Shown here piece by piece: positions 1 to 64,000 of a DNA stretch of 64,000 bases. The DNA comes from Sphingomonas sp. HDW15A (GTDB taxonomy: Bacteria; Pseudomonadota; Alphaproteobacteria; Sphingomonadales; Sphingomonadaceae): assembly GCF_011301715.1 (NCBI RefSeq), contig NZ_CP049870.1, positions 806,001 to 870,000 on the forward strand, written 5' to 3'. The position numbers and the translations under genes were made by a program. The notes beneath the pieces were generated by a model. It was not told the origin of the DNA and ran no database searches. It worked only from the letters and a program-made list of their open reading frames with translations. Each line of letters opens with the position of its first letter. Positions within the stretch are counted from its first letter, which is position 1.

Positions 1-63
1 CTGATACGGTCAGTACCGCTATCCGAAGGGGTAGAAGGCCAAGTTTTTGTCGATACCGGCCAT

Positions 64-525
64 TCAGGAACTCCATCGTGAGCGGTCTGCTCGGTCTATG
101 ATCGTTGGTTCAATCCAAGTTGAACCGTCAACCGTGTCTTCCCGCTTCCAGAAATACGCGTCGGTCTTTAGCCGATCCATGGCATATTCTGCCGCCTCGA
201 ACGAGGCGCGCCGATGCGGAGACGCGGTAGCCACAAAGACGATTGCCTCGTTGGGCCTGACGAGGCCGCATCGATGGACAATGCGAATGGCGCTCGTGCC
301 AAAACGCTTTCCGGCGTCCTCAGCGATGCTGTTTAGGGATGCCAGGGTCAGCCGCGGATGATGATCGAGAAACATGCCGGTCACCTTCGCTCCACTGACG
401 GAAGTGGGACGTGCGATCCCGACAAAGGTGACCGCGGCTCCCTCTGTTGTAAGGCCGGACTGGAAAGTTGCGAATTCGGCGATTGGATCAAGATCGTCGG
501 CTGCAAGGCAGGTTTCACACCGCAT
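64..525 (-). CDS. moaE: Molybdopterin synthase catalytic subunit MoaE
   Basis: This is the large subunit of molybdopterin synthase, which with thiocarboxylated MoaD converts cyclic pyranopterin monophosphate to molybdopterin in the cytoplasm. The family signature is clear: the GxxR-type start (FVGIARPTS), the central IRIVHRCGLVRPNE block, and the C-terminal AYFWKRE with the conserved Lys and TWIEP. I chose the ATG at 525, immediately after the moaD stop (TGAGATG), which gives 153 residues. A longer reading from 570 would overlap moaD by over 40 bases and add residues foreign to the family. It is co-transcribed with moaD. Confidence 0.93.
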   Translation of the reverse strand: MRCETCLAADDLDPIAEFATFQSGLTTEGAAVTFVGIARPTSVSGAKVTGMFLDHHPRLTLASLNSIAEDAGKRFGTSAIRIVHRCGLVRPNEAIVFVATASPHRRASFEAAEYAMDRLKTDAYFWKREDTVDGSTWIEPTIIDRADRSRWSS

Positions 526-526
526 C

Positions 527-769
527 TCAGCCGCCTGAAAGAGGGGGGAGGAATTCGACGACGTCCGCATCGGTGATTCTGGTCTCGTCGTTCACGATCG
601 CGTCTTCCACGCAAGCCATTGTCCGTCCGCCAAGATCGGCTGACGCTTCGGGATACAATTCGGCCAAAGTGGCGCGCAGGTCCGAGATGGTCTGCGTACC
701 GGGGGGCGGTTTGAACTCGAGTTGTTCGCCCAGCACTTCACCAAGCTTGCCGTAGAATCTGACTTTCAA
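527..769 (-). CDS. moaD: Molybdopterin synthase sulfur carrier MoaD
   Basis: This is the small ubiquitin-like subunit of molybdopterin synthase. It ends in the diagnostic Gly-Gly (PPLSGG), whose C-terminal glycine is thiocarboxylated. I prefer the TTG start at 769: it is preceded by a strong ribosome-binding site (GGGAGGA, 777-783) and gives an 80-residue protein beginning MKVRFYGKLGEVLG, the usual MoaD start and length. A GTG at 802 would add eleven atypical residues and lies upstream of the start site predicted from the FNR-type box. The gene heads a moaD-moaE operon. Confidence 0.9.
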   Translation of the reverse strand: MKVRFYGKLGEVLGEQLEFKPPPGTQTISDLRATLAELYPEASADLGGRTMACVEDAIVNDETRITDADVVEFLPPLSGG

Positions 770-789
770 GGCACCGTCCTCCCGCTGCT

Positions 790-830
790 CGAATATGACC
801 ACACTTTCTCGAGCCTTTGATCCATATCAA
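790..830. promoter_or_regulatory. FNR/FixK-type anaerobox between moaD and hemN
   Basis: Bases 817-830 read TTGATCCATATCAA, a perfect match to the TTGAT-N4-ATCAA site of FNR/FixK/FnrL regulators. Its centre (823.5) lies about 41 bases from the moaD transcription start implied by a TATTCG-like -10 element on the minus strand (790-795), the classic class II activator geometry. In the other direction the centre is exactly 41.5 bases from the hemN ATG. The target gene types (anaerobic coproporphyrinogen oxidase, molybdenum cofactor) suit oxygen control. Which gene, or both, it drives is inferred. Confidence 0.8.
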
Positions 831-864
831 CGTGTGGGCGACCATTGGTGTGCAAGCGGCCCCT

Positions 865-2190
865 ATGTGGAAATTTCTTCCAGAACTGCTGGCTACACCA
901 GTCCCTCGCTATACCAGCTATCCAACCGCGGCCGAGTTCCATGAAGGCATAGGCGAATCTGAGCAGTGCGCCGGCCTGAAAGGCGTAGGCGCGGAAGAGG
1001 AGATATCCTTGTATCTCCATATCCCATATTGCCGCGAGATCTGCTGGTACTGCGGCTGCAACACGGGCGCGGCCAATAAAAGCCAGCGGCTGGCAAACTA
1101 CCTGGAACGGCTCACGCAGGAAATTGACCTTGTGGCGGCCGGCCTGGATGGCCGCGGCCGCGCCGTCCGCGTTTCTTTTGGTGGCGGCAGCCCCAACGCG
1201 ATCGCGCCAGAGCAATTCCTGGCTCTGATGGATCATCTCAAGTCGGCCTTTGCACTTCCAAGTTCGACAGAGATTTCGGTTGAAATCGATCCACGTGGTT
1301 TCGATGAAGCATTTGCCGAGGCCCTGGCCGGGGCGGGGGTTACCAGGGCAAGCTTGGGCGTTCAGACTTTCAGTCCCGAGATCCAGGCCGCGATCGGCCG
1401 AATTCAGCCCCGGCACGCGATCGAGCGATCCGTTTCGCTATTGCGCAGTGCCGGGATCACCTCGCTGAATTTCGATCTAATGTACGGCTTGCCTCGCCAG
1501 GACGAGGCAGCATTGGTGGAGAGCATAGAAGAAAGTCACGATTTCGGCGCGGATCGCCTGGCGGTCTTTGGGTATGCTCATGTGCCCCATATGGTACCGC
1601 GCCAGCGTCGAATCGACACGGAATCGCTGCCTGATGCGCCGCTACGTTTTCGCCAGGCGAACACCGCCTATGACTGGCTGGTATCGCGGGGTTGGAAGGC
1701 GGTCGGGTTCGACCATTTCGCACGTAGTCATGATCCATTGAGCTTGGCGGCCCGAGAGGGAAGAGTTCGGCGGAATTTCCAAGGCTTCACTGATGACCGC
1801 TGCGATACGCTGATCGGACTAGGTGCTTCGGCGATCAGCCGATTTCCGGGGGCATTGGTCCAGAACGAGCGAAATAGTGGCCGCTATTCGATGAAGGTGG
1901 GGCTTGGGCGACTGGCCGGTGCAAAAGGCGTGGCAACTCCTCCCAGCGAGCGCTTGCGCGGGCGTCTCATCGAGGAGTTATTGTGCCAGGGATCGACCGA
2001 CATTGGCAAAATGCCCGAACGGCTGACAGTGCGTTATCGGCTGCGCGACTTCGAGGCTTCGCGGCTCATCCGTTGGACGGACTGGCGTCTCGAGTTGCTG
2101 GAAGGTGCAATACCCTATGCACGAAGCGTGGCCGCTGCTCTCGATCCTTGGCGTAAGCAATCGACGAAACAGTTCTCCACCGCCGTGTAA
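865..2190 (+). CDS. hemN: Oxygen-independent coproporphyrinogen III oxidase HemN
   Basis: This is a radical-SAM enzyme that decarboxylates coproporphyrinogen III to protoporphyrinogen IX without oxygen, for haem synthesis. Near residues 56-65 it has the radical-SAM cysteines in PYCREICWYCGC (Cx3Cx2C plus a fourth Cys), followed by SFGGGSPN, EIDPRG and the C-terminal HemN region. The N-terminus MWKFLPELLATPVPRYTSYPT is family-typical, so I chose the ATG at 865 (441 residues). An in-frame TTG at 817 lies inside the FNR-type box. There is no good ribosome-binding site before 865, so a leaderless transcript is possible. Confidence 0.93.
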   Translation: MWKFLPELLATPVPRYTSYPTAAEFHEGIGESEQCAGLKGVGAEEEISLYLHIPYCREICWYCGCNTGAANKSQRLANYLERLTQEIDLVAAGLDGRGRAVRVSFGGGSPNAIAPEQFLALMDHLKSAFALPSSTEISVEIDPRGFDEAFAEALAGAGVTRASLGVQTFSPEIQAAIGRIQPRHAIERSVSLLRSAGITSLNFDLMYGLPRQDEAALVESIEESHDFGADRLAVFGYAHVPHMVPRQRRIDTESLPDAPLRFRQANTAYDWLVSRGWKAVGFDHFARSHDPLSLAAREGRVRRNFQGFTDDRCDTLIGLGASAISRFPGALVQNERNSGRYSMKVGLGRLAGAKGVATPPSERLRGRLIEELLCQGSTDIGKMPERLTVRYRLRDFEASRLIRWTDWRLELLEGAIPYARSVAAALDPWRKQSTKQFSTAV

Positions 2191-2200
2191 CGCGCTCGCG

Positions 2201-2908
2201 CTAGGCCCCAGCACTATCCAATGCGCTTTTGACGACAGGAGCCATTCGCCCCGCGACGATCTCGACGCCGCGCGCATTGGGATGGATGTCATCGCCGAGC
2301 ATCAGGTCTTTGTTTCCGACCACGCCCTCCAGCGTGAAGGGATAAAGCGAGACGTCATATTTTTCCGCGAGATCGCGGTAGATGACGTTGAAGGCATTTG
2401 CGTAATCCGGACCCATGTTGGGCGCGGCGATTATTCCGCTAAGCATTGCCGGGATATTCCGCCGCTTAAGCTCGGCCAGGATCGCATCGAGGTTCTGGCG
2501 CGTCTGCTCGGGGGATATGCCGCGCAACATGTCGTTTCCGCCAAGGCCTACGATCACCAGGTCGGGTTTGCGGGGCTGACCGTCGAGCGTGAAGGCGAGG
2601 CGTTGCAGCCCTGCCGCACTGGTGTCGCCGGAGACACCGGCATTGACCACCTCGGCCTCGACACCTGCTTTGGCGAGCGCGCGGTCCAGCGCCGGGGCGA
2701 GACCCTCATTCTGAGCTAGCCCATATCCCGCAAAGAGGCTGTCGCCGAACGCCACGATCAGCGGCCCCGCTTCCTTGGCTGGCGATGCGATAGGCGGCGG
2801 TGCAACGGCATTTTGCGGTGCCGGCGGCGGCGGCTCATCACGAGAACATGACACAAGCGCTTGGACAAGCAGCAGCAGTCCACCATATGAAGTCCACGTC
2901 TTCGCCAA
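2201..2908 (-). CDS. tesA: Arylesterase/lysophospholipase TesA-like lipoprotein
   Basis: This is an SGNH-fold hydrolase of the TesA (thioesterase I / lysophospholipase L1) family. Block I is VAFGDSLFAGYG, block III contains GGND and block V is DDIHPN, giving the Ser-Gly-Asn-His and Asp catalytic residues. The N-terminus has a hydrophobic stretch ending in a lipobox (LVSC), so it is probably a lipoprotein. The start is TTG, preceded by GGGAAGG. It is divergent from ybbA with only about 14 bases between the starts. The tesA / ybbA / ybbP neighbourhood is conserved in proteobacteria. Confidence 0.88.
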   Translation of the reverse strand: MAKTWTSYGGLLLLVQALVSCSRDEPPPPAPQNAVAPPPIASPAKEAGPLIVAFGDSLFAGYGLAQNEGLAPALDRALAKAGVEAEVVNAGVSGDTSAAGLQRLAFTLDGQPRKPDLVIVGLGGNDMLRGISPEQTRQNLDAILAELKRRNIPAMLSGIIAAPNMGPDYANAFNVIYRDLAEKYDVSLYPFTLEGVVGNKDLMLGDDIHPNARGVEIVAGRMAPVVKSALDSAGA

Positions 2909-2922
2909 GGAACCTTCCCTTC

Positions 2923-3621
2923 ATGACATCGTCGACGACGGCCGATCCTATCGCGATCCGCGCCAAGAATGTCACCCTTACTCTCGGAACGAAAACGGCC
3001 CCGGTCGAAATCCTGCGAGGAGTCGACGTCGAGGTCCGCCACGGCGAGAGCGTGGCGATCCTCGGCGCGTCTGGCTCGGGCAAGTCCTCCCTGATGGCGG
3101 TCTTGTCCGGCCTGGAAAGAGCGACGGGTGGGAGCGTCAACATCAACGGCGTGGAATTCTCGAATCTTGGCGAAGATGAATTGGCGAAGGCCAGGCGCGG
3201 CAGAATCGGAATCGTGCTCCAGGCCTTTCATCTCCTGCCGACCATGACCGCGGTCGAGAATGTCGCCGTACCTCTCGAGCTCGCTGGCCGCGAAGATGCT
3301 TTCGAGCGTGCCGCTCAAGAACTCACGGCTGTTGGTCTGGGGCACCGTCTCAACCATTATCCGGCGCAGCTGTCCGGGGGCGAGCAGCAACGCGTTGCGA
3401 TCGCGCGCGCAGTCGCACCAAACCCGGCCATCCTCTTTGCCGACGAGCCCACGGGGAATCTCGATGCGGCGACCGGTGCGGCGATCATCGACCTGCTCTT
3501 CGAGCGTCAGAAGGCCGCGGGTGCGACACTGGTCATCATCACGCACGACCCTGCCCTTGCAGACCGCTGCGACCGGATCCTGTCGATGACCGATGGCAAG
3601 CTGGGCGAGCTGGTTTCGTGA
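2923..3621 (+). CDS. ybbA: ABC transporter ATPase, YbbA/LolD type
   Basis: This is the ATP-binding subunit of a MacB/LolD-like exporter class often found beside tesA. Walker A is GASGSGKSS, the signature motif is LSGGEQQR, Walker B runs ILFADEP, and the switch histidine lies in ITHD. I chose the ATG at 923 bases past 2000 ([12 protein letters not shown]), giving 232 residues; an upstream ATG at 2887 is in frame but overlaps tesA. The stop overlaps the permease start as GTGA, implying translational coupling. The substrate is unknown; lipid or lipoprotein handling is inferred from the family. Confidence 0.9.
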
Positions 3622-6136
3622 CACGGCTGAACTGGCCGGCCGCCTGGCGAATTGCGCGCCGCGATCTTCATGCCGGCTTTCGCGGTCTTCGGCTCTTGTT
3701 CGTCTGCCTCTTCCTGGGTGTTGCTACGCTTGCCGCTATTGGGAGCCTGACCGCGGCGATCACGAAGGAGCTGGGAAGCCAAGGCCGAACCCTTCTCGGC
3801 GGCGATATCGAGATTGCCATGACCCAGCGCGGGGCGACCCCGGATGATCTGGCGGCGCTGCGCCAATATGGAAAGCTGAGCGAGACGGTCCGGACCCGCG
3901 CAATGGCGCAGCGGAACGAACCTGCGAACGAGGGCCCTGCCGCCGTCCTGAGCGAATTGAAAGGCGTGGATTCGCTTTATCCGTTGTATGGAAAAGTTCG
4001 CCTTTCAGAAGGCGCTTATCGTCTCCCCGGTGCCGACCAGATCCTAATCGACGAGGCGCTGGCTGAGCGGCTCTCGCTCCAGGCAGGCAGCCGCCTGCGC
4101 TACGGGACTGCAAGTTTTGTCGTGACAGGCATCATTGTCGACGAGCCGGACCGGGTAGGGGAAGGCTTCACCTTTGGGCCGGTCGCGATCGTTTCGCTCG
4201 ACGGATTGCGACGGACTGGCCTCATTCAGCCGGGCAGCCTTTATGAAAGCAAATACCGTCTTCGCCTGCCTGTCGGCAGCGATGCCAAGGTCGTGCGAGA
4301 GCAGTTCGAAAAGCGGTTCGCGGCGAAAGCCTGGGAATATAAGGACCATGAACGCGCCGCGCCCGGAGCCGGGCGCTTCTTCGAGCGGATGGGCCAGTTT
4401 CTTGCGCTGATCGGGTTGGCCGCGCTCGTCATCGCGGGGATTGGGGTCAGCAACGGAGTCGGGTCCTACCTGGGGCAGAAGCGCTCGGGAATTGCGACCA
4501 TGAAGGTCCTCGGCGCGAGCTCGTCGGATATCGAGCGAATTTACTTGCTGCAGGTGGGCGCAGTGGCCTTGGTTGCCATAGTAGTGGGGCTCACGGTCGG
4601 AGCGCTTCTTCCACCACTCATCGTGGCCGTGATCGGTGACGTGCTGCCCGTCGCCCCAGGTTTCCAGATCCACCCTTTGCCGCTGGCGGTAGCAGCGGCC
4701 TACGGACTTCTCATCGCCCTCATTTTCACCGTCCCGCCAGTGGCAAAGGCGAGGACACAACCAGCGGCAGCTATTTTCCGGTCCCAGGTCGAGACTCGGA
4801 CTTCGTTTGACCGCCGAACAATCGGAATCGTTCTTATCGCTGGCGCGGTCCTTGTCGGTATCGTTCTCTGGACAGCGCGCGAGCCGCTGTTTGCGGCAAG
4901 CGTGCTCGGCGCGGTATCAGGAACGCTGCTGCTCCTGCTCGTTCTTGGCTGGTCCCTCACTCGCCTGTCCCGCCGCATTCCAAGTCCGCGTCGGCCGTTA
5001 GTTCGACTGGCCGTGGCCAATCTTTCCCGACCAGGCGCGCAAACGACGGCATTGGTCGTCGCGCTGGGCCTGGCTTTGACGTTATTCGTAACACTGGCTG
5101 GCATCCAGACGAGCCTGGACTCCGAGATCAGCAGGACCGTGCCGTCCAAGGCACCGAACTTGTTCGTGCTCGATATTCCCAAGGACAAGGAAGCGCGTTT
5201 CCGATCCCTCGTCGAAAAACAGGCGGGAGGCGCCGAGGTTAACGTCGTTCCCGCCTTGCGCGGAACGATCGTGGCCTACGGCAACCAGCGCGTCTCCGAT
5301 CTCGAGGAGCTTCCCGACGGTGCCTGGTTCCTGCGCGGCGAGCGCGGCGTGACCTACAGCGCCGGCATCCCGGAAGGCAGCGAGGTCGTTGCAGGGCGGT
5401 GGTGGCAAAGTGACTACAAGGGAGAGCCGCTCGTCTCACTCGATGCTGAAGCCGCAAAGACATTGCAGATTGGTGTCGGGGACACGCTCACCGTCAATAT
5501 CCTCGGACGCGAAATTCGGGCCCGCATCGCCTCGCTTCGCAAGGTCAACTGGGACACGCTGGGCTTCAACTATATCCTGGTGTTCCCGCCGGGTACGCTT
5601 GCCTCTGCTCCCCACAACCTGACCGCCACCATCACCATGCCAGCCTCGCGCGACGGAGCGATGACGCGTGCACTGCTGGCGGAATTCCCCAGTGCCTCAG
5701 TAATTGCGGTCGGGACTTGATTGGCCAAGTCGGCTCGTTGCTTGGACAGATGTCGAGCGCGATATTTGCTGCCGCTTCGATCGCTATACTTGCCGGGATC
5801 GCCGTCCTGGTCGGAGCAATCGCAGCCGCGCGACAGTCGCGCGCTTATGACAGCGTGATCATGAAGACGCTCGGAGCCACGCGCCGCCAGTTGCTCGCGG
5901 GCCAGGCCCTCGAATATGGCATGCTGTCGCTCATTCTAGCCGCGGTCGCGTTGGTCCTTGGCCTTGCAGCAGCGTGGACTGTCATCGTCCAGATCTTCGA
6001 GTTCGGGTGGGCCCCCGATTGGTCGATCGTTCTTTCGACATTGTTTGGGGGGGCGCTTTTGACGCTCCTGATAGGCCTGGCAGGGTCGCTCCCCTTGCTT
6101 TCGGTCCGACCGTCACAGGCCTTGCGGCAGCTCTGA
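3618..6136 (+). CDS. ybbP: ABC transporter permease YbbP-like (frameshifted in this sequence)
   Basis: This is the partner permease of ybbA: a large FtsX/MacB-type protein with an N-terminal membrane anchor, a periplasmic domain, two clusters of transmembrane helices and a final FtsX domain. Translation from the GTG at 3618 stops at 5720 after SASVIAVG, and the rest of the protein (DLIGQVGSLLGQ onward) continues one frame back from 5714 to 6136. One extra G in the GGG at 5712-5714 restores a continuous 839-residue protein, the normal family length. It is either a sequencing error (favoured) or a recent frameshift. Confidence 0.88.
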
Positions 6137-6207
6137 CGGCGCTCGCCGATATTGACTGGGTTTAATTCGGCTGGATTGCGGCTCTCGCGGGCGATAAGCA
6201 TCGGTCC

Positions 6208-7380
6208 ATGGACGCGCGGCGCAAACCAGCAAAGCTTCCCGGCAAGGAAGAGGCCTACGAGGATACGGTTGACGCGAAGCGCGTCCGGCTACTCGCCTCC
6301 CTGACGTTGATCGGCGGGGTCGGGCTCCTGCTCGGGCTTCCCTTTGCTCTCCGGGCAGGGGCCGAATTCTTCCTTCCCGTGACCGCAGCACTGGTGATCG
6401 CCATCGCGCTGGTTCCGATGCTCGAGTGGTTCGAGCGGCGCGGCGTTCCCTCGAAACTCGCGTCGGCGCTTTGCGTGGTCATCTTCCTTGCCATCGCGAC
6501 CTTCGCAGCCCTCTCGATTGTTCTTCCCGCGATTGACTGGGTGGCGCTGGTGCCTGAACGGATCGATCGCGTAACGGCCACTTTGCAGCCGGTGCTTGAT
6601 CTCTATGCGAGCCTCGAGCGGTTCGTGGACAATATCGCCTCGCGAATCGCCAGCTCGGCCGAAACTGGCAGGGAAGTAAGGATTGCCACCCCCAATTCGA
6701 TGATGGGGATCATCGCGGCCTCCGCTCCGCACGCGGCCATCCAGCTCTTCTTCGCGCTGCTGGTAATCTATTTCTTTCTCGCGGGCTGGACCGGCATGCG
6801 CCGTCGCACGATCAAGAGCCGCGGAAGCTTCGAAGGGGCGATGACGACCGCCCGCGTGATCCAGCAGGTCGTCGAAGCAACCTCGACCTACATCGGCACG
6901 ATTACGGTTATCAACGTTTGCCTGGGTGCGGTTACGGCGCTCATTCTTTGGGGCCTTGGCATGGACTCGGCGCTGATGTGGGGCGGCATCGTCGCGGTCT
7001 TGAACTACATCCCTTACCTCGGGCCGATCGTCACGTCCGTCTTGCTGTTCATCGGCGCACTGATGACGTTTCCTGACATCTGGGCGGCAATGCTCCCGCC
7101 ACTGATTTTCCTCGCGCTGCACACCGTCGAGGCCAATGCGATCACGCCGATGATCGTAGGGCAGAAGATCGAGGTGAATCCGCTTCTGATCCTTCTCTCG
7201 CTAAGCTTCTGGGCCTGGGTCTGGGGGACGACAGGGGCGCTTCTGGCGGTTCCCTTGCTGATTATCATCAAGACAGTCTTCACCGCAGCCGGCACGCCGG
7301 ACATCGCGGGATTCCTTTTCGAGGAAGGAAGTTTGACCCACGTCGGCGACGAGGACGAAAAAGACGACGAGGCCCGTTGA
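6208..7380 (+). CDS. AI-2E family (PerM-like) transporter
   Basis: This is a 390-residue polytopic membrane protein of the AI-2E/PerM exporter family. It has two N-terminal helices, a soluble domain (about residues 110-170), and a C-terminal block of five or six helices with the family features GGIVAVLNYIPYLGP and the ...NPLLILLSLSFWAWVWG region near the end. The charged C-terminal tail (DEDEKDDE) is unusual but harmless. The substrate is not predictable from sequence: TqsA exports autoinducer-2, but other members act as Na+/H+ antiporters. It lies upstream of tRNA-Asp. Confidence 0.9.
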   Translation: MDARRKPAKLPGKEEAYEDTVDAKRVRLLASLTLIGGVGLLLGLPFALRAGAEFFLPVTAALVIAIALVPMLEWFERRGVPSKLASALCVVIFLAIATFAALSIVLPAIDWVALVPERIDRVTATLQPVLDLYASLERFVDNIASRIASSAETGREVRIATPNSMMGIIAASAPHAAIQLFFALLVIYFFLAGWTGMRRRTIKSRGSFEGAMTTARVIQQVVEATSTYIGTITVINVCLGAVTALILWGLGMDSALMWGGIVAVLNYIPYLGPIVTSVLLFIGALMTFPDIWAAMLPPLIFLALHTVEANAITPMIVGQKIEVNPLLILLSLSFWAWVWGTTGALLAVPLLIIIKTVFTAAGTPDIAGFLFEEGSLTHVGDEDEKDDEAR

Positions 7381-7425
7381 CAGCTTTCGGGAGCCAGCCT
7401 AGTTGGCCGCCACCTGCAAGGGACT

Positions 7426-7502
<77 letters not shown>

Positions 7503-7532
7503 TCCTCGTCATGTCGATGGATTGGCCAGGCC

Positions 7533-9227
7533 TCAGCGAGGCCGCTTCGTCACACGCTTCGGCTGATATTTCGGTTTGGGCCGGGGGTGAGCCATTGGCG
7601 GGCGCCTGGTCTGATTTGCCGCGTCCGCTTCGCGCGGCGGCGCCTGCTCGATCATCAGGCCCTCGTCCTCTGGAGCGATGACCGCTCGGCGAAGCGCTTT
7701 GATGAACCCGGGCGCCGCGCGCTGCGAGACCTCGAAGTAGCTTTCATTGGCCGCAACGCGGATCGCGCCGATGTCGTTGCGGTTCACGTGGCCGTAGCGA
7801 CAGATCAAGGGCAGCAGCCACCGCGGATCGGCATTATGGCGCCGGCCGGCATTGAGGCGGAACCAGGTCGAACCTTCGAACCCGGAACGCGGACCCTGCT
7901 CGCGCCGTTCTTCGCGGCCACCCGCCGAAAGGATGTCTTCTGGCGCCGGCAAATCGGTTCGCAATGAGCGGACAAGCGCAGTGGCGATCGTCTCGGGCGA
8001 AAGCGTGGACATCAGATGTTCGGCGAGCTGGCGGTCGTCTTCGTCGGCTTCGACCGGCACAGATAGCGTTTCAAGCAGCCTGGCCCGGTCCTTGGAGCGA
8101 ATCTGCTCGGGCGTGGGCGGTTCAATCCATTCGGCCTGGATTCGAGCGCTGCGGAGCATCGTCTCGACATTCCGGCGGCGTCGGAACGGCACTACCAGCA
8201 CCGCTATCCCCTTGCGCCCCGCGCGCCCGGTCCGGCCGGATCTATGCTGGAGCGCCTCCGCATCCCGCGGGAGCTCGACGTGGATGACCAGCGAGACGGA
8301 AGGAAGATCGATGCCGCGCGCGGCGACGTCGGTGGCCACGCAAACGCGCGCGCGCTTGTCGCGGAGGCTCTGCAGAGCGTTGTTACGCTCGCTCTGGCTA
8401 TGCTCGCCCGATAGCGCCACCGCCTGGAAGCCACGCTCCGTCAGGCTCGCGTGGAGCCGGCGTACGGCATCCCGGGTCGCGCAGAACAGGATTGCCGTCT
8501 CTGCCTCGTGAAGTCGGAGCAAGTTGACCACGACATGCTCGATATCGGGCGGGGAGACCGCGACCGCCTGGTAGGCAATGTCGGCATGAGCTTCGCGCTC
8601 GCCGAGAGTTTCGATTCGCAGCGCATCTTTTTGGTAGCGCTTGGCGAGGGCCACGATTGGTCGCGGCATCGTCGCGGAGAACAGCAAGGTACGACGCTCG
8701 GTTGGGGTGGCGTCGAGGATTTCCTCGAGCTCTTCCCGAAATCCCATGTCGAGCATTTCGTCGGCCTCATCCAGTACCGCGACCCGTAGCGAAGACAAGT
8801 CGAGAGCGCCCCGCTCGAGGTGGTCGCGAAGGCGGCCTGGAGTTCCCACGACGATGTGCGCACCGCCATGAAGCGCTCGACGCTCCTTCATCGGGTCCAT
8901 ACCGCCAACGCAGGTGACCACGCGCGCCCCCGCAGAAGCATAGAGCCATTCGAGTTCCTTACTGACCTGGATGGCAAGCTCGCGGGTCGGAGCAATCACC
9001 AGGCCCAAGGGCTCGCGCGTCCATGGCGCGCGCTCGCCTTCGAGGAGCTGGCCGGCGATCGCGAGTCCGAAGGCCACAGTCTTGCCCGACCCGGTCTTGG
9101 CGGAGACGATCAGGTCGCGGCCCTCGGCCTGCTCTTCGATGACGGCAGTTTGGACCGAGGTGAGGGTGTCGTAGCCGCGCGCAGCCAGCGCTTCGCCGAG
9201 CGCGGGATGAATATGGGAATGTTGCAT
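7533..9227 (-). CDS. DEAD-box ATP-dependent RNA helicase (DeaD/CsdA-like)
   Basis: This is a 564-residue RNA helicase. Motif I is SAKTGSGKT, motif II is DEAD, motif III is SAT and motif VI is HRSGRTGRAGRKG. The C-terminus carries a DbpA/CsdA-type RNA-binding domain (about residues 470-535, with YGHVNRNDIGAIRV) and then a basic, proline-rich tail (PRPKPKYQPKRVTKRPR). This architecture matches DeaD/CsdA, which acts in ribosome assembly and cold adaptation, more than RhlE. The gene is monocistronic, divergent from nothing nearby, and tail-to-head with the next minus-strand gene. Confidence 0.93.
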   Translation of the reverse strand: MQHSHIHPALGEALAARGYDTLTSVQTAVIEEQAEGRDLIVSAKTGSGKTVAFGLAIAGQLLEGERAPWTREPLGLVIAPTRELAIQVSKELEWLYASAGARVVTCVGGMDPMKERRALHGGAHIVVGTPGRLRDHLERGALDLSSLRVAVLDEADEMLDMGFREELEEILDATPTERRTLLFSATMPRPIVALAKRYQKDALRIETLGEREAHADIAYQAVAVSPPDIEHVVVNLLRLHEAETAILFCATRDAVRRLHASLTERGFQAVALSGEHSQSERNNALQSLRDKRARVCVATDVAARGIDLPSVSLVIHVELPRDAEALQHRSGRTGRAGRKGIAVLVVPFRRRRNVETMLRSARIQAEWIEPPTPEQIRSKDRARLLETLSVPVEADEDDRQLAEHLMSTLSPETIATALVRSLRTDLPAPEDILSAGGREERREQGPRSGFEGSTWFRLNAGRRHNADPRWLLPLICRYGHVNRNDIGAIRVAANESYFEVSQRAAPGFIKALRRAVIAPEDEGLMIEQAPPREADAANQTRRPPMAHPRPKPKYQPKRVTKRPR

Positions 9228-9266
9228 GGCAGGGCGCCTACCTTTTTTCGGCGCCGAGGAACAGGG

Positions 9267-10433
9267 CTAGAGCGCTTGGGCCGCGGCGTAGGCGCTGGCC
9301 CAAGCCCATTGGAAGTTGTAACCGCCCAGCCAACCGGTGACGTCGACTGCCTCGCCGATCGCGAAAAGGCCGGGCACCCGCCTGGATTCCATCGTGCGCG
9401 AGGAAAGGTCGGCGGTGCTGATCCCGCCGATCGTTACTTCGGCCTTGGCGAAGCCCTCCGTGCCGTTGGGGAGGAAATGCCAGCCGGAAAGTTGCCGCTC
9501 GGCGCCCTCCAGCGTTCGGTCGGGGACATTGCCAAGGTCTCCTTCGACTCGGAGCTGATCGGCAAGGGTCGCGGCGAGCCGTTCGGGAAGTAGTCGCGCG
9601 AGCACCCGGCGAAACGTCTGCTGGGGGTGGTCCCTCTTGGCTTGTCTTAGCCAACCGGCGCCCAAGTCGGGAAGAAAGTCGATGATAACTGCGTCCCCGT
9701 GACGCCAATAGGAGGAAACCTGGAGGATCGCCGGCCCGGACAGGCCACGATGGGTGAACAGAGCCGCTTCGCGGAACCGGCCCTTGCCAACACTGGCAAC
9801 GACGTTTGCGGATACTCCGGACAGTTCCTTGAAAAGTGCCTGGTCCACGGGGAGGGTCAGCGGGACCAGCGCGGGCCGGGGTTCGACGATCTTGTGCCCG
9901 AAGCGCCTGGCGATGTCATAAGCGAGACTCGTTGCACCGAGCTTGGGTATCGAGAGACCGCCGGTGGCGAGCACGAGCGCCGGGGCTGAAGATTTGCCGA
10001 CGTGGAATGCGCCGTCACGATGCTCGATCGTCGAGCTCCCACCAAATGCGGTCTCGACACCTCCTGCCGCGCATTCGTCGAGCAGCATCGCAACGATCTG
10101 CCGTGAGGAACCGTCGCAGAAGAGTTGGCCCAGGGTCTTTTCGTGCCAGGCGATCCGATGCTTATCGACCAGCGCAATGAAGTCTGAAGGGGTGAAACGG
10201 CCGAGCGCGGACTTCGCAAAATGGGGATTGGCGGAAAGGAAATTCTCGGCCTGCGCGCCGACATTCGTGAAATTGCAGCGTCCGCCGCCGGAGATCAGGA
10301 TTTTGCGGCCCGGCTCGGAATTATGGTCGAGCAGGAGAATTCGTCGCCCGCGCTGCCCAGCTAGAGCCGCGCAAAACATGCCAGCTGCGCCGGCACCGAT
10401 GATGATTGCGTCGTAGGGACGGTCGTCCGGCAT
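9267..10433 (-). CDS. FAD/NAD(P)-dependent flavoprotein, HI0933/YhiN family
   Basis: This 388-residue flavoprotein has an N-terminal Rossmann dinucleotide-binding motif (IIIGAGAAGMFCA), the family signature ISGGGRCNFTN near residue 47, and the C-terminal FAD-contacting segment GEAVDVTGWLGGYNFQWAWASG-like. It belongs to the HI0933-like / aminoacetone oxidase family, whose physiological substrate is not established. It starts at an ATG and sits between the helicase and the cell-wall hydrolase, all on the minus strand with about 40-base gaps. Confidence 0.9.
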   Translation of the reverse strand: MPDDRPYDAIIIGAGAAGMFCAALAGQRGRRILLLDHNSEPGRKILISGGGRCNFTNVGAQAENFLSANPHFAKSALGRFTPSDFIALVDKHRIAWHEKTLGQLFCDGSSRQIVAMLLDECAAGGVETAFGGSSTIEHRDGAFHVGKSSAPALVLATGGLSIPKLGATSLAYDIARRFGHKIVEPRPALVPLTLPVDQALFKELSGVSANVVASVGKGRFREAALFTHRGLSGPAILQVSSYWRHGDAVIIDFLPDLGAGWLRQAKRDHPQQTFRRVLARLLPERLAATLADQLRVEGDLGNVPDRTLEGAERQLSGWHFLPNGTEGFAKAEVTIGGISTADLSSRTMESRRVPGLFAIGEAVDVTGWLGGYNFQWAWASAYAAAQAL

Positions 10434-10479
10434 GACGCGGCCCTAGCGTCTTGCCGGGCCGATGGCGACGGTCAGAGGG

Positions 10480-11535
10480 TTAGTTTGCCTTGATGGCGGT
10501 GTCGCTCGCGGCTGGGCGCCCGAGCGCCGCTTCCGCGGGGGCCGTCGATTGCCCGAGAGCGTAACGAAGATTGTCCGAGGCCTGCGCGGTCTCGACATAG
10601 GGCTTGCGCACCTGCGCCACCTTTTCGACCGCCTCGCGGGCCTGGGGCGTGAAGAGCACGCGCACGCGCTTGCCGTTATCCGCCTGGCGAACCGTCACGC
10701 CTTCAACCTTGCTAATCGGCATGGCCGCTACAGTTGTCGGAGCGTTCAAGGTCGGCGTGCGCACGACAGAAAGAGCCGCGCTGCGCAGAACGGCCGGGTT
10801 AGGCTCGTGGCCGGAATATCGTTGGTTGAACGCGGTGGGCTGACCCCATCCACCGGCCCAGCGATAGAAAAGGTGCGCGCCGACGACCGCTGTCTTGGCG
10901 AGGGTCGGGGCCCAGTAAGGAAAGACGTAATTCGCATGATAGTGGGTGGCATTGCCTACCGGAGCGTAGACGGCACCGGAAAGCGCCTCCTGCGCAACCT
11001 TGCGTGCCCGGTCCCAGCTGTCGCGCATCGGGCCGCGGGTCATCGAACCGTCGCAAGTGAAGGTGAACTGGCAACCCGTCTGCCGGGTGGAACCCTGGTA
11101 GACGACGCCGCAGACACTCGACGGAAAGGCCGGATGGCGAACCCGATTGAGAACGACCTGCGCGACTGCGCGCTGGCCATCGGTGCTTTCCTGGCCAGCC
11201 TCATAATAAATCGCGCTGGTCAGGCACTCGAGCGCGTTGGCGCGGACTGCGGCATTGGCCGATCCGAGCGAGAATGGCTTTGCCGAACCCGGTGCATCCA
11301 TGGTGATGGGCAGCGCTGCGTTGAGCTTCAGGGCCTGGTCCGGAGCAACTGGCTCGTAGGCCATGACTGGCGGTGCGGGAGGGGTTTCCGCAGCTGCGGG
11401 CGTTTCCATTCCGAAGCTGGTCCCGACTGTCACGGCCACGGCGGACAATGCGACGGCACCAAGCAATCCGATCGCGACGGTCTCGCGCGGATGGGATTGC
11501 CACAAGCGGGCCGGATTCAAGGTCAAAGTCGTCAT
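10480..11535 (-). CDS. Cell wall hydrolase, SleB-like
   Basis: This 351-residue protein has an N-terminal membrane anchor (about residues 18-40) and a central SleB-type hydrolase_2 domain. That domain includes CLTSAIYYEAGQES with its catalytic-type Glu, QVVLNRVRHPAFP, and the cysteine-rich QTGCQFTFTCDG. In alphaproteobacteria these proteins are peptidoglycan-active and non-sporulation related. The C-terminal 130 residues are low complexity and Ala/Val rich. It is an inner-membrane-anchored periplasmic enzyme, probably active on peptidoglycan. Confidence 0.88.
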   Translation of the reverse strand: MTTLTLNPARLWQSHPRETVAIGLLGAVALSAVAVTVGTSFGMETPAAAETPPAPPVMAYEPVAPDQALKLNAALPITMDAPGSAKPFSLGSANAAVRANALECLTSAIYYEAGQESTDGQRAVAQVVLNRVRHPAFPSSVCGVVYQGSTRQTGCQFTFTCDGSMTRGPMRDSWDRARKVAQEALSGAVYAPVGNATHYHANYVFPYWAPTLAKTAVVGAHLFYRWAGGWGQPTAFNQRYSGHEPNPAVLRSAALSVVRTPTLNAPTTVAAMPISKVEGVTVRQADNGKRVRVLFTPQAREAVEKVAQVRKPYVETAQASDNLRYALGQSTAPAEAALGRPAASDTAIKAN

Positions 11536-11584
11536 TGGGAGGCGGTGATATAGTGGAATAACACGCCTTCTACAACCGGGTGGC

Positions 11585-11800
11585 TTAGCCTTGCCTGAAC
11601 CGTCCGGTCTCCATCCAGCGAAGCAAGGGCTTCAGTGGAAGGATCCAGACGATGCCCGCCACGAGGTAAAATACCGCTTGGACGAGTACCGGCCATTCGC
11701 CGACTTCATTCGAAAGGGATGCGACGAGCAGCGCCCAGATTGCGATAAGTGCCAAGATGCCGGCAATGCCAGCCAATTTCCTGCCGCTGGGCTCGATCAT
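11585..11800 (-). CDS. DUF2842 small membrane protein
   Basis: This 71-residue protein has two transmembrane helices (IAGILALIAIWALLVA and LVQAVFYLVAGIVWILP) and ends with the typical LKPLLRWMETG. It matches DUF2842, an alphaproteobacterial family of unknown function. The ATG at 11800 overlaps the stop of the 5-formyl-THF cyclo-ligase gene as ATGA, so the two are translationally coupled. A start at 11854 would need a long overlap and was not used. Confidence 0.85.
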   Translation of the reverse strand: MIEPSGRKLAGIAGILALIAIWALLVASLSNEVGEWPVLVQAVFYLVAGIVWILPLKPLLRWMETGRFRQG

Positions 11801-12384
11801 CGCTTGAGATCCAGTCCGTCGGGCGATGCGAACCCGTCGAGCGTCACGTCCCATGCTTCCGGCTCGATCGCCTGGTCGAGTCGCTGCACGGGCCAGCCGA
11901 TTCCGACCAGGAGGGCCCCGCGACGACGCAGTTCGGGAAGGACGCGGTCGTAATGGCCTTTGCCCTGTCCCAGCCGGTTATAGGCAGCATCGATCGCGAC
12001 CAGCGGGACCAGGATCAGGTCCGGATGCACTTCGATAGAGCTCAGCGGCGGTTGCATCACCCCGAACGGCCCGGTCTCCGTCGGCTCGCCCGCGAGAAAG
12101 CGCAAAGTCGCGAGATGGTCGTTGAATGCCGGGAAAGCGATGGTCGTTGAAGACTGACGCGCCTGCTCGAGCGCGGGCATGGGACTGATCTCGTCGGGCA
12201 TTGGCGCATAGGCGGCGATGATACGCGACGTCGCGATCAGTGGGGCGAGGTGCGCGGCAAGAGCCTGCTCCTGCTTGTCACGCTGAGCTGGGCTCAAGCT
12301 TTCGACATAAGCACGCCGCTGCTCGCGTGCCCTGCGCCGAAGCGCGATCTTGTCGCCGGAAAGTGGAAGTGACGGAACCGCCAT
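11797..12384 (-). CDS. 5-formyltetrahydrofolate cyclo-ligase
   Basis: This enzyme converts 5-formyl-THF to 5,10-methenyl-THF using ATP. At 195 residues it has the family length. Recognisable features are the basic N-terminal helix (KIALRRRAREQRRAY) and the C-terminal LVPLVAIDAAYNRLGQGKGHYDR nucleotide-binding block. The gene lies directly after the probable 6S RNA, the same arrangement as ssrS-ygfA in enterobacteria. Confidence 0.93.
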   Translation of the reverse strand: MAVPSLPLSGDKIALRRRAREQRRAYVESLSPAQRDKQEQALAAHLAPLIATSRIIAAYAPMPDEISPMPALEQARQSSTTIAFPAFNDHLATLRFLAGEPTETGPFGVMQPPLSSIEVHPDLILVPLVAIDAAYNRLGQGKGHYDRVLPELRRRGALLVGIGWPVQRLDQAIEPEAWDVTLDGFASPDGLDLKR

Positions 12385-12390
12385 GGTCGT

Positions 12391-12548
12391 TTGCCCTTAA
12401 TATCCTCTGACGCCTCAAGCATCAGGTGGGCGTCATATGCGTCGGGCCCCGATGAGACCACCGTAACCCGGGCAGGGACAACTCCCATAGGATTGATATC
12501 GCCTCAGGGAAATTAGCGGCTCGTGCCGGGCAGTCCCGTCACTTGCCT
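12391..12548 (-). ncRNA. ssrS: Probable 6S RNA (boundaries approximate)
   Basis: The 166-base gap between zapA and the cyclo-ligase gene is the conserved 6S RNA location. On the minus strand it contains the 6S-like element TCCCTGAGGCGATATC (compare CCCTGAGCCGATAT in E. coli 6S), starting near 12510. A 3' TCAGAGGA (12403-12410) pairs with TCCCTGA to close a stem, and the middle is self-complementary (CCTGCCCGGG, TCGGGGCCCGA). There is no coding alternative. The 5' and 3' ends are estimated and need a covariance-model search. Confidence 0.72.
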
Positions 12549-12550
12549 AT

Positions 12551-12862
12551 CTAGGCCTCGTTGCCTGCCTCCTCAAGGGCAGATGCGATAGCTTCCAGCC
12601 GCTCGGCCAGTTGTTCAACGCGCGGGGCAACCGTGTGGTCTACGGCTGGGGTCTGCGCCCCGGGCTTCTCCAGGAGCTGGTCGGCAAGAAGCAGCGATGC
12701 GAATAGAAATTGGCGGGATTCGCTAAGCGTGCCCAGGCCCGCCAGGGCTTCGCGGCACTTGCCGTCGACGAGCCGGGCTGCAGCCAGCAAATTGTCTTCC
12801 TCGCCCGTGCGGCAAGCGACCAGGTAGGCCCGGCCGGCGATGTTCAAAGTCACCTCGGCCAT
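12551..12862 (-). CDS. zapA: Cell division protein ZapA
   Basis: This 103-residue FtsZ-ring associated protein has the N-terminal ZapA fold (VTLNIAGRAYLVACRTGEED) and a C-terminal coiled coil (AERLEAIASALEEA). It promotes FtsZ filament bundling at midcell. Its start overlaps the stop of the upstream small coiled-coil gene as ATGA. Together they form a short operon upstream of the 6S RNA. Confidence 0.92.
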   Translation of the reverse strand: MAEVTLNIAGRAYLVACRTGEEDNLLAAARLVDGKCREALAGLGTLSESRQFLFASLLLADQLLEKPGAQTPAVDHTVAPRVEQLAERLEAIASALEEAGNEA

Positions 12863-13035
12863 CAGCGGCTACCGCCGGCGATAATCGAATCGAGCTCGGC
12901 CACGACTTCGCGAACGGTCGATTTCAGCCGTTTTTCTCTTTCCCGGCTTTCCCGAAGCGATGATGCGGCGCGATCGAGCCGATCGAGTGCACGCTCCGCA
13001 CGGTCCAACGCTTCCATTAGCTGCGGATTGCTCAT
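12862..13035 (-). CDS. Small coiled-coil protein upstream of zapA
   Basis: This 57-residue protein begins MSNPQLMEALDRAERALDRL and ends AELDSIIAGGSR. It is almost entirely heptad-like and charged, predicting one long coiled coil. It overlaps zapA by four bases and is preceded by GAGAGAGG. Short coiled-coil proteins (DUF4164-like) commonly sit upstream of zapA in alphaproteobacteria. That family assignment is tentative; a role with ZapA at the division site is inferred from context only. Confidence 0.75.
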   Translation of the reverse strand: MSNPQLMEALDRAERALDRLDRAASSLRESREREKRLKSTVREVVAELDSIIAGGSR

Positions 13036-13084
13036 CCTCTCTCGCTAAATCAGAGCGAAGCGCGGCACAAGCGCGGCGCGAAGG

Positions 13085-13112
13085 TTGACGGGTCGCCTGT
13101 CTGCGACAATAG
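13085..13112 (+). promoter_or_regulatory. Candidate sigma-70 promoter for tkt
   Basis: TTGACG (13085-13090) is followed after 16 bases by CAATAG (13107-13112), placing a start about 55 bases before the tkt ATG. The -35 element is good and the -10 is weak. It is the best candidate in the 138-base gap between the divergent small coiled-coil gene and tkt. Confidence 0.4.
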
Positions 13113-13173
13113 GCACCAAACCAACGGCCCCTAGCGAATCCGGTGGTGCGGCCGATCCGACAAAGGAGCGACC

Positions 13174-15150
13174 ATGGAGCCGACCCAGCGCCGACTAGCC
13201 AATGCCATTCGGGGGCTGGCCATGGATGCGGTCGAGGCCGCGAACAGCGGCCATCCCGGAATGCCGATGGGCATGGCCGATGCCGCGACGGCGCTGTTCA
13301 CCAGGCACCTGAAATTCGATCCTGCCGATCCGACCTGGCCAGACCGCGACCGTTTCGTCCTGTCCGCTGGTCACGGATCGATGCTGATTTATGCGTTGCT
13401 CTATCTCACCGGGTACGAGCGGCCCACGCTCGAGGACATCAAGAAATTCCGTCAGATCGACAGCCCATGTGCCGGGCATCCCGAAAGCTTCATGCTGCCG
13501 GGTGTCGAGACGACGACCGGCCCTCTCGGCCAGGGCTTTGCTGCGGCCGTCGGCATGGCGATTGCAGAGCGCCACCTTAACGCCATCTACGGTGACGACC
13601 TCGTCGATCACCACACCTACGTTATCGCTGGCGACGGCTGCCTGATGGAAGGTGTCAACCACGAGGCCGCCGGCCTTGCCGGCCACCTCAAGCTCGGCCG
13701 CATGATCGTCCTTTGGGACGACAATCGAATCACAATCGATGGCTCGACGGAGTTGTCGCGCAACGAGGATGTCGTTGCCCGCTACCAAGCCATGAAATGG
13801 CACACTTGCGAGTGCGATGGCCTCGATGCTGACGACGTGTCCCGGGCGATCGAAGAAGCCAAGGCCGACCCGCGCCCGTCGCTCATCCGCTGCCGGACGA
13901 TCATCGGGTACGGCGCGCCGAACGTGCAGGGCACTGCCGCGACCCACGGTGCGGCGCTCGGCAAGGAAGAAATCAACGCGGCGCGGATCGAACTGGGTCT
14001 CGAGCCGAAAGACTTTTCCGTACCCGCTGACGTACTCGACGAATGGCGCCAGGTCGGTGGCCGCGGGGCGAAAGCGCGCGCCGACTGGTCGAAGCGGCTG
14101 GGCGAAAGCGGCAAGAGGGATGAACTCCTCGCTCGTCTCGAGGGCAAGTGCGATGACGGCTGGCTCGAACCTTATCTCGACGAACTGATTGCCAATCCGC
14201 CGACCGTCGCGACCCGAAAAGCGTCGGAGATGGCGCTCGGAAAGATCAACGCGCATCTGCCGGCCACGATCGGCGGTTCGGCTGACCTCACCGGTTCCAA
14301 CAATACCAAGACCAAGGGAATGGAGCCGCTCGACGCCGAGAATTACGGCGGCCGCTATATCTATTACGGTATCCGTGAGTTCGGCATGGCCGCTGCGATG
14401 ACCGGCATGGCCCAGCACGGTGGCGTCGTGCCGTACGGAGGCACCTTCCTCGTCTTCTCCGACTATAGCCGCGGTGCGATTCGGCTCGGCGCGCTTCAGG
14501 GCGCGAAAGTCGTTCACGTCATGACGCACGATTCGATCGGACTTGGCGAAGATGGTCCGACCCACCAGCCGGTCGAACACTTGCAGTCACTGCGCGCAAT
14601 GCCGGGGCTCACGGTCTACAGGCCGGCCGATGCCGTCGAAACCGCGGAGTGCTGGGCCGACGCGCTCGCCCAGGACGGCCCGAGCCTGCTCGCCCTTTCG
14701 CGGCAAAATCTGAAGCCTGTTCGTATCGAAAAAGTCGGCGAAAACCTCAGCGCGCGCGGCGGTTACCGTCTCAAGGCCGCCGAAAATGATCGCAAGGTCA
14801 TCGTGATGGCCACGGGGAGCGAAATCGAGATCGCGGTTGAGGTCGCCAGGCGTCTCGAAGAGAATGGAATCGGGGCCGACGTCGTGTCCATGGTCTCGAC
14901 CGACAAGTTCGATGCGCAGGACGCGGCCTATCGCGAGGACATCCTTCCGGATGTCTCGAACAAGGAAATCCTGCGAGTGTCGATCGAGGCCGGCGTGACG
15001 TACGGCTGGGAGCGCTACACCGGACTGCACGGCCTCCGGTTTGGTCTCGACCGCTTCGGCGCTTCGGCGCCCGCAAAGGATCTGTACGCACACTTCGGCC
15101 TGACTGCCGACGCAATCACCCCCAAGATTCTGGAGAAACTGAAGAAATGA
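13174..15150 (+). CDS. tkt: Transketolase
   Basis: This 658-residue thiamine diphosphate enzyme interconverts sugar phosphates in the pentose phosphate pathway. Visible features are the N-terminal [14 protein letters not shown] with the conserved His, the ThDP/Mg motif [14 protein letters not shown], the central pyrimidine domain with [13 protein letters not shown], and [15 protein letters not shown]. The ATG is preceded by AAAGGAG. The stop overlaps the gap start as ATGA, so tkt, gap and pgk form one operon. Confidence 0.97.
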
Positions 15151-16154
15151 CCAAAGTCGCAATCAACGGCTTCGGCCGCATCGGCCGCCTCGTCGCTCGC
15201 GCCATACTCAGCCGCGAAGATCATGGCCTCGAGCTGGTCGCGATCAACGACCTCGCCGACGCCAAGGCCAATGCGCTGCTTTTCAAGCGCGACAGCGTTC
15301 ACGGCGCTTGGCAGGGCGAAGTCAGCGCTGAAGGCGATACGATGATCGTTGGCGGCAAGCGCATCAAGGTCACTGCCGAACGCGACCCGGCCAAGCTTCC
15401 CCACGGCGAGATGGGCGTGGACATTGCTCTCGAATGCACGGGTTTCTTCACCGATCGCGAGGGCGGACAGAAGCACCTCGACGCCGGCGCGAAGCGCGTG
15501 CTCATCTCGGCTCCCGCGAAGGGAGCGGACCTCACGGTCGTCTACGGCGTCAATCACGACAAGCTGACGGCTGAGCACACGATTGTTTCAAACGCGAGCT
15601 GCACGACAAACTGCCTGGCCCCGGTCGCCAAGGTCCTGAACGACCTCGTGGGTATCGAACGCGGACTGATGACGACGATTCACGCCTACACCAACGACCA
15701 GAAGATCCTTGATCAGATCCACAGCGACATGCGTCGCGCCCGTGCTGCTGCGATGTCGATTATCCCGACGACGACCGGTGCTGCCCGTGCCGTTGGTGAA
15801 GTGCTTCCCGAACTGAAGGGCAAGCTCGACGGCTCGGCCGTCCGCGTCCCGACGCCCAATGTCAGCCTTGTCGACCTCACCTTCACTCCGGGCCGCGACA
15901 CATCGCGTGAAGAGATCAATGCCGCACTGAAGGCCGCGGCAGACAGTGGGCCGCTTAAGGGCGTCCTGGAATACACTGACGAGCCGCTGGTCTCGATCGA
16001 CCTCAATGGGTGCCCGGCAAGCTCGACCGTCGACAGTCTCGAGACCGCGGTCATCGAGGGCAAGCTGGTCCGCGTTGTCAGCTGGTACGACAATGAGTGG
16101 GGCTTCTCGAACCGCATGGTCGATACCGCCGGCGCCATCGCCCGGCTGATCTGA
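15147..16154 (+). CDS. gap: Glyceraldehyde-3-phosphate dehydrogenase, type I
   Basis: This is the NAD-binding glycolytic dehydrogenase at its usual length of 335 residues. The N-terminus is [13 protein letters not shown], the catalytic cysteine lies in [10 protein letters not shown] (about residue 152), and [13 protein letters not shown] is at the C-terminus. It is translationally coupled to tkt by the ATGA overlap, and pgk follows after five bases. Confidence 0.97.
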
Positions 16155-16159
16155 TCATT

Positions 16160-17361
16160 ATGGCCTCCTTCCGGACCCTCGACGAACTTCCCGCGGACCT
16201 CACCGGCAAGCGCGTGCTCGTCCGCGCTGACCTCAATGTTCCGATGGAAGGGGCGAGGGTATCGGACGACACCCGCCTTCGCGCTGTTCTTCCGACGATC
16301 GCGGAACTGGCGGGGAAGGGGCCATCGTCCTCCTCTTGTCGCACTTCGGGCGGCCAAAAGGCGAAATTCGGCCGGACATGTCTACCGCGCAGCTGGTGAT
16401 GCCGCTTCATCGGCTGACCGGCCGCTCGGTCCGCTTCATCGAGGACTGTGCGGGGCCGGAAGCCGAGCGCGGGGTGGCCACCATGCTTCCCGGCAATGTC
16501 GGCGTGCTTGAAAACACGCGCTTCCACTCCGGGGAGGAAAAGAACGACCCGGCACTCGCAAAAGCGATGGCCGCACTAGGCGATTACTACGTCAACGATG
16601 CTTTTTCCGCTGCTCATAGAGCCCATGCCTCGACTGAGGGACTGGCGCACTTGCTGCCGTCGTTTGCGGGGCGGGCGATGGAGCGGGAACTCAAGGCGCT
16701 CGAGGCCGCCCTTGGGGCGCCGGAACGGCCCGTCGCGGCGGTCGTCGGTGGCGCCAAGGTTTCGACTAAGCTTGCCGTGCTCGGCAACCTGGTAGGCAAG
16801 GTCGATCACCTGGTTATTGGCGGCGGGATGGCCAACACCTTCCTTGCTGCGCGAGGCGTCGATGTGGGAAAATCGCTCTGCGAGCGCGACCTCATTGGTG
16901 AAGCAGAGAGCATCTTCGAGCGGGCTGACGAGGCGGGCTGCACCATCCACCTGCCGTATGACGTGGTCGTCGCAAAGGAATTCGCGGCGAACCCGCCAAG
17001 CCTTCGAACCTGCAATGTCCACGAAGTCGCAGGCGACGAAATGATCCTCGACATCGGCCCCGCGGCGGTCGAGGCACTGGCGGATGCCCTCAAGACGTGC
17101 AGGACGCTGGTCTGGAACGGTCCGCTGGGCGCATTCGAAACGCCGCCGTTCGACGCGGCTACCGTTGCGCTGGCAAAGACCGCCGCAGCACTCACCAAGG
17201 ATGGCAGCCTCGTATCGGTGGCCGGCGGAGGCGACACCGTCGCGGCACTCAACCATGCCGGGGTGGCAGCCGATTTCACCTTCGTATCGACTGCCGGCGG
17301 CGCATTCCTCGAATGGATGGAAGGCCGCGTGCTCCCCGGGGTCGCCGCGCTCTCAGCTTAA
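16160..17361 (+). CDS. pgk: Phosphoglycerate kinase (frameshifted in this sequence)
   Basis: The first frame encodes a normal PGK start ([24 protein letters not shown]). It derails after AELAGKG at the GGGG of 16318-16321, while the true continuation ([19 protein letters not shown], the [11 protein letters not shown] block, and the C-terminal [10 protein letters not shown]) runs one frame back to 17361. One extra G gives [16 protein letters not shown] and a standard 400-residue enzyme. PGK is normally essential and single copy, so a sequence error is far more likely than a dead gene. Confidence 0.93.
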
Positions 17362-17861
17362 GGCGCTGTCGGCGCGGGTTCCTTTAGGAGCGGGACGATG
17401 ATCTCATTCATGTCCTGCAGGTCGAATGCACCGGACTTGGCGTAGCGAACAACGCCAGCGCGATCGATGACGATGTTGGTCGGGACTGCGTCGAAGTTCT
17501 TGTAGCTACCGCCGATCTTTCGGACCGGGGCGATAGCGAGCGCGTTGAAAAGCGGCTTCAGCTTGGAGGTCGGCAGGCTGTCTTCCGTCGCCACAGCATA
17601 CACCTTGAGACCATGCTTGCCCTGGATGCGGTAATATTTGTCGAGCATCGGCAATTCGACCCGGCAGGGCACGCACCATGTCGCCCAGTAATTGAGGACG
17701 ACGACCTGGCCGCGAAGTTCGGACAGTTTGACGGAGCTTCCGTCCACTAGGTGCATGGTCGTGTCGGGTGCCGGCTTGCCGATTTTCACCGAGGCTGCAG
17801 AGACTTTAGATGGCAAGGCAAGTGCCAGCGCGATGGCGCCGGCGAGGATCAGGCTACGCAT
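17358..17861 (-). CDS. TlpA-like thiol-disulfide oxidoreductase
   Basis: This secreted thioredoxin-fold protein has an N-terminal signal peptide ([22 protein letters not shown]) and then a TlpA/AhpC-like domain with active site WCVPC, typical of envelope thiol reductases for cytochrome or copper-site assembly. The cis-Pro loop is present (AVPTNIVID). The ATG at 17861 has a well-spaced GGGGGA; a second ATG lies at 17867. It is convergent with pgk, and the stop codons overlap. Confidence 0.87.
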
Positions 17862-18004
17862 GTACATTCTCCCCCGAGCAGAGTCTGGATGCCCGCGGCG
17901 GGGAGCCTCGTCAAGGATGGGCAGCGGACCGTTGCGAGTCGCGGGAAGCCGGTCTAAGTCGCCGACGAATTCAGCCAGTTCCAGACCATAGGATCGTAGC
18001 GACC

Positions 18005-18910
18005 ATGACCGAGAAGACGTGCCCGGGTGACCCTCAGCTTCGCGCCAAGATCGAGCAGGGCGATGGCTTTATTGCGGCGCTCGATCAGTCCGGCGGATCG
18101 ACCCCCGGCGCTCTAAAGGGTTTCGGAATTAGCGAAGATCGCTGGAACAGCGACGACGAGATGTTCGCGCTTATCCATGACATGCGCAGCCGGATCATCA
18201 GGTCATCGAGCTTCGGTAGCGGCAAGATCATCGGCGCCATTTTGTTCGAAAAGACGATGGACGGTGAAGTCGGTGGCGATCCGGCCCCGGAGGCTCTCAA
18301 GGAGCGGGGCATCGTTCCCTTCCTCAAAGTCGACAAGGGCCTGGAGGACGAGCGTGACGGCGTTCAGCTGATGAAGCCGATCCCGGACCTTGACGCGCTT
18401 CTCGACAAGGCGGTCGAGAAGGGAATGTTCGGGACCAAGATGCGCTCTGTCATCAAGCTTGCCAACGAGAGGGGCATCTCGGAAGTCGTTCGCCAGCAGT
18501 TCGAGCTTGCCAGGCAGATTCTCGCGAAGGGACTTATCCCGATCGTTGAGCCGGAAGTTTCGATCAAGAGCCCCGAGCGCGAGGCTGCGGACCGCATTCT
18601 TCTCAAGGAAATCCTGAACGAGCTCGATCGGCTGGAGGACGGTCAGTGCGTCATGTTGAAGCTCACCATCCCGGCTGAGCCGAACTTGTTTGCGCCGCTT
18701 GTGAACCATCCAAAGGTGCTGAAGGTCGTAGCGCTGTCCGGCGGGTTCAGCCGCGAGGAAGCTTGCACCGAACTGAAGAAGAACCAGGGCATAATCGCCA
18801 GTTTCAGCCGGGCGCTTCTGGCCGATCTCAAGGACGACATGGACGACGACGAGTTCGACGCTGCGCTGGGCAAGGCGATCGACGAAATCTACGAAGCGTC
18901 GGTGGCCTGA
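18005..18910 (+). CDS. fba: Class I fructose-bisphosphate aldolase
   Basis: This 301-residue Schiff-base aldolase of the small bacterial class I type cleaves fructose-1,6-bisphosphate. It shows the family hallmarks GFIAALDQSGGSTP near the N-terminus, RSSSFGSGKIIGAILFE, KVDKGL, GTKMRSVIK and IPIVEPEVSI (with the conserved Glu), and a C-terminal region rich in Asp and Glu. The ATG at 18005 fits the family; upstream in-frame sequence is not conserved-looking. It completes the lower-glycolysis set beside tkt-gap-pgk. Confidence 0.92.
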   Translation: MTEKTCPGDPQLRAKIEQGDGFIAALDQSGGSTPGALKGFGISEDRWNSDDEMFALIHDMRSRIIRSSSFGSGKIIGAILFEKTMDGEVGGDPAPEALKERGIVPFLKVDKGLEDERDGVQLMKPIPDLDALLDKAVEKGMFGTKMRSVIKLANERGISEVVRQQFELARQILAKGLIPIVEPEVSIKSPEREAADRILLKEILNELDRLEDGQCVMLKLTIPAEPNLFAPLVNHPKVLKVVALSGGFSREEACTELKKNQGIIASFSRALLADLKDDMDDDEFDAALGKAIDEIYEASVA

Positions 18911-18914
18911 CGAC

Positions 18915-19307
18915 TTAGCGCGGCTCGAATCCGAACAGATAGGCGGGGAGAGGCGTTTGCGCGCCCGCCATCTTCTCCGGTCGAACGGATGTGAGCGCGA
19001 TGGCGCCACTTCGGGTCTGATAGGCTTCGCCAAGCTTCAGCCTTGTGGTTTCCCGCCATCCGGCGCCGTCAATGCGGGCCGTGATGATCACTTGTCCGGC
19101 CCATACGCAACGTGCGTTCATCGGGCAGCGGCTGTCCTCGACCAGGGCCTTCGGCGTGACGACGACAGCGCCGACCTTGGTTGGCTGGCCAATCGCCGCG
19201 AAACCGTCGTTGCGGATAGGGCCGCCGTCGACGATGGGACCATTCGGGTAAGAGGCACACCCCGCGACAGCGAGGATTGCGGTGAGTGGAAATAGCAGTG
19301 CTTTCAT
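18915..19307 (-). CDS. Putative lipoprotein of unknown function
   Basis: This 130-residue protein starts MKALLFPLTAILAVAGCAS, a type II signal peptide with lipobox VAGC. The mature part contains DSRCPMNARCVWAGQVIITARI, a pattern with two cysteines and CVWAG that recurs in small secreted proteins, suggesting a compact beta-sandwich. It is convergent with fba. I do not recognise a defined function. Confidence 0.7.
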   Translation of the reverse strand: MKALLFPLTAILAVAGCASYPNGPIVDGGPIRNDGFAAIGQPTKVGAVVVTPKALVEDSRCPMNARCVWAGQVIITARIDGAGWRETTRLKLGEAYQTRSGAIALTSVRPEKMAGAQTPLPAYLFGFEPR

Positions 19308-19415
19308 CGGGCCAACAATCTTCACTGCTGATGAGCAGTCGATTAACGGAGACCCGGTTGTGCGCGGCCAATGTTCGACCGGCCTTGGTGCGGGTCCTGA
19401 AACCGGGTTCATCGA

Positions 19416-21682
19416 TCAATAAGGCAGCGCTTTCAGATAGCTGAGGTCTACAGGTCCGAGTTCGGCCCGTTCTTTGGCAAAATGCCTGAGAATGGTTTGG
19501 CGGGCACGTTCAAATGTCGGTTCGGATTGCAAGGAGGCCAGCGCGGGGTCCATTGCGAGGTCGGTCTGAAGTTCTGGTGGCTCAGGCACCCAGCCCTGGC
19601 GCACCGCCGAAGTAAGGTCGTCCAAGGCGGCCCTCGACTGCCCCATAACGGCTCTCACCCGTGCCCGCAGGGCGAGTTGCCCCGGTACTCGGTCCAATCG
19701 CTCGGTCCTGAGTAATCGATCCGCTTCCGCCAAAAGCCTCTGCGCCTCGGCTTCATCTCCCGCCTGGCGTAAACCCAGGGCGATGAAGGGGGCGAGTTTG
19801 ACGAAATCTACGTCCGATCCGGCAACAAGGCGAAATTGTTCGGGCCGAGAAACCGCTTGTCGATAGAGTTTTGCGAGTTGTTCGCCGCGACCTGAAATCA
19901 GATATACGCGGCCCGCGTTCATCGGCAGGGGATGGACAGCGAAAAACTGCTCCGGTCGCATCCCGAGGGCTTCAACCATGTCCAGTCCGCGAGGGTCATT
20001 ATTCCACAAGGGGGACCAAAGGGCGGCGGTGGGAATGCCTTCCTCGCTTCCTCCGCGTAACCTAATTGAAGCAGCACGCCAAAAAGCGGGAAGCCGACGA
20101 TACCACGGCTCTCCTCGGGCTGTCGGCGTAAAAGCTCCAACCCGATTCTCGCAGCCTCGGACTGGTCGTTACGGAACCTGGCGATCTCCATGCCGGCGAA
20201 TGCCTCGAGGACGGAATCGCCCACCTTGGCAAGTCTCAATCTCTCTTTCTCGGCAGCCTTCTGGTCTCCGCTTTCGAGCAGGAGATCCAGGCGATTTAGA
20301 ACAGCAGGCCAGAAGAGGGGCTCGATCTTTACCGCCCGTGAGTAGAGCGCAAGCGCCTCCTTGTCCTCTCTGCGCGCCTTGTACATGCTGGCGAGCCAGT
20401 TGATGCTCTCGAAATCATTAGGATCAAGCGCGATGGCACGGCGCAAGGAGGCCTCGGCGGCGGGTCCCTGCTTCAACGCGAACCCAAGCGCTGTGTGACC
20501 AGCGGCAAGATTTGGAGCCAGTGCAATGGCCCGGCGGGCGTAGGTCTCGGCGGCCCGTCGATCGTAGCCGATCTGGTCCCGCCTGGTGCTTGGACCGTAC
20601 AGTTGCTCGGCAACCGACAGGGTCGCCCATCCCGGGGCGAAGTTCGGATCCTTCTTGACCACCTCTCGCAGCTGATCGCGAGCTTCGGCGTAACGAAGGC
20701 TGTCGCGTCTCCGAATTTTTGCCCGCGCATCCGTGTATAGTGCGTACACTTCGCCGGTGGTCGCGAAATTCTCTGGCTTAACCCCACCGCCCTGCGCGAG
20801 GCGGCCGCGAATATGACCCTCGATTTCGGTCGCTATTTCGGACTGAAGCGCGAAGACGTCGTCCAGCTGTCGGTCGAAGCTCTGGCTCCAAAGCTCGGTG
20901 CCGTCCTTCGTTCTAACCAGATTTGCGCTGACGCGGAGCCGGTTTCCCGCTGAGCGAACGCTGGCCTCGACAAGATAGTCGGCCAGCTTTGCAGCCGACT
21001 TGCTTCCGCTTTTCGCGATCTCCTCGGCCGTCTTTGGTCCCAGGACCAATAATTGCGGATTGCGGCCGATGGCCTGGCGGGTGTCCTCCCAAATGCCGGC
21101 GACGAGGCTGGCGTCCTTCTTATCGAGGGTCTCGAAGGGAAGGACCGCCACGACCGGCTTCTCCTCTTCGCTCTGAAAATATCGGGGAATCAGAATTGCT
21201 GCGAACAGCAGCAGCAAGAATGCGGCCGCTGCCAATCCGATCTTCGGTGTCGTCCACCAACGTGGCTCTGCCTTTGCCTGTCCCGGGACCGCTTCGCCTA
21301 CCAGTTCCGCAACGCTGTTCCGAAGCTTGCCCCATCCGGCATGGCTGGTTCCGCCCCGCCACCCTTTCAGGCTCGCGCATTGAAGCTGGTTGAAAGGCAG
21401 GGGCGGCATTGTCCCGTCGAGGCTAAGCTGAACGAGCTTGTGCGCATTCCGGGCGACGTCCGCTTCAGCGCGAACCCACTGCGAGGCAACCGCGTCTTTC
21501 GACCACAGCACGATTACGGCCTTGGCATCTTTCAGATGGGTTTCGATGACTTCCGAGTAGGCGCGGTGGGCCGGGAGGTCGGCGTCCCACCAAACGGAGT
21601 AGCCCGATTTCAGAAGCGCCGATGCAACCCGCGCTGCGCTCTTTTCGTCAGACCGCGAATAGCTGATAAAGACGTCCGCCAT
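19416..21682 (-). CDS. TIR domain - TM - TolB-N-like - TPR protein (frameshifted)
   Basis: The reconstructed protein has about 755 residues. Residues 1-115 form a TIR domain (MADVFISYSRSDEK, WWDAD, VLWSKDAVASQWVRAEA), a transmembrane helix follows near 155-175, then a TolB-N-like domain (VVAVLPFETLDKKDA...LVEASVRSAGNRLRVSA), then several TPR repeats. The frame breaks near GGG 20031-20033, after RKAFP. The C-terminal 190 residues (TAALWSPLWNNDPRG onward) continue in the shifted frame. Many Sphingomonadales encode such proteins; signalling or NAD-related activity of this one is unproven. A paralogue lies at 42252-44191. Confidence 0.82.
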
Positions 21683-21736
21683 GCCGACCCTTCGAAGCGA
21701 TCTTCGACGACGCATAGCATGGAAAACTGCTCGCCT

Positions 21737-22984
21737 TTATTTCATTTCTGATTGGTTGCCCGGATTCGTGGTTGGCGGCGCCGTTGCCAGCAAGGTTTCC
21801 ATCATGGCCAATGCCGCTTGTCGACCCATCCAACTGATCCAGGCCCGGTCGGTTTCGTCGCCAATCTCCAAAGTCGCAGTCGGAATGCCGTAGCGTTCGA
21901 ACAACCGTGTCTTGGCGGTTGGAAGTCCTGGCTGGTGCTCTTGGATGCGATTTACACGATAGCCTGGCAAGCGCGTTCGAAGTCTTGCGATCCAATCTCT
22001 CGATACCATCGGTGGGTCCGTCGCAAGCCCATCGGGGATGGAATAGATCAGATCCGTCCGGGTCGAGTGGAAATCGATCAACATCCGCAATCTGCTGCGA
22101 GGATTGGATTCGATATCGCGCAGGAGTCGGTCGACCGCCGCCGTTTCGGGCTGAGAGAAGGCGAGCCAATCCCGGTTAAGGTCTTTGTTGCCGCGATTGT
22201 TTCGCCAGTAACCGCGCGCAACCCCGTCCGGATTCATCAAGGGCACAGCAATTGTCTCAAAGCGATCGCGATAGGCCCGGGCGATCGGGTCGTTGGAAAG
22301 CAGGGTGGCCAGGAAGGAATCCATTGCCAACGCACCGGTCACCTCAGCCGGGTGCTGGCGACCAATTAACAAGACCTGTTCCCTCGCCGGCGCTGTGCCG
22401 GAGTGTATGAAAAGGCCGACAATTGGGCGGCCGTCATAGGATTGACCCAGGATCCTTTGTTTGACGCCCGGTCGGGCTGAATAGTTGCCGAACTGGTCTT
22501 GGTATTGCGCGCCGACAACGAGCTCCTGGGCGGCGACATAGGTTTCCGGCTGGTCGACGATGAAGACAATTTCGGCCGCTCGGCGGTCTGCTTGCGTGAT
22601 GGTGACCGACGAAGGCGGGAGCTTTGACCAACGGAGGGTATCAGCGCTTATCTTTGGCGCATAACGATGCCCGCAGGCCGAATATAGGAGTTGCACTCGC
22701 ACCGGCGTTGGTAACGCTGTGCGCTGGCGAATTCGGAAGGCAAACCAGGGGCTGCAATTGATTGGCGGCCGGTTCTCCGGGGCGATCGTCAGGGAGAAAG
22801 AGCTTGGGCCAAGTCGCCGACATTCAACAAAGCCAGCCCCCTCAAAGTCTCCGTCGAGCGTTACAGCACCAATTCCGCAATCGCTGGCAGAGCCCGTCTG
22901 TCCGGGCGCGTTGCCTCTGATAAGAGGAATCCCCAGCGCCAGCACAACTGCCAGAAGGCCTCGTTGCCAATGCCATGCCTTCAA
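21737..22984 (-). CDS. M14 family zinc carboxypeptidase
   Basis: This 415-residue secreted peptidase has an N-terminal signal or anchor (LLAVVLALGIPLIRG), an immunoglobulin-like N-domain, and an M14 catalytic domain. The zinc site is HPAEVTG (His and Glu) plus DFHST (second His), and the catalytic glutamate is in TLEIGDE; substrate contacts are in NPDGVARGYWRNN and NKDLNRDW. This arrangement matches the cytosolic-carboxypeptidase-like/AGBL subgroup. The start is TTG, but with a strong GGAGGA seven bases before it. It is 54 bases upstream of the TIR-TPR gene. Confidence 0.85.
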   Translation of the reverse strand: MKAWHWQRGLLAVVLALGIPLIRGNAPGQTGSASDCGIGAVTLDGDFEGAGFVECRRLGPSSFSLTIAPENRPPINCSPWFAFRIRQRTALPTPVRVQLLYSACGHRYAPKISADTLRWSKLPPSSVTITQADRRAAEIVFIVDQPETYVAAQELVVGAQYQDQFGNYSARPGVKQRILGQSYDGRPIVGLFIHSGTAPAREQVLLIGRQHPAEVTGALAMDSFLATLLSNDPIARAYRDRFETIAVPLMNPDGVARGYWRNNRGNKDLNRDWLAFSQPETAAVDRLLRDIESNPRSRLRMLIDFHSTRTDLIYSIPDGLATDPPMVSRDWIARLRTRLPGYRVNRIQEHQPGLPTAKTRLFERYGIPTATLEIGDETDRAWISWMGRQAALAMMETLLATAPPTTNPGNQSEMK

Positions 22985-23083
22985 TAGCTTTCCTCCGCTT
23001 ACAACGGACTATGGCAGAGGCGGTCATACGTAGCAGTCTTTTTCGCGGTGCGATTGCGGTGACGGCAAGCTATGGAGCGCCTC

Positions 23084-23754
23084 ATGACCGACGACGACAT
23101 GGATTACAGCGTGTTTCCGCCGCCTCCACGAACTGAGGCGTGCAAGCTTTATCTCATCAGCCCGCAAGATGTCGGTGGTTCCTTTCCGGATCGCCTGAGG
23201 GCCGCTTGCGAAGGGGGCCGGTGGCGGCCTTTCAGCTTCGCGCGAAAGAGGTCGACGAGCATGAGCTCGCGCGATTGGCCGATCCGTTGCAGCGCATATG
23301 TGCGGACCATGCGGTGGCTTTCATTGTCAATGACAGCATGAAACTTGCGAAGCGCATAGGTGCGGACGGAGTTCACCTTGGCCAGTCTGACGGGGACCCC
23401 AAAGAGGCCCGCGCATTGCTTGGCCCAGAGGCTCAGATTGGCCGCACGTGCCATGACAGCAGGCACTTGGCGATGGAAGCGGGCGAGGCCGGCTGCGACT
23501 ATGTCGCGTTCGGGGCTTTTTATCCGACCACTACAAAGCCATCGAATTACCGGCCCGCACCAGGCCTTTTGAGCTGGTGGGCCAATATCGCAGAAATACC
23601 CAGCGTGGCGATTGGCGGAATCACCCCCGACAACGCGAAACCACTAATCGAGGCCGGCGCGGATTTCATTGCCGTTTGCCAGGCGGTTTGGGGCCAGGAG
23701 GATCCCGGGAGAGCCGTAGCGGCATTTGAGCGAGTCTTCAGCGATCTGAGCTGA
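23084..23754 (+). CDS. thiE: Thiamine phosphate synthase (frameshifted)
   Basis: This enzyme joins HMP-PP and thiazole phosphate to give thiamine phosphate. The N-terminal frame (RTEACKLYLISPQDVGG) breaks at the GGGGG of 23213-23217. Everything after it lies one frame back: VAAFQLRAKEVDE, then AFIVND, GVHLGQSDG, FGAFYPTTTKPS and VAIGGITPDNAKPLIEAG. One extra G gives EGGPVAAFQLR and a 223-residue enzyme of normal length. No TPP riboswitch is visible upstream. Confidence 0.87.
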
Positions 23755-24032
23755 GGCAAGACCTGATCGCTCTCTCCTTGCCGTGCAGGACTTTGATCGC
23801 TCGGAAAATCAAGGTTGTGGAAAAATGCCGTGTCCGCCGTCGTCAATCTGAGCGCCAGCCAAAGCCGAGCGAGAGTCAATTTTGGGTCGAAAGCCAACAA
23901 AAGCGGATCGCCTGCTAACGGCCACTGCCGGCCAGCTCCTATAAGCACGCCCAACGAGCGGAATCCTTCGACGTTTTCCGACTGGTAATTCCTGAACTGA
24001 GTGCAGACACTTGTCAGGGAAAGGAAATGTAA

Positions 24033-24311
24033 GTGACCGCAGAACAGCTAGACGAACTGATTAGCGAAATGACGCGCCGGCACCGGACGAGCGTCGAACA
24101 GCTCACGCGCATGCTCGCCACTGATGAGGGCTCCAATGTTTATGAGCTTGCGGCGAAAGTCGCTGGCCCCGGTGTCCGAGCTGCTGATTGGCTCACCACT
24201 GCTCAAATTGGCTTGGGTGGCGCCGTTCCCGCTGTCTTGGCTTTGGAAGCGGACGGTCGAGAGAGGGTAATGACCTTTCTCATGCAAATCGACCAAGGGG
24301 TCTTCGTCTAA
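24033..24311 (+). CDS. MbcA/ParS/Xre-type antitoxin-like protein (orphan)
   Basis: This 92-residue protein starts at a GTG preceded by GGAAAGG. Its C-terminal half (ADWLTTAQIGLGGAVPAVLAL, then GRERVMTFLMQIDQGVFV) follows the toxin-binding pattern of the MbcA/ParS/Xre antitoxins (WL...P...LGG..P...L....G...V...L.RI..GV). The usual partner is a RES-domain NAD-degrading toxin, and none is encoded next to it. The following gene is an unrelated zinc-finger-like protein. Confidence 0.68.
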   Translation: MTAEQLDELISEMTRRHRTSVEQLTRMLATDEGSNVYELAAKVAGPGVRAADWLTTAQIGLGGAVPAVLALEADGRERVMTFLMQIDQGVFV

Positions 24312-24405
24312 CCAATGGCCATCCAGCAACCTTGACGTCCGAATGCGGACAGTCTGGTTTCGGCCAATGCTCGCCAGAGCCTCCTAATTTAGTCAGAAGA
24401 AGCAA

Positions 24406-24708
24406 ATGGCGACTGAAAAACTTCCTTCGCTTCAGGTATCGATCCCGGCAGGCTGGCGAAACCTGTATGATCAGCTGATTAAGGACCTCGCCGGCCTGGA
24501 GGATGGTCTGGCAGTTGCGCAGGCCGAGCAAAAATTCGCTGAGCTCAGGGTCTATCTCGCTCGCAGCACACCGGAGGCGAAGCGACTTATCGACATTGCC
24601 GCGATGGCTTCGCGCTCCACATGCGAAGAGTGTGGCGCGTTGGCGAGACGCCGGACAAATCGTCAAGGATATAGTCGTGCCTTGTGCGATCAGCACTGGG
24701 AAGACTAA
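24406..24708 (+). CDS. Hypothetical protein with C-terminal zinc-finger-like motif
   Basis: This 100-residue protein has a helical N-terminal part and a C-terminal CEECGALARRRTNRQGYSRA segment followed by LCDQHWED, giving a Cx2C...Cx2H arrangement that could bind zinc. It is preceded by AGAAGAAG. It lies 94 bases downstream of the antitoxin-like gene and could be its partner, but it shows no RES or other toxin motif. I do not recognise the family. Confidence 0.55.
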   Translation: MATEKLPSLQVSIPAGWRNLYDQLIKDLAGLEDGLAVAQAEQKFAELRVYLARSTPEAKRLIDIAAMASRSTCEECGALARRRTNRQGYSRALCDQHWED

Positions 24709-24850
24709 ACGTCCATGTCAGCGTCCGCTTCCAGTTCAGAGGTGTCCGCACAGCGAACATTCCGCTTTCGGCGAACTACGGCCCCGCTAAGGTACGGATG
24801 GACGGGCGGACCCTGCTACCAATAGTCTGGAGAGCAAGAGGAAGCACGCA

Positions 24851-25063
24851 ATGGAAAAAAAGTCTTCACGCAAGGCAGAGCCAGCAGACGATCCCCTGAA
24901 GTCACCCAGGAAGCGTACGCCCCTTCGTGGTGAGTGGACTCACATCGAGGATGTCTTTGGCCTGCTGGAGCGGGAGGGACAGCGTACTGTCTCGATCGAT
25001 GAGATGAACGAGGCGGTGGCTGAGCGGGCCGCCGAAGATGACGAACGCATCAAGAAGGGCTGA
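24851..25063 (+). CDS. Small charged hypothetical protein
   Basis: This 70-residue, highly charged protein has a GAGGAAG ribosome-binding site. Its C-terminal part (QRTVSIDEMNEAVAERAAE) resembles the tails of AbrB/MazE-type antitoxins, but no beta-hairpin DNA-binding domain is visible, so this is only a hint. It sits seven bases upstream of the PhnA-like gene and is probably co-transcribed with it. Confidence 0.55.
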   Translation: MEKKSSRKAEPADDPLKSPRKRTPLRGEWTHIEDVFGLLEREGQRTVSIDEMNEAVAERAAEDDERIKKG

Positions 25064-25070
25064 GACACCC

Positions 25071-25373
25071 ATGGGCGACGATGATTATGTGTACGACGAG
25101 GAGAGCGGCGAGTGGGTGCCCGCGGCCCAGCTATTGCAGAAGCGTGGCGCCGCTGCCCAAATCGAAGTGCGCGATGCGGTCGGCAATATTCTTGCCGACG
25201 GTGACCAGGTAACTCTCATCAAGGATTTGGAGGTCAAGGGCGCAGGCCGGACACTCAAGCGCGGAACGCTGATCAAATCGATCCGGCTAACTGGCGATCC
25301 GCAGGAAATCGATTGCAAGTTCGAGGGCATCAAGGGTCTCGTCCTGCGAGCCGAGTTCGTCCGCAAACGCTGA
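25071..25373 (+). CDS. PhnA/YjdM-type domain protein
   Basis: This 100-residue protein's C-terminal two thirds (RDAVGNILADGDQVTLIKDL, then KRGTLIKSIRLT and EIDCKF) match the PhnA/YjdM C-terminal domain. It lacks the N-terminal four-cysteine zinc ribbon of the E. coli protein; a short acidic lead (DDDYVYDEESGEWVP) takes its place, as in other alphaproteobacterial members. The historical link to phosphonate use is not supported biochemically. The stop overlaps the next start (TGATG). Confidence 0.83.
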   Translation: MGDDDYVYDEESGEWVPAAQLLQKRGAAAQIEVRDAVGNILADGDQVTLIKDLEVKGAGRTLKRGTLIKSIRLTGDPQEIDCKFEGIKGLVLRAEFVRKR

Positions 25374-25669
25374 TGGCGAAGCGCAAGCTGCCACTGCCTG
25401 AGGCTGCCGAGGTCAGGGAACGTGTAGACGCGAAGGAGCTGATTGAGGTTCGCGTAACGCCGAATGCATCCGCTGACCAAGTGACCCTGCCGGAGGGCAA
25501 TACAAAGGTGCTGACCATCCGCACCACTGCTTCGCCCGAGCATGGGAAAGCCAACGAAGCGGTCTTGCGCCTGCTCGCCAGGGTGCTCGATCTACCTGTG
25601 TCCTCGCTGGCCCTCGTGCGCGGGGCGACGAGCAGGAACAAGCTGGTCAAGATCGTCGAAGGGCCGTGA
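25373..25669 (+). CDS. DUF167 / YggU family protein
   Basis: This 98-residue member of the UPF0235/DUF167 family has the core signature LIEVRVTPNAS, then TIRTTASPEHGKANEAVLRLLA and ALVRGATSRNKLVKI. The family is widespread, small and of unknown function. It is coupled to the PhnA-like gene by a TGATG overlap, so 24851-25669 behaves as a three-gene operon. Confidence 0.88.
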   Translation: MAKRKLPLPEAAEVRERVDAKELIEVRVTPNASADQVTLPEGNTKVLTIRTTASPEHGKANEAVLRLLARVLDLPVSSLALVRGATSRNKLVKIVEGP

Positions 25670-25830
25670 CTGTTCGAGGCAGGGCAAGGAACCGCCGCTT
25701 GCCGCGCTAAGTGCTGACGGGCAGTTTGCGACGTTCGGATCGCTATCTTGCTAGAGTCAGTATTCGCCCACTGCGGAAGTTAGCTGAATGAGAAGGCTTC
25801 ATGCGCCGGAAGTTGTTGCTCCTCGGCGGT

Positions 25831-26064
25831 CTATTTCTTGGGAGGCGGTGGGGGCGGCCGCGACTTCAAGTCTTTCCCAGTCGGAGCACTCCATTCAGTG
25901 ATTATCCGGCGCGAGGGCACGCTGCCCGCGCTTACGTCAGGCTTTGTCCGTACAGTCTCTGCTGCGGGCTTGGAATTCGTAGTGGTCTGGGCGTTTTGTT
26001 GCGCAAGAACCGGAGTGGCAAAGAGCATTGCGGGAAGCACAACGCGCGCGCGTAGGTTCTTCAT
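25831..26064 (-). CDS. Small secreted protein with polyproline tail
   Basis: This 77-residue protein has a clear signal peptide (MKNLRARVVLPAMLFATPVLAQ), a Thr/Ser/Lys-rich middle and a C-terminal run of eight prolines before KK. It is preceded by AAGGAA. The function is unknown; polyproline tails of this kind can stall ribosomes without EF-P. Confidence 0.6.
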   Translation of the reverse strand: MKNLRARVVLPAMLFATPVLAQQNAQTTTNSKPAAETVRTKPDVSAGSVPSRRIITEWSAPTGKDLKSRPPPPPPKK

Positions 26065-26279
26065 AGGCGCGTTCCTTCAGGTTGATGGACCGAAGCAACT
26101 ATGAGTCGCCGCTAGCGACGGCGGACAGCAAACATCTACTACTGTTCTGGGTGGAAAGCCATTGCCGCGTCAGCCTTCCAACCAAAGCTGACTGTACGAA
26201 AGACCTGGCTTTCAACTTCTCCCCGCAATCAACAAGCGCCCATGTTCACGAATCGTTCTGGTCGTTGTACGCAGTCGGA

Positions 26280-26494
26280 ATGTCCACCAAGCACGTCCGC
26301 ACAGTTGCTGATCTCGTCCGCTTTGGATGCGGCCTGAAGGTTGAATGCGGGAACTGCGGCGCTGCCAAGAGCCTGGACGGCTATCAGGTGGGCAGCATGG
26401 TCGGAGCCGGCCCCTAGTTACGGCGCAGGCCCGGTTCAAATGCAGTCGGTGCGGCGCCAAGGCCGCTCGACTTACCGTACTCCTACCAATCTAG
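26280..26494 (+). CDS. Small two-CxxC zinc-ribbon protein (frameshifted)
   Basis: The first frame reads MSTKHVRTVADLVRFGCGLK then CGNCGAAKSLDGYQVG and stops after GAGP at 26417. The continuation one frame back (LVTAQARFKCSRCGAKAARL, stop TAG at 26492-26494) supplies the second CxxC. One extra C in the CCCC of 26411-26414 joins them into a 71-residue protein with two CxxC pairs about 30 residues apart, a typical zinc ribbon. It is probably a regulator or RNA/DNA-binding accessory; the function is unknown. Confidence 0.65.
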
Positions 26495-26587
26495 AGCCAG
26501 TTCTGGGTGAAAGCTGAATCTAGCTCCGCTAGGAAGCTGTCTTCAATCCCGGAAAAGAAATCGACCTTTTTGGGTGGCTGCGGATCA

Positions 26588-26881
26588 CTAGAGAGGCGCA
26601 GTGAAATTCAGGCCGATCCTGCCGTCGCGGATCCAGCGCACATAGCCGCAGACTGGCTTGCGATCTAATATCTCAAGCCGCACGCGCTCGCCGATGTTCG
26701 GTGTTTCCGCAAAGCCGACCATTGCGCCCGACGGGGACAGGTTCAAAAGATCCACTGGCCTCCTGGTGCCGCGATATTCGAGAACGGCGTGCTCGGCAGA
26801 CGGTACAATCCGCTCCTCCGACCGCTGATCGAATGTGCGTCTAATAGATCTTGGGATCATATCCCCAGTGAGACTGAACAT
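26588..26881 (-). CDS. PilZ domain protein
   Basis: This is a small PilZ-domain protein (97 residues from the ATG at 26881). The N-terminal RRTFDQRSEERI carries an RxxxR-like c-di-GMP element, and the body has VDLLNLSPSGAMVGF (D/N-x-S-x-x-G) and the strands RLEILDRKPVCGYVRWI. It is likely a cytoplasmic c-di-GMP-responsive single-domain protein. The start is uncertain; an in-frame ATG also lies at 26860. Confidence 0.8.
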   Translation of the reverse strand: MFSLTGDMIPRSIRRTFDQRSEERIVPSAEHAVLEYRGTRRPVDLLNLSPSGAMVGFAETPNIGERVRLEILDRKPVCGYVRWIRDGRIGLNFTAPL

Positions 26882-27022
26882 CGCTGCCACGCTAGACCCC
26901 AACAAGCTGTGCCATGTGGGCAATCTAACATAGCTTGCTTAAAGAATTGTTGGCGTATTCAGTAGCAGACGCTGGCGCCGAATTTGAGGGAATCGGTGTC
27001 CCTTAATTCGACGAAGTAACGG

Positions 27023-27217
27023 CTACTTCCTGAAATCTTGCCGGTCCGTAGTTGCTGCCTGAGCCTTTAGATTGGCGCGGCATTCAGCGAGCAACTCCTG
27101 GCAGCGAGCAAGGCTCTTCGTTACTTCAGCGTTCACCTGTGCGAGGCTACCTGATTCTTTACTATCGTGCTGTTTTTGCATGAAAAAATAATCGCCTGTC
27201 ACCAAGGCGTTAACCAT
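27023..27217 (-). CDS. Hypothetical small protein
   Basis: This is a possible 64-residue protein, helical and charged after residue 13 (QVNAEVTKSLARCQELLAEC). An internal ATG at 27181 would give 52 residues. No clear ribosome-binding site supports either start, and I recognise no family, so it may not be a gene. Confidence 0.35.
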   Translation of the reverse strand: MVNALVTGDYFFMQKQHDSKESGSLAQVNAEVTKSLARCQELLAECRANLKAQAATTDRQDFRK

Positions 27218-27418
27218 CTCGAAGTCTAGCGGTTCCAGACCCCCAACCTAGCTGAGTGTGCATGGACACCTAAAGACGTTCGCTCCATTCCAGGAGAAGC
27301 GGGAAGGGTTTACCGTGCGAAACGATCGCTGCGCTTACCACCCCACAGAAGGCTGTGCGTGGACAGGCCTACAGAGCACGGGGCAGACGAGGGCGAGGAT
27401 GAGGCGGCCATTTGTTGA

Positions 27419-29287
27419 CTAGGCGGCGAGGCTTCCCAGCTGCTCGCTCGCTTCCAGCCAGCGGGCTTCGGCGAGTGCCAACTCGGCCCCGAGCTTCGCT
27501 CGGCGCTGCGAGAGCTCGGTCATTGGCAGCAATGCGAGGTCGGGCTCTGCACCCGCCGGATCGAACATTGCCCGGTCGATTGCCGAACATTGCGCAGCGA
27601 GGCGCGCACTTTCTGCTTCCGCATCCGATGCGGCTTTTTTCAGCGCGCTGGCTTCGTTACGCGAGTTGGCGGCGGCCCTGCGATCTGATTTGACGACCTT
27701 CCGCTTCGCTTGCGCCTTGGGCTGGTTTCGACCGAGGACGAAGTCGATGTAGTCGTCGATGCTGCCCGGATAGTCGACGGCGGCTCCGTTCTCGACCAGC
27801 ACGAGCCGGTCCGCGGTCAGTTCGACCATGTGGCGGTCATGGCTGATGAGGATGACCGCGCCGTCGTAATCGTTCAGCGCCTGGACGAGCGCTTCGCGAG
27901 CATCCACGTCGAGGTGGTTAGTTGGCTCGTCGAGAATCAGCAGGTGCGGCGCATCCCGCGTGATCAGGGCGAGCGCGAGGCGCGCCCTCTCTCCGCCGGA
28001 AAGCTTGCTTGCCGCGGTCGTCGCCTTGTCGCCCGAAAATCCGAAGCGTCCAAGCTGCGCGCGCACGGCACCGGGCGTCTGACCTTTCATCGCGCGGTTC
28101 ATGTGCTGCAATGGGGTGTCGTCACCATGCAGTTCCTCGACTTGATACTGGGTGAAGTAGCCTACGCGCATCTTACTTGACGCGTTGATAGCGCCCTCCA
28201 TTGGCGCAAGCTGCGCGGCAAGCAGACGGGCCAGCGTGGTCTTGCCGTTGCCGTTTCGACCGAGCAGCGCGATCCGGTCGTCCGGATCGATCCGCAAGTT
28301 CAGCGAGCGCAGTACAGGATTTGCTTCCCCGTAGCCGACGGCTGCCATCTCGAGAGTGATCAGCGGGGGCTTGAGCTCGGTCGGGCTGGGAAAGGCGAAA
28401 CTCAGGCTGGGATCCTCCGCCATCGCTGCGATGGGCTGCATCCGCGCCAGCATCTTGGCACGGGACTGAGCCTGCTTCGCTGTCGAGGCGCGAGCACTGT
28501 TTCTGGCAATATAGTCCTGCAGACGCGCCCGCTGCGCATCTTGCGATGCCTTGGCGGCGGCAAGCTGCGCCGCTCTCTCGGCCCGCTGCCGTTCGAAGTC
28601 ATCGTAGCCGCCCGCGTACAGCGTGATCTTACCTCGATCGAGGTGAAGGATCGTGTCGACCACGTTGTTCAGCAGGTCGCGTTCGTGACTAATCACGATC
28701 AACGTCCCCCCGAAGGACTTGAGGAAGTTTTCAAGCCAGAGGGTGGCTTCGAGATCCAGGTGGTTGGACGGCTCGTCCAGCAGCAGGATATCGGGCTCGG
28801 AGAACAGCAAAGCCGCGAGTGCCACGCGCATCTTCCAGCCACCGGAGTAACTGTCCAGCGGACGGCCCTGCATCTCGTCATCGAACCCGAGACCGAGCAG
28901 GATCCGGGAAGCCCGAGCGGGCGCACCATAAGCATCGATCGCCAGCAGGCGGTCATGGATGTCGCCCAGCCGATGCATATCGGCGCAGGTCTCCGCCTCC
29001 GCCATCAGCGTTGCCCTTTCGACGTCCGCGGCAAGAACGGTGTCGAACGGCGTGGAGTCACCGCTAGGCGCTTCCTGAGCGATATAGCCGAGCCTTGTCC
29101 GGCGGGGCATCTCGATGGTGCCTTCGTCCGCTTCGAGTTGGCCAATGATGACTTTCATCATGGTCGACTTGCCCGCGCCGTTACGACCAATCAGGCCGAC
29201 GCGGCTGCGCGGCCGGATTGCAGCGCTCGCGCGGTCGAGGATTGTGCGTCCGCCAAGGCGCACCGTGATACCGTTGATTTTGAGCAT
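27419..29287 (-). CDS. ABC-F family ATPase (Uup/YheS-like)
   Basis: This 622-residue protein has two ABC cassettes and no membrane domain. The first Walker A is GRNGAGKST and the second GRNGNGKTT. Both signature motifs (LDSYSGGWKMR, LSGGERARLAL) and Walker B/LDEP(S/T)NHLD blocks are present, joined by a charged linker (about residues 240-310). It ends in a coiled coil (EASALKKAASDAEAESARLA). ABC-F proteins act on the ribosome; this one looks like a housekeeping member. I chose the ATG at 29287 (MLKINGITVRLGG). Confidence 0.92.
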   Translation of the reverse strand: MLKINGITVRLGGRTILDRASAAIRPRSRVGLIGRNGAGKSTMMKVIIGQLEADEGTIEMPRRTRLGYIAQEAPSGDSTPFDTVLAADVERATLMAEAETCADMHRLGDIHDRLLAIDAYGAPARASRILLGLGFDDEMQGRPLDSYSGGWKMRVALAALLFSEPDILLLDEPSNHLDLEATLWLENFLKSFGGTLIVISHERDLLNNVVDTILHLDRGKITLYAGGYDDFERQRAERAAQLAAAKASQDAQRARLQDYIARNSARASTAKQAQSRAKMLARMQPIAAMAEDPSLSFAFPSPTELKPPLITLEMAAVGYGEANPVLRSLNLRIDPDDRIALLGRNGNGKTTLARLLAAQLAPMEGAINASSKMRVGYFTQYQVEELHGDDTPLQHMNRAMKGQTPGAVRAQLGRFGFSGDKATTAASKLSGGERARLALALITRDAPHLLILDEPTNHLDVDAREALVQALNDYDGAVILISHDRHMVELTADRLVLVENGAAVDYPGSIDDYIDFVLGRNQPKAQAKRKVVKSDRRAAANSRNEASALKKAASDAEAESARLAAQCSAIDRAMFDPAGAEPDLALLPMTELSQRRAKLGAELALAEARWLEASEQLGSLAA

Positions 29288-29521
29288 GGCTGACCGCTTA
29301 ACAGCCGATCGTGGCGAACCCAAGACGCTTTAGCGAGCGCCTAAGCTCGGCAGCTTAGGTTCAAATATCTGCCTTTGGGCGATTTCGGACTCCAGCAGCC
29401 TAGCGGCAGCGTGGGTGGAAAACCTCCGCGCGAGCAGTATCGAACTTCCGACATTACCCGTCTCGTCCGGGGCTCATGTCATCGCGGATGAACGACTGTT
29501 CAGCAACATTGGTCTGAGACC
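29288..29521. other. Intergenic stretch without supported gene
   Basis: There is no convincing coding signal between the ABC-F start and the first full dispersed repeat copy. It contains a degenerate copy of the repeat (GTGGGTGGAAAACC near 29410). The promoter for the ABC-F gene is expected here but no clear element is visible. Confidence 0.5.
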
Positions 29522-29552
29522 AACGTCTGCAATGGGTCGAAAGCTGACATTG
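29522..29552 (+). repeat. Dispersed 31-base repeat, copy 1
   Basis: The core GGGTCGAAAGCTGACATTG lies in a 31-base unit repeated at 29961-29991 with one mismatch (position 29528 T versus C). The two copies flank the small gene at 29585-29962 as direct repeats. Degenerate relatives occur in other intergenic regions of the window. Confidence 0.8.
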
Positions 29553-29584
29553 ACTGGAAGCGCGGCCAATTCGAAGTTGCCTGA

Positions 29585-29962
29585 ATGGTCCGCGCGTTTC
29601 TCCCATTAGTCGCGATGTTCGGGCTGAGCGGTAGCTCCGATTTCTTCAAGCTCCAATTAGATTACCGAGAGCAGGTAGGCGCCATTACGGTCTCGGCCTT
29701 CAACGAGGGATTCTTTAGATCAACTCCGGTTTCCATCTGTTCCGAACGAGTTGTAGTCGAAGAGCTAACAAGCGCGGGACCTATGACAGTCTGGAGTCAG
29801 ACTCTTGACGCAGAGGGCTGCATGCCGCGCCATCGATGGTTTTTCATTCCGAGGCAAAAAGACGGCACACCGCTGTACAGCCGACGACCCGAACGAGCGA
29901 TCGGCGTCAGTATCTTCGCGCGTGATGGCGCGTACGCGAGTAGCGGTTGGAAAACTCTCTAA
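29585..29962 (+). CDS. Hypothetical secreted protein
   Basis: This is a possible 125-residue protein with a short hydrophobic N-terminus (MVRAFLPLVAMFGLSGSS) that could be a signal sequence. It has two cysteines (SICSERVVVEE, AEGCMPRHRW) and aromatic-rich segments compatible with a small beta-sandwich. The ribosome-binding site is weak. It is bracketed by two direct repeat copies. The family is not recognised. Confidence 0.5.
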   Translation: MVRAFLPLVAMFGLSGSSDFFKLQLDYREQVGAITVSAFNEGFFRSTPVSICSERVVVEELTSAGPMTVWSQTLDAEGCMPRHRWFFIPRQKDGTPLYSRRPERAIGVSIFARDGAYASSGWKTL

Positions 29963-29991
29963 CGTCCGCAATGGGTCGAAAGCTGACATTG
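29961..29991 (+). repeat. Dispersed 31-base repeat, copy 2
   Basis: This is the second near-identical copy of the 31-base unit (core GGGTCGAAAGCTGACATTG). It begins at the last bases of the preceding gene, just upstream of the adenylate cyclase gene. There is no terminal inverted repeat or transposase; it may be a remnant of a small non-autonomous element. Confidence 0.8.
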
Positions 29992-30064
29992 GTGGACAAT
30001 GTTGCCATGTCTTCCAGCGCGGGACATCGGCGTTGATCCTCGCCTCGCTCCTCGAGGAGGCGTC

Positions 30065-31294
30065 ATGCGTGGTTTTCGTGATGAATTGTTGGATTGGGCA
30101 ACTGCCGAAGCAATTGCTTGCAAGTCCGTTCCCTCACTCCTCAACAGCTATTGCCGTTTCCTTTGCGGGCAGGACTTCGCCATCAGGCGCTGCAACATGA
30201 CGACCGCCACAATTCACCCGCTGATGCACAATTCGCGTCACGTCTGGTTCGACCGCGCAACGGACCCTGGCCCGCTCAATCCGGACGTGATCGTCGCGCG
30301 GCGGCAATATGCCTTCGGGGAATCGCAGATCGACGAAGTCTATTTGAACGCTGCGGCCTCCAATAATCCACAGTTCACGGCATCGCCATTCTTCGTGATC
30401 GAACAACAGGGCGAGCTTCATGAGAAGATTCGCGGTCCTGGCGAAGCGCAACGTTTTCCGGTCTTCGATGATCTCGGAGCGCTTGGCTGCAGCGACTATT
30501 ACGGGTCCACTCTGGCGAACTATTCCGGATTGCGTCAGATCATCGGCCTGGCGACCGATCGCCCGGGAGGCTTTGGCAAGCCGGGAGTGGGCGAACTCAA
30601 AGTGAGCCTGCGCTTGCTGAGCTTATTGCTCAACACGGTAATTGAATCTGACATCAAGAAGACTCTAGCCAAGGTCTATTTGGGAGAGGATCCCGGGCAA
30701 CGCGTGTGTGCGGGTATGATCCATCGCGGCGAGGTGGTCTCGATTGAAGCGGCAGTATGGTTTTCCGACCTTCGCAACTTCACGGCTTCGGGTGAGGAGT
30801 TGGCTCCCGAAAAGCTCGTTGAGCGGCTAAACGACTATTTCGAGATCGTCGCTCGTGCGATCCACGACGCCGGGGGAGAGATACTCAAATACATCGGCGA
30901 TGCCGTGCTGGCCATTTTCCCTGTTCGAGAGGAGTTGGGAGTCGAGGGAGCTTGTCTGGCCGCAGTGCGCGCATTGGAAGACGCGACCGAACGGCTCGAG
31001 TCCTGGAACGCCCGCGCACAAGAGCTTGGCGAGCCGAGACTGGCCCATGGGGTCGGACTCCACATTGGAACGACCAGCTATGGCAATATTGGGTCGGCTG
31101 AGCGGCTCGACTTTACGGTCATCGGCCGAACCGTGAATATTGCCTCCCGGATTGAGTCCCAGTGCAGCTCTTTGGGCGCGGTTGCACTGTGCAGCCGTGA
31201 GTTCCTTGAGCAGGCGGGCATTTCGGCACTTTCAGTTGGCGCGTTCACTCTCAAGGGAGTCACTGGCCAAGTCGAGCTTCACGCGTTGCGATGA
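30065..31294 (+). CDS. Class III adenylate/guanylate cyclase
   Basis: This 409-residue protein has an N-terminal region of about 220 residues without an obvious known sensor domain and a C-terminal class III cyclase domain. The two metal-binding aspartates are in FSDLRNFT and YIGDAVLAIF, and the transition-state Asn/Arg pair is in VIGRTVNIASRIE. The ATG at 30065 has a strong GAGGAGG upstream. No transmembrane helix is evident, so it is probably soluble. It makes cAMP (or cGMP) in response to an unknown signal. Confidence 0.88.
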   Translation: MRGFRDELLDWATAEAIACKSVPSLLNSYCRFLCGQDFAIRRCNMTTATIHPLMHNSRHVWFDRATDPGPLNPDVIVARRQYAFGESQIDEVYLNAAASNNPQFTASPFFVIEQQGELHEKIRGPGEAQRFPVFDDLGALGCSDYYGSTLANYSGLRQIIGLATDRPGGFGKPGVGELKVSLRLLSLLLNTVIESDIKKTLAKVYLGEDPGQRVCAGMIHRGEVVSIEAAVWFSDLRNFTASGEELAPEKLVERLNDYFEIVARAIHDAGGEILKYIGDAVLAIFPVREELGVEGACLAAVRALEDATERLESWNARAQELGEPRLAHGVGLHIGTTSYGNIGSAERLDFTVIGRTVNIASRIESQCSSLGAVALCSREFLEQAGISALSVGAFTLKGVTGQVELHALR

Positions 31295-31296
31295 GC

Positions 31297-31527
31297 TCAA
31301 TCCTTGTATTGGCAGCTCCAGCCACGCCTACTTAGGATTGAGCCGAGGCGAACCTGAGATAGGAAGTCCTCCATCGCTGCCACGACACTGTCCTGGCGAC
31401 CTAATCGGAGCGTAGCGTCTGTTTCTGGCCAACTCGCCCAGACGAAGCCATCACGCGAGCTGAGGACGACTTCTTTTACTGTCTCCCGATCCTCCGGAAT
31501 TTTGCCATTGTCGGCGGATCCATTCAT
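31297..31527 (-). CDS. Hypothetical small protein
   Basis: This is a possible 76-residue protein starting MNGSADNGKIPEDRETVKEV and containing SSRDGFVWASWPETD. It is convergent with the adenylate cyclase, two bases away. It is compositionally protein-like, but no family is recognised and the ribosome-binding site is unclear. Confidence 0.45.
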   Translation of the reverse strand: MNGSADNGKIPEDRETVKEVVLSSRDGFVWASWPETDATLRLGRQDSVVAAMEDFLSQVRLGSILSRRGWSCQYKD

Positions 31528-31664
31528 GGCTTGAGCCTTCCGCGGTTCGTTCAATCCGACCTTACCGATCGACGCAACCCACCGGCTAACCCTCACTATG
31601 TTGATCTGACGATCAGCAAAATAGGGAGCAATCCCTAGTTAGCCGTAGGCGATTGCGCGCAAGT

Positions 31665-31826
31665 CTAAAGCGACTTGTTGGCCATGCATCTAGAACAAAG
31701 AAGTTCGTCTAGCGGCCGCTCCCATTGGATGACGAAATTTCGGTCTGGATAGGATGGGCATTCCGGATGCCAATGCCAAAGATCGTTTTTGCGATCACCC
31801 ACCGGAGCACGGCGGTACTCAACCAT
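31665..31826 (-). CDS. Small hypothetical protein with His/Cys cluster
   Basis: This 53-residue protein contains NDLWHWHPECPSYPDR followed by ELLCSRCMANKSL, a His/Cys arrangement (HxHxxC...CxxC) that suggests zinc binding. Similar WHW..C..YP...C..C miniproteins occur in sphingomonads as uncharacterised proteins (from memory, not searched). An ATG at 31826 (MVEYRRAPVGDRK) is the likely start. Confidence 0.55.
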   Translation of the reverse strand: MVEYRRAPVGDRKNDLWHWHPECPSYPDRNFVIQWERPLDELLCSRCMANKSL

Positions 31827-31956
31827 GACGGTTACCCCCAATGCGGCACGCTCAGGCATACGCGCCACTCCCCTAGGTTTATAACAAGAATTACATTAAC
31901 CTGCGAGCGGGCTGAGCATCAGTGAGTATTCGCCTCGGCACAGACGGGAGCGTTGC

Positions 31957-33546
31957 GTGGCGCAAGAAAAGCTGGGGCTCTTTGATACGCCGCCGGACCG
32001 TACGGAAATCCGTGTCGCCCTAGCCATTCTCGCATGTGTGTTGGTAATCGTCCTGACTGCGATACCAGTACAGAATGCCTTTGTGGGCCCGATACCCGGG
32101 GTTGTTCCAGCTCTGGTCACGGGGATGTTGGTCTGCGACCTAATCAGCGCCGCCATCCTATACACCCAAGCTCTCGTCTTTCGCTCGCGCTCGCTCACCG
32201 TGCTGGCGTCGGGCTATGTCATCAGCGGATTGCTACTCATCCCGTGGGCTCTCAGCTTCCCGGGCGCGTTTTCCGAATCTGGATTGCTTGGCGCGCAAGT
32301 CAACACGACGGGATGGCTCGCGACATTCTGGCGGCTCTCGGTCCCCGTTGCCATCTTCTTTTATGCATTGCTCAAGCGCGCGGACGCGGTCGGCAGCCTC
32401 GCGGCAGAACGGTCGCCTGCGAAGGTTTTCGAAGGGCTGCTCTTTTCAGTCGCCACCACCATTCTACTCACGCTATTGACTACTCTGGGGCATGATCTGC
32501 TGCCCTCATTCTTTGTCGATCAGAGCTCGGTCATCCGATCGACGCTGGTAACTGTAAACGTCGTGGTGATCCTCTGGGCAATCGCGGCCGCGGGCATGCT
32601 TTTACGGCAACAGATGTCCGTGCTCGACCTGTGGTTGCTGGTCGCATTATCCGCATGGCTCGGACAGTCGCTTCTGAACATGCTGCTAACGTCGCGATTT
32701 ACGTTCGGCGCCTACGTTTTCCTGGGTCTCACGCTTGTCTCGAACCTCGTCGTGATGCTGGCCCTGATCACCGAGTCAAATCGCCTTTACGCGCGGCTCG
32801 CCCTTTCGACGGCAGCGCGAAGGCGAGAACGTGAAGCACGGTTGATGTCTATGGACGCGGTCACGGCCGCCATTTCTCATGAGGCCGGACAGCCACTAAC
32901 CGCTGCATCGCTGGAGGCGTCGGCCGCCCTTAGTTGGCTCACTCAGCCGCAGCCCGACGTTACTAGAGCGATCACATCACTACGCGCGATCGGCGATGCC
33001 AATAAACGCACCTTCGAGGTCATCAAGAGCGTCCGGGCGATGTTCGCCAAGGGTGCCGGAGGAGTAACGGAATTTAACCTCAACCACTTGGTTCGCGAAA
33101 CTGCGCATTTGCTAGACCGGGAGATCACCGCGGCAAAGATCTCGCTGGCCTTGGCACTGCATAAAGAGTTGCCGCTTGTACAAGCTGACCGTGTCCAGAT
33201 TCAGAGGGTCTTAGTGAACCTGATAACGAACGCGATTGAGGCATTCGGGACGACCATGACTGGGCCGAACAAGAGGGCCTCGCGCGAATCTCGCGTAATC
33301 GGCATCCGTACGAAGGAAGTGGATGGTGCCTGTGTGTTGGTAGAGGTTGGTGATAATGGGCCTGGGTTAGCAGTTGATGAGGTAGAGCGGATTTTTGATC
33401 CGTTCGTCACGACCAAAGCCAGCGGCACCGGCTTGGGCTTATCGCTATGTAAAACGATTGTTGAAGATCACGGCGGACGACTTTGGGCGTCGAATGGCGA
33501 AAAGTATGGAGCGGTCTTCCATCTCACGTTGCCGCGCAATGGTTGA
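31957..33546 (+). CDS. MASE4-type membrane sensor histidine kinase
   Basis: This 529-residue protein has an N-terminal region with about seven or eight transmembrane helices (residues 20-285) resembling the MASE4 sensory domain. A HisKA dimerisation/phosphoacceptor segment with ISHEAGQPL follows, then an ATPase domain with N box NLITNAIEAF, G1 DNGPGL and G2 GTGLGLSL. It starts at a GTG preceded by GGGAG. No response regulator is adjacent, so the kinase is an orphan. The ligand is unknown. Confidence 0.88.
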   Translation: MAQEKLGLFDTPPDRTEIRVALAILACVLVIVLTAIPVQNAFVGPIPGVVPALVTGMLVCDLISAAILYTQALVFRSRSLTVLASGYVISGLLLIPWALSFPGAFSESGLLGAQVNTTGWLATFWRLSVPVAIFFYALLKRADAVGSLAAERSPAKVFEGLLFSVATTILLTLLTTLGHDLLPSFFVDQSSVIRSTLVTVNVVVILWAIAAAGMLLRQQMSVLDLWLLVALSAWLGQSLLNMLLTSRFTFGAYVFLGLTLVSNLVVMLALITESNRLYARLALSTAARRREREARLMSMDAVTAAISHEAGQPLTAASLEASAALSWLTQPQPDVTRAITSLRAIGDANKRTFEVIKSVRAMFAKGAGGVTEFNLNHLVRETAHLLDREITAAKISLALALHKELPLVQADRVQIQRVLVNLITNAIEAFGTTMTGPNKRASRESRVIGIRTKEVDGACVLVEVGDNGPGLAVDEVERIFDPFVTTKASGTGLGLSLCKTIVEDHGGRLWASNGEKYGAVFHLTLPRNG

Positions 33547-33620
33547 GGGTAACACGAGCGCCGAGCCGCATTAGGGGCACGTAAAAGGCTCGGGTCTACG
33601 GCTAATGTTCGCCCCGCCGT

Positions 33621-34015
33621 TCACCCTTGGGCCGTCTGACCTCCGCCAGCGACTGGACGCGGGCGAGCCTGGTCATCGATGGCGACAAAGGTGAATAGTC
33701 CTTCGGTCACCTTGCGCCGGATTGCGCCGCTGTCCCGCCAAGCCATCACATCAATCCGAACCTTCATCGAGGTTCTGCCTACGCTTTCGACTTCCGCATA
33801 AACCGAGATGAGATCGCGAAGATGGATCGGCTCAATAAATTCCATCCGGTCGATCGCAATCGTCGCCACCGGTCCGCCCGAGTGATGTCGGGCAATTATA
33901 CCGGCCGCCTTGTCCATCTGGCTCAAGACCCAGCCCCGAAGATGTGGCCATTCGCGTTGATATCGCCAGGTCCCGGCATCAGGCGCAGGATTGGTTCGCG
34001 ACGGATTTCGTTCAT
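33621..34015 (-). CDS. YciA-like acyl-CoA thioesterase (frameshifted)
   Basis: This is a hot-dog fold thioesterase. The N-terminal frame from the ATG at 34015 reads MNEIRREPILRLMPGPGD then INANGHIFG, with the catalytic-type Asn/Gly-His region. It breaks at the CCCC of 33934-33937, and the rest (LSQMDKAAGIIARHHSGG, VATIAIDRMEFIEPI) runs in the shifted frame to 33621. One extra base restores HIFGGWVLSQMD, the standard YciA core, and a 131-residue protein. It hydrolyses acyl-CoA; the chain length is not predictable. Confidence 0.82.
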
Positions 34016-34077
34016 GAGCGACCTTTCCGAGCTTGCCTGGCTTGATGGAGACCTAGGCTTCCCCGACTGTGCGGTTA

Positions 34078-34160
34078 GCTGCAATGGGTCGAAACCCGGA
34101 CGTCAACCTATCGTAGCAATGCGCCAAAAGCTGACATGGCAGCTTTGGGTCGAGAGCTGA
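34078..34160 (+). repeat. Degenerate dispersed repeat cluster
   Basis: This stretch holds two or three partial copies of the same repeat seen at 29522 and 29961: GCAATGGGTCGAAACC at 34081, CAAAAGCTGACATGGC near 34125, and TTTGGGTCGAGAGCTGAACA at 34144. They are nested head to tail in the gap between the thioesterase and the lipoprotein gene. Confidence 0.6.
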
Positions 34161-34267
34161 ACACGACAGGCTTGGTCGGAGGCGGGGGCAGGAAAAGCGA
34201 CCTCGAATCAATGAATTGACTTACGGAGCAAATAACTCGACTTGTGGTCGCGTCGCTTGGGGGCAGT

Positions 34268-34723
34268 ATGGATCGTATCGCGTTGCATGTGGCGTTAGCC
34301 GCGTCCGTCCTGCTTCAGGGCTGTTCGTCAAAACCGAGGAATTTCACGCCGACACTGGCTGTGCCGCCGTCGAGCGAGGCGTCGTTCGACCAGACGTCGT
34401 TCGATCGTGCTTATGCCGAGTGTAATTCGCTGCTCGTCGAGGGCAAGCTCGACGATACTGGCCGGCTATCCTCCGCCGCTGGTGGTGCAGCTGCAACTGG
34501 CGCAACCGCGGCCGTTGGCGGCGCTACTGCAGCCGCGGTCGCGGGTTACGGCGGCCTGGCTGTCGCCGCGGCAACCATCGTGCTGTTGCCGGTCGCGGCA
34601 ATCGGCGGAGCGATCGGCATGTCGAAGATGAAACGGGCAAAAAAGGAACGAGCCATCAAGGCCAAAATGGCGGGGTGCCTTGGGGAGCGCGGATTTGTGG
34701 TCGCAAAGTGGGTCAAAAACTGA
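34268..34723 (+). CDS. Glycine-zipper lipoprotein
   Basis: This 151-residue protein has a lipoprotein signal (LHVALAASVLLQGCSS). After a short soluble part (FDRAYAECNSLLVEG) comes a long Gly/Ala stretch (SAAGGAAATGATAAVGG and onward) that looks like a membrane-inserting glycine zipper, then a basic tail with a cysteine (KMAGCLGERGF). It is predicted to be an outer-membrane-associated lipoprotein of unknown role. The start is at the ATG at 34268 after GGGGG. Confidence 0.72.
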   Translation: MDRIALHVALAASVLLQGCSSKPRNFTPTLAVPPSSEASFDQTSFDRAYAECNSLLVEGKLDDTGRLSSAAGGAAATGATAAVGGATAAAVAGYGGLAVAAATIVLLPVAAIGGAIGMSKMKRAKKERAIKAKMAGCLGERGFVVAKWVKN

Positions 34724-34780
34724 ACCGCTATTGCGGACCTTCCGCAGCGCAGAGTGTCTGTGTTCGGCCGGTATCAGACT

Positions 34781-35560
34781 CTAGCGTTCCATCCGGTAAA
34801 GCATGTTGAGCTGCACGCCGGTTTCAAGCTGACCGGGCGCTACAATTCCACCTCGTTCAGGGGCCGGGGGCGGAGGCGGGGGCGGCGGCGGCGCGCTGGC
34901 GTTTACAATCCGGCTTCCGGTAACAACGATGTCGGTTCCCCTGTACGAAACTCCCTCTTCGACCGACAGAAGTCGCACCCTGGTGAAGCCATTGTTGCGC
35001 GCATATTCGGTTGCCTCGGCTTCCCCTCGCGCCATTGCCCGTAAACGGGCTTCACGCCGCAAGGGCGACGGGTCGGCAATGGCAAAGGTTGGACCGTAGA
35101 TTGTGTCGGCTCCCGCAGCAGTTAAGCTGTCGAGAAGCCCAGTGACCGCGTCTAAGTCCCGCGTCTTGATCTGTACCGAATTGCCGGCGACATATCCGAC
35201 GAGGACCTGACGCCCGTCGCGTCCCGAAGTCCCTTGTTCCCAGCGATAGTCGGCGGAAAGCTGAATACCTTGAGTTTGAATGTCTCGCTCGCGGATGCCG
35301 GCCGAGCGGATCGCCGCCAACAGCCGCTCAGTCTTTACCTTATTGGCCGCTACCGCTTCCTTCGCTGTCGTCGCCTTCGCAGTGGTTCCTACTGTGAGGC
35401 TCGCCTCATCAGGCGGGGTGCGAAGGTTTTCTGCAATACTGACCCGGACGAGCGGCGTGTTCGCCATTTCGGAGATGCTCGCGCTTGGAAAGGTCTGCGC
35501 AAGGGAGGGCGCGGCTGCGAGCGCTAACCCGAGACATGACAGAGAAAGAGAAAGGCGCAT
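34781..35560 (-). CDS. SIMPL (DUF541) domain periplasmic protein
   Basis: This 259-residue protein has a signal peptide (MRLSLSLSCLGLALAAAPSLAQ). It then carries a SIMPL domain with VRVSIAENLRTPPDEASLTVG, IRERDIQTQGIQLSADY, and VQIKTRDLDAVTGLLDSL. The C-terminus has a run of nine prolines before APERGG. SIMPL proteins are oligomeric periplasmic proteins of uncertain role. The start at 35560 matches the signal peptide. Confidence 0.87.
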   Translation of the reverse strand: MRLSLSLSCLGLALAAAPSLAQTFPSASISEMANTPLVRVSIAENLRTPPDEASLTVGTTAKATTAKEAVAANKVKTERLLAAIRSAGIRERDIQTQGIQLSADYRWEQGTSGRDGRQVLVGYVAGNSVQIKTRDLDAVTGLLDSLTAAGADTIYGPTFAIADPSPLRREARLRAMARGEAEATEYARNNGFTRVRLLSVEEGVSYRGTDIVVTGSRIVNASAPPPPPPPPPAPERGGIVAPGQLETGVQLNMLYRMER

Positions 35561-35701
35561 GGATAACCCCAGAACATGGAACCGATAAGCCCAGGTGACT
35601 GGCATCGCCGGAATGAACCTAAGTTGACCTTCCAAGGAGCTGACAGTTTTAAGGTCAGGAATAGTGCGGCTGGAGTCAGCAACGGTCGAAACTTTATCTC
35701 T

Positions 35702-35869
35702 TCAGGGCAGGATCTCGGTGCCGTCCCAGGCCAAGCAGCGGCCGGTCTGCAGCGGGGTCAGCCGGCCGATGACATTCAGCAGGTGCGACGCCGATTCCTC
35801 AGCCGAGAAGAGCCGGCCAGCGGGTTCGCCCTTCTGAAACGGCTTGCTTAATGCCGTCTCTGCGAGCAC
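35702..35869 (-). pseudogene. C-terminal remnant of a short-chain dehydrogenase
   Basis: Reading the minus strand here gives AETALSKPFQKGEPAGRLFS, then AEESASHLLNVIGRLTPLQ and TGRCLAWDGTEILP before a TGA. This is the ordinary C-terminal end of a CsgA/YciK-like SDR (compare TALSxPF...LFxxExSAxxLLxVIxGLTPxxSGxxxxWDGxxIP). The Rossmann N-terminus and YxxxK are absent: the preceding bases belong to the ABC-F gene. It is a truncated relic, not a working gene. Confidence 0.7.
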
Positions 35870-35887
35870 GAAACGGCTGCTTAAAAA

Positions 35888-37464
35888 CTAGCTCAGGCTA
35901 AGCTCCGCACCGATCCCGATCCGCTGGAGGAACGCGCGATCGTGACTGACCACTACCAGGGCGCCGTCGTAGTCCGCGAGCGCGCTCTCCAGTTCCTCGA
36001 TGCTGGTCACGTCCATGTGGTTCGTGGGCTCGTCTAGCAACAACAGTTGCGGCGGTCGGGCGGCGCCCATCACGCACGCTAGGCCTGCCCTCAATCGTTC
36101 CCCGCCGCTGAGCGAGGAGGCAGTACGCAGCGCATCCCGATTGCGAAACGCGAAACGCGCGAGCACCCTATAGGCGTCGTGGTCGGAGAGCAGCGGTTGG
36201 AGCTGTTTTAGATTCTCGATCAGGGTTCGGTCGTCGCAGAGCAGGCCGACATGTTGGTCGAGGTAGGCGTAAGGCACTAGGACCCGTGCCTCGCCTTCGG
36301 TCGGCGGGAGCGAACCGCTGATCAGCTTCAGGAGGCTGCTCTTGCCTGCGCCGTTAGGACCGGAGATGGCGATGCGTTCGGGTCCCGTCATCGTCAAGCT
36401 GAGTGGGCCGAACAGGCGTTTGCCGCCTGACGTGAGCACCACTTGATTGAGCGACAGCACGGTTCGACTGGCGGGTAGCTCCGATGGCGGAAGCGAAAAG
36501 GATAACGGCGTAACGCGTTCGAGCCCGGCTTGAGCGGCTTCGCGAGCCTCATTAGCCTCGCTGATAGCACGGGCGGCAAGCCGCTCGGAGCGACCCGCTG
36601 TCGCCTCAGCACGCCTCTTCGCGAGACCCATTGAGATCTTCGGGCACTGCCACTGGCGGCATAGTTACGGCCATCTGAGTCCCGGCGCGCCTGCCGCTCA
36701 CGAGCAGACTGGGCGGCTCGATTTGCTGCGCGGTAGCCCGACTCCGCACGTTGGGCTGCCTGTTCTGCTCTATCGCGGGCAGCATCGCGAGCTGCCTCGT
36801 AAGCAGACCAACCCCCTCCAGTCACACGGACGCCAATTGGCGAAATCTCGAGAATCCGGTCCATCTGCTCCAGCAATGCGCGATCATGGCTCGCGACCAG
36901 CGCACCTCCACGCCAGCTGGCTAGCATCGCCGAGACGGCTTGCCGGCCCTGCGCATCAAGATCGTTAGTCGGCTCGTCGAGAAGGATCAGGTCGGGCTCT
37001 TCTAATAGAAGTCTTGCGAGGGCGAGCCGCATCCGTTCACCGCCGCTGAAGGTCGAAAGGTCTCGATCAAGCCCTTCTGAAACGAGGCCGACTTTCTCCA
37101 TTGCCTCATGCACCCGGCCAGGCAAGCCCCAGTCAGCTCGCGCAAAATCCTCCGCAGTCCCTTGTCCGCGCTCAATCCGCTCCAGAACAGTCATCGGTTG
37201 CGCCACTCCAAGCAGATCCGCTGCGCAGCCTTTGGCCTCGCCGGAGAGCTGATGCAGTGATCCTATCCTGCCGGTAACAGCGATGGACCCCGACCTAGGC
37301 TTCGCTTCCCCAGCGATCGCCTTTAGGAGCGTCGATTTGCCGGCACCGTTCCGCCCGACAACTCCTACGCGCTCGCGTCCGAGCGCCAGCGTCAAATCGG
37401 AGAAAAGGAGGCGTCCGTCAGGCGAGGAGAGTGAAACAGCGTCGAGAGTGAGTAATGCAGACAT
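35888..37464 (-). CDS. ABC-F family ATPase, second paralogue (frameshifted)
   Basis: The reconstructed protein has about 525 residues. The first cassette ([35 protein letters not shown]) and the linker are in one frame. After YAASGSA the frame breaks at the GGG of 36642-36644 (plus strand), and [17 protein letters not shown] plus the second cassette ([33 protein letters not shown]) continue in the shifted frame. It is a short ABC-F type. No good ribosome-binding site precedes the ATG at 37464; an upstream ORF with a strong one overlaps it. Confidence 0.87.
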
Positions 37465-37520
37465 GGGAAACCCGGAACGGAATTGGAGAGCAAGTTGGCG
37501 CGGCTCCGATCCTGGTTCAT
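37392..37520 (-). CDS. Leader ORF overlapping the ABC-F start (or its N-terminal extension)
   Basis: An ATG at 37520 with an excellent ribosome-binding site (AAGGAGGAAGAC) opens a 42-codon ORF beginning [19 protein letters not shown]. It overlaps the first 73 bases of the ABC-F gene in another frame. Either it is a translated leader peptide controlling the ABC-F gene, or one missing C in the CCC just before the ABC-F ATG separates what is really a 19-residue N-terminal extension. The frame offset fits the second idea, and ABC-F biology fits the first. Confidence 0.45.
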   Translation of the reverse strand: MNQDRSRANLLSNSVPGFPCLHYSLSTLFHSPRLTDASFSPI

Positions 37521-37785
37521 GTCTTCCTCCTTAACGTGGCCGGCGTGCCTACCGGGAGCGATCTGGCGAGGCAAGGCCGTGTGGGTACGAAGCCAAGGTT
37601 AGTGTCCACAGAAATCTCAGTCCTACCTTTGCTCGAATTTTCGTGTGCGTTGCCGCCGCGCAGGAACCGGCCTTGGCTCCCGGTCGAGCGCTAACACCGC
37701 TGGACTGGGCCGAAAGCAGACATCAGCAAGTTGGCGCGGGACACCGTGCGTGTGCTAAGATTAAGAATAATCAGGGGAGGGGCCA
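37521..37785. other. Intergenic stretch between ABC-F leader and NTF2-like gene
   Basis: There is no supported gene. It contains a degenerate copy of the dispersed repeat (CTGGGCCGAAAGCAGACATCAG at about 37706) and should hold the divergent promoters of the ABC-F leader and the NTF2-like lipoprotein gene. I see no clear promoter elements. Confidence 0.5.
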
Positions 37786-38298
37786 ATGACGAAATCGTTA
37801 CTCCTACTTTCTGTCGCGGCGTTGCTGCTGCCGGCATGCCAACCAGGTGACAAGCCGGCAGACAACACAGCCCAAGTGAACAGTAAGGTTGTTGTCGACA
37901 CTGGGACGGAGGAAAAGGCAATCCGTGGGCAGGTCGATCGTTGGCTCCAGCTCGTGAAAGCCAAGGATGCTGCACGCATTGCGGAGCTATACACCGAGGA
38001 CGGCGCCGTGATGCCACCCAATGCTCCGATCAGCAAAGGTCGCGCCGCGATACAGCAAACTTGGGCATCCATGATGAGCACGCCCGGGTTTGATCTAACG
38101 ATCGATCCCGAACAGATCGTGCTGTCATCTTCCGGTGACATGGCGCTCGATCGAGGAACTTACCAGCTGACGATTGCGCCATCAGGGAAGGCGCAAAAAG
38201 ACACAGGAAAGTATGTGGTGGTATGGCGGAAGATCGGCAACGAATGGAAAGCGACTGCTGACATCTTCAACAGCGATGTGCCGCCAGCTGCAGGCTAA
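37786..38298 (+). CDS. DUF4440/SgcJ-type NTF2-like lipoprotein
   Basis: This 170-residue protein has a lipoprotein signal (MTKSLLLLSVAALLLPAC) and one NTF2-like domain (AIRGQVDRWLQLVKAKDAAR, IAELYTEDGAVMPPNAP, YVVVWRKIGNEWKATADIFN). This is the DUF4440/SgcJ family, usually of unknown ligand. The ATG at 37786 follows a GGGGAGGGG ribosome-binding site. It is a predicted envelope lipoprotein. Confidence 0.85.
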   Translation: MTKSLLLLSVAALLLPACQPGDKPADNTAQVNSKVVVDTGTEEKAIRGQVDRWLQLVKAKDAARIAELYTEDGAVMPPNAPISKGRAAIQQTWASMMSTPGFDLTIDPEQIVLSSSGDMALDRGTYQLTIAPSGKAQKDTGKYVVVWRKIGNEWKATADIFNSDVPPAAG

Positions 38299-38697
38299 CT
38301 TGTCGTCGCCCAGCGCGTTCCGCTTAGGCCGGCTTCGCTGATTGCTCGCCCGTACCTGTGAGCAGACGCCAACAGAATGCGGCTTTGGTCGAAATCTGAC
38401 CCTAACCAAGGCTGACTGGCAGATCCGGACCAGACACAGGTTCGATGGGACATGTCGCGCCCAGCAAGCCATCCCGCAATTGAGACATTCCCCTGTGTTA
38501 TTGCGGGCATCGCCGACCTTAGACCGCGCTTAGAGGCCTTCACGTTCGTGTTCTTTCCATGTGCGGCTGCATCGAGCAGGCTGACAATTCCGGCACGCTG
38601 GAACGGCGGCGGCGATGATCAAATCGACCAAGCGGGCCTGCCGCTCCCATTCATGCGTTGATGCGCTGATAGGGTGGGGTTCATAAAGGAATTTCAG
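38299..38697. other. 399-base stretch without supported gene
   Basis: No open frame here looks coding in either direction. A degenerate copy of the dispersed repeat (TTTGGTCGAAATCTGACC, about 38384) is present. The last 20 bases hold the ribosome-binding site of the RcnB-like gene (AAAGGAATTTCAG). Confidence 0.5.
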
Positions 38698-39182
38698 ATG
38701 TTTAAGCTTCTTCTCGCCGCGGGCGCCGCGTCGCTCGCGCTTGCTGCTCCGGCCGCGGCTGACCCGGGCAAGAGCAAGGGCCATGGTAAGAGCCAGGCCA
38801 AGCAGGGTCAGATGGTTCACAAGAGCCAGACCAACCAGGGCCGGATGGTTCACAAGAGCGACGCCAATTACGCCAAGAACACTCGCCGGGTGTATGACGG
38901 CCATGCGGCGGGAAATTACTGGGGAACCGCTCGTGCCCGCCAGGCCTCGCCAAAAAGAACAACGGCTGCCTGCCACCGGGTATAGCGAAGCAGAGCTTTA
39001 ACGTCGGCGATCGCTGGAACGGCAATTACGGACTTTGGAATTACGACCAGGTCCCGCTCGATTGGCGAACGCAGTACGGGCTGGATGCTGATAACCGCTA
39101 TTATTACCGAAACGGCTATCTTTACAGCGTCGACCCGCAAACTCGGTTAGTCGAGAGCGTCATCCAGGCGCTTATCCACTAA
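38698..39182 (+). CDS. RcnB-like periplasmic protein (frameshifted)
   Basis: The first frame encodes a signal peptide (MFKLLLAAGAASLALAAPAAA) and a basic region with a repeated QMVHKSQTNQGRMVHKS motif. After NYWG it breaks at the GGGG of 38921-38924. The continuation one frame back (CPPGLAKKNNGCLPPGIAKQ, then FNVGDRWNGNYGLWNYDQVP, and YYYRNGYLYSVDPQTRLVES) is the expected proline/aromatic-rich RcnB/CigR-like C-terminus. One extra G gives a 161-residue protein. RcnB of E. coli affects Ni/Co efflux; this role is not established here. Confidence 0.78.
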
Positions 39183-39291
39183 GCTGGCGTGCCGGACTGC
39201 AACCGGCTGGGGCAGTTTTTCAAACTGTTTGTTGCGTCAGAAATTCTACGTTAACGTACCTTGCCGGATCCCGCATCCGGTAACTTCCGGG

Positions 39292-39327
39292 AGCCCGCCG
39301 TGACAACCTTCGCCACGGCGGGCTTTC
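39292..39327 (+). terminator. Rho-independent terminator after the RcnB-like gene
   Basis: AGCCCGCCGTG (39292-39302) pairs perfectly with CACGGCGGGCT (39314-39324) around an 11-base loop, followed by a short T run (TTTC). It lies 110 bases past the stop codon and is the strongest hairpin in the region. The T run is short, so efficiency is uncertain. Confidence 0.65.
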
Positions 39328-39398
39328 GGTATCGACTTAGCGTTACCACGCCCACTCAAAGGCATTTTCCGACCATTGACAGGTCGCGGCCGGGGCTT

Positions 39399-40591
39399 TC
39401 AGCGGGACGCAATCTTCGTGGGCACGCAGTCAGACCGGCTCAGCGGTCGCGGAGCAGAAACGAGCAGCGATATTCGCGGCGTCAATTCCGACAGGCGGCG
39501 CACATATGAATCGGTGAAGACCGTGGCGCATGCGCGGTTAAGATGTGACCATTCCGGTAACGTGAGATTCTGGGCCTGCGGCAGATCATCCGCATGGACC
39601 CCGACACTGCGGGTGTTACGCAGCAACCGGTCCCAACCTGCCGCCTTTGGCACCTGCGCTTCTTCATTCACTCTCAGCTCGGGGGCCGACGGTGGACGAA
39701 CGAAGACCACGTCCCCGCCGCGGGCCCTGATCTTATCAACCGCCGCCTTGGCTCGTGCATGCCCCTTGGCCATGAGTTGCGGGGTGTAGGGATATTTCTC
39801 CTTAAACCCTTTCCACGCCCACCGTGTGCGCGCTCGATATTCGGGGTCATATTCTACGCGGGCCACAACCAGGTTGCGCGGTTCTCGCCCACTTCCGACA
39901 CTTTCCAGATGTCGTGTTTAGGCCCTTCGACGCCATCGCGAAAATCAGGGTCCAGCCGGTGAGCGACGACGCTGAGACGGTGATTTGAATCGAGAAATGC
40001 AAGCCTTCTCTGCAATGCATGGTCGATTTCAATTCCAACGCGGCCGGACGGGGAGGTGAAGTCCCCGCGACGCCTTACATATTCGCCGTAGCCATCGAAC
40101 GGCTGGAAGAACATCGTGTCGGCGAGGCCTACGATCAGTAGTCCCCGGAAGTTTTCGTTGCTCGCGGCATCCTCCAGCAAAGTGAGTGCGCTCGTGCCAT
40201 GGATCGCAAGCTGGACCGGTCGAATTCCGGTGAGCGCCTCAAATCGATCGAGGTCGGTGTCAAAGAGGATGCGTGAATCGCCGACGATCGCGACCTGCGC
40301 AGTATCCGAACGGATCCGCTCTTTGACCCAGGCAACTTCGCTGTTGTCGAGATCACCTGCATTCAATCCGATGCGCCGGGCATTGGCTTCAAGCGCGGCC
40401 ACGCTCGCCGACAACACGATGACTACCGAGAGGAGAATTCGCCCCCACGGTTGTTTGGGAACGTCGCGGGTCGGGACCGGCTGCGCCTGGCCCGGGCGGT
40501 CTGACGCCGTCAGGCGAAGTCCAGCTGGCAGCGCGCCCTCGCGCTCGACGATGCCTTTGGGGGGATCAGAACTGGAAGTAGATGAAGGCAC
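39399..40591 (-). CDS. SGNH-like O-acyltransferase partner of MBOAT (frameshifted)
   Basis: The reconstructed protein has about 397 residues: an N-terminal membrane anchor (ILLSVVIVLSASVAALEA) and then an AlgJ/SGNH-like domain (VAIVGDSRILFDTDLDRFE with GDSR as block I; a late DLPQAQNLTLPEWSHLNR with a His). Translation stops at 39854 after TWLWPA. The continuation (RVEYDPEYRARTRWAWKGF) is one base off, at GGG 39860-39862. The likely start is the GTG at 40591 with AGGGG, overlapping the MBOAT gene end by 26 bases. It probably O-acylates a surface polymer. Confidence 0.75.
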
Positions 40592-41987
40592 TGCCTTTCC
40601 CCTGTTCGGCGACAATCGCGACCGCCATGACCGAAAGAAGCGCCCCGATCAGCCATGCGGGGGTGCGCTCGACCGCGAGCTCCAGTGTCTTGTCCCGCAT
40701 CGCCCAATGGGTTCCGACGATTCCACCGACTATCACCAACGCATAAATCATCGGCAGCAGCGCGATCATCGGAACGGGGTTGCCGGCGACCCCGGCCATT
40801 GATGTCAGCATGTTTGACGCGACCGTGAAGTCTTTCGCTCGAAAGAAAACCCAGGTGATGTTCACCAGTAGGTAGGTGAGTATCCCCAACGCGAAGATCG
40901 ATGCCGGTCCAGGCTTCCAGCCGGAAAACTGGCCGCGGAGCCAGCGCTCCACGGCAAGGTAGAGACCGTGGAGTCCGCCCCACACCACGAATGTCCATGC
41001 GGCCCCGTGCCATAACCCTCCTAGGAGCATCGTTCCCATTAGGGCAGTGTAGGTTCGCGCAGGACCGTGCCGGTTACCTCCGAGTGGGATGTAGAGGTAG
41101 TCACGCAGCCAACTCGACAACGTGATGTGCCATCGTCGCCAAAAGTCCGAAAAGCCGACGGCAGCGTAGGGGAAGCGGAAATTGTCGGGCATTGCGAAGC
41201 CCAGCGCCATCGCCACGCCGATCGCGGTTGTCGAATAGCCTGCGAAGTCGCAGAAAATCTGGCCGCTGAATGCCAGCGTTGCCACCCAGGCATCGAGCAT
41301 CGTCGGCACGCCCTCGCGCGCGTCGTAGACCTTCTCGACCACCGGCGCCAAAAAGCCGTCGGCGAGAACGACCTTTTGGAAAAGGCCAAGGATGATCAGC
41401 GCGAAGCCAAAATAGAGCTGGTGTGCGGTCGCGCGGCGGGCCTCCGCGAACTGCGGAACGAGCTCCGTCGGGCGCATGATTGGGCCGGCGACGAGGTGAG
41501 GGAAGAAGGTGACGAACAATGCATAGTCGAGGAAGTGCTTGGCCGGCTTTGCTCGGCGCAGGTACACATCGAGGGTGTAGGAAAGGGTAGCGAAGGTGTA
41601 GAAACTGATGCCGACCGGAAGGACGATATTCCATTCTGGTGGACGGTATTCGATGCCGAGCGACGCGGCGACGGACACGAAATTCTGCAGCAGGAACTCG
41701 CCATACTTGAAGTAGCCGAGCATGCCGAGATTGACGACGACCGAGATGATCATCCAGGTCCGCCGAGTGGCTTGCCGCGTCGAGCGCACCATCCATTGTG
41801 CCGCCCACCAGTCGACCACAGTCGACACCCAGAGCAGGATTACGAAGGGTGGGTTCCAGGCCGCGTAGAATAGATAGGACGCCAGCAGCAGGTTGATCTT
41901 CTTCTGGTGCCAGGAGAAGATTCGCGAATAGTGCAACGCCAGGACGGCGGCGAAAAACACGACAAAAGTGAGCGAATTGAAGATCAT
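40566..41987 (-). CDS. MBOAT family membrane O-acyltransferase (AlgI/DltB-like)
   Basis: This 473-residue protein has about ten transmembrane helices. The family signature includes the invariant His in LLGGLWHGAAWTFVVWGGLHG, the N-terminal FNSLTFVVFFAAVLALHY, and SFYTFATLSYTLDVYLRR. MBOAT proteins move acyl groups across the membrane to exported polysaccharides or teichoic acids. Its overlapping downstream neighbour is the expected periplasmic SGNH-type partner. The acceptor glycan is not identifiable; the exopolysaccharide locus lies 15 kb away. Confidence 0.92.
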   Translation of the reverse strand: MIFNSLTFVVFFAAVLALHYSRIFSWHQKKINLLLASYLFYAAWNPPFVILLWVSTVVDWWAAQWMVRSTRQATRRTWMIISVVVNLGMLGYFKYGEFLLQNFVSVAASLGIEYRPPEWNIVLPVGISFYTFATLSYTLDVYLRRAKPAKHFLDYALFVTFFPHLVAGPIMRPTELVPQFAEARRATAHQLYFGFALIILGLFQKVVLADGFLAPVVEKVYDAREGVPTMLDAWVATLAFSGQIFCDFAGYSTTAIGVAMALGFAMPDNFRFPYAAVGFSDFWRRWHITLSSWLRDYLYIPLGGNRHGPARTYTALMGTMLLGGLWHGAAWTFVVWGGLHGLYLAVERWLRGQFSGWKPGPASIFALGILTYLLVNITWVFFRAKDFTVASNMLTSMAGVAGNPVPMIALLPMIYALVIVGGIVGTHWAMRDKTLELAVERTPAWLIGALLSVMAVAIVAEQGKGSAFIYFQF

Positions 41988-42251
41988 AGCCCGTTACCGG
42001 GCCGCTTAGGTAATTCACCCATGGGATACAGCCTCCACCCAAAGCTGTACGCGTTACCGGTGCGCGGAACTCAGCGGCACCTCAAGCCCCCAGCGAAACC
42101 GAGGGTCTCGCTATCGTTGGTCACAATACGGCAATGTCGTTCCGAAACAATCCATCGCTTCGATCCGGAACGGGTTGAGGCTCCTCCAGCAATTGAGGCT
42201 GGTCTTTTATCGAGACCGGATTGAGCAGGTCGGACAGCATGCCGGCGTCGT

Positions 42252-44191
42252 TTAGGGAACAGTCGTTCCGCCGGTGATCGGAGAAAGGACTTTCACCGAC
42301 CGCCATTTGGCCGCTTCAACGCGGCAATTGTAAGGTAAGTCGGGATCAGCGCAGAAGTCCGGCCAGTGGCCTGTTCGTTGCCAAACGTCGACAAGGCCGA
42401 TGCGCTTGGCAAACCACATGAAGCGCGGGTCGGCCCGAACTTTGGAGAAATACGGTCGAAACAGGATGTCGAGATTTGCGCTGACGGAGTCGGCGGCGAT
42501 GTCATCCTCGAGGGCCTCGTATATTTCATCGACACGGCCGAAGGTCGCGAGCGTCGATACGTAAGCCGGGGAGTTGACCGGATCCTGGCGAAATCGCGCC
42601 CGGTAGTCCTTGATCGCCGCCTCGACCTTACCGGGCGAAGGATTGGCCCGTGCACGAAGATAAGGAAGATAGAGGTTAAGATCGGTATTCCCGCTGGTTA
42701 CCGAGTGACGAATATATTCTTCGGCAGCTTTCGGATCGCCAAAGCGCAGGTCCAGCCGAAACCGGGCGTCGGCGAGCTGCTTGGAACCAGGCCACGACTT
42801 TTCCGCTTCGGAAAGGGCGCCGTACGCGGATTGAATTTTGCCGCTATAAGCGAGAGCGCTGATGTGGGCGTCGAGCAGGCCCGGAGAGAGAGGGTTTAAT
42901 TCCTTCGCGCGGGCGTATTCCGCAATCGCTTCTCGTAATCGTCCCAACGATTGCAGGGCGTTCCCGCGGGTCGCTCGAAGCAAGGCGGAATCCTGGTTCT
43001 TCGCGATTGCCGCGTCCATGATCCGCAGGACCTCTGCTTCCTTCGCTGCCCCGACGGTCTCATGATGGCAACCGCCACTGCGGTTTCAGGAAGATCGGGT
43101 CCGAATTGCAGCGCCTTGTCCCGCGCAGATCTGCCAGCCTCGATCAAAGCCCGCTGGTCGCTTGGCAAAGCAGTGGGGACGTTCCAAGCGATGACCATCG
43201 CGAGATTTGCCCAACCAGGTCCGAACCGGGGCTCTCGCTCGGTCAGCTGGCGGAAAACCGCAATGGCCTCAGAATCGGAACCAAGGCTGCACCCGCGAAG
43301 ATAAAGGGAGAGAGATTGCGGACTGACAGTTCGGCGAAGGTCGCCCAGTTCGGCAAGGCAGCTAAGCACCCCGCCGATTTGAGCCGAGACTTGTTGGCGC
43401 AGGTCGACGGCTTGACCGCCAGGCTCATCGATCACGCTACTCCAGAGCAAGCCAGGGGTACCGAGGAGAGTGATTGCAACGTCGGCCCGTAAGTCTTTGC
43501 CCGTTCCTGACTCCCCGACTTCCACGCGGAACTCGGCCTTGGCCTTACTGTCCATTGGATCGACGATGGTGAGCGAGCCAATCGGCCCAGCGCGCAGCCG
43601 GCCCAGGTCGCGCGCCACGGAACGCGCGAGTTCGGTCGATCGCGCATCGTTCAAGCTGGATGGTACGACTGCAATTGTGTGCGTCTCGCTGGGAGATCTA
43701 AAGAGCCAAGCAGCGGCGATTGCTAGCGCAATGAGGAAGGCTGCGAGGACGAGCAGGCTGCGGCTTACGGCTGGGCTCGAGCGGGCCAGATCCGTCTGAA
43801 CATGCATGGCGTCCGTGTCGCCGAGGCGCTTCGCGATTGCGGCCACGAGTGGAGCGGTCGATTGCCGCGAGCGCGTCAACGGGACGGCCTGGTATTGCCG
43901 GAAGCCTAAGGGCGGCTCGACCGGCTCGATCAGTACCGGCAATAGTCGGCCGCTGTCGCGGCCGGTGGCAGCTTCGTCACGCACCCAGTCGGAGCCGACG
44001 GAATGTTTCGACCAAAGCACAACCACCAGTTCAGCTTCGGCGAGCGCGGTGTCGATGGCACTGGAAAAGCTGGAACCAGCGTCGATATGCCGATCCCACC
44101 AGACTTCGTGACCCACTTTTTCGATGACCGATGCAATGCGCTCGGCTCGCCTGCTATCCTCGCGTGCGTAACTGAGGAAAATCTTGGCCAT
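42252..44191 (-). CDS. TIR domain - TM - TPR protein, second paralogue (frameshifted)
   Basis: The reconstructed protein has about 646 residues. It has an N-terminal TIR domain (MAKIFLSYAREDSRRAERI, WWDRHIDAG, VLWSKHSVGSDWVRDEAATG), a transmembrane helix (LLVLAAFLIALAIAAAWLF), a diverged TolB-N-like middle (TIAVVPSSLNDARS) and TPR-like repeats at the C-terminus (EAIAVFRQLTEREPRFGPGW, AIAEYARAKELNP). The frame breaks at the CCCC of 43049-43052; one extra base gives IMRPSGAAKEAEVLRIMDAA. Same layout as 19416-21682 but only modestly similar, so an older paralogue. Confidence 0.8.
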
Positions 44192-44345
44192 GCGCCCCCG
44201 CTGGTAGGCGAGGATGCGCCAATCGGATGCGACCAGCAAGCGCTAGGTTGTCCATGACGGACGGCTCTTGCGGGGCCGCTACGGCCATTCCATTGAGCTG
44301 GGAACGGCATTGTTTCGGGGAAAACTCGCGTTTGAGCGCGCCTCT

Positions 44346-44516
44346 TCAAACGATCGCGCCGACCCTCTCGCCGTCGCGCAAGACGTCGCAAATCGGGCAG
44401 TCGCGGTCTTCCGCCGCCTGGCGAATGGCCTCCGCGTCCGAACTCGCCAAGATGTCCTTTCTCTTGACCACGATGCCATCAATCTTGGCCAATTTATTGA
44501 TACGGTAGTGCTTCAT
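44346..44516 (-). CDS. Small conserved-looking hypothetical protein (56 aa)
   Basis: This 56-residue protein begins MKHYRINKLAKIDGIVVKR and contains ASSDAEAIRQAAEDRDCP and CDVLRDGERVGAIV at the end. It is preceded by AAGGA at good spacing. Its pattern (YR...I, DAEAI.A, C...C...DGERVG.I) resembles short regulatory or stress miniproteins common in sphingomonads; the function is unknown. It is too short for most gene callers. Confidence 0.6.
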   Translation of the reverse strand: MKHYRINKLAKIDGIVVKRKDILASSDAEAIRQAAEDRDCPICDVLRDGERVGAIV

Positions 44517-44897
44517 GGAAATCCTTCTTCGCGCATGAATGCAGACGACCCGTTACGGTTCCGACACGTGTGCCGCGGCAATCAATGAGATCTCAACCCA
44601 AAGCTGTCTGAGCGCGCCTGCTTCCGTGCAGCACTGCAGAAATCGCGGCTGGAGGTCTCAGCGAGCAACTCGCCATCCTCGGGACGATGTGAACGTGGGA
44701 GAATGATCGGATTTCAGTGCGGCTTACGGCGAACGAGGTGGTGGAGCCCCAACTGTACGGGATGCTCCAATCCTGCCACGGCCATCATTTCCGCGGTCGG
44801 CTCTGGTTTGAACGGCAAGTCGCGCGAAATCTGGGGGCGCCTCAGGCCAGAGTACTGACATGATTTAAGCCCGGCTAAACTCAGGAGCCCGGGCCTG
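44517..44897. other. Intergenic stretch without supported gene
   Basis: No coding frame is supported. It contains a reverse-oriented degenerate copy of the dispersed repeat (CAACCCAAAGCTGTC at about 44593). Confidence 0.5.
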
Positions 44898-44933
44898 AAA
44901 AAGAGGCCCCGTCATCAACTGGCGGAGCCTCTT
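44898..44933 (-). terminator. Rho-independent terminator for the 45011-45433 gene
   Basis: AAGAGGC (44901-44907) pairs with GCCTCTT (44927-44933). On the minus strand the stem is followed by CTTTTTC (44897-44903), a proper U-tract. It is about 80 bases past the stop codon of the preceding minus-strand gene. A second GC hairpin (GCCGCC-CCTTC-GGCGGC, 44966-44981) lies between them. Confidence 0.7.
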
Positions 44934-45010
44934 CTAGTATAGGAAATTTGGACTTTGATTATCGCGCCGCCCCTTCGGCGGCACGTTAAGCAGGCAGTCG
45001 TCCGCCGTGA

Positions 45011-45433
45011 TCAGGCAGGGCTGACTGGCACGAAGTCGTTGCCGTCATCGTCGTCATCCTGAAGGCCGAACAATAGCGCCCAAGCAGCTAGGCCGGAGAT
45101 GACAAGCAGAGCGGGCAGAATGGCGTTGTTGCCGACCGCCACCATCGGCGAGCGCGGCGGAAGCTCCTGGCCGACTGGAGCAACCGTTTCGACGACCGGA
45201 AGGACACAACCGGGGGCAGGAGCCTGGGCTGCTGCGGCAACTCCAGCGGCAGCTGCGGGCGCGGCATTTCCGCACAGTGCAGCGGCCGATGCCGGAGAGC
45301 CAAAGGCGCTCATTACGGCGAACGGGTTTACCTGGGCTGGCGCCGAGGTCGCAGCGGCGCTCATCGTTGGATAAGCCGCCAGGCTGACGGAAAGTCCGAG
45401 AGCGGCGAGAGTTCTTCCAGACTTTGACAACAT
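45011..45433 (-). CDS. Secreted or membrane-anchored Ala-rich protein, acidic C-terminus
   Basis: This 140-residue protein has an N-terminal signal peptide (TLAALGLSVSLAAYPTMSAA), a low-complexity Ala/Pro middle with two cysteines, and a C-terminal transmembrane helix (AILPALLVISGLAAWALLFG). A DDDDDGND acidic segment follows. The ATG at 45433 has GGAG eight bases upstream. The function is unknown; the layout suggests a bitopic envelope protein. Confidence 0.68.
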   Translation of the reverse strand: MLSKSGRTLAALGLSVSLAAYPTMSAAATSAPAQVNPFAVMSAFGSPASAAALCGNAAPAAAAGVAAAAQAPAPGCVLPVVETVAPVGQELPPRSPMVAVGNNAILPALLVISGLAAWALLFGLQDDDDDGNDFVPVSPA

Positions 45434-45620
45434 GACTGTACTCCGCACTGGAACCTCAGTTGAGGCTCGTTAGAACACGACGATCGACACCGTCTGCCCG
45501 ATAAATGATTGTGACTCGATTACTTTTACCTGCATCCCGGTTGAAAAACTAGGCCGCATATCCCGTGGTCACTCACCTCGTCGCAAATTTTGGTCGGCGT
45601 GGAGGGCGGGGCGTGATGTC

Positions 45621-45803
45621 TCAATGTCCTGCCCTCGACTGACCAGCGAGTTTTGACCGCACTCGATAAATTTTCAGGAGCTCGGTTTCGGGGGAGGCGC
45701 CACCGACAATCTGCGCAACTTCTGAAGGGGACAGCTTGAAGCGCCGAAGTGTCGGAGTCTCCCAGTCACGCTGATGGCTGGTGGACCGCTGAGCAGCGCG
45801 CAT
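45621..45803 (-). CDS. Orphan peptide with double-glycine-type leader (candidate RiPP/bacteriocin precursor)
   Basis: This 60-residue peptide has an excellent ribosome-binding site (GAGGAGG, eight bases before the ATG at 45803). Residues 25-36 read LSPSEVAQIVGG, matching the double-glycine leader consensus (LSxxEL..I.GG). Upstream, DWETPTLRRF also resembles the aromatic-xx-P-x-L recognition motif of lasso leaders. The presumed mature part is ASPETELLKIYRVRSKL and a basic tail. No peptidase-transporter or modifying enzyme is adjacent, and it is 5.9 kb from the lasso cluster. Confidence 0.6.
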   Translation of the reverse strand: MRAAQRSTSHQRDWETPTLRRFKLSPSEVAQIVGGASPETELLKIYRVRSKLAGQSRAGH

Positions 45804-45897
45804 GTGCCGAACCTCCTCGATTGTGGATTCGGCTACGGCAGATTGCACAGGGGCATCCGCCCAGCAAACGTATTTAATTCCGAAACGGAATGAACGT

Positions 45898-46062
45898 TTA
45901 CTTCCCGATAATATCCCGAAGTCGACAAATGGCGCGATCAATATGAGCGCCGATGTCGGCTGGCGCATCGGTAGCATCCAGCTTGTCTAATGCGTCCTGA
46001 AGTGACTTAGCCACTTCTTTCAACGTGTTGATGTGTGCCTCGCGGCCCCCCGAATACGCCAT
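45898..46062 (-). CDS. Small helical hypothetical protein
   Basis: This 54-residue protein (MAYSGGREAHINTLKEVAKS, ending HIDRAICRLRDIIGK) is amphipathic and mostly helical. The ATG at 46062 has a GGGAG about ten bases upstream. It precedes the orphan leader peptide gene on the same strand with 94 bases between, so co-transcription is possible. The family is not recognised. Confidence 0.5.
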   Translation of the reverse strand: MAYSGGREAHINTLKEVAKSLQDALDKLDATDAPADIGAHIDRAICRLRDIIGK

Positions 46063-46138
46063 AATACTGTAACTCCCGAGACGCTCGCTGTTTACCAAGC
46101 GTTAAATAGAAGTCCAATCAGTATTATTCCGTATTCGA

Positions 46139-46588
46139 CTAAACGCGGGACAAGGTTTCGGCGGCAGCTTGCAGATAGTCGTTCATCTTGGTAACGCCCT
46201 TCGGCGTGATGCTCACCAGCAGCGATCGTCGGTCTACCGTGTTCTTGCGGCGTTCGACGAGGCCAGCCCGTTCGATGTGGTCCAGCCAGCGGAGCGCAGT
46301 GGTCACCGGTACTCGGGATTCATAACATGCATCGGAGACCTTGAGACGGTATCCCCGGCCATGAGCGATGTAGGCTGCCAGGAGCATGTCCCAGCCGGCT
46401 TCTCCGAAAAGGTGGGGCTCGAAGAATTTGCTCCGCTCATCGCGTGTGGCCTGCATGTTCATGGCCTGGCGAAGGAGTTCAGGTGGAATGTCCGGGCTGA
46501 CGTGACCGGAACGGGAATCTGACGGCGCATCTAGATTGCCGCCTTCTGTGGGAGTGTTATTCCAGTCCGACAAAGTCACCTCGAACAA
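46139..46588 (-). CDS. MarR-like winged-helix regulator
   Basis: This protein has up to 149 residues with a winged helix-turn-helix: AAYIAHGRGYRLKVSDACYE and VPVTTALRWLDHIERAGLVE as the recognition region, then RRKNTVDRRSLLVSITPKG as the wing. The start is uncertain (TTG at 46588, no clear ribosome-binding site); internal ATGs in the MNMQATRDER region would give a more usual length. It is likely a transcriptional regulator. Its target is unknown; the nearest genes are the orphan peptide and the sigma-factor operon. Confidence 0.78.
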   Translation of the reverse strand: MFEVTLSDWNNTPTEGGNLDAPSDSRSGHVSPDIPPELLRQAMNMQATRDERSKFFEPHLFGEAGWDMLLAAYIAHGRGYRLKVSDACYESRVPVTTALRWLDHIERAGLVERRKNTVDRRSLLVSITPKGVTKMNDYLQAAAETLSRV

Positions 46589-46835
46589 TCAGACGGCCGC
46601 AGGCCGTCGGCATGGCCGAGCAACGCCTCTCATACCTGGGAAGGTCCCAGGAAGGAACCGATGGCTCCATTTTGAACCAGTTACTGCGCCATTCAGCAGG
46701 CTGCCTTGACCGTCTTCACGCCGAATCTGCAAGCCTAAACTCCGGTTCGTCCGCCACGGTGATGCAACGCCTCTTTCCCAGCATGACACCACCAACGCCG
46801 TCGAATTGAATGATCGCTCTAGAAGTTTCCACGGG

Positions 46836-47522
46836 TCAGCGCGGCTGCCAGTCTTCATCACGTGCTTTGCGCTCCTGGACCGCATCAAACGGCTCGCCTT
46901 CAATCATCCCGCTGACGCTCTCGGCGATCCGTGGGTCTGTTCCAGCCGCCATGCGATAGTCACCATGCTGACCCTCGGTCGGCCCGACCATAGTCTTGAG
47001 ATCCCAAGTTCCGCCGTCATTGCAGGCCAGGCCGCTCGAAGCGAGATCGGAGAAGGTCCGGCAAATGCGCCCCTGCTTGTCACGGAACGTGAGGCCGATG
47101 CGCACACCGCCGGCCTCTGGTTGGCTGGCGAGACCTTCATCGAGGACTGATGCGAGACGGGGCGAGGCGACAAGTCGACCATTTTCCTGGGCCACCGGCG
47201 ATTCAGCCCCGCGATCGAGTTGGCCGCCGAGTACGATCCCAAGGACGAGCGTCGCGGCAAGCGCTGCAGCTTGTTGCCACCATTGAGGCGTTGTTCGACG
47301 CTGACGAACCTCGTCGAGACTTACGACGTTCGATCGCGGCAGCTCCAGCGGCGTTTCGGCCAATGAGCGGAAGGCATCCTGCAGCTTTGCAGTCATCGCC
47401 CGGTGGCTTTCCGCCTGGCGACGAAGTGCCGGGTTGGATGCTACCAGGCGCTCCACCTCCAAAGCTTCCTCTGACGGAAGCTCACCGTCGAGCCACGCGA
47501 AGAATTTCCGGTCATCAATCAT
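46836..47522 (-). CDS. Anti-sigma factor
   Basis: This 228-residue protein has an N-terminal zinc-less anti-sigma domain (DRKFFAWLDGELPSEEALEV), a single transmembrane helix (AAALAATLVLGIVLGG), and a periplasmic domain with two cysteines (RICRTFSDLASSGLACNDGG). This is the layout of membrane anti-sigma factors that sense envelope signals. It overlaps the sigma gene as ATGA, its obligatory partner. Confidence 0.9.
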   Translation of the reverse strand: MIDDRKFFAWLDGELPSEEALEVERLVASNPALRRQAESHRAMTAKLQDAFRSLAETPLELPRSNVVSLDEVRQRRTTPQWWQQAAALAATLVLGIVLGGQLDRGAESPVAQENGRLVASPRLASVLDEGLASQPEAGGVRIGLTFRDKQGRICRTFSDLASSGLACNDGGTWDLKTMVGPTEGQHGDYRMAAGTDPRIAESVSGMIEGEPFDAVQERKARDEDWQPR

Positions 47523-48019
47523 TTTGAGAAGCCCCCGAGCATGGCGAGTAATGCCGTCCGTCCGCGGACGAGTCGGCTGGAGATCGTGCCTATTGGAAGA
47601 TCAAGCATCTCGGCAGCTTCGCGGTAGCCGAAACCCTCGATCAGAATCAGCGAAACGACTTCCCGCTGTTCGGCCGGCAAGCGTTGCAAGGCTGCCATGG
47701 CCTGGCTCAGCTCCAGCTTGGTGTCGGCCGTAGCTGAAGGATCGGGCAAATGGATCGCCTCCTCCGCGGGCGCCTCGCGTTTGGTGCGTCTGGACTGTAT
47801 CCGACCGGCATCGATCCAAAGATTGCGCAGAATGCGATAGCACCAGCTGTCGAGCCTCGTACCTTCTTGCCACTGGTCGCGAGAGCGCAACGCACGTTCC
47901 GCCGCTTGTTGCACGAGGTCGTCGGCTTCCGAGGGGCTGCGACATAAGGAATAGGCGAAACGCCGCAGCCTTGGCAGCAGCGCAACCAGCTCGTCCTCGA
48001 ACGCGTTCGTATGGTCCAT
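47519..48019 (-). CDS. ECF RNA polymerase sigma factor
   Basis: This 166-residue ECF sigma factor has the region 2 core DLVQQAAERALRSRDQW and WCYRILRNLWIDAGR, and region 4 with LPAEQREVVSLILIEGFGYREAAE and the recognition helix (GTISSRLVRGR). It is coupled to the anti-sigma by a four-base overlap. It is divergent from the subtilase gene, with a palindromic promoter region between them consistent with autoregulation. Confidence 0.93.
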   Translation of the reverse strand: MDHTNAFEDELVALLPRLRRFAYSLCRSPSEADDLVQQAAERALRSRDQWQEGTRLDSWCYRILRNLWIDAGRIQSRRTKREAPAEEAIHLPDPSATADTKLELSQAMAALQRLPAEQREVVSLILIEGFGYREAAEMLDLPIGTISSRLVRGRTALLAMLGGFSK

Positions 48020-48032
48020 TGGCCCTCATGTG

Positions 48033-48062
48033 GATGAAACGACGCGTCGCCACCGTTTCATC
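48033..48062. promoter_or_regulatory. Palindromic divergent ECF-type promoter
   Basis: GATGAAACG (48033-48041) and CGTTTCATC (48054-48062) form a perfect inverted repeat with a 12-base spacer. Read either way it gives a -35-like GATGAAAC and, 13 bases later, a -10-like CGTT. It lies between the sigma ATG (48019) and the subtilase ATG (48091). A matching element sits before 49549. The natural reading is one symmetric element driving both divergent genes with the local ECF factor. Confidence 0.65.
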
Positions 48063-48090
48063 CTCAATATCTAATCAATGAGGATATCTG

Positions 48091-49449
48091 ATGCGTAATT
48101 TCTCGTACCGCCTGTTGGCGGGCCTTACTGTAACCAGCATTGCTGCCACTGCAGCTGGCGCACAGCTGCTCGGCGGCGGCGGGATTGGCGGGGTTCAGCT
48201 GCCGCCGGTGGATCTTCGAGCCGGTGAGGCGCCGGTCGTCGGGCCCGTTCTCGGGCCGGTGCTCAACCAACGAATCAATTCCGGCCAGGCGCAGGAGGTG
48301 ATCCGGCCAACTCTCAACAGCGTCGCGGGTCTCCCGGACGCGATCGCCGAGGCTGGCCCCGCGACGCTGAGTGAAATCCGGAAGATGCGCCTGCGTGAAC
48401 TCATTCGTGCCAATCGCCGCGAACTCGAGAGCGATGGTCGCGGCCAACCGGTTCGGCGCGGTGTCCTGATCGTGATCAATCCGGATCCCAGTTCACTTCA
48501 GCAGGCTTTGCGCGCCGGTTTCCGGATCGCGGCCGATGACCGGATCGAGGAACTCGGGATGCGCAGCGTGACGTTGGCGGTGCCGCGCGGCGACAGTGCT
48601 CCAGACGCCTTGCGAAAGCTGGCGAAAGTCGCGCCTGCGCTCCAGGCGGATTTCGACCATGTCTATGAGCCGGCGGGAGGATCGCTATCTCCGCTCGCCG
48701 CTGCCGCTTTGGCTTCCAGCAGCGGGTCTGCGAGCGGGCGGCGGATCGGCATGATTGACGGCGGAGTGGCCAGTCATCCCTCGATGAGCGGCGCTGGGAT
48801 CGAGCAGCGCGGCTTCGCCGGCAAGGCTGCTGCGACGGGTCATGGGACCGCTGTTGCAAGCCTGATTGTTGGCAAGCAGGGGCCGTTCAACGGCGCAGCC
48901 CAGGGCGCGAACCTGCTTGTCGCTGACGTCTATGGCGGAAACCAGGCCGCGGGGTCGGCAAGCACCATCGTCAAGGCGTTGGCCTGGCTATCCGCCAAGG
49001 GTCCGGCGGTCATCAATATCAGTCTCGTCGGGCCGTCGAACAAAATGGTTGGGCGCGCGATCGAGATCGTGCGTCAACGAGGTCAGACGGTCGTGGCGGC
49101 AGTCGGGAATGACGGACCGGCGGCGCCTCCACAATATCCTGCCTCGTATCCTGGAGTGATTGCGGTGACAGGCGTGGATGCCCGTGGACGGGCTCTGGCG
49201 GAGGCCGGGCGGGCAGGGCACCTCGATTTTGCGGCCCCTGGCGCCGACATGGCCGCGGCGAGCCCTGGCAGTGGCTATGCGAAGGTGCGAGGGACGAGTT
49301 TTGCTGCGCCCTTGGTGACGTCACGGATCGCAGTAACCGGCAGCGCTAGAGCGCTGGTCGCGGAAGCCAGGCCTGGCCGCGGCAAGGTAGGACGGGGGGT
49401 CGTCTGCTCGACTTGTCGGACCGACCCGAAAGCGGTTCGCGTCAAATAA
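48091..49449 (+). CDS. Secreted subtilisin-like serine peptidase (S8)
   Basis: This 452-residue protein has a signal peptide (LLAGLTVTSIAATAAGAQLL), a long pro-region, and an S8 catalytic domain. The Asp is in RIGMIDGGVASHP, the His in ATGHGTAVASLI, the oxyanion Asn in AAVGNDGP, and the Ser in VRGTSFAAP. It ends soon after the Ser motif, with a short C-terminal part carrying two cysteines (GVVCSTCRTDP). The ATG has GAGGAT upstream. Divergent from an ECF sigma, it is probably part of that regulon. Confidence 0.9.
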   Translation: MRNFSYRLLAGLTVTSIAATAAGAQLLGGGGIGGVQLPPVDLRAGEAPVVGPVLGPVLNQRINSGQAQEVIRPTLNSVAGLPDAIAEAGPATLSEIRKMRLRELIRANRRELESDGRGQPVRRGVLIVINPDPSSLQQALRAGFRIAADDRIEELGMRSVTLAVPRGDSAPDALRKLAKVAPALQADFDHVYEPAGGSLSPLAAAALASSSGSASGRRIGMIDGGVASHPSMSGAGIEQRGFAGKAAATGHGTAVASLIVGKQGPFNGAAQGANLLVADVYGGNQAAGSASTIVKALAWLSAKGPAVINISLVGPSNKMVGRAIEIVRQRGQTVVAAVGNDGPAAPPQYPASYPGVIAVTGVDARGRALAEAGRAGHLDFAAPGADMAAASPGSGYAKVRGTSFAAPLVTSRIAVTGSARALVAEARPGRGKVGRGVVCSTCRTDPKAVRVK

Positions 49450-49463
49450 TCGAGAAAAGTCGG

Positions 49464-49490
49464 GATGAAGCTGGAGGGCATCGTCGTTCT
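49464..49490 (+). promoter_or_regulatory. Candidate ECF promoter of the Gly/Ser-rich protein
   Basis: GATGAAGC (49464-49471) is followed after exactly 13 bases by CGTTCT (49485-49490), nearly matching the half-elements GATGAAAC-N13-CGTT found at 48033-48062. It sits about 60 bases before the ATG at 49549, a sensible distance. This supports control of the next gene by the same ECF sigma factor. Confidence 0.5.
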
Positions 49491-49548
49491 CGTCCCGGAA
49501 ATTCGGCTCGCTGGGCCGTGTTTCGTAGGAACTCGAGGAGACGTATTC

Positions 49549-50259
49549 ATGCATAAGCTCATCCTGACATTCGGTGCTGCAACGCTGACGATCGCCGCGC
49601 CCGCAAGCGCGCAATTGCTCGGCAATGTGGGCGGCAGCGTCGGCGGAGCAGTCAACGGTGCCGTCGGAGGAACGCTGGGCGGTACCCTCGGCGGTGGCGG
49701 CAGCGGTTCGCTCGGTGGCGTTCTTGGCAGTGCTGGCAACGCCACGGGCACAATTAACGGCGCAACCCGCTCGGCGGGATCGGTTGCCGGAACAGTGGCC
49801 AATAGCGTCAGCGGGAGCGCGAACGGATCGGGTTCGGCCGGCGGCAATGCCGGCTTGGCAGGAATCGTGAGCGGCGTTGCTGATACAGCGACAGGTATGG
49901 CGGGGAGCGTGACTGGAAACGCCGGCGGCGCAGGCAACCTTGCAGGCTCGCTCACGGGTAATGCGGCTGGTTCGGCAGCGGGCAACGCCAACGGCTCAAC
50001 CGATGCCGGCCTTGCCGGAAGTGTGAGCGGGGCCGCCAGTGCCGCCGCAAGCGCGGCGGGACAGCTGGCAGGACATGCAAGCGGCAACGGCGCGGGCAAT
50101 CTCGCTGGGTCGTTGACGGGCCTCGCGAGCGCTAGCGGAAGTGGATCGGCGAGTGGCAAGGCCTCTGCGAGTCAGCGGCGAAACGCGGCTTCAGTCTCAG
50201 CCGGCGGCAATAGCAATGGCGGTGTCGACGCTTCGGTCGCTGCCGATCCTGGCCAGTAA
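49549..50259 (+). CDS. Secreted Gly/Ala/Ser-rich low-complexity protein
   Basis: This 236-residue protein has a signal peptide (MHKLILTFGAATLTIAAPASA), then a repetitive Gly/Ala/Ser/Asn sequence (GGSVGGAVNGAVGGTLGG, GSVTGNAGGAGNLAGS, and similar short repeats). The repeats suggest an extended or beta-rich surface or matrix protein, possibly a substrate or scaffold linked to the upstream protease. It has a good ribosome-binding site (GAGGAG). No enzymatic motif is present. Confidence 0.78.
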   Translation: MHKLILTFGAATLTIAAPASAQLLGNVGGSVGGAVNGAVGGTLGGTLGGGGSGSLGGVLGSAGNATGTINGATRSAGSVAGTVANSVSGSANGSGSAGGNAGLAGIVSGVADTATGMAGSVTGNAGGAGNLAGSLTGNAAGSAAGNANGSTDAGLAGSVSGAASAAASAAGQLAGHASGNGAGNLAGSLTGLASASGSGSASGKASASQRRNAASVSAGGNSNGGVDASVAADPGQ

Positions 50260-50294
50260 GCTTCGATTAAAGGGCCCTCCCTCCTATGGCCCTT

Positions 50295-50324
50295 GGCCGC
50301 CGCCTCAATCCCGGGGCGGCGGCC
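50295..50324. terminator. Strong GC hairpin after the Gly/Ser-rich gene
   Basis: GGCCGCCGCC (50295-50304) pairs perfectly with GGCGGCGGCC (50315-50324) around ten bases, 35 bases past the stop. No T run follows on either strand, so it may block exonucleases or work with Rho rather than as a classic intrinsic terminator. Confidence 0.5.
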
Positions 50325-50404
50325 AAATACTGGGTAGCTAGCGGGGAGTTGGCCTGATGATTCTAGATCAGCATGCGGCGGGGTAATCTCACGGCAGCAA
50401 GCAA

Positions 50405-51334
50405 TCAACGACCGGAGCGCATGATGGCGCGAATCTCGGCCATTCTCTCCTCATATCGCTGAGCGACACACCCCTGCGACCGACACTGATCGCGACTACG
50501 AAGGAAGTCGTCTCGGCTGCTGGTCAGTAAGCGTCGCTCGCGGGCGTCTGCACGAGAGAGCGCTCGATAATACTCATTGGCCATCTGTCGATCGAGGGCT
50601 GCCAACTGGCCGTTCCTGCAAACCGCTATTTCGCCCCAGGTTCTGGCGTATCGGCAGTTGAAGCTAGGGCGACTAACTGGAGCCTGAGATGTCGCCGGCG
50701 GCGCGGAAGGCGCCGGTTCAACAGGCTGGGCTACAGAAGGAGAGGGGACAACAGTCTCCTGGGGAGACGATAACGTGGCTCCCGAAACCTGGCGGTCAGG
50801 TGGACCGAGTGGAGGATTGGTTCGGGGGAGTTGGGGTTGGTCTGCAGTCCGCACCAAGGTTGCAAGAGGTATGACGATAGGGTCCGCGCCTTCGAGAATG
50901 ACGACGTCGCCGGTCCGATCTGCTGCGGGCTGGAGCACATAGTCTATGTCCGCCGACAGGGTCCTGCGATTGCCGACCACCGAGACCCCGGGGGGAAGAT
51001 CCAGGGACAGACGGCCGGTGCAACGGACTGTACCAAGTTGCTCATCGAAATCCGCAAGTAGCGGTCGCTCCACTCGTACAACAGAGTAGGCGGAGAGGCG
51101 GTCGAATGCGGAGCGCTCGCTTCCGCGTGTTACTGCCGCCCGACGGAACAGCTCGCCCTTGATCCGATCATAGGTTCGCTGGGAGGCGCAACGGTCTTGC
51201 GTGGGGTTGTTGGCTTTTGCCGGACTCGATTTTTTTGGCTCAGCGGAAGCCATCTTCCGGCCGACAAAAATCCCGAGAGCGAGCGCTATCAGCCCTGCTA
51301 CGACGAGTACGAGAATTACTGAGGAACGACGCAT
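50405..51334 (-). CDS. Membrane-anchored protein with C-terminal LprI/DUF1311-like domain
   Basis: This 309-residue protein has an N-terminal membrane anchor (SSVILVLVVAGLIALALGIF) and a middle domain of unknown type (TQDRCASQRTYDRIKGELF). A proline-rich linker follows, then a C-terminal LprI-type (DUF1311) domain of about 75 residues with four cysteines (FNCRYARTWGEIAVCRNGQ, then ALDRQMANEYYRAL and CRSQGCVAQRYEERM). DUF1311 proteins can inhibit lysozyme; whether this one does is not known. It starts at the ATG at 51334. Confidence 0.78.
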   Translation of the reverse strand: MRRSSVILVLVVAGLIALALGIFVGRKMASAEPKKSSPAKANNPTQDRCASQRTYDRIKGELFRRAAVTRGSERSAFDRLSAYSVVRVERPLLADFDEQLGTVRCTGRLSLDLPPGVSVVGNRRTLSADIDYVLQPAADRTGDVVILEGADPIVIPLATLVRTADQPQLPRTNPPLGPPDRQVSGATLSSPQETVVPSPSVAQPVEPAPSAPPATSQAPVSRPSFNCRYARTWGEIAVCRNGQLAALDRQMANEYYRALSRADARERRLLTSSRDDFLRSRDQCRSQGCVAQRYEERMAEIRAIMRSGR

Positions 51335-51426
51335 TGGAGGCCAACGCCTCATGGCGCTGTCCGCTCCGGCGCCGCCTCTTCTTTTACTGATACGCGTGCT
51401 TTACGCCGCCAAAGTACTCGGGCGGT

Positions 51427-51618
51427 CTAGCCCGTCCTGCTCTGCGAGAAGTCGGAATGCGCGCTGGCGTTGGCATCGATCGCCACCCATTTCCCAGGCG
51501 CCACACGTCGCATGGTGGTCCCGCAAGTCGTGCAGGTGCTGATCCACTCGTAACCTACGCGCTTCGCCTTCTTGGCCGAGCGACGATGCCCAACGATCCG
51601 GCAAACTAAGTTACGCAT
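51427..51618 (-). CDS. Small CxxC zinc-binding protein
   Basis: This 63-residue protein begins MRNLVCRIVGHRRSAKKAKR and contains STCTTCGTTMRRVAPGKW. The arrangement of an N-terminal C..GH, a later CTTC and a conserved RRVAPGKW resembles small DUF1660-type zinc proteins found in phage and chromosomal islands. The function is unknown. Confidence 0.58.
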   Translation of the reverse strand: MRNLVCRIVGHRRSAKKAKRVGYEWISTCTTCGTTMRRVAPGKWVAIDANASAHSDFSQSRTG

Positions 51619-51669
51619 TTCTCGATATTTCCCGACGCACTACTCTATTTGCGGTTTAGCTTAAATCCC

Positions 51670-51703
51670 GTTAACGTCAAGGGAACAAACGCTTTGTTAA
51701 CGT
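51670..51703. promoter_or_regulatory. Paired GTTAACGT elements upstream of the lasso kinase
   Basis: GTTAACGT occurs at 51670-51677 and again at 51696-51703, 26 bases apart (about two and a half helical turns); each contains the palindrome GTTAAC. They lie 45-75 bases before the first gene of the lasso-type operon and could be operator half-sites. No clear -35/-10 pair accompanies them. Confidence 0.35.
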
Positions 51704-51745
51704 GCCCGCACGGGAAGGGGCGTGGGATCTGTGTTAGGCTAAGGT

Positions 51746-52606
51746 ATGTCTAAGTCCGCTGCCGAGTTGGTGTTACAGCGTGAGACTCGGGTCTCGTATG
51801 GCGTGGTTCCAACCTATCTATTTGACTCGCCACTCGAACAAACGAGTTGGCAGATGGGTGAGGAAGATTTCCTTCTGCGGGGCGAGGGCAATCATTACTT
51901 TTACTATCGGCGCGGCGAAGGAGTGACCGTTTATCGCGGAGCAGATGCAGACCTGAGCGAGGAGTCCCTATGGCTCAATGGCACGGTCTATTCCGCTATC
52001 GCGAGCATGAACGGACTTTTGCCCATTCACGCGTCGGCGGTTGCATATAACGGCTTGGTATACGCCTTCACAGGAGTGGCGGGGGCGGGGAAGTCCACCT
52101 TGGTTGCCGCACTTGCACGGCACGGACTGCCAATGTTTTGCGACGATACGCTTGTCCTCGATCTTTCCACCCCTGATCGAGTGATGTGTCTTCCAGGACA
52201 TAAGCGCTTGAAGTTGTGCGAGGATGCGTTCGCGCTGACGAACGCCGCCCGCCAAGAGAAAGTCTCGCAAACGTACGAGAAATTTTATGCCGCGCCGGCC
52301 GCGGGAACGGTGCAAAGGGCTTTGCCGATGGGCGAATTAGTGTTCCTCGAGGAAGGACCAGAGGTCAGCCTGTCGCAACTTTCGGGCTCGGAGCGATTCA
52401 TTAGAATGCAGGACGAGCATCAAACGGCTTATCTGTTCGAAGCGGCACGTCGCTCCAGCCGCGTCGACCAGTTCGCTCATCGCGCACGCCTTGCAAAACA
52501 GATTCCCATGGCCCGCTTTCAGCGACCAAGAGACGCAGCGAGATTCGACGAAGGGGTGGCATTTGTGGCCGAACATGTCATGGATAAGCGAGAGCTAAGC
52601 GCATGA
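51746..52606 (+). CDS. HprK-like kinase of the lasso cluster
   Basis: This 286-residue protein of the HPr kinase-like family is found in some lasso-peptide clusters. Walker A is GVAGAGKST (residues 110-118). An HprK-type HASAV lies just before it and an FCDDTLVLDL segment follows. In the paeninodin and thermotoga-type clusters, such kinases phosphorylate the C-terminal serine of the precursor. Its stop overlaps the PqqD-like start as ATGA. A short AAGGT precedes the ATG. Confidence 0.85.
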   Translation: MSKSAAELVLQRETRVSYGVVPTYLFDSPLEQTSWQMGEEDFLLRGEGNHYFYYRRGEGVTVYRGADADLSEESLWLNGTVYSAIASMNGLLPIHASAVAYNGLVYAFTGVAGAGKSTLVAALARHGLPMFCDDTLVLDLSTPDRVMCLPGHKRLKLCEDAFALTNAARQEKVSQTYEKFYAAPAAGTVQRALPMGELVFLEEGPEVSLSQLSGSERFIRMQDEHQTAYLFEAARRSSRVDQFAHRARLAKQIPMARFQRPRDAARFDEGVAFVAEHVMDKRELSA

Positions 52607-52869
52607 CGTATCTCAGCAAAATGGCTGACCGCCTCACTGAAGCGGAAATTGACGATGAGATTGTCGTCATGCGCACGGATACCGGCGAATTCTACTCGTT
52701 AACCGGGACCGCAGCGGCGATTTGGCGCCTAATCGACGGGACTAGGGATCGCGCGGCCGTGACTTGCGCGCTTTCCGACGAGTTTAACGGGCAAAAGGCC
52801 AGCATATCTCGCGAAGTGAACGAATTTGTCTCCGAGCTAGAAGAGCTTGGGCTCATTACCCATTCCTGA
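52603..52869 (+). CDS. PqqD-like RRE protein (lasso B1)
   Basis: This 88-residue protein has a PqqD fold: a winged helix-turn-helix with YSLTGTAAAIWRLIDGTRD and a C-terminal helix (VNEFVSELEELGLI). Such proteins (RiPP recognition elements, B1) bind the leader peptide and present it to the processing enzymes. It is translationally coupled to the kinase and overlaps the B2 gene. Confidence 0.88.
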   Translation: MTYLSKMADRLTEAEIDDEIVVMRTDTGEFYSLTGTAAAIWRLIDGTRDRAAVTCALSDEFNGQKASISREVNEFVSELEELGLITHS

Positions 52870-53290
52870 GCGCTGGAAATCGCGACTGCGTACGGCGACG
52901 AGCTTGGCATCCTTGTGTTTGGCCCGGACCGTGGTCGCAACGCTGCCCTTCAGCTGGTGGCGCGATAGCCTTGGCAAAACGAGACCGGGAGACGGGAACA
53001 GTGAGGCGGCTTCGGTCGCACAGAAATTTGCGGCACATGTCGAGTGGGCAGCGAGGCTCCTGCCCTTCGAGGCCAAGTGTCTGCCGAGAGCAATGGCGCT
53101 TAGCTGGATCCTCCGATCCAGGCGGATCAAACACGCTGTCGTCTTCGCGGTCCGCCCGCCTAGTAGGCGAAATTCTGATGATCAGCTCCACGCTTGGGTC
53201 GAAGTGAACAGCGAGATCATCCTCGGAGATTTGCCAGGACCCTGGGTCGAAACGTTGCGCCTGGGGGATAAGCCCCTCTGGGCCAAGTAA
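52847..53290 (+). CDS. Lasso leader peptidase B2 (transglutaminase-like)
   Basis: This 147-residue protein has the Cys-His-Asp protease layout of the B2 family: Cys78 in EAKCLPRAM, His115 in DDQLHAWVEV and Asp128 in IILGDLPG. B2 cleaves the leader from the precursor with B1 bound. The start (TTG at 52847) overlaps the end of the PqqD gene by 23 bases and could be a little later; the ribosome-binding site is weak. Confidence 0.85.
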   Translation: MGSLPIPERWKSRLRTATSLASLCLARTVVATLPFSWWRDSLGKTRPGDGNSEAASVAQKFAAHVEWAARLLPFEAKCLPRAMALSWILRSRRIKHAVVFAVRPPSRRNSDDQLHAWVEVNSEIILGDLPGPWVETLRLGDKPLWAK

Positions 53291-53386
53291 ATTTGAGTTA
53301 ATGATAGCTTGCAACCTGCGGGCGGGTCGCGCATTATTGTGATAGTCCGTGCACATGCGTGTCGCCGGTTGCGCAGGGAGCTGAGT

Positions 53387-53509
53387 ATGAACCAGAGTAC
53401 ACAAACGCCGAATAATTGGGCAAAACCGGAAATCCGCCGGCTCGGTACGATCAAGGATGTTGCCGGAAACACCGGGAACGGCACTCAGCAAGGTAACAAC
53501 AAAAGCTGA
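53387..53509 (+). CDS. Lasso-type RiPP precursor peptide
   Basis: This 40-residue peptide has a good ribosome-binding site (AGGGAG). Residues 11-20 read WAKPEIRRLG, an exact aromatic-xx-P-x-I-xxx-G match to the lasso leader recognition motif (YxxPxLxxxG). The C-terminal part is GNTGNGTQQGNNKS, ending in Ser, the residue phosphorylated by lasso kinases. There is no Asp or Glu in the presumed core, so a standard seven- to nine-residue macrolactam ring cannot be drawn. It sits between B2 and the cyclase gene. Confidence 0.75.
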   Translation: MNQSTQTPNNWAKPEIRRLGTIKDVAGNTGNGTQQGNNKS

Positions 53510-53580
53510 CCCTCGCACTTTTCCGCGTTCCAGGCCGAACTGCCTTACTGCATTTCGATAAATTGATCGCCTGACCGGCA

Positions 53581-55510
53581 ATGCTGGCCCTTGCTTGGCC
53601 TTGGGCCGATTCATCACCGGATAAATTCATTGGGTCCTCTGCGCGACTAGCTGCATCACTTTGTTCGGGTATTGGTGGTTATGCAGGCACTTCCACGATT
53701 GCCGAAGTCCACTCCGCTTATCGGCCCTCCGATCGACCCTCGCGCAGAGCAAAGCCTGGCGTCCGGCAACTCTGCCCGACGGGAAGATTGCTATCTTCCA
53801 TGGCTACTTTGATAATGCCGCGGAGATCGCCGAGGAGCTGGATACGGATTGTGTCGACCGAGGCCACCTATATGCTCTCGCGGTAGAGCGGTGGGGCGAC
53901 GAGTCCGACCTCAAGATCATCGGTGATTATTGTTCGGTTATGGCCGATCCGCGAGAGCGCCTACTTCGGTTGGCAAGAAGCCCCTTGCGTGCGCCGCCAC
54001 TCTACTATTCTCATGACGACCATCAGGCCGTAGTTGGCTCTGTTCCGCGAATTTTCTTCGCGGCAGGTCTTCCCCAGCGGCTTAATGAAGATCGCGTGGT
54101 TGATAGCGGGATGCTTTACTTTCTCGACGAGGAAGCGAGCTGGTTCAAGTCAATTCATCGGGTCCCGCTGGGTTGTGTCGTAGAGCTTCGTCCCGGGCAA
54201 CCTCGGATCCTCAAACGCTATTACGATCCGCTAGCCACACCAAAGGTGGACGTTCGAAGCGATGAAGAATGCCTCGCGCGGGTCAGTGAGCTCTTGGATG
54301 AAGCGGTGCAGGTTTGCCTCTCTGGTTTCCGAAAACCGGGGGTGACACTCTCCGCCGGTCTCGATTCCCCTCAAATCGCCGTACGGGCTCTGCCTGCCAT
54401 TCCGGCCGGGCAGAAACTGCCGACATTCACCTTCCATCCAGAGGCGGGATATGACGGCATCGTTCAGGCCGGGATGACCGGGGACGAGCGTCCGATGGTC
54501 GAGGCTTTCGCCAAACTACACCCCGGGATCGAGCCGCATTTCACGGCCAACGAGGGATACAGCCATGATCATCGCTGGAACGAATTTTTCCATTTGATGG
54601 GGGGGCCCCATCAGGGCTTTGCAACATGTACGTCTTCCACGGACTGTTTGCCGGTGCGGCGAAGGAGGGTTGCGACGTCCTTCTGCAGTCCGACTGGGGA
54701 AACAATGCATTCAGCGACAAGGGGGACTGGGGCTTCGTCGAGTATCTGATCAAAGGTCGATGGCGACAGCTCTGGTTGGCTCTGCGAAATAATCCCGGTC
54801 CCAAACGATCCATAGCATGGCGCTTCGCCGCGCATTGCATGCTTCCGTTGCTGCCTGCACCTCTCTGGCGGCTCGCCAGAAAGATAACTAGGCCGAATGA
54901 CGCGCCGATACGCGAACTGATCCAGCCTTTCACACGAAGCTATCGCGAACGGTCCGGGTTCGATGGGCGATTAAAAAATTCGGGCGTCGTTCTCGACCGC
55001 TATCAGCCTTGGAGTTCCAGGCATGCCCGCCAATTGCTTCTCCCACGCGAAGACCATGAGGTGGCAGAAATCTACCAGGCCTTTGAGCAGATGTATGGTA
55101 TTCCGCAGCGCGACCCGATGGCATACCGTCCTCTGGTTGAATATTGCTGGGGATTGCCCACGCGGATGTTCATGCGAGACGGAGAAACCAGGTGGCTTGC
55201 CAAGCGTGCTGCCAAAGACCTGATGCCGGAGGAACAGCGCGCAAACCGGCTCAATGGTCGATGGGACGCCGATTGGCATATTCGGGTTGGGCGCCGTCGC
55301 GTCGAATATCTCGCCGAGTTTGACCGTCTCGAAAAGAACGAGCGCATTGCGGACATGATCGACTTGCCACGATTGCGGTCTGCCCTTGAAGACTGGCCCA
55401 CGCAGACCGAAACTGACCCATCCGTTTTCGCGCCCCTAGAGCTGGGAGTTCCAAGAGCGCTATTGACCGCACGCTTCGTGAATTATGTCGAGGGGCGTAA
55501 CGAGCAGTGA
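53581..55510 (+). CDS. Lasso cyclase (asparagine-synthetase-like; frameshifted twice)
   Basis: The reconstructed protein has about 643 residues with an Asn-synthetase fold. The N-terminus (MLALAWPWADSSPDKF) is in the first frame. An inferred missing C at 53725-53727 leads to STLAQSKAWRPATLPDGK and the PP-loop GVTLSAGLDSPQIA in the second frame. A missing G in the 7-G run at 54599-54605 then leads to the final third (LMGGAPSGLCNMYVFHG onward) in the third frame. This family activates a side-chain carboxylate with ATP and closes the lasso ring. The exact start is uncertain. Confidence 0.82.
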
Positions 55511-56580
55511 ACGCTCGAATGCTCGCGCCCGAATTCCGCCTGCTGGTTCAATGTTGTCAGTGGAATTTCGCGGATGCGAGCAAGAGCTCCGTTGACCTTA
55601 CGGATGGGCTAGACTGGAAACTCGTTCTGGCCCTTGCTCGGCGCCATAGGGTCCAAGGTTTGGTGTGGAATGCTCTCGCGCAATACGCCAACAATATGCC
55701 GGTCGACATCAAGGATGCGCTCGCGTCGGACGCCAGGTCGATTGCCGCGAACAACCTTGCCATCGCTGGCGAATGCCGAGCCATACTAACCGAGTTTGAC
55801 CAAGCCGGCATTTCTCTATTGTTCGTCAAAGGTCTGACGGTCGGTGCCCTCGCTTATCGCTCACCTCTGATGAAAATGGGGTGGGACATTGATTTGCTAA
55901 TCGACGCCAGAGATCTGGAAGAAGCCGCGAGGCTGCTTGAAAGGCGCGGCTATGGAGTTCGCATACCTTCGAAACGTGCGCAGCTTCATGCCTGGCACAG
56001 GCCGAGCAAGGAATCCGTATGGAGCCGCGACGATCTTTTTCACGTTGAGCTGCACACCCGCCTCTCTGACAACCAAAGGTTGATCCCGACTTTGGGAGTG
56101 CATTCCCCGAGTCAGTTTGTCGAAGTTGCGCCAGGCGTCTCGCTCAAGACCTTGGCCAAAGAGGAATTGTTTGCGTATTTGTCCGTTCACGGCGCCTCGA
56201 GCGCGTGGTTCCGGCTCAAGTGGATCTCGGATTTTGGAGCGCTCATTTACGGTCTTTGTAATGAAGAGTTGGAGCGTTTTTATCGCGTTTCGCAGAAGAT
56301 GGGTGCCGGGCGAGCGGCAGGCCAGGCACTACTCTTGGCAGATGCCATGTTCAATTCGCTGGCGTGCAGTCCTGCCCTGAGGAAACAGATAGAGAGTGAT
56401 CCTGCAAACGAGTGGCTGGCGCGAGCGGCCTTCCAATTGATGACGGGCGAGGTTCGCGAGCCGACAGAGCGGCATCTAGGCACTCTCACGATTCACTGGA
56501 CTCAGTTTTTCCTGCGATCTGGACTGGGCTTCAAGTTCTCCGAGCTCGCCCGGCAGATTTTGAGTCTAATCTATCGATAG
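55507..56580 (+). CDS. Nucleotidyltransferase-family protein of the lasso cluster
   Basis: This 357-residue protein resembles the uncharacterised NTase group (PF14907-like) that accompanies some lasso clusters. The core is LLFVKGLTVGALAYRSPLMK then MGWDIDLLID with a DxD (about residues 127 and 129). It is coupled to the cyclase by a GTGA overlap. Related proteins near lasso kinases are thought to modify the phosphorylated peptide further; the chemistry here is unknown. Confidence 0.75.
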   Translation: MNARMLAPEFRLLVQCCQWNFADASKSSVDLTDGLDWKLVLALARRHRVQGLVWNALAQYANNMPVDIKDALASDARSIAANNLAIAGECRAILTEFDQAGISLLFVKGLTVGALAYRSPLMKMGWDIDLLIDARDLEEAARLLERRGYGVRIPSKRAQLHAWHRPSKESVWSRDDLFHVELHTRLSDNQRLIPTLGVHSPSQFVEVAPGVSLKTLAKEELFAYLSVHGASSAWFRLKWISDFGALIYGLCNEELERFYRVSQKMGAGRAAGQALLLADAMFNSLACSPALRKQIESDPANEWLARAAFQLMTGEVREPTERHLGTLTIHWTQFFLRSGLGFKFSELARQILSLIYR

Positions 56581-56750
56581 ACCACGGATTCGCTCTCTCG
56601 GGCCATTTTGCCGCTGCTGCGACATTCTAGGTGAAATCAGATCGAGTGTATCGGAGGGGACTTCATCGTAACCCGCTTGCAGCGCACTTCGACACTCGTC
56701 TAGGGCCGCATGGCGGATGGCATACCTGCCGGCCGGAAAAGGACTGTACC

Positions 56751-57794
56751 TTGTTCGCTTACTGGCTGCTGTTTGGACTCTTTGCTGTTGGGGCAGTGAC
56801 TGAGCAATCGCGGCGTCCAGGCGATTTTCGTGCCGACCCCGTCCTGATCGTCCTCGGAATCTTCATGATCCTGATGATTGGATTGAGGTTTCACGTAGGT
56901 GCCGATTACGAAGCCTATCTTCGAATCTTTGATTACGTCTCGCGTCTGACTTTCCTCGAGGCTCTCCAACGAGATGACCCGGGTTACCACGTCCTGAACT
57001 GGGTTGTTGCAAGCTTTGATGGCAGCGTGTGGCTCGTTAATCTGGTATGCGGAGGCATATTCGGCTGGGGTCTCTTGCGGCTTTGCCAGACGGAGCCGTC
57101 TCCGCGAACCGCGGCGTTAGTTGCCATCCCCTACCTCGTAATCGTTGTGGCCATGGGCTATACCCGTCAGGCTGTGGCCATTGGTTTCATCATGGCCGGG
57201 ATTGCGTCACTCGCCCGAGGCGGCTCAAGCATCAAGTTCATAGTCTACGTCGCCTTCGCCGCGCTTTTTCATAAGACGTCGGTAGTCGTCCTGCCTCTCG
57301 CCATTTTTGCAGGACAGCGAAACCATTTCCTGAACGCTTTGGCCGTGCTGGTTGCGGCCTACGCACTGTATGATGCTCTTCTCGAGGAGTCTGTTGACCA
57401 ACTTGTCGCGAGTTACATTGACGCCCGGTACGAGTCTCAGGGAGCGGCCATTCGCGTCGCAATGAATGTTGTGCCGGCTCTAATCATCCTATTCGCAGGT
57501 CGCCAATTGTGTTTGGATGAAAGGATGCTGCGATTCTGGCGGCTTGTTGCCTTCGCCGCACTGGCATGCGTGCCCGCGCTATTCCTGTTGCCCTCGACTA
57601 CTGCAGTAGACCGCGTCGCGCTTTATCTGCTGCCCATTCAGGTCGTTGGCATCGGAAGATCGATTTTCCTTTTTAAATCTTACGGTTTCTCAAAGGCACT
57701 GGTTGTGGGCTACTGTTTTGCAGTGCTTTATGTCTGGCTCAACTTTGCAAGCCATTCCTTTGCTTGGCTTCCGTATCGCACGGTAATCCAGTGA
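56751..57794 (+). CDS. EpsG/Wzy-like membrane protein
   Basis: This 347-residue polytopic protein of the EpsG family (about nine to eleven helices) is linked to polysaccharide polymerisation or export. The family feel comes from RFHVGADYEAYLRIFDYVSR, then MGYTRQAVAIGFIMAG and ALFHKTSVVVLPLAI. The TTG at 56751 with AAAAGGA is the best start: the in-frame region from 56631 lacks hydrophobicity and a ribosome-binding site. It opens the exopolysaccharide locus. Confidence 0.8.
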   Translation: MFAYWLLFGLFAVGAVTEQSRRPGDFRADPVLIVLGIFMILMIGLRFHVGADYEAYLRIFDYVSRLTFLEALQRDDPGYHVLNWVVASFDGSVWLVNLVCGGIFGWGLLRLCQTEPSPRTAALVAIPYLVIVVAMGYTRQAVAIGFIMAGIASLARGGSSIKFIVYVAFAALFHKTSVVVLPLAIFAGQRNHFLNALAVLVAAYALYDALLEESVDQLVASYIDARYESQGAAIRVAMNVVPALIILFAGRQLCLDERMLRFWRLVAFAALACVPALFLLPSTTAVDRVALYLLPIQVVGIGRSIFLFKSYGFSKALVVGYCFAVLYVWLNFASHSFAWLPYRTVIQ

Positions 57795-57851
57795 TGGCTG
57801 TTCAATCCAAAATAGTCATAGGCAGAAAATCGTACTGCGAAAGGTGAGCAT

Positions 57852-58733
57852 GTGAAGGGCATAATTCTTGCGGGCGGAAGCGGTAGTCGTCTATTCCCAG
57901 CGACGAGAGTCGTCTCAAAGCAGTTATTGCCGGTCTACGACAAGCCGATGATTTACTATCCGCTCGGCGTACTGATGCTCGCTGGTATTCGCGAGATTCT
58001 CATCATTTCAACGCCGACGGACTTGCCACGATTCAAAGATCTCCTGGGCGACGGAAGCGCCTTCGGGTTAACGCTTGAATATGCCGAACAGGCTGCCCCT
58101 AATGGATTGGCTGAAGCCTTCATCATAGGGCGGGAATTCGTCGGAGACGACAACGTAGCGCTGATACTCGGCGACAATATTTTTTATGGCGCCGGTTTGA
58201 GCGAACTTCTTTTGAGCGCCACACAGCAGGAAAAAGGCGCGACGGTCTTCGCTTATCTGGTGGAGGATCCCGAGCGGTATGGCGTAGTGGCATTTGATCC
58301 GGATACGGGCCTTGCCAACTCTATCGAGGAAAAGCCTTCTGAGCCCAAGTCGCGCTGGGCGGTTACCGGTCTGTACTTCTACGACAATCGCGTACTCAAC
58401 ATCGCCGCCGATCTTAAGCCGAGCGCGCGTGGCGAGCTCGAGATTACCGACGTCAACCGCGCCTATCTTGAAAACGGGTCGTTGAGAGTGGTGCGGATGG
58501 GCCGCGGTTATGCCTGGCTCGATACCGGAACGCACGACAGCCTTCACGATGCGGCGTCGTACGTCCGCACCATCGAGAAGCGGCAGGGCTTCAAGGTTAT
58601 GTGCCTAGAAGAGATAGCTTTGGAACTCGGATGGCTTCAACCAGAGTCGCTGCGCACCCGGGCCGCCAGTCTTGGGAAGACTGAATATGCCAATTACCTC
58701 CGAATGCGCGCCGATGAGCATGATCATGCTTGA
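57852..58733 (+). CDS. rfbA: Glucose-1-phosphate thymidylyltransferase RfbA/RmlA
   Basis: This 293-residue enzyme makes dTDP-glucose, the first step to dTDP-L-rhamnose. It shows [36 protein letters not shown], then ILGDNIFYG and [10 protein letters not shown]. The GTG start is preceded by AAAGGTGAG. It is the first gene of a complete rfbACBD set; rfbC begins inside its last codons. Confidence 0.95.
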
Positions 58734-59280
58734 GATCCGTCGGCTCGCGATCCCCGACGTTATTGAGATCCGCACACCGCGCCATCGCGACGAACGCGGC
58801 TTCTTCTCGGAAACCTGGAACAAGGTTGATTGGAACGATGCGGGCATCCAGCTCGAGTTCGTCCAACACAATCATAGCATGTCCGCCCCAGCCGGCGTAC
58901 TGCGCGGTCTTCATTATCAACTACCTCCTTACGCCCAGGAAAAGCTCATTCGCGTCACTCGCGGCGCAATATTCGATGTGGCAGTAGATATCCGCCGGTC
59001 GTCGCCAACTTTTGGCGGGTGGGTGGGTGCTACTTTGAGTGCCGCCGACTGGAACCAGGTCCTCATCCCGAAGGGCTTCGCCCACGGCTTCCTGACCCTC
59101 GAGCCCGATACCGAAGTCCAGTACAACGTGACCGCACCGTATTCTCCGGCGCACGATCGCGCGATCCGCTACGACGATCCGACTATTGGAATTGACTGGC
59201 CCTCTAGTGGGTACGACCTGATTCTGTCCTCGAAGGACGCCGCTGCGCCGCTCCTCGCCGACGCGGAGCTGTTTGCGTGA
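58714..59280 (+). CDS. rfbC: dTDP-4-dehydrorhamnose 3,5-epimerase RfbC/RmlC
   Basis: This protein has about 188 residues, with several ATGs clustered at 58714, 58720 and 58726. The core [20 protein letters not shown] carries the catalytic His, and [34 protein letters not shown] and GIDWP complete the family. It overlaps rfbA by 20 bases or less and rfbB by GTGA. Confidence 0.93.
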
Positions 59281-60332
59281 AGACGCTCCTAGTTACCGGC
59301 GGAGCTGGTTTCATTGGCAGCGCTGTCGTCCGTCGGCTCGTTGGTGAGGGATATCGCGTCATCAACCTCGACAAGTTGACATACGCTGGAAATCTCGCGT
59401 CGCTACGCGACGTCGAAGGCGCGTCGAATTATCGTTTCGTCCAAGCCGACATCGCCGACACCGACCAGGTCATCGGGCTGCTAGCCGAGGAACAGGTCGA
59501 TGGCATCATGCACCTCGCCGCCGAAAGCCATGTCGACCGCTCCATTGATGGTCCCGCGGCGTTCGTTGAAACCAACGTAGTTGGTACGTTCCGCTTGCTG
59601 AACGCCGCACTGAGCCACTGGCGTACACTTGACGACGAGGCCAAGGCGAACTTCCGTTTCCACCACGTCTCGACCGACGAGGTGTTCGGCGACCTGCCCT
59701 TCGATAGCGGCATCTTCACAGAAGAAACGCCCTATGCCCCGTCGTCGCCTTACTCGGCCTCGAAGGCATCCAGCGACCATTTTGTGCGCGCGTGGCACGA
59801 GACCTACGGCCTTCCGGTCGTGCTTTCCAACTGCTCGAACAACTACGGCCCCTATCACTTTCCGGAGAAGTTGATTCCGCTGATCATCTTAAATGCACTC
59901 GAGGGCAAGTCGCTGCCGGTCTACGGCAAGGGCGAGAATGTCCGTGACTGGCTGTTCGTCGACGATCACGCCCGTGCGCTCGAGCTGGTGCTGACCAAGG
60001 GACGCGTGGGCGAAAGCTACAATGTCGGGGGCCGTGCTGAGCGCACCAACCTGCAGGTGGTCGAGGCGATTTGCGATCTGCTCGACGAACGTCGGCCGCT
60101 GAACGACGTGAAGCGCCGCGATCTCATCAGTTTCGTCCCTGATCGCCCTGGCCACGACCGCCGCTATGCCATCGATGCGTCGAAAATCTCGGCCGAACTT
60201 GGCTGGGAGCCAAAGCAGACGTTCGAGAGCGGCCTTGCCGCGACCATTGACTGGTTCCTCGCGAACGACTGGTGGTGGGAACCGATCCGCTCCGGCTGTT
60301 ACGCCGGTGCACGCCTCGGCACGGTAAGATGA
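59277..60332 (+). CDS. rfbB: dTDP-glucose 4,6-dehydratase RfbB/RmlB
   Basis: This 351-residue SDR enzyme has [15 protein letters not shown], the Thr-Asp-Glu catalytic element in [10 protein letters not shown], and the Tyr-Lys pair in [11 protein letters not shown]. It makes dTDP-4-keto-6-deoxyglucose. It overlaps rfbC by GTGA and rfbD by ATGA, consistent with tight co-expression. Confidence 0.95.
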
Positions 60333-61194
60333 GGATCCTGGTCAGCGGCCGCGACGGGCAGGTCGCGCGCAGCCTCGCGGAGCGCGGACCCGCCATCGAT
60401 TGGATCTTTGCAAGGCGCCCCGATTGCGACTTAGCCGAGCCCGGCAGTTTCGCCGCCGCCATAGACTACGCGCGCCCTGACCTCGTCATCAACGCCGCCG
60501 CCTATACCGCCGTCGACCGCGCCGAAGACGAGGAAGCGCTCGCCCACCGCATCAATGCCGACGCTGCCGGGGAGGGGCAGAGGCCGCTGCGCGGATCGGA
60601 ATACCGTTCGTCCATCTTTCCACCGACTATGTTTTTGACGGCTCGGGCACTCGTCCGTGGCGGGAAGACGATCCGGTCTCGCCCTTGGGCGCCTATGGTC
60701 GCACCAAGGCAGCTGGCGAAACCGTGGTCGTTGCGGCCAGCCCCACGCACAGCGTGGTTCGCACCAGCTGGCTGGTCGGCCCGTTCGGCCACAATTTCGC
60801 GAGAACCATTCTGCGCCTCGCCGCTGACCGCGATGAAATCAAGGTTGTCGCCGACCAGCACGGCTGCCCGACCAGTTCTCTCGACCTCGCCGACGCGCTA
60901 ATCGCGCTAGCGGATTGCGCAATTGCCGGCCGCGCGGGCGGCATCTGGCATTTGGCGGGGCAGGGCACGGCCAGCTGGGCGGACCTCGCCGAGGAAATCT
61001 TTACCGTCAGTGCCGCCCACGGCGGCCCTTCGGCCCAAGTGAAGCGCATCGCCACCGCCGACTACCCAACCCCTGCGAAACGCCCGGCCAACAGTATTCT
61101 GGATGGCACCAAGGTCCGCGACGCGCTCGGTATCGCGCTCCCTGACTGGCGAGTGGGCGTAGGTGCGTTCGTTCCCCGCTTTATCAACGCATGA
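60329..61194 (+). CDS. rfbD: dTDP-4-dehydrorhamnose reductase RfbD/RmlD (frameshifted)
   Basis: This is the final step to dTDP-L-rhamnose. The N-terminal frame ([40 protein letters not shown]) breaks at the GGGG of 60574-60577. The rest runs one frame back: [16 protein letters not shown], then [12 protein letters not shown] with the catalytic Tyr-Lys, and SWLVGPFG. One extra G restores [16 protein letters not shown] and a normal enzyme of about 288 residues. Confidence 0.88.
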
Positions 61195-62242
61195 CCCGCG
61201 TCCTTGCCCTGACCAAATACGGACGCGCGGCGGCTAGCACACGGCAACGCTTGGTGCAGTACGTGCCCGCTCTCGCCAATGCGGGCTTCCGCATCGACGT
61301 TCGACCGTTGCTAGACGACGATTATGTCGCCGCGCTGGCTTCCAGTGCGTCCTATCCGAAGAGCCGGCTGCTCAGCGCCTTTGCACGCCGCTTCGCGGAT
61401 CTCGGGCGCGCCCAGGACTATGACCTTCTTTGGGTCTATGCTGAAATCTATCCCAAGCTACCAAGCTTGTTCGAGGCGCTGGCGATCATGGCCGGCCCCC
61501 TGTCATTTACGACTACGATGACGCCTTCTTTCACGATCACGAGCGGAGTACGCTCCTCCGGGGTAAGTTGAAGCCGTTGATTGCCGGTGCCGCGGCGGTT
61601 ACCGCCGGGAACGCTTATCTCGCCGACTATGCACGGCGCTGGAACGCCAACGTCCACATCATCCCGACGACGGTCGACACTGACGCCTACGCCCCTGTTG
61701 CGTCGCGTCCGGCCGGCCCACCCGTGATCGGCTGGATCGGCAGCCCGTCGACCTGGGCTTACGTCCGTCCCTATTTGCCCCTGCTGGCCGACCTCTGCGC
61801 CGGGGGCCGAGCCCAGTTCCTCGCGGTCGGCGCGGGGAGGGACGCCGAGGCCGACCGCTTCGAAGGTATGGAGGCGCGGGACTGGGCTGAGCATCGCGAA
61901 GTCGCAGACGTGCAAGCTATGGACATCGGCATTATGCCGCTCCCCGACGAGCCGTGGGCGCGCGGCAAGTGCGGCTACAAGCTCATTCAGTACATGGCGT
62001 GTGGCCTGCCGGCCGTAGCCTCGCCCGTCGGAGTTAACGTCCAGATCGTGAAGGTCGGCCAGACCGGTTTTCTCGCCAACAGTAATAGCGACTGGCGCAG
62101 CGCGCTCCAGCACCTCATCGACACCCCGGGCGACCGGGCCCGCCTTGGCGCAGCCGGTCGCGCCCGCGCCATCGCCGACTACTCACTTGCTTCGTGGGCT
62201 CCGAGAGTCGTAGACCTGTTCTGTTCAGTCGTCAGCCGATAA
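61191..62242 (+). CDS. Glycosyltransferase (frameshifted)
   Basis: This is a GT1/GT4-fold glycosyltransferase. The N-terminal half ([40 protein letters not shown]) breaks after IMAG at the CCCCC of 61496-61500. The true continuation (VIYDYDDAFFHDHERSTLL, then KLKPLIAGAAAVTAGN) and the C-terminal half (PVIGWIGSPSTWAYV, IGIMPLPDEPWARGKCGYK, ACGLPAVASPVGVN) run one frame back. One extra C gives a protein of about 350 residues. It overlaps rfbD as ATGA, so it is probably a rhamnosyl or other EPS sugar transferase. Confidence 0.82.
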
Positions 62243-63323
62243 GTTCGAGCAGTTGCGTTACCTTGGCGACGTAAGCGTTGGTTCCAAAGCGTCGCCGGAC
62301 AAGATGGTATCCAGCCTCGCCCATGCGCCGTGCCTCTTCGGGATCGCTAAGCAACCGCCGCATCGCCCCTTCGACCGCCGCGACGTCGCCCACCGGTACC
62401 AGTAGTCCGCTGGTTCCGTGATCGATGATCTCCTCCGGCCCGCCGCATTGCGTAGCGATCACCGGCAGGCCGTGCGCGCTGGCATCCTGGCAGGTGAGCG
62501 AGAAGGATTCGCTTTCCGAACAATTCACTGCGGCCAAGGTACCTGCGTAGAGCGCAGGGAGGTCATCGGCATAGCTGTCCAATTCGATCCGCTTGCAGCC
62601 GGGCCCGCCAGAGGCGATTTCGACCAGCTCGCGTCGATAGGCGTCGTTCTTTGGAAGGCCGAAGGTCGCGCCGTGCAGCGCCAGGGTCGCATTCGGGAAA
62701 TCGTTGGCCAAGGCGTGAAAGGCGCGGATCGCGACATCCTGGCCCTTGCCGCGCGTGTAATTGCCGACGAACAGCAGACGCTGGCCCGTCGGCTCGACCC
62801 GGGCCGCATGGAGCGCCGGATCGTAGACCAGCTCGATATTTAGCTTTGGACTCCGGTCGCGGATGAATTTCGAGACTGCGACCATTGCGTCCGATGCCGA
62901 TTGCGCCGCCTTGAGCCACAACCGTCCCGCGAGCCCGAAGCGTTTTGGGTCGATCCGCACCCACGTGACAATGCGTCCGCGATAGCCCAGCCGCCGCGCC
63001 ATCCATCCCTCTGCCAGGGTGAAATCGTTCACCTGTAGCCGGTCGCAGCCGCTCTCGCGGAGCAGATCGCGAAGCAGTCGCCCCGACCGAAACAGCGCCG
63101 GGATGTAAGCGATGAGGCTGCCGATCGAGCGCCGGAGCGGGCGGATCGGCAGGTGCACGACCCGTTCGAACGCGGCCAGTTCGCTCGCGGGCGCCTTAAA
63201 CGCTCGCGGGACTACCAGGAAGACTCGCGCTCGGTCGGCGATGAGTTCCGCTTCGCGCCGCGCCGCCACCAGCGCCCCGGTGACGCCGATGCTGGCATCT
63301 AGGATGCAAACTAGTGGCCTCAC
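62232..63323 (-). CDS. Glycosyltransferase family 4 protein
   Basis: This protein has about 363 residues. The N-terminus from the GTG at 63323 reads MRPLVCILDASIGVTGAL. The GT-B fold features are LLFVGNYTRGKGQDVAIRAF and ESFSLTCQDASAHGLPVIAT with the EX7E-like region. It is convergent with the previous glycosyltransferase (11-base overlap of ends) and coupled to the upstream asnB by GTGA. It probably adds a sugar in the same exopolysaccharide. Confidence 0.87.
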   Translation of the reverse strand: MRPLVCILDASIGVTGALVAARREAELIADRARVFLVVPRAFKAPASELAAFERVVHLPIRPLRRSIGSLIAYIPALFRSGRLLRDLLRESGCDRLQVNDFTLAEGWMARRLGYRGRIVTWVRIDPKRFGLAGRLWLKAAQSASDAMVAVSKFIRDRSPKLNIELVYDPALHAARVEPTGQRLLFVGNYTRGKGQDVAIRAFHALANDFPNATLALHGATFGLPKNDAYRRELVEIASGGPGCKRIELDSYADDLPALYAGTLAAVNCSESESFSLTCQDASAHGLPVIATQCGGPEEIIDHGTSGLLVPVGDVAAVEGAMRRLLSDPEEARRMGEAGYHLVRRRFGTNAYVAKVTQLLELIG

Positions 63324-64000
63324 CCTCGCCACGCTTGGAACATCAGCACCGGCCAGATCGCCAGGCTATCGTCGCGGTGGCCGCTGAGGTGTGTCGCCCA
63401 ACGGTTGCGAATTACCGCGACGTCGAAATGGTCCGACAGCGCATCGGGCGCCAATAGGGTTTCGGCCCAGTCGCGCAGTGGACCGCGCAACCACTGCCCG
63501 AGCGGGATGGCGAAGCCCGCCTTGGGTCGGTCTAGGAGCTTCCGCGGGACGTAGCGGTAAAGGATGTTGCGCATGATCGCCTTGCCTCCATCAGACCCGA
63601 TCTTCATCGCGCTCGGCAGGCCAAGCGCGCATTCGACCACATGATGGTCGAGGAACGGGGCACGCGTTTCCAAGCTGGCGGACATCGACGCCCGGTCTAC
63701 CTTCGCTAAAATATCGTTGGGCAGATAGTCGGCCATGTCCCACGCCATCATCCGGCTCGCCTCATCGATGCCGGGCAGCGCCGCGAGGCGAGACGCGCAG
63801 GGCGCGGTGTCCAGCACCGGCCGCTCGGATGCACCCCAATGAGAGGTGAGCTCGGGGAACAGCTTCTCGACCGTTTTGCCGTTTCGCAAGAGCGTCGCCA
63901 GTTTCTGGCTTTTTTGGCCTGGTTGCGGGAAGCGACGGTCGATCCGTGTCCAACGCCCCAAGCGGTCGATTCGGTCGCTGCCGATTGCGCCCAATGCTGC
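63320..64000 (-). CDS. Asparagine synthetase B (partial, runs off the window)
   Basis: The C-terminal 227 codons of a glutamine-hydrolysing asparagine synthase of the polysaccharide-locus type are present: MMAWDMADYLPNDILAKVDR, SMSASLETRAPFLDHHVVE, PRKLLDRPKAGFAIPLGQWL. The frame is open to the window edge, so the glutaminase half lies outside. It differs from the lasso cyclase 8 kb upstream by having the full YLPxDxLxKxDRxSM core. Confidence 0.9.
   Translation of the reverse strand, partial: AALGAIGSDRIDRLGRWTRIDRRFPQPGQKSQKLATLLRNGKTVEKLFPELTSHWGASERPVLDTAPCASRLAALPGIDEASRMMAWDMADYLPNDILAKVDRASMSASLETRAPFLDHHVVECALGLPSAMKIGSDGGKAIMRNILYRYVPRKLLDRPKAGFAIPLGQWLRGPLRDWAETLLAPDALSDHFDVAVIRNRWATHLSGHRDDSLAIWPVLMFQAWRG

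Follow-up and report, generated by a model that had tools for sequence, protein, structure and literature searches.

A conserved glutamine in place of the ring-closing acid in a kinase-bearing lasso-type RiPP family of Sphingomonadales

The core peptide encoded in a lasso-type RiPP cluster of Sphingomonas sp. HDW15A, AGNTGNGTQQGNNKS, contains neither Asp nor Glu. Lasso peptides are defined by a ring-closing Asp or Glu, and the acceptor of the defining macrolactam is thus missing; in the column where an acid is expected, at core position 7 to 9, there is a glutamine. This glutamine in place of the acid suggests a so far undescribed ring closure. The explanation that we prefer, and to which we give about an even chance, is that the cluster is one of a group of related kinase-bearing, lasso-type RiPP clusters in Sphingomonadales, many of them with Gln instead of Asp or Glu in the precursor, and that the cyclase would close a ring on the conserved Gln, either as an amidine or with loss of ammonia. 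Its basis is the gene set, the absence of an acid, the conservation of Gln in one column, uninterrupted cyclases in congeners, and a predicted fold, from which we infer the chemistry. The initial annotation had assumed an ordinary lasso product, an assumption at odds with an acid-free core.

The window is the whole stretch of 64,000 nucleotides analysed, from a host genome of 2.34 Mb in one contig. Six genes follow each other in one direction on its + strand in the order kinase-B1-B2-precursor-cyclase-NTase, as had been annotated and as both the reading of the sequence and the family scans bear out. The first gene (51,746 to 52,606) encodes an HprK-like peptide kinase, which keeps the His/Lys/Asp-Asp motif and whose matches to HprK-related models stay below their cut-offs (HprK_rel_A/B; best 34.3 versus 200). 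It is followed by B1, a stand-alone PqqD-like RRE (52,603 to 52,869), and by B2, the leader peptidase, a transglutaminase-like Cys protease (52,847 to 53,290; PF13471). The earlier placement of these proteins in lasso families holds in part: B2 passes the NCBIfam model lasso_biosyn_B2 (NF033537; 67.1 bits, cut-off 33) and B1 passes Pfam PqqD (PF05402; 57.7 bits, cut-off 23.4), but B1 stays below both NCBIfam lasso PqqD models (35.1 versus 80 and 34.6 versus 70), and the two large pieces of the cyclase stay below lass_lactam_cya (NF033535; 74.4 and 28.3, cut-off 525), while both pass Pfam Asn_synthase (PF00733). The precursor of 40 residues (53,387 to 53,509) precedes this asparagine-synthetase-like, lasso-type cyclase, which is spread over three reading frames (53,581 to 55,510), and the last gene encodes an NTP_transf_5 nucleotidyltransferase-like protein of the PsmN/BsfN type (55,507 to 56,580; PF14907, 146.2 bits, cut-off 31.2). 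Among open reading frames of at least 35 residues, the precursor frame is the only complete one on the + strand in the interval from B2 to the start of the cyclase, and a second small open reading frame as the true precursor was rejected. With the starts as listed, three of the five junctions overlap (by 4, 23, and 4 bases) and the genes at the other two stand 96 and 71 bases apart, in line with the mostly overlapping ends noted before; the NTase is a separate gene that overlaps the cyclase end by 4 bases and not, as proposed, a fused one. A B1 RRE, a B2 peptidase, an asparagine-synthetase-like cyclase, and a small precursor thus stand in one operon, and the assignment as a lasso-type RiPP operon with a kinase and an NTase is supported by the families, the gene order, and the relatives. 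The operon cannot be called complete, as it had been, because its cyclase frame is broken in the window sequence. Chance assembly of the cluster is excluded, since the gene order recurs in relatives and a precursor with 90% identity is present in a public (JGI) protein set.

The kinase and the NTase point to the fate of the peptide's C-terminus. Residues H95, K116, D133, and D134 are invariant in 17 aligned kinases, and this His-Lys-Asp-Asp motif is named as catalytic for lasso kinases in a review. The C-terminal core residue is Ser in 84 and Thr in 4 of 88 cores; in the window its codon lies at 53,504 to 53,506, and by analogy with paeninodin and SyanA the Ser is the proposed phosphorylation site. 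The locus combines what is found for paeninodin (a kinase with the motif and a precursor ending in Ser) with what is found for pseudomycoidin (a PF14907-type nucleotidyltransferase gene in the cluster), and the NTase gene adjoins the cyclase in all four genus genomes with the precursor, the window genome among them. From the published relatives, we expect the C-terminal Ser to be phosphorylated and further decorated.

The novelty claimed in the initial annotation is not supported: lasso clusters with both a kinase and an NTase have been published, pseudomycoidin from Bacillus and bsf from Bradymonas, and a review describes a kinase-bearing lasso cluster in the sphingomonad Sphingobium yanoikuyae (SyanA/SyanK). 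Paeninodin and SyanA/SyanK share with the window the split B1/B2, the cyclase, the HprK-like kinase, and the conserved C-terminal Ser, whereas lasso rings are formed on Asp or Glu, SyanA being compared by its description; the window core is acid-free and has Gln instead. The psm cluster of Bacillus pseudomycoides likewise carries a kinase (PsmK) and a nucleotidyltransferase (PsmN) beside the lasso genes, and the C-terminal Ser of its product, as outlined in the review, receives a phosphate followed by one or two hexoses; host and precursor differ from ours, and pseudomycoidin is described as a lasso peptide. In Bradymonas sediminis, the bsf cluster has A, B1, B2, C, kinase, and NTase genes, but its ring is Gly1-Asp8, its kinase acts on Ser3, and an ABC transporter is present (PMC10368454).

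Core residues are numbered here from the Ala after the leader DV, a start that is uncertain by one or two residues. DV directly precedes the assumed core start in 82 of 89 leaders, and residue -2 is D, V, or A depending on the assumed cleavage site. With the Ala1 start, the Gln (codon 53,486 to 53,488) is residue 9. It becomes residue 8 under the Val(-2) cleavage pattern (the authors of the bsf study, whose leader has Ile at -2, report Ile/Val(-2) for Sphingomonadales) and residue 7 under a YxxPxL motif spacing of -17 to -12 (PMC10368454). All three registers place the Gln where acceptors usually lie, at 7 to 9. An intact Gln-type cluster is that of Croceicoccus hydrothermalis JLT1 (L071), whose core from Ala1 is AGNGTVQNQGRSSGSVANS; for this core the calculated MH+ is 1790.838 when linear, 1772.827 as an amidine (H2O lost), and 1773.811 as a lactam (NH3 lost), each phosphate adding 79.966 and each hexose 162.053.

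The relatives were gathered by kinase matches, and their precursors were recognised by the leader. At E 0.001, 158 of the 298 family genomes gave a kinase match, in most cases a weak one; of the loci, 30 were retrieved and 20 extended. No precursor was found in L037, L044, L047, L053, L055, L058, L063, L067, L069, L073, and L074, some of which are cut by contig ends. Left out of the counts were L072 and L048, with acid-containing precursors of other types, as well as L045, L046, L049, and the distant loci L075-L114. Read by eye, the precursors at six of the distant loci (L090, L095, L098, L100, L106, and L110) are of the T(-2) type and have an Asp in the ring zone. A database profile search with the 27-precursor alignment (A2) returned 70 proteins; counting distinct cores only, the alignment rows and these proteins (P0001 is in both) give 88 cores, and L119 brings the number to 89. 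The search profile itself includes Gln rows, so the set of 26 precursors from genomes is the less biased one: 12 have no acid at positions 8-9, 8 have Glu or Asp at 9, and 6 have Asp8-Gln9. The acid-less share is thus just under half, which counts against the Gln reading. Across the 89 distinct cores, positions 8-9 are acid-free in 55 (Gln9 only in 44, Gln10 in 8, Gln8 in 1, Asn9 in 1, and another residue in 1), 21 have Glu or Asp at 9, and 13 have Asp8-Gln9. All 13 Asp8 cores among the 88 also carry Gln9; they may close the ring on Asp8, against the Gln reading, and three of the 89 cores (P0036, P0056, and P0062) have neither Gln nor acid at 9-10, which counts against closure on Gln as well.

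The glutamine nonetheless persists at the site of the acid that would close the ring. In the 54 cores that are acid-free at 7-10, Gln occurs in this column 43 times, versus a maximum of 19 in 2000 within-core shuffles; in a thinned set of 29 diverse cores, 21 Gln were observed in the column versus at most 12 in shuffles. On a tree of 29 cyclases, outside which the window cyclase, L051, and L119 stand, at least four changes of the Glu label are required, so related cyclases meet either residue. No convincing Gln/Glu switch was found in the cyclase: the best column, at L052 position 535 before an invariant Arg, splits 16 Gln-bearing from 8 Glu/Asp types, a result reached by 5 of 300 label shuffles that ignore kinship.

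The conserved column bears on whether there is a ring on Gln at all. The peptide could be linear, or closed via its C-terminal carboxylate, and the product would then be a C-terminally phospho-glycosylated peptide; we regard this as unlikely, though it accounts for several observations. The C-terminal carboxylate is the sole carboxyl group in 52 of the 89 cores, which have no acid anywhere; Ser or Thr is terminal in every one of 88; and the tails after position 9 are often short (six residues in the window core, four in L052), with an aromatic residue there in only 18 of 89 cores, so that threading is doubtful and the decorated Ser may be the sole bulky end of the product. What it leaves unexplained is the retention of Gln in the exact Glu/Asp column of relatives.

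The cyclase fold bears on ring closure on the Gln, the explanation that we prefer. The Gln-type L052 cyclase gave a confident model (pLDDT 90.4) with an asparagine-synthetase fold, most of which can be matched to TsnB9, beta-lactam synthetase, and asparagine synthetase B. The model differs from these in sequence (12-18% identity in aligned parts), and we take them to be small-molecule enzymes. In glutamine-hydrolysing asparagine synthetase, the glutaminase nucleophile is the Cys directly after the initiator Met. With the starts as placed, the window cyclase piece, L032, L052, and L119 begin MLA; among the 17 relatives (of 24) with a placed Met start, the second residue is Leu or Ile in 16, the remaining one being truncated. 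Activating an amide-like carbonyl and then accepting an amine is chemistry of ATP-pyrophosphatase relatives, among them argininosuccinate synthetase, TilS, and GMP synthetase. The fold, the lack of a Cys after Met, and this precedent together lead us to favour direct activation of the Gln carbonyl; against closure on Gln, ring mutants of microcin J25 with Glu changed to Gln are reportedly not cyclised.

In the pathway that we propose, the leader would be held by B1, the C-terminal Ser phosphorylated by the kinase, and the leader cut by B1/B2 after ...KDV or one to two residues downstream. The cyclase would then link the new N-terminus to the conserved Gln through its side chain, giving a ring of 7-9 residues. 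The favoured route is ATP-dependent activation of the side-chain carbonyl, attack by the N-terminal amine, and loss of water to give a macrocyclic amidine; nearly as likely, ammonia would be lost to give an ordinary lactam. The NTase would put a sugar or a nucleotide on the phosphate. A helper enzyme encoded far from the cluster may take part, the flanking genes being annotated in part. More tentatively, as a possibility that we rate well short of probable, the family may form a RiPP subclass in which a lasso-type cyclase joins the Gln side-chain amide to the N-terminus as a macrocyclic amidine, with the phospho-glycosylated C-terminal Ser as bulky end group. To our knowledge, such an amidine would be the first lasso-type ring not closed via a carboxylate.

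The ring could also be an ordinary lasso macrolactam if Gln were first deamidated to Glu by a host enzyme or by the cyclase. The interchange of E and Q in one column and across related cyclases, together with an N-terminal cyclase domain of glutaminase fold, would fit this order of events. Yet that domain has no Cys nucleophile after Met, within the genus the stretch from kinase to NTase showed no deamidase gene, and Gln is retained though a Glu codon is one base away. We consider prior deamidation rather improbable.

The relatives also bear on the broken frame. In tblastn with four uninterrupted relatives, the window cyclase aligns in three frames (the N-terminal part from 53,581, the middle from ~53,727, and the rest from ~54,506), with frame changes at ~53,727-53,793 and between ~54,506 and ~54,626. 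The window copy may thus be non-functional, and one could suppose an ordinary phosphorylated lasso cluster whose acid-less precursor is a misread or decayed gene. The rmlD gene (sugar-nucleotide), a few kilobases away, is likewise split between frames, so the sequence may hold errors; both a sequencing error and a very recent break are possible. Against the G274 cyclase, the two large pieces reach 60% and 66% identity, much as the intact G305 cyclase does in comparable parts (62% and 60%), and thus show no sign of long decay. The precursor family matched in 4 of 71 genus genomes: the window genome, G274 (L032), G305 (L119), and G331 (L120), the DNA of which is the same as that of L052 (from Sphingomonas sp. 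URHD0057) in a comparison of 4 kb. L119, L032, and L052 combine a Gln-type precursor with an uninterrupted cyclase, acid-less precursors with uninterrupted cyclases occur in other genera too, and 55 of 89 cores lack the acid at 8-9; a misread or decayed precursor is largely refuted by these relatives, and we hold it to be quite improbable.

Chemistry on Gln is well known for the transglutaminase-like superfamily, to which B2 belongs. That the transglutaminase-fold B2, and not the cyclase, links the N-terminus to Gln with release of ammonia is still extremely improbable, because B2 is described as a leader protease, the cyclase is retained, and the Gln-type G274 cluster has no B2 (its genome holds a single B2 match elsewhere), which weakens the reading. 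Clustering of the neighbouring genes was swamped by antisense open reading frames, and the one clear extra gene, in a group touching 16 of 26 loci, was an ABC transporter; the L032 copy is one by Pfam, nothing in L119 or L120 matches it, and its only matches in the window are at 25-31% and lie at a distance from the cluster.

We found no description of Gln in place of the acceptor acid in the literature searched, which included passages of PMC8498205, PMC9266682, PMC10368454, PMC12670498, and PMC13352647 and covered few subscription papers; an earlier report is possible. The words Gln and glutamine are absent from the main text of the bsf paper (PMC10368454).

Searches that require an Asp or Glu acceptor would miss Gln-type precursors, and lasso machinery kept with a Gln acceptor would break the Asp/Glu rule. 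Either a well-studied enzyme family would then be carrying out a new ring chemistry, amidine formation or transamidation, or its products would be something other than lasso peptides. The natural series of Gln, Glu, and Asp-Gln precursors offers a means of testing the acceptor choice of the cyclase.

The polysaccharide genes that adjoin the lasso-type cluster in the window (56631-62242; EpsG family, rmlA/C/B/D types, and a glycosyltransferase) include an rmlD gene, for dTDP-4-dehydrorhamnose reductase, that is broken across two reading frames (60272-61194). The cyclase gene is frame-split as well, and the assembly of this genome may contain indel errors. Sugar or polysaccharide genes were also observed among the scanned flanking ORFs, in some of them, at L032, L119, and L120, the loci of congeners with the same precursor family. 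At L032, an ABC transporter gene (1544-3283) lies directly before the kinase gene; a close copy of it was not found beside the window's cluster.

Among the 89 distinct cores compared, two database precursors have neither an acid nor Gln at positions 8 to 10 (numbered from the Ala after the leader's DV), with Leu9-Asn10 instead in P0036 and Asn9 in P0062. Some cores with Gln in place of the ring-closing acid carry two Cys in the tail, such as CGPSPC or CTVGSPSC (L035:6161-6292, L033:7329-7484, and L059:8703-8861), hinting from sequence at a disulfide.

The window's own genome has a second match to the B2 leader peptidase family, L126 (G000:C1:42816-43049), distant from the cluster. The clusters of two relatives (L032:3279-7700 and L050:6220-9489) are without an internal B2 gene; each genome contains one B2-family match away from the cluster, which suggests that this match works in trans.
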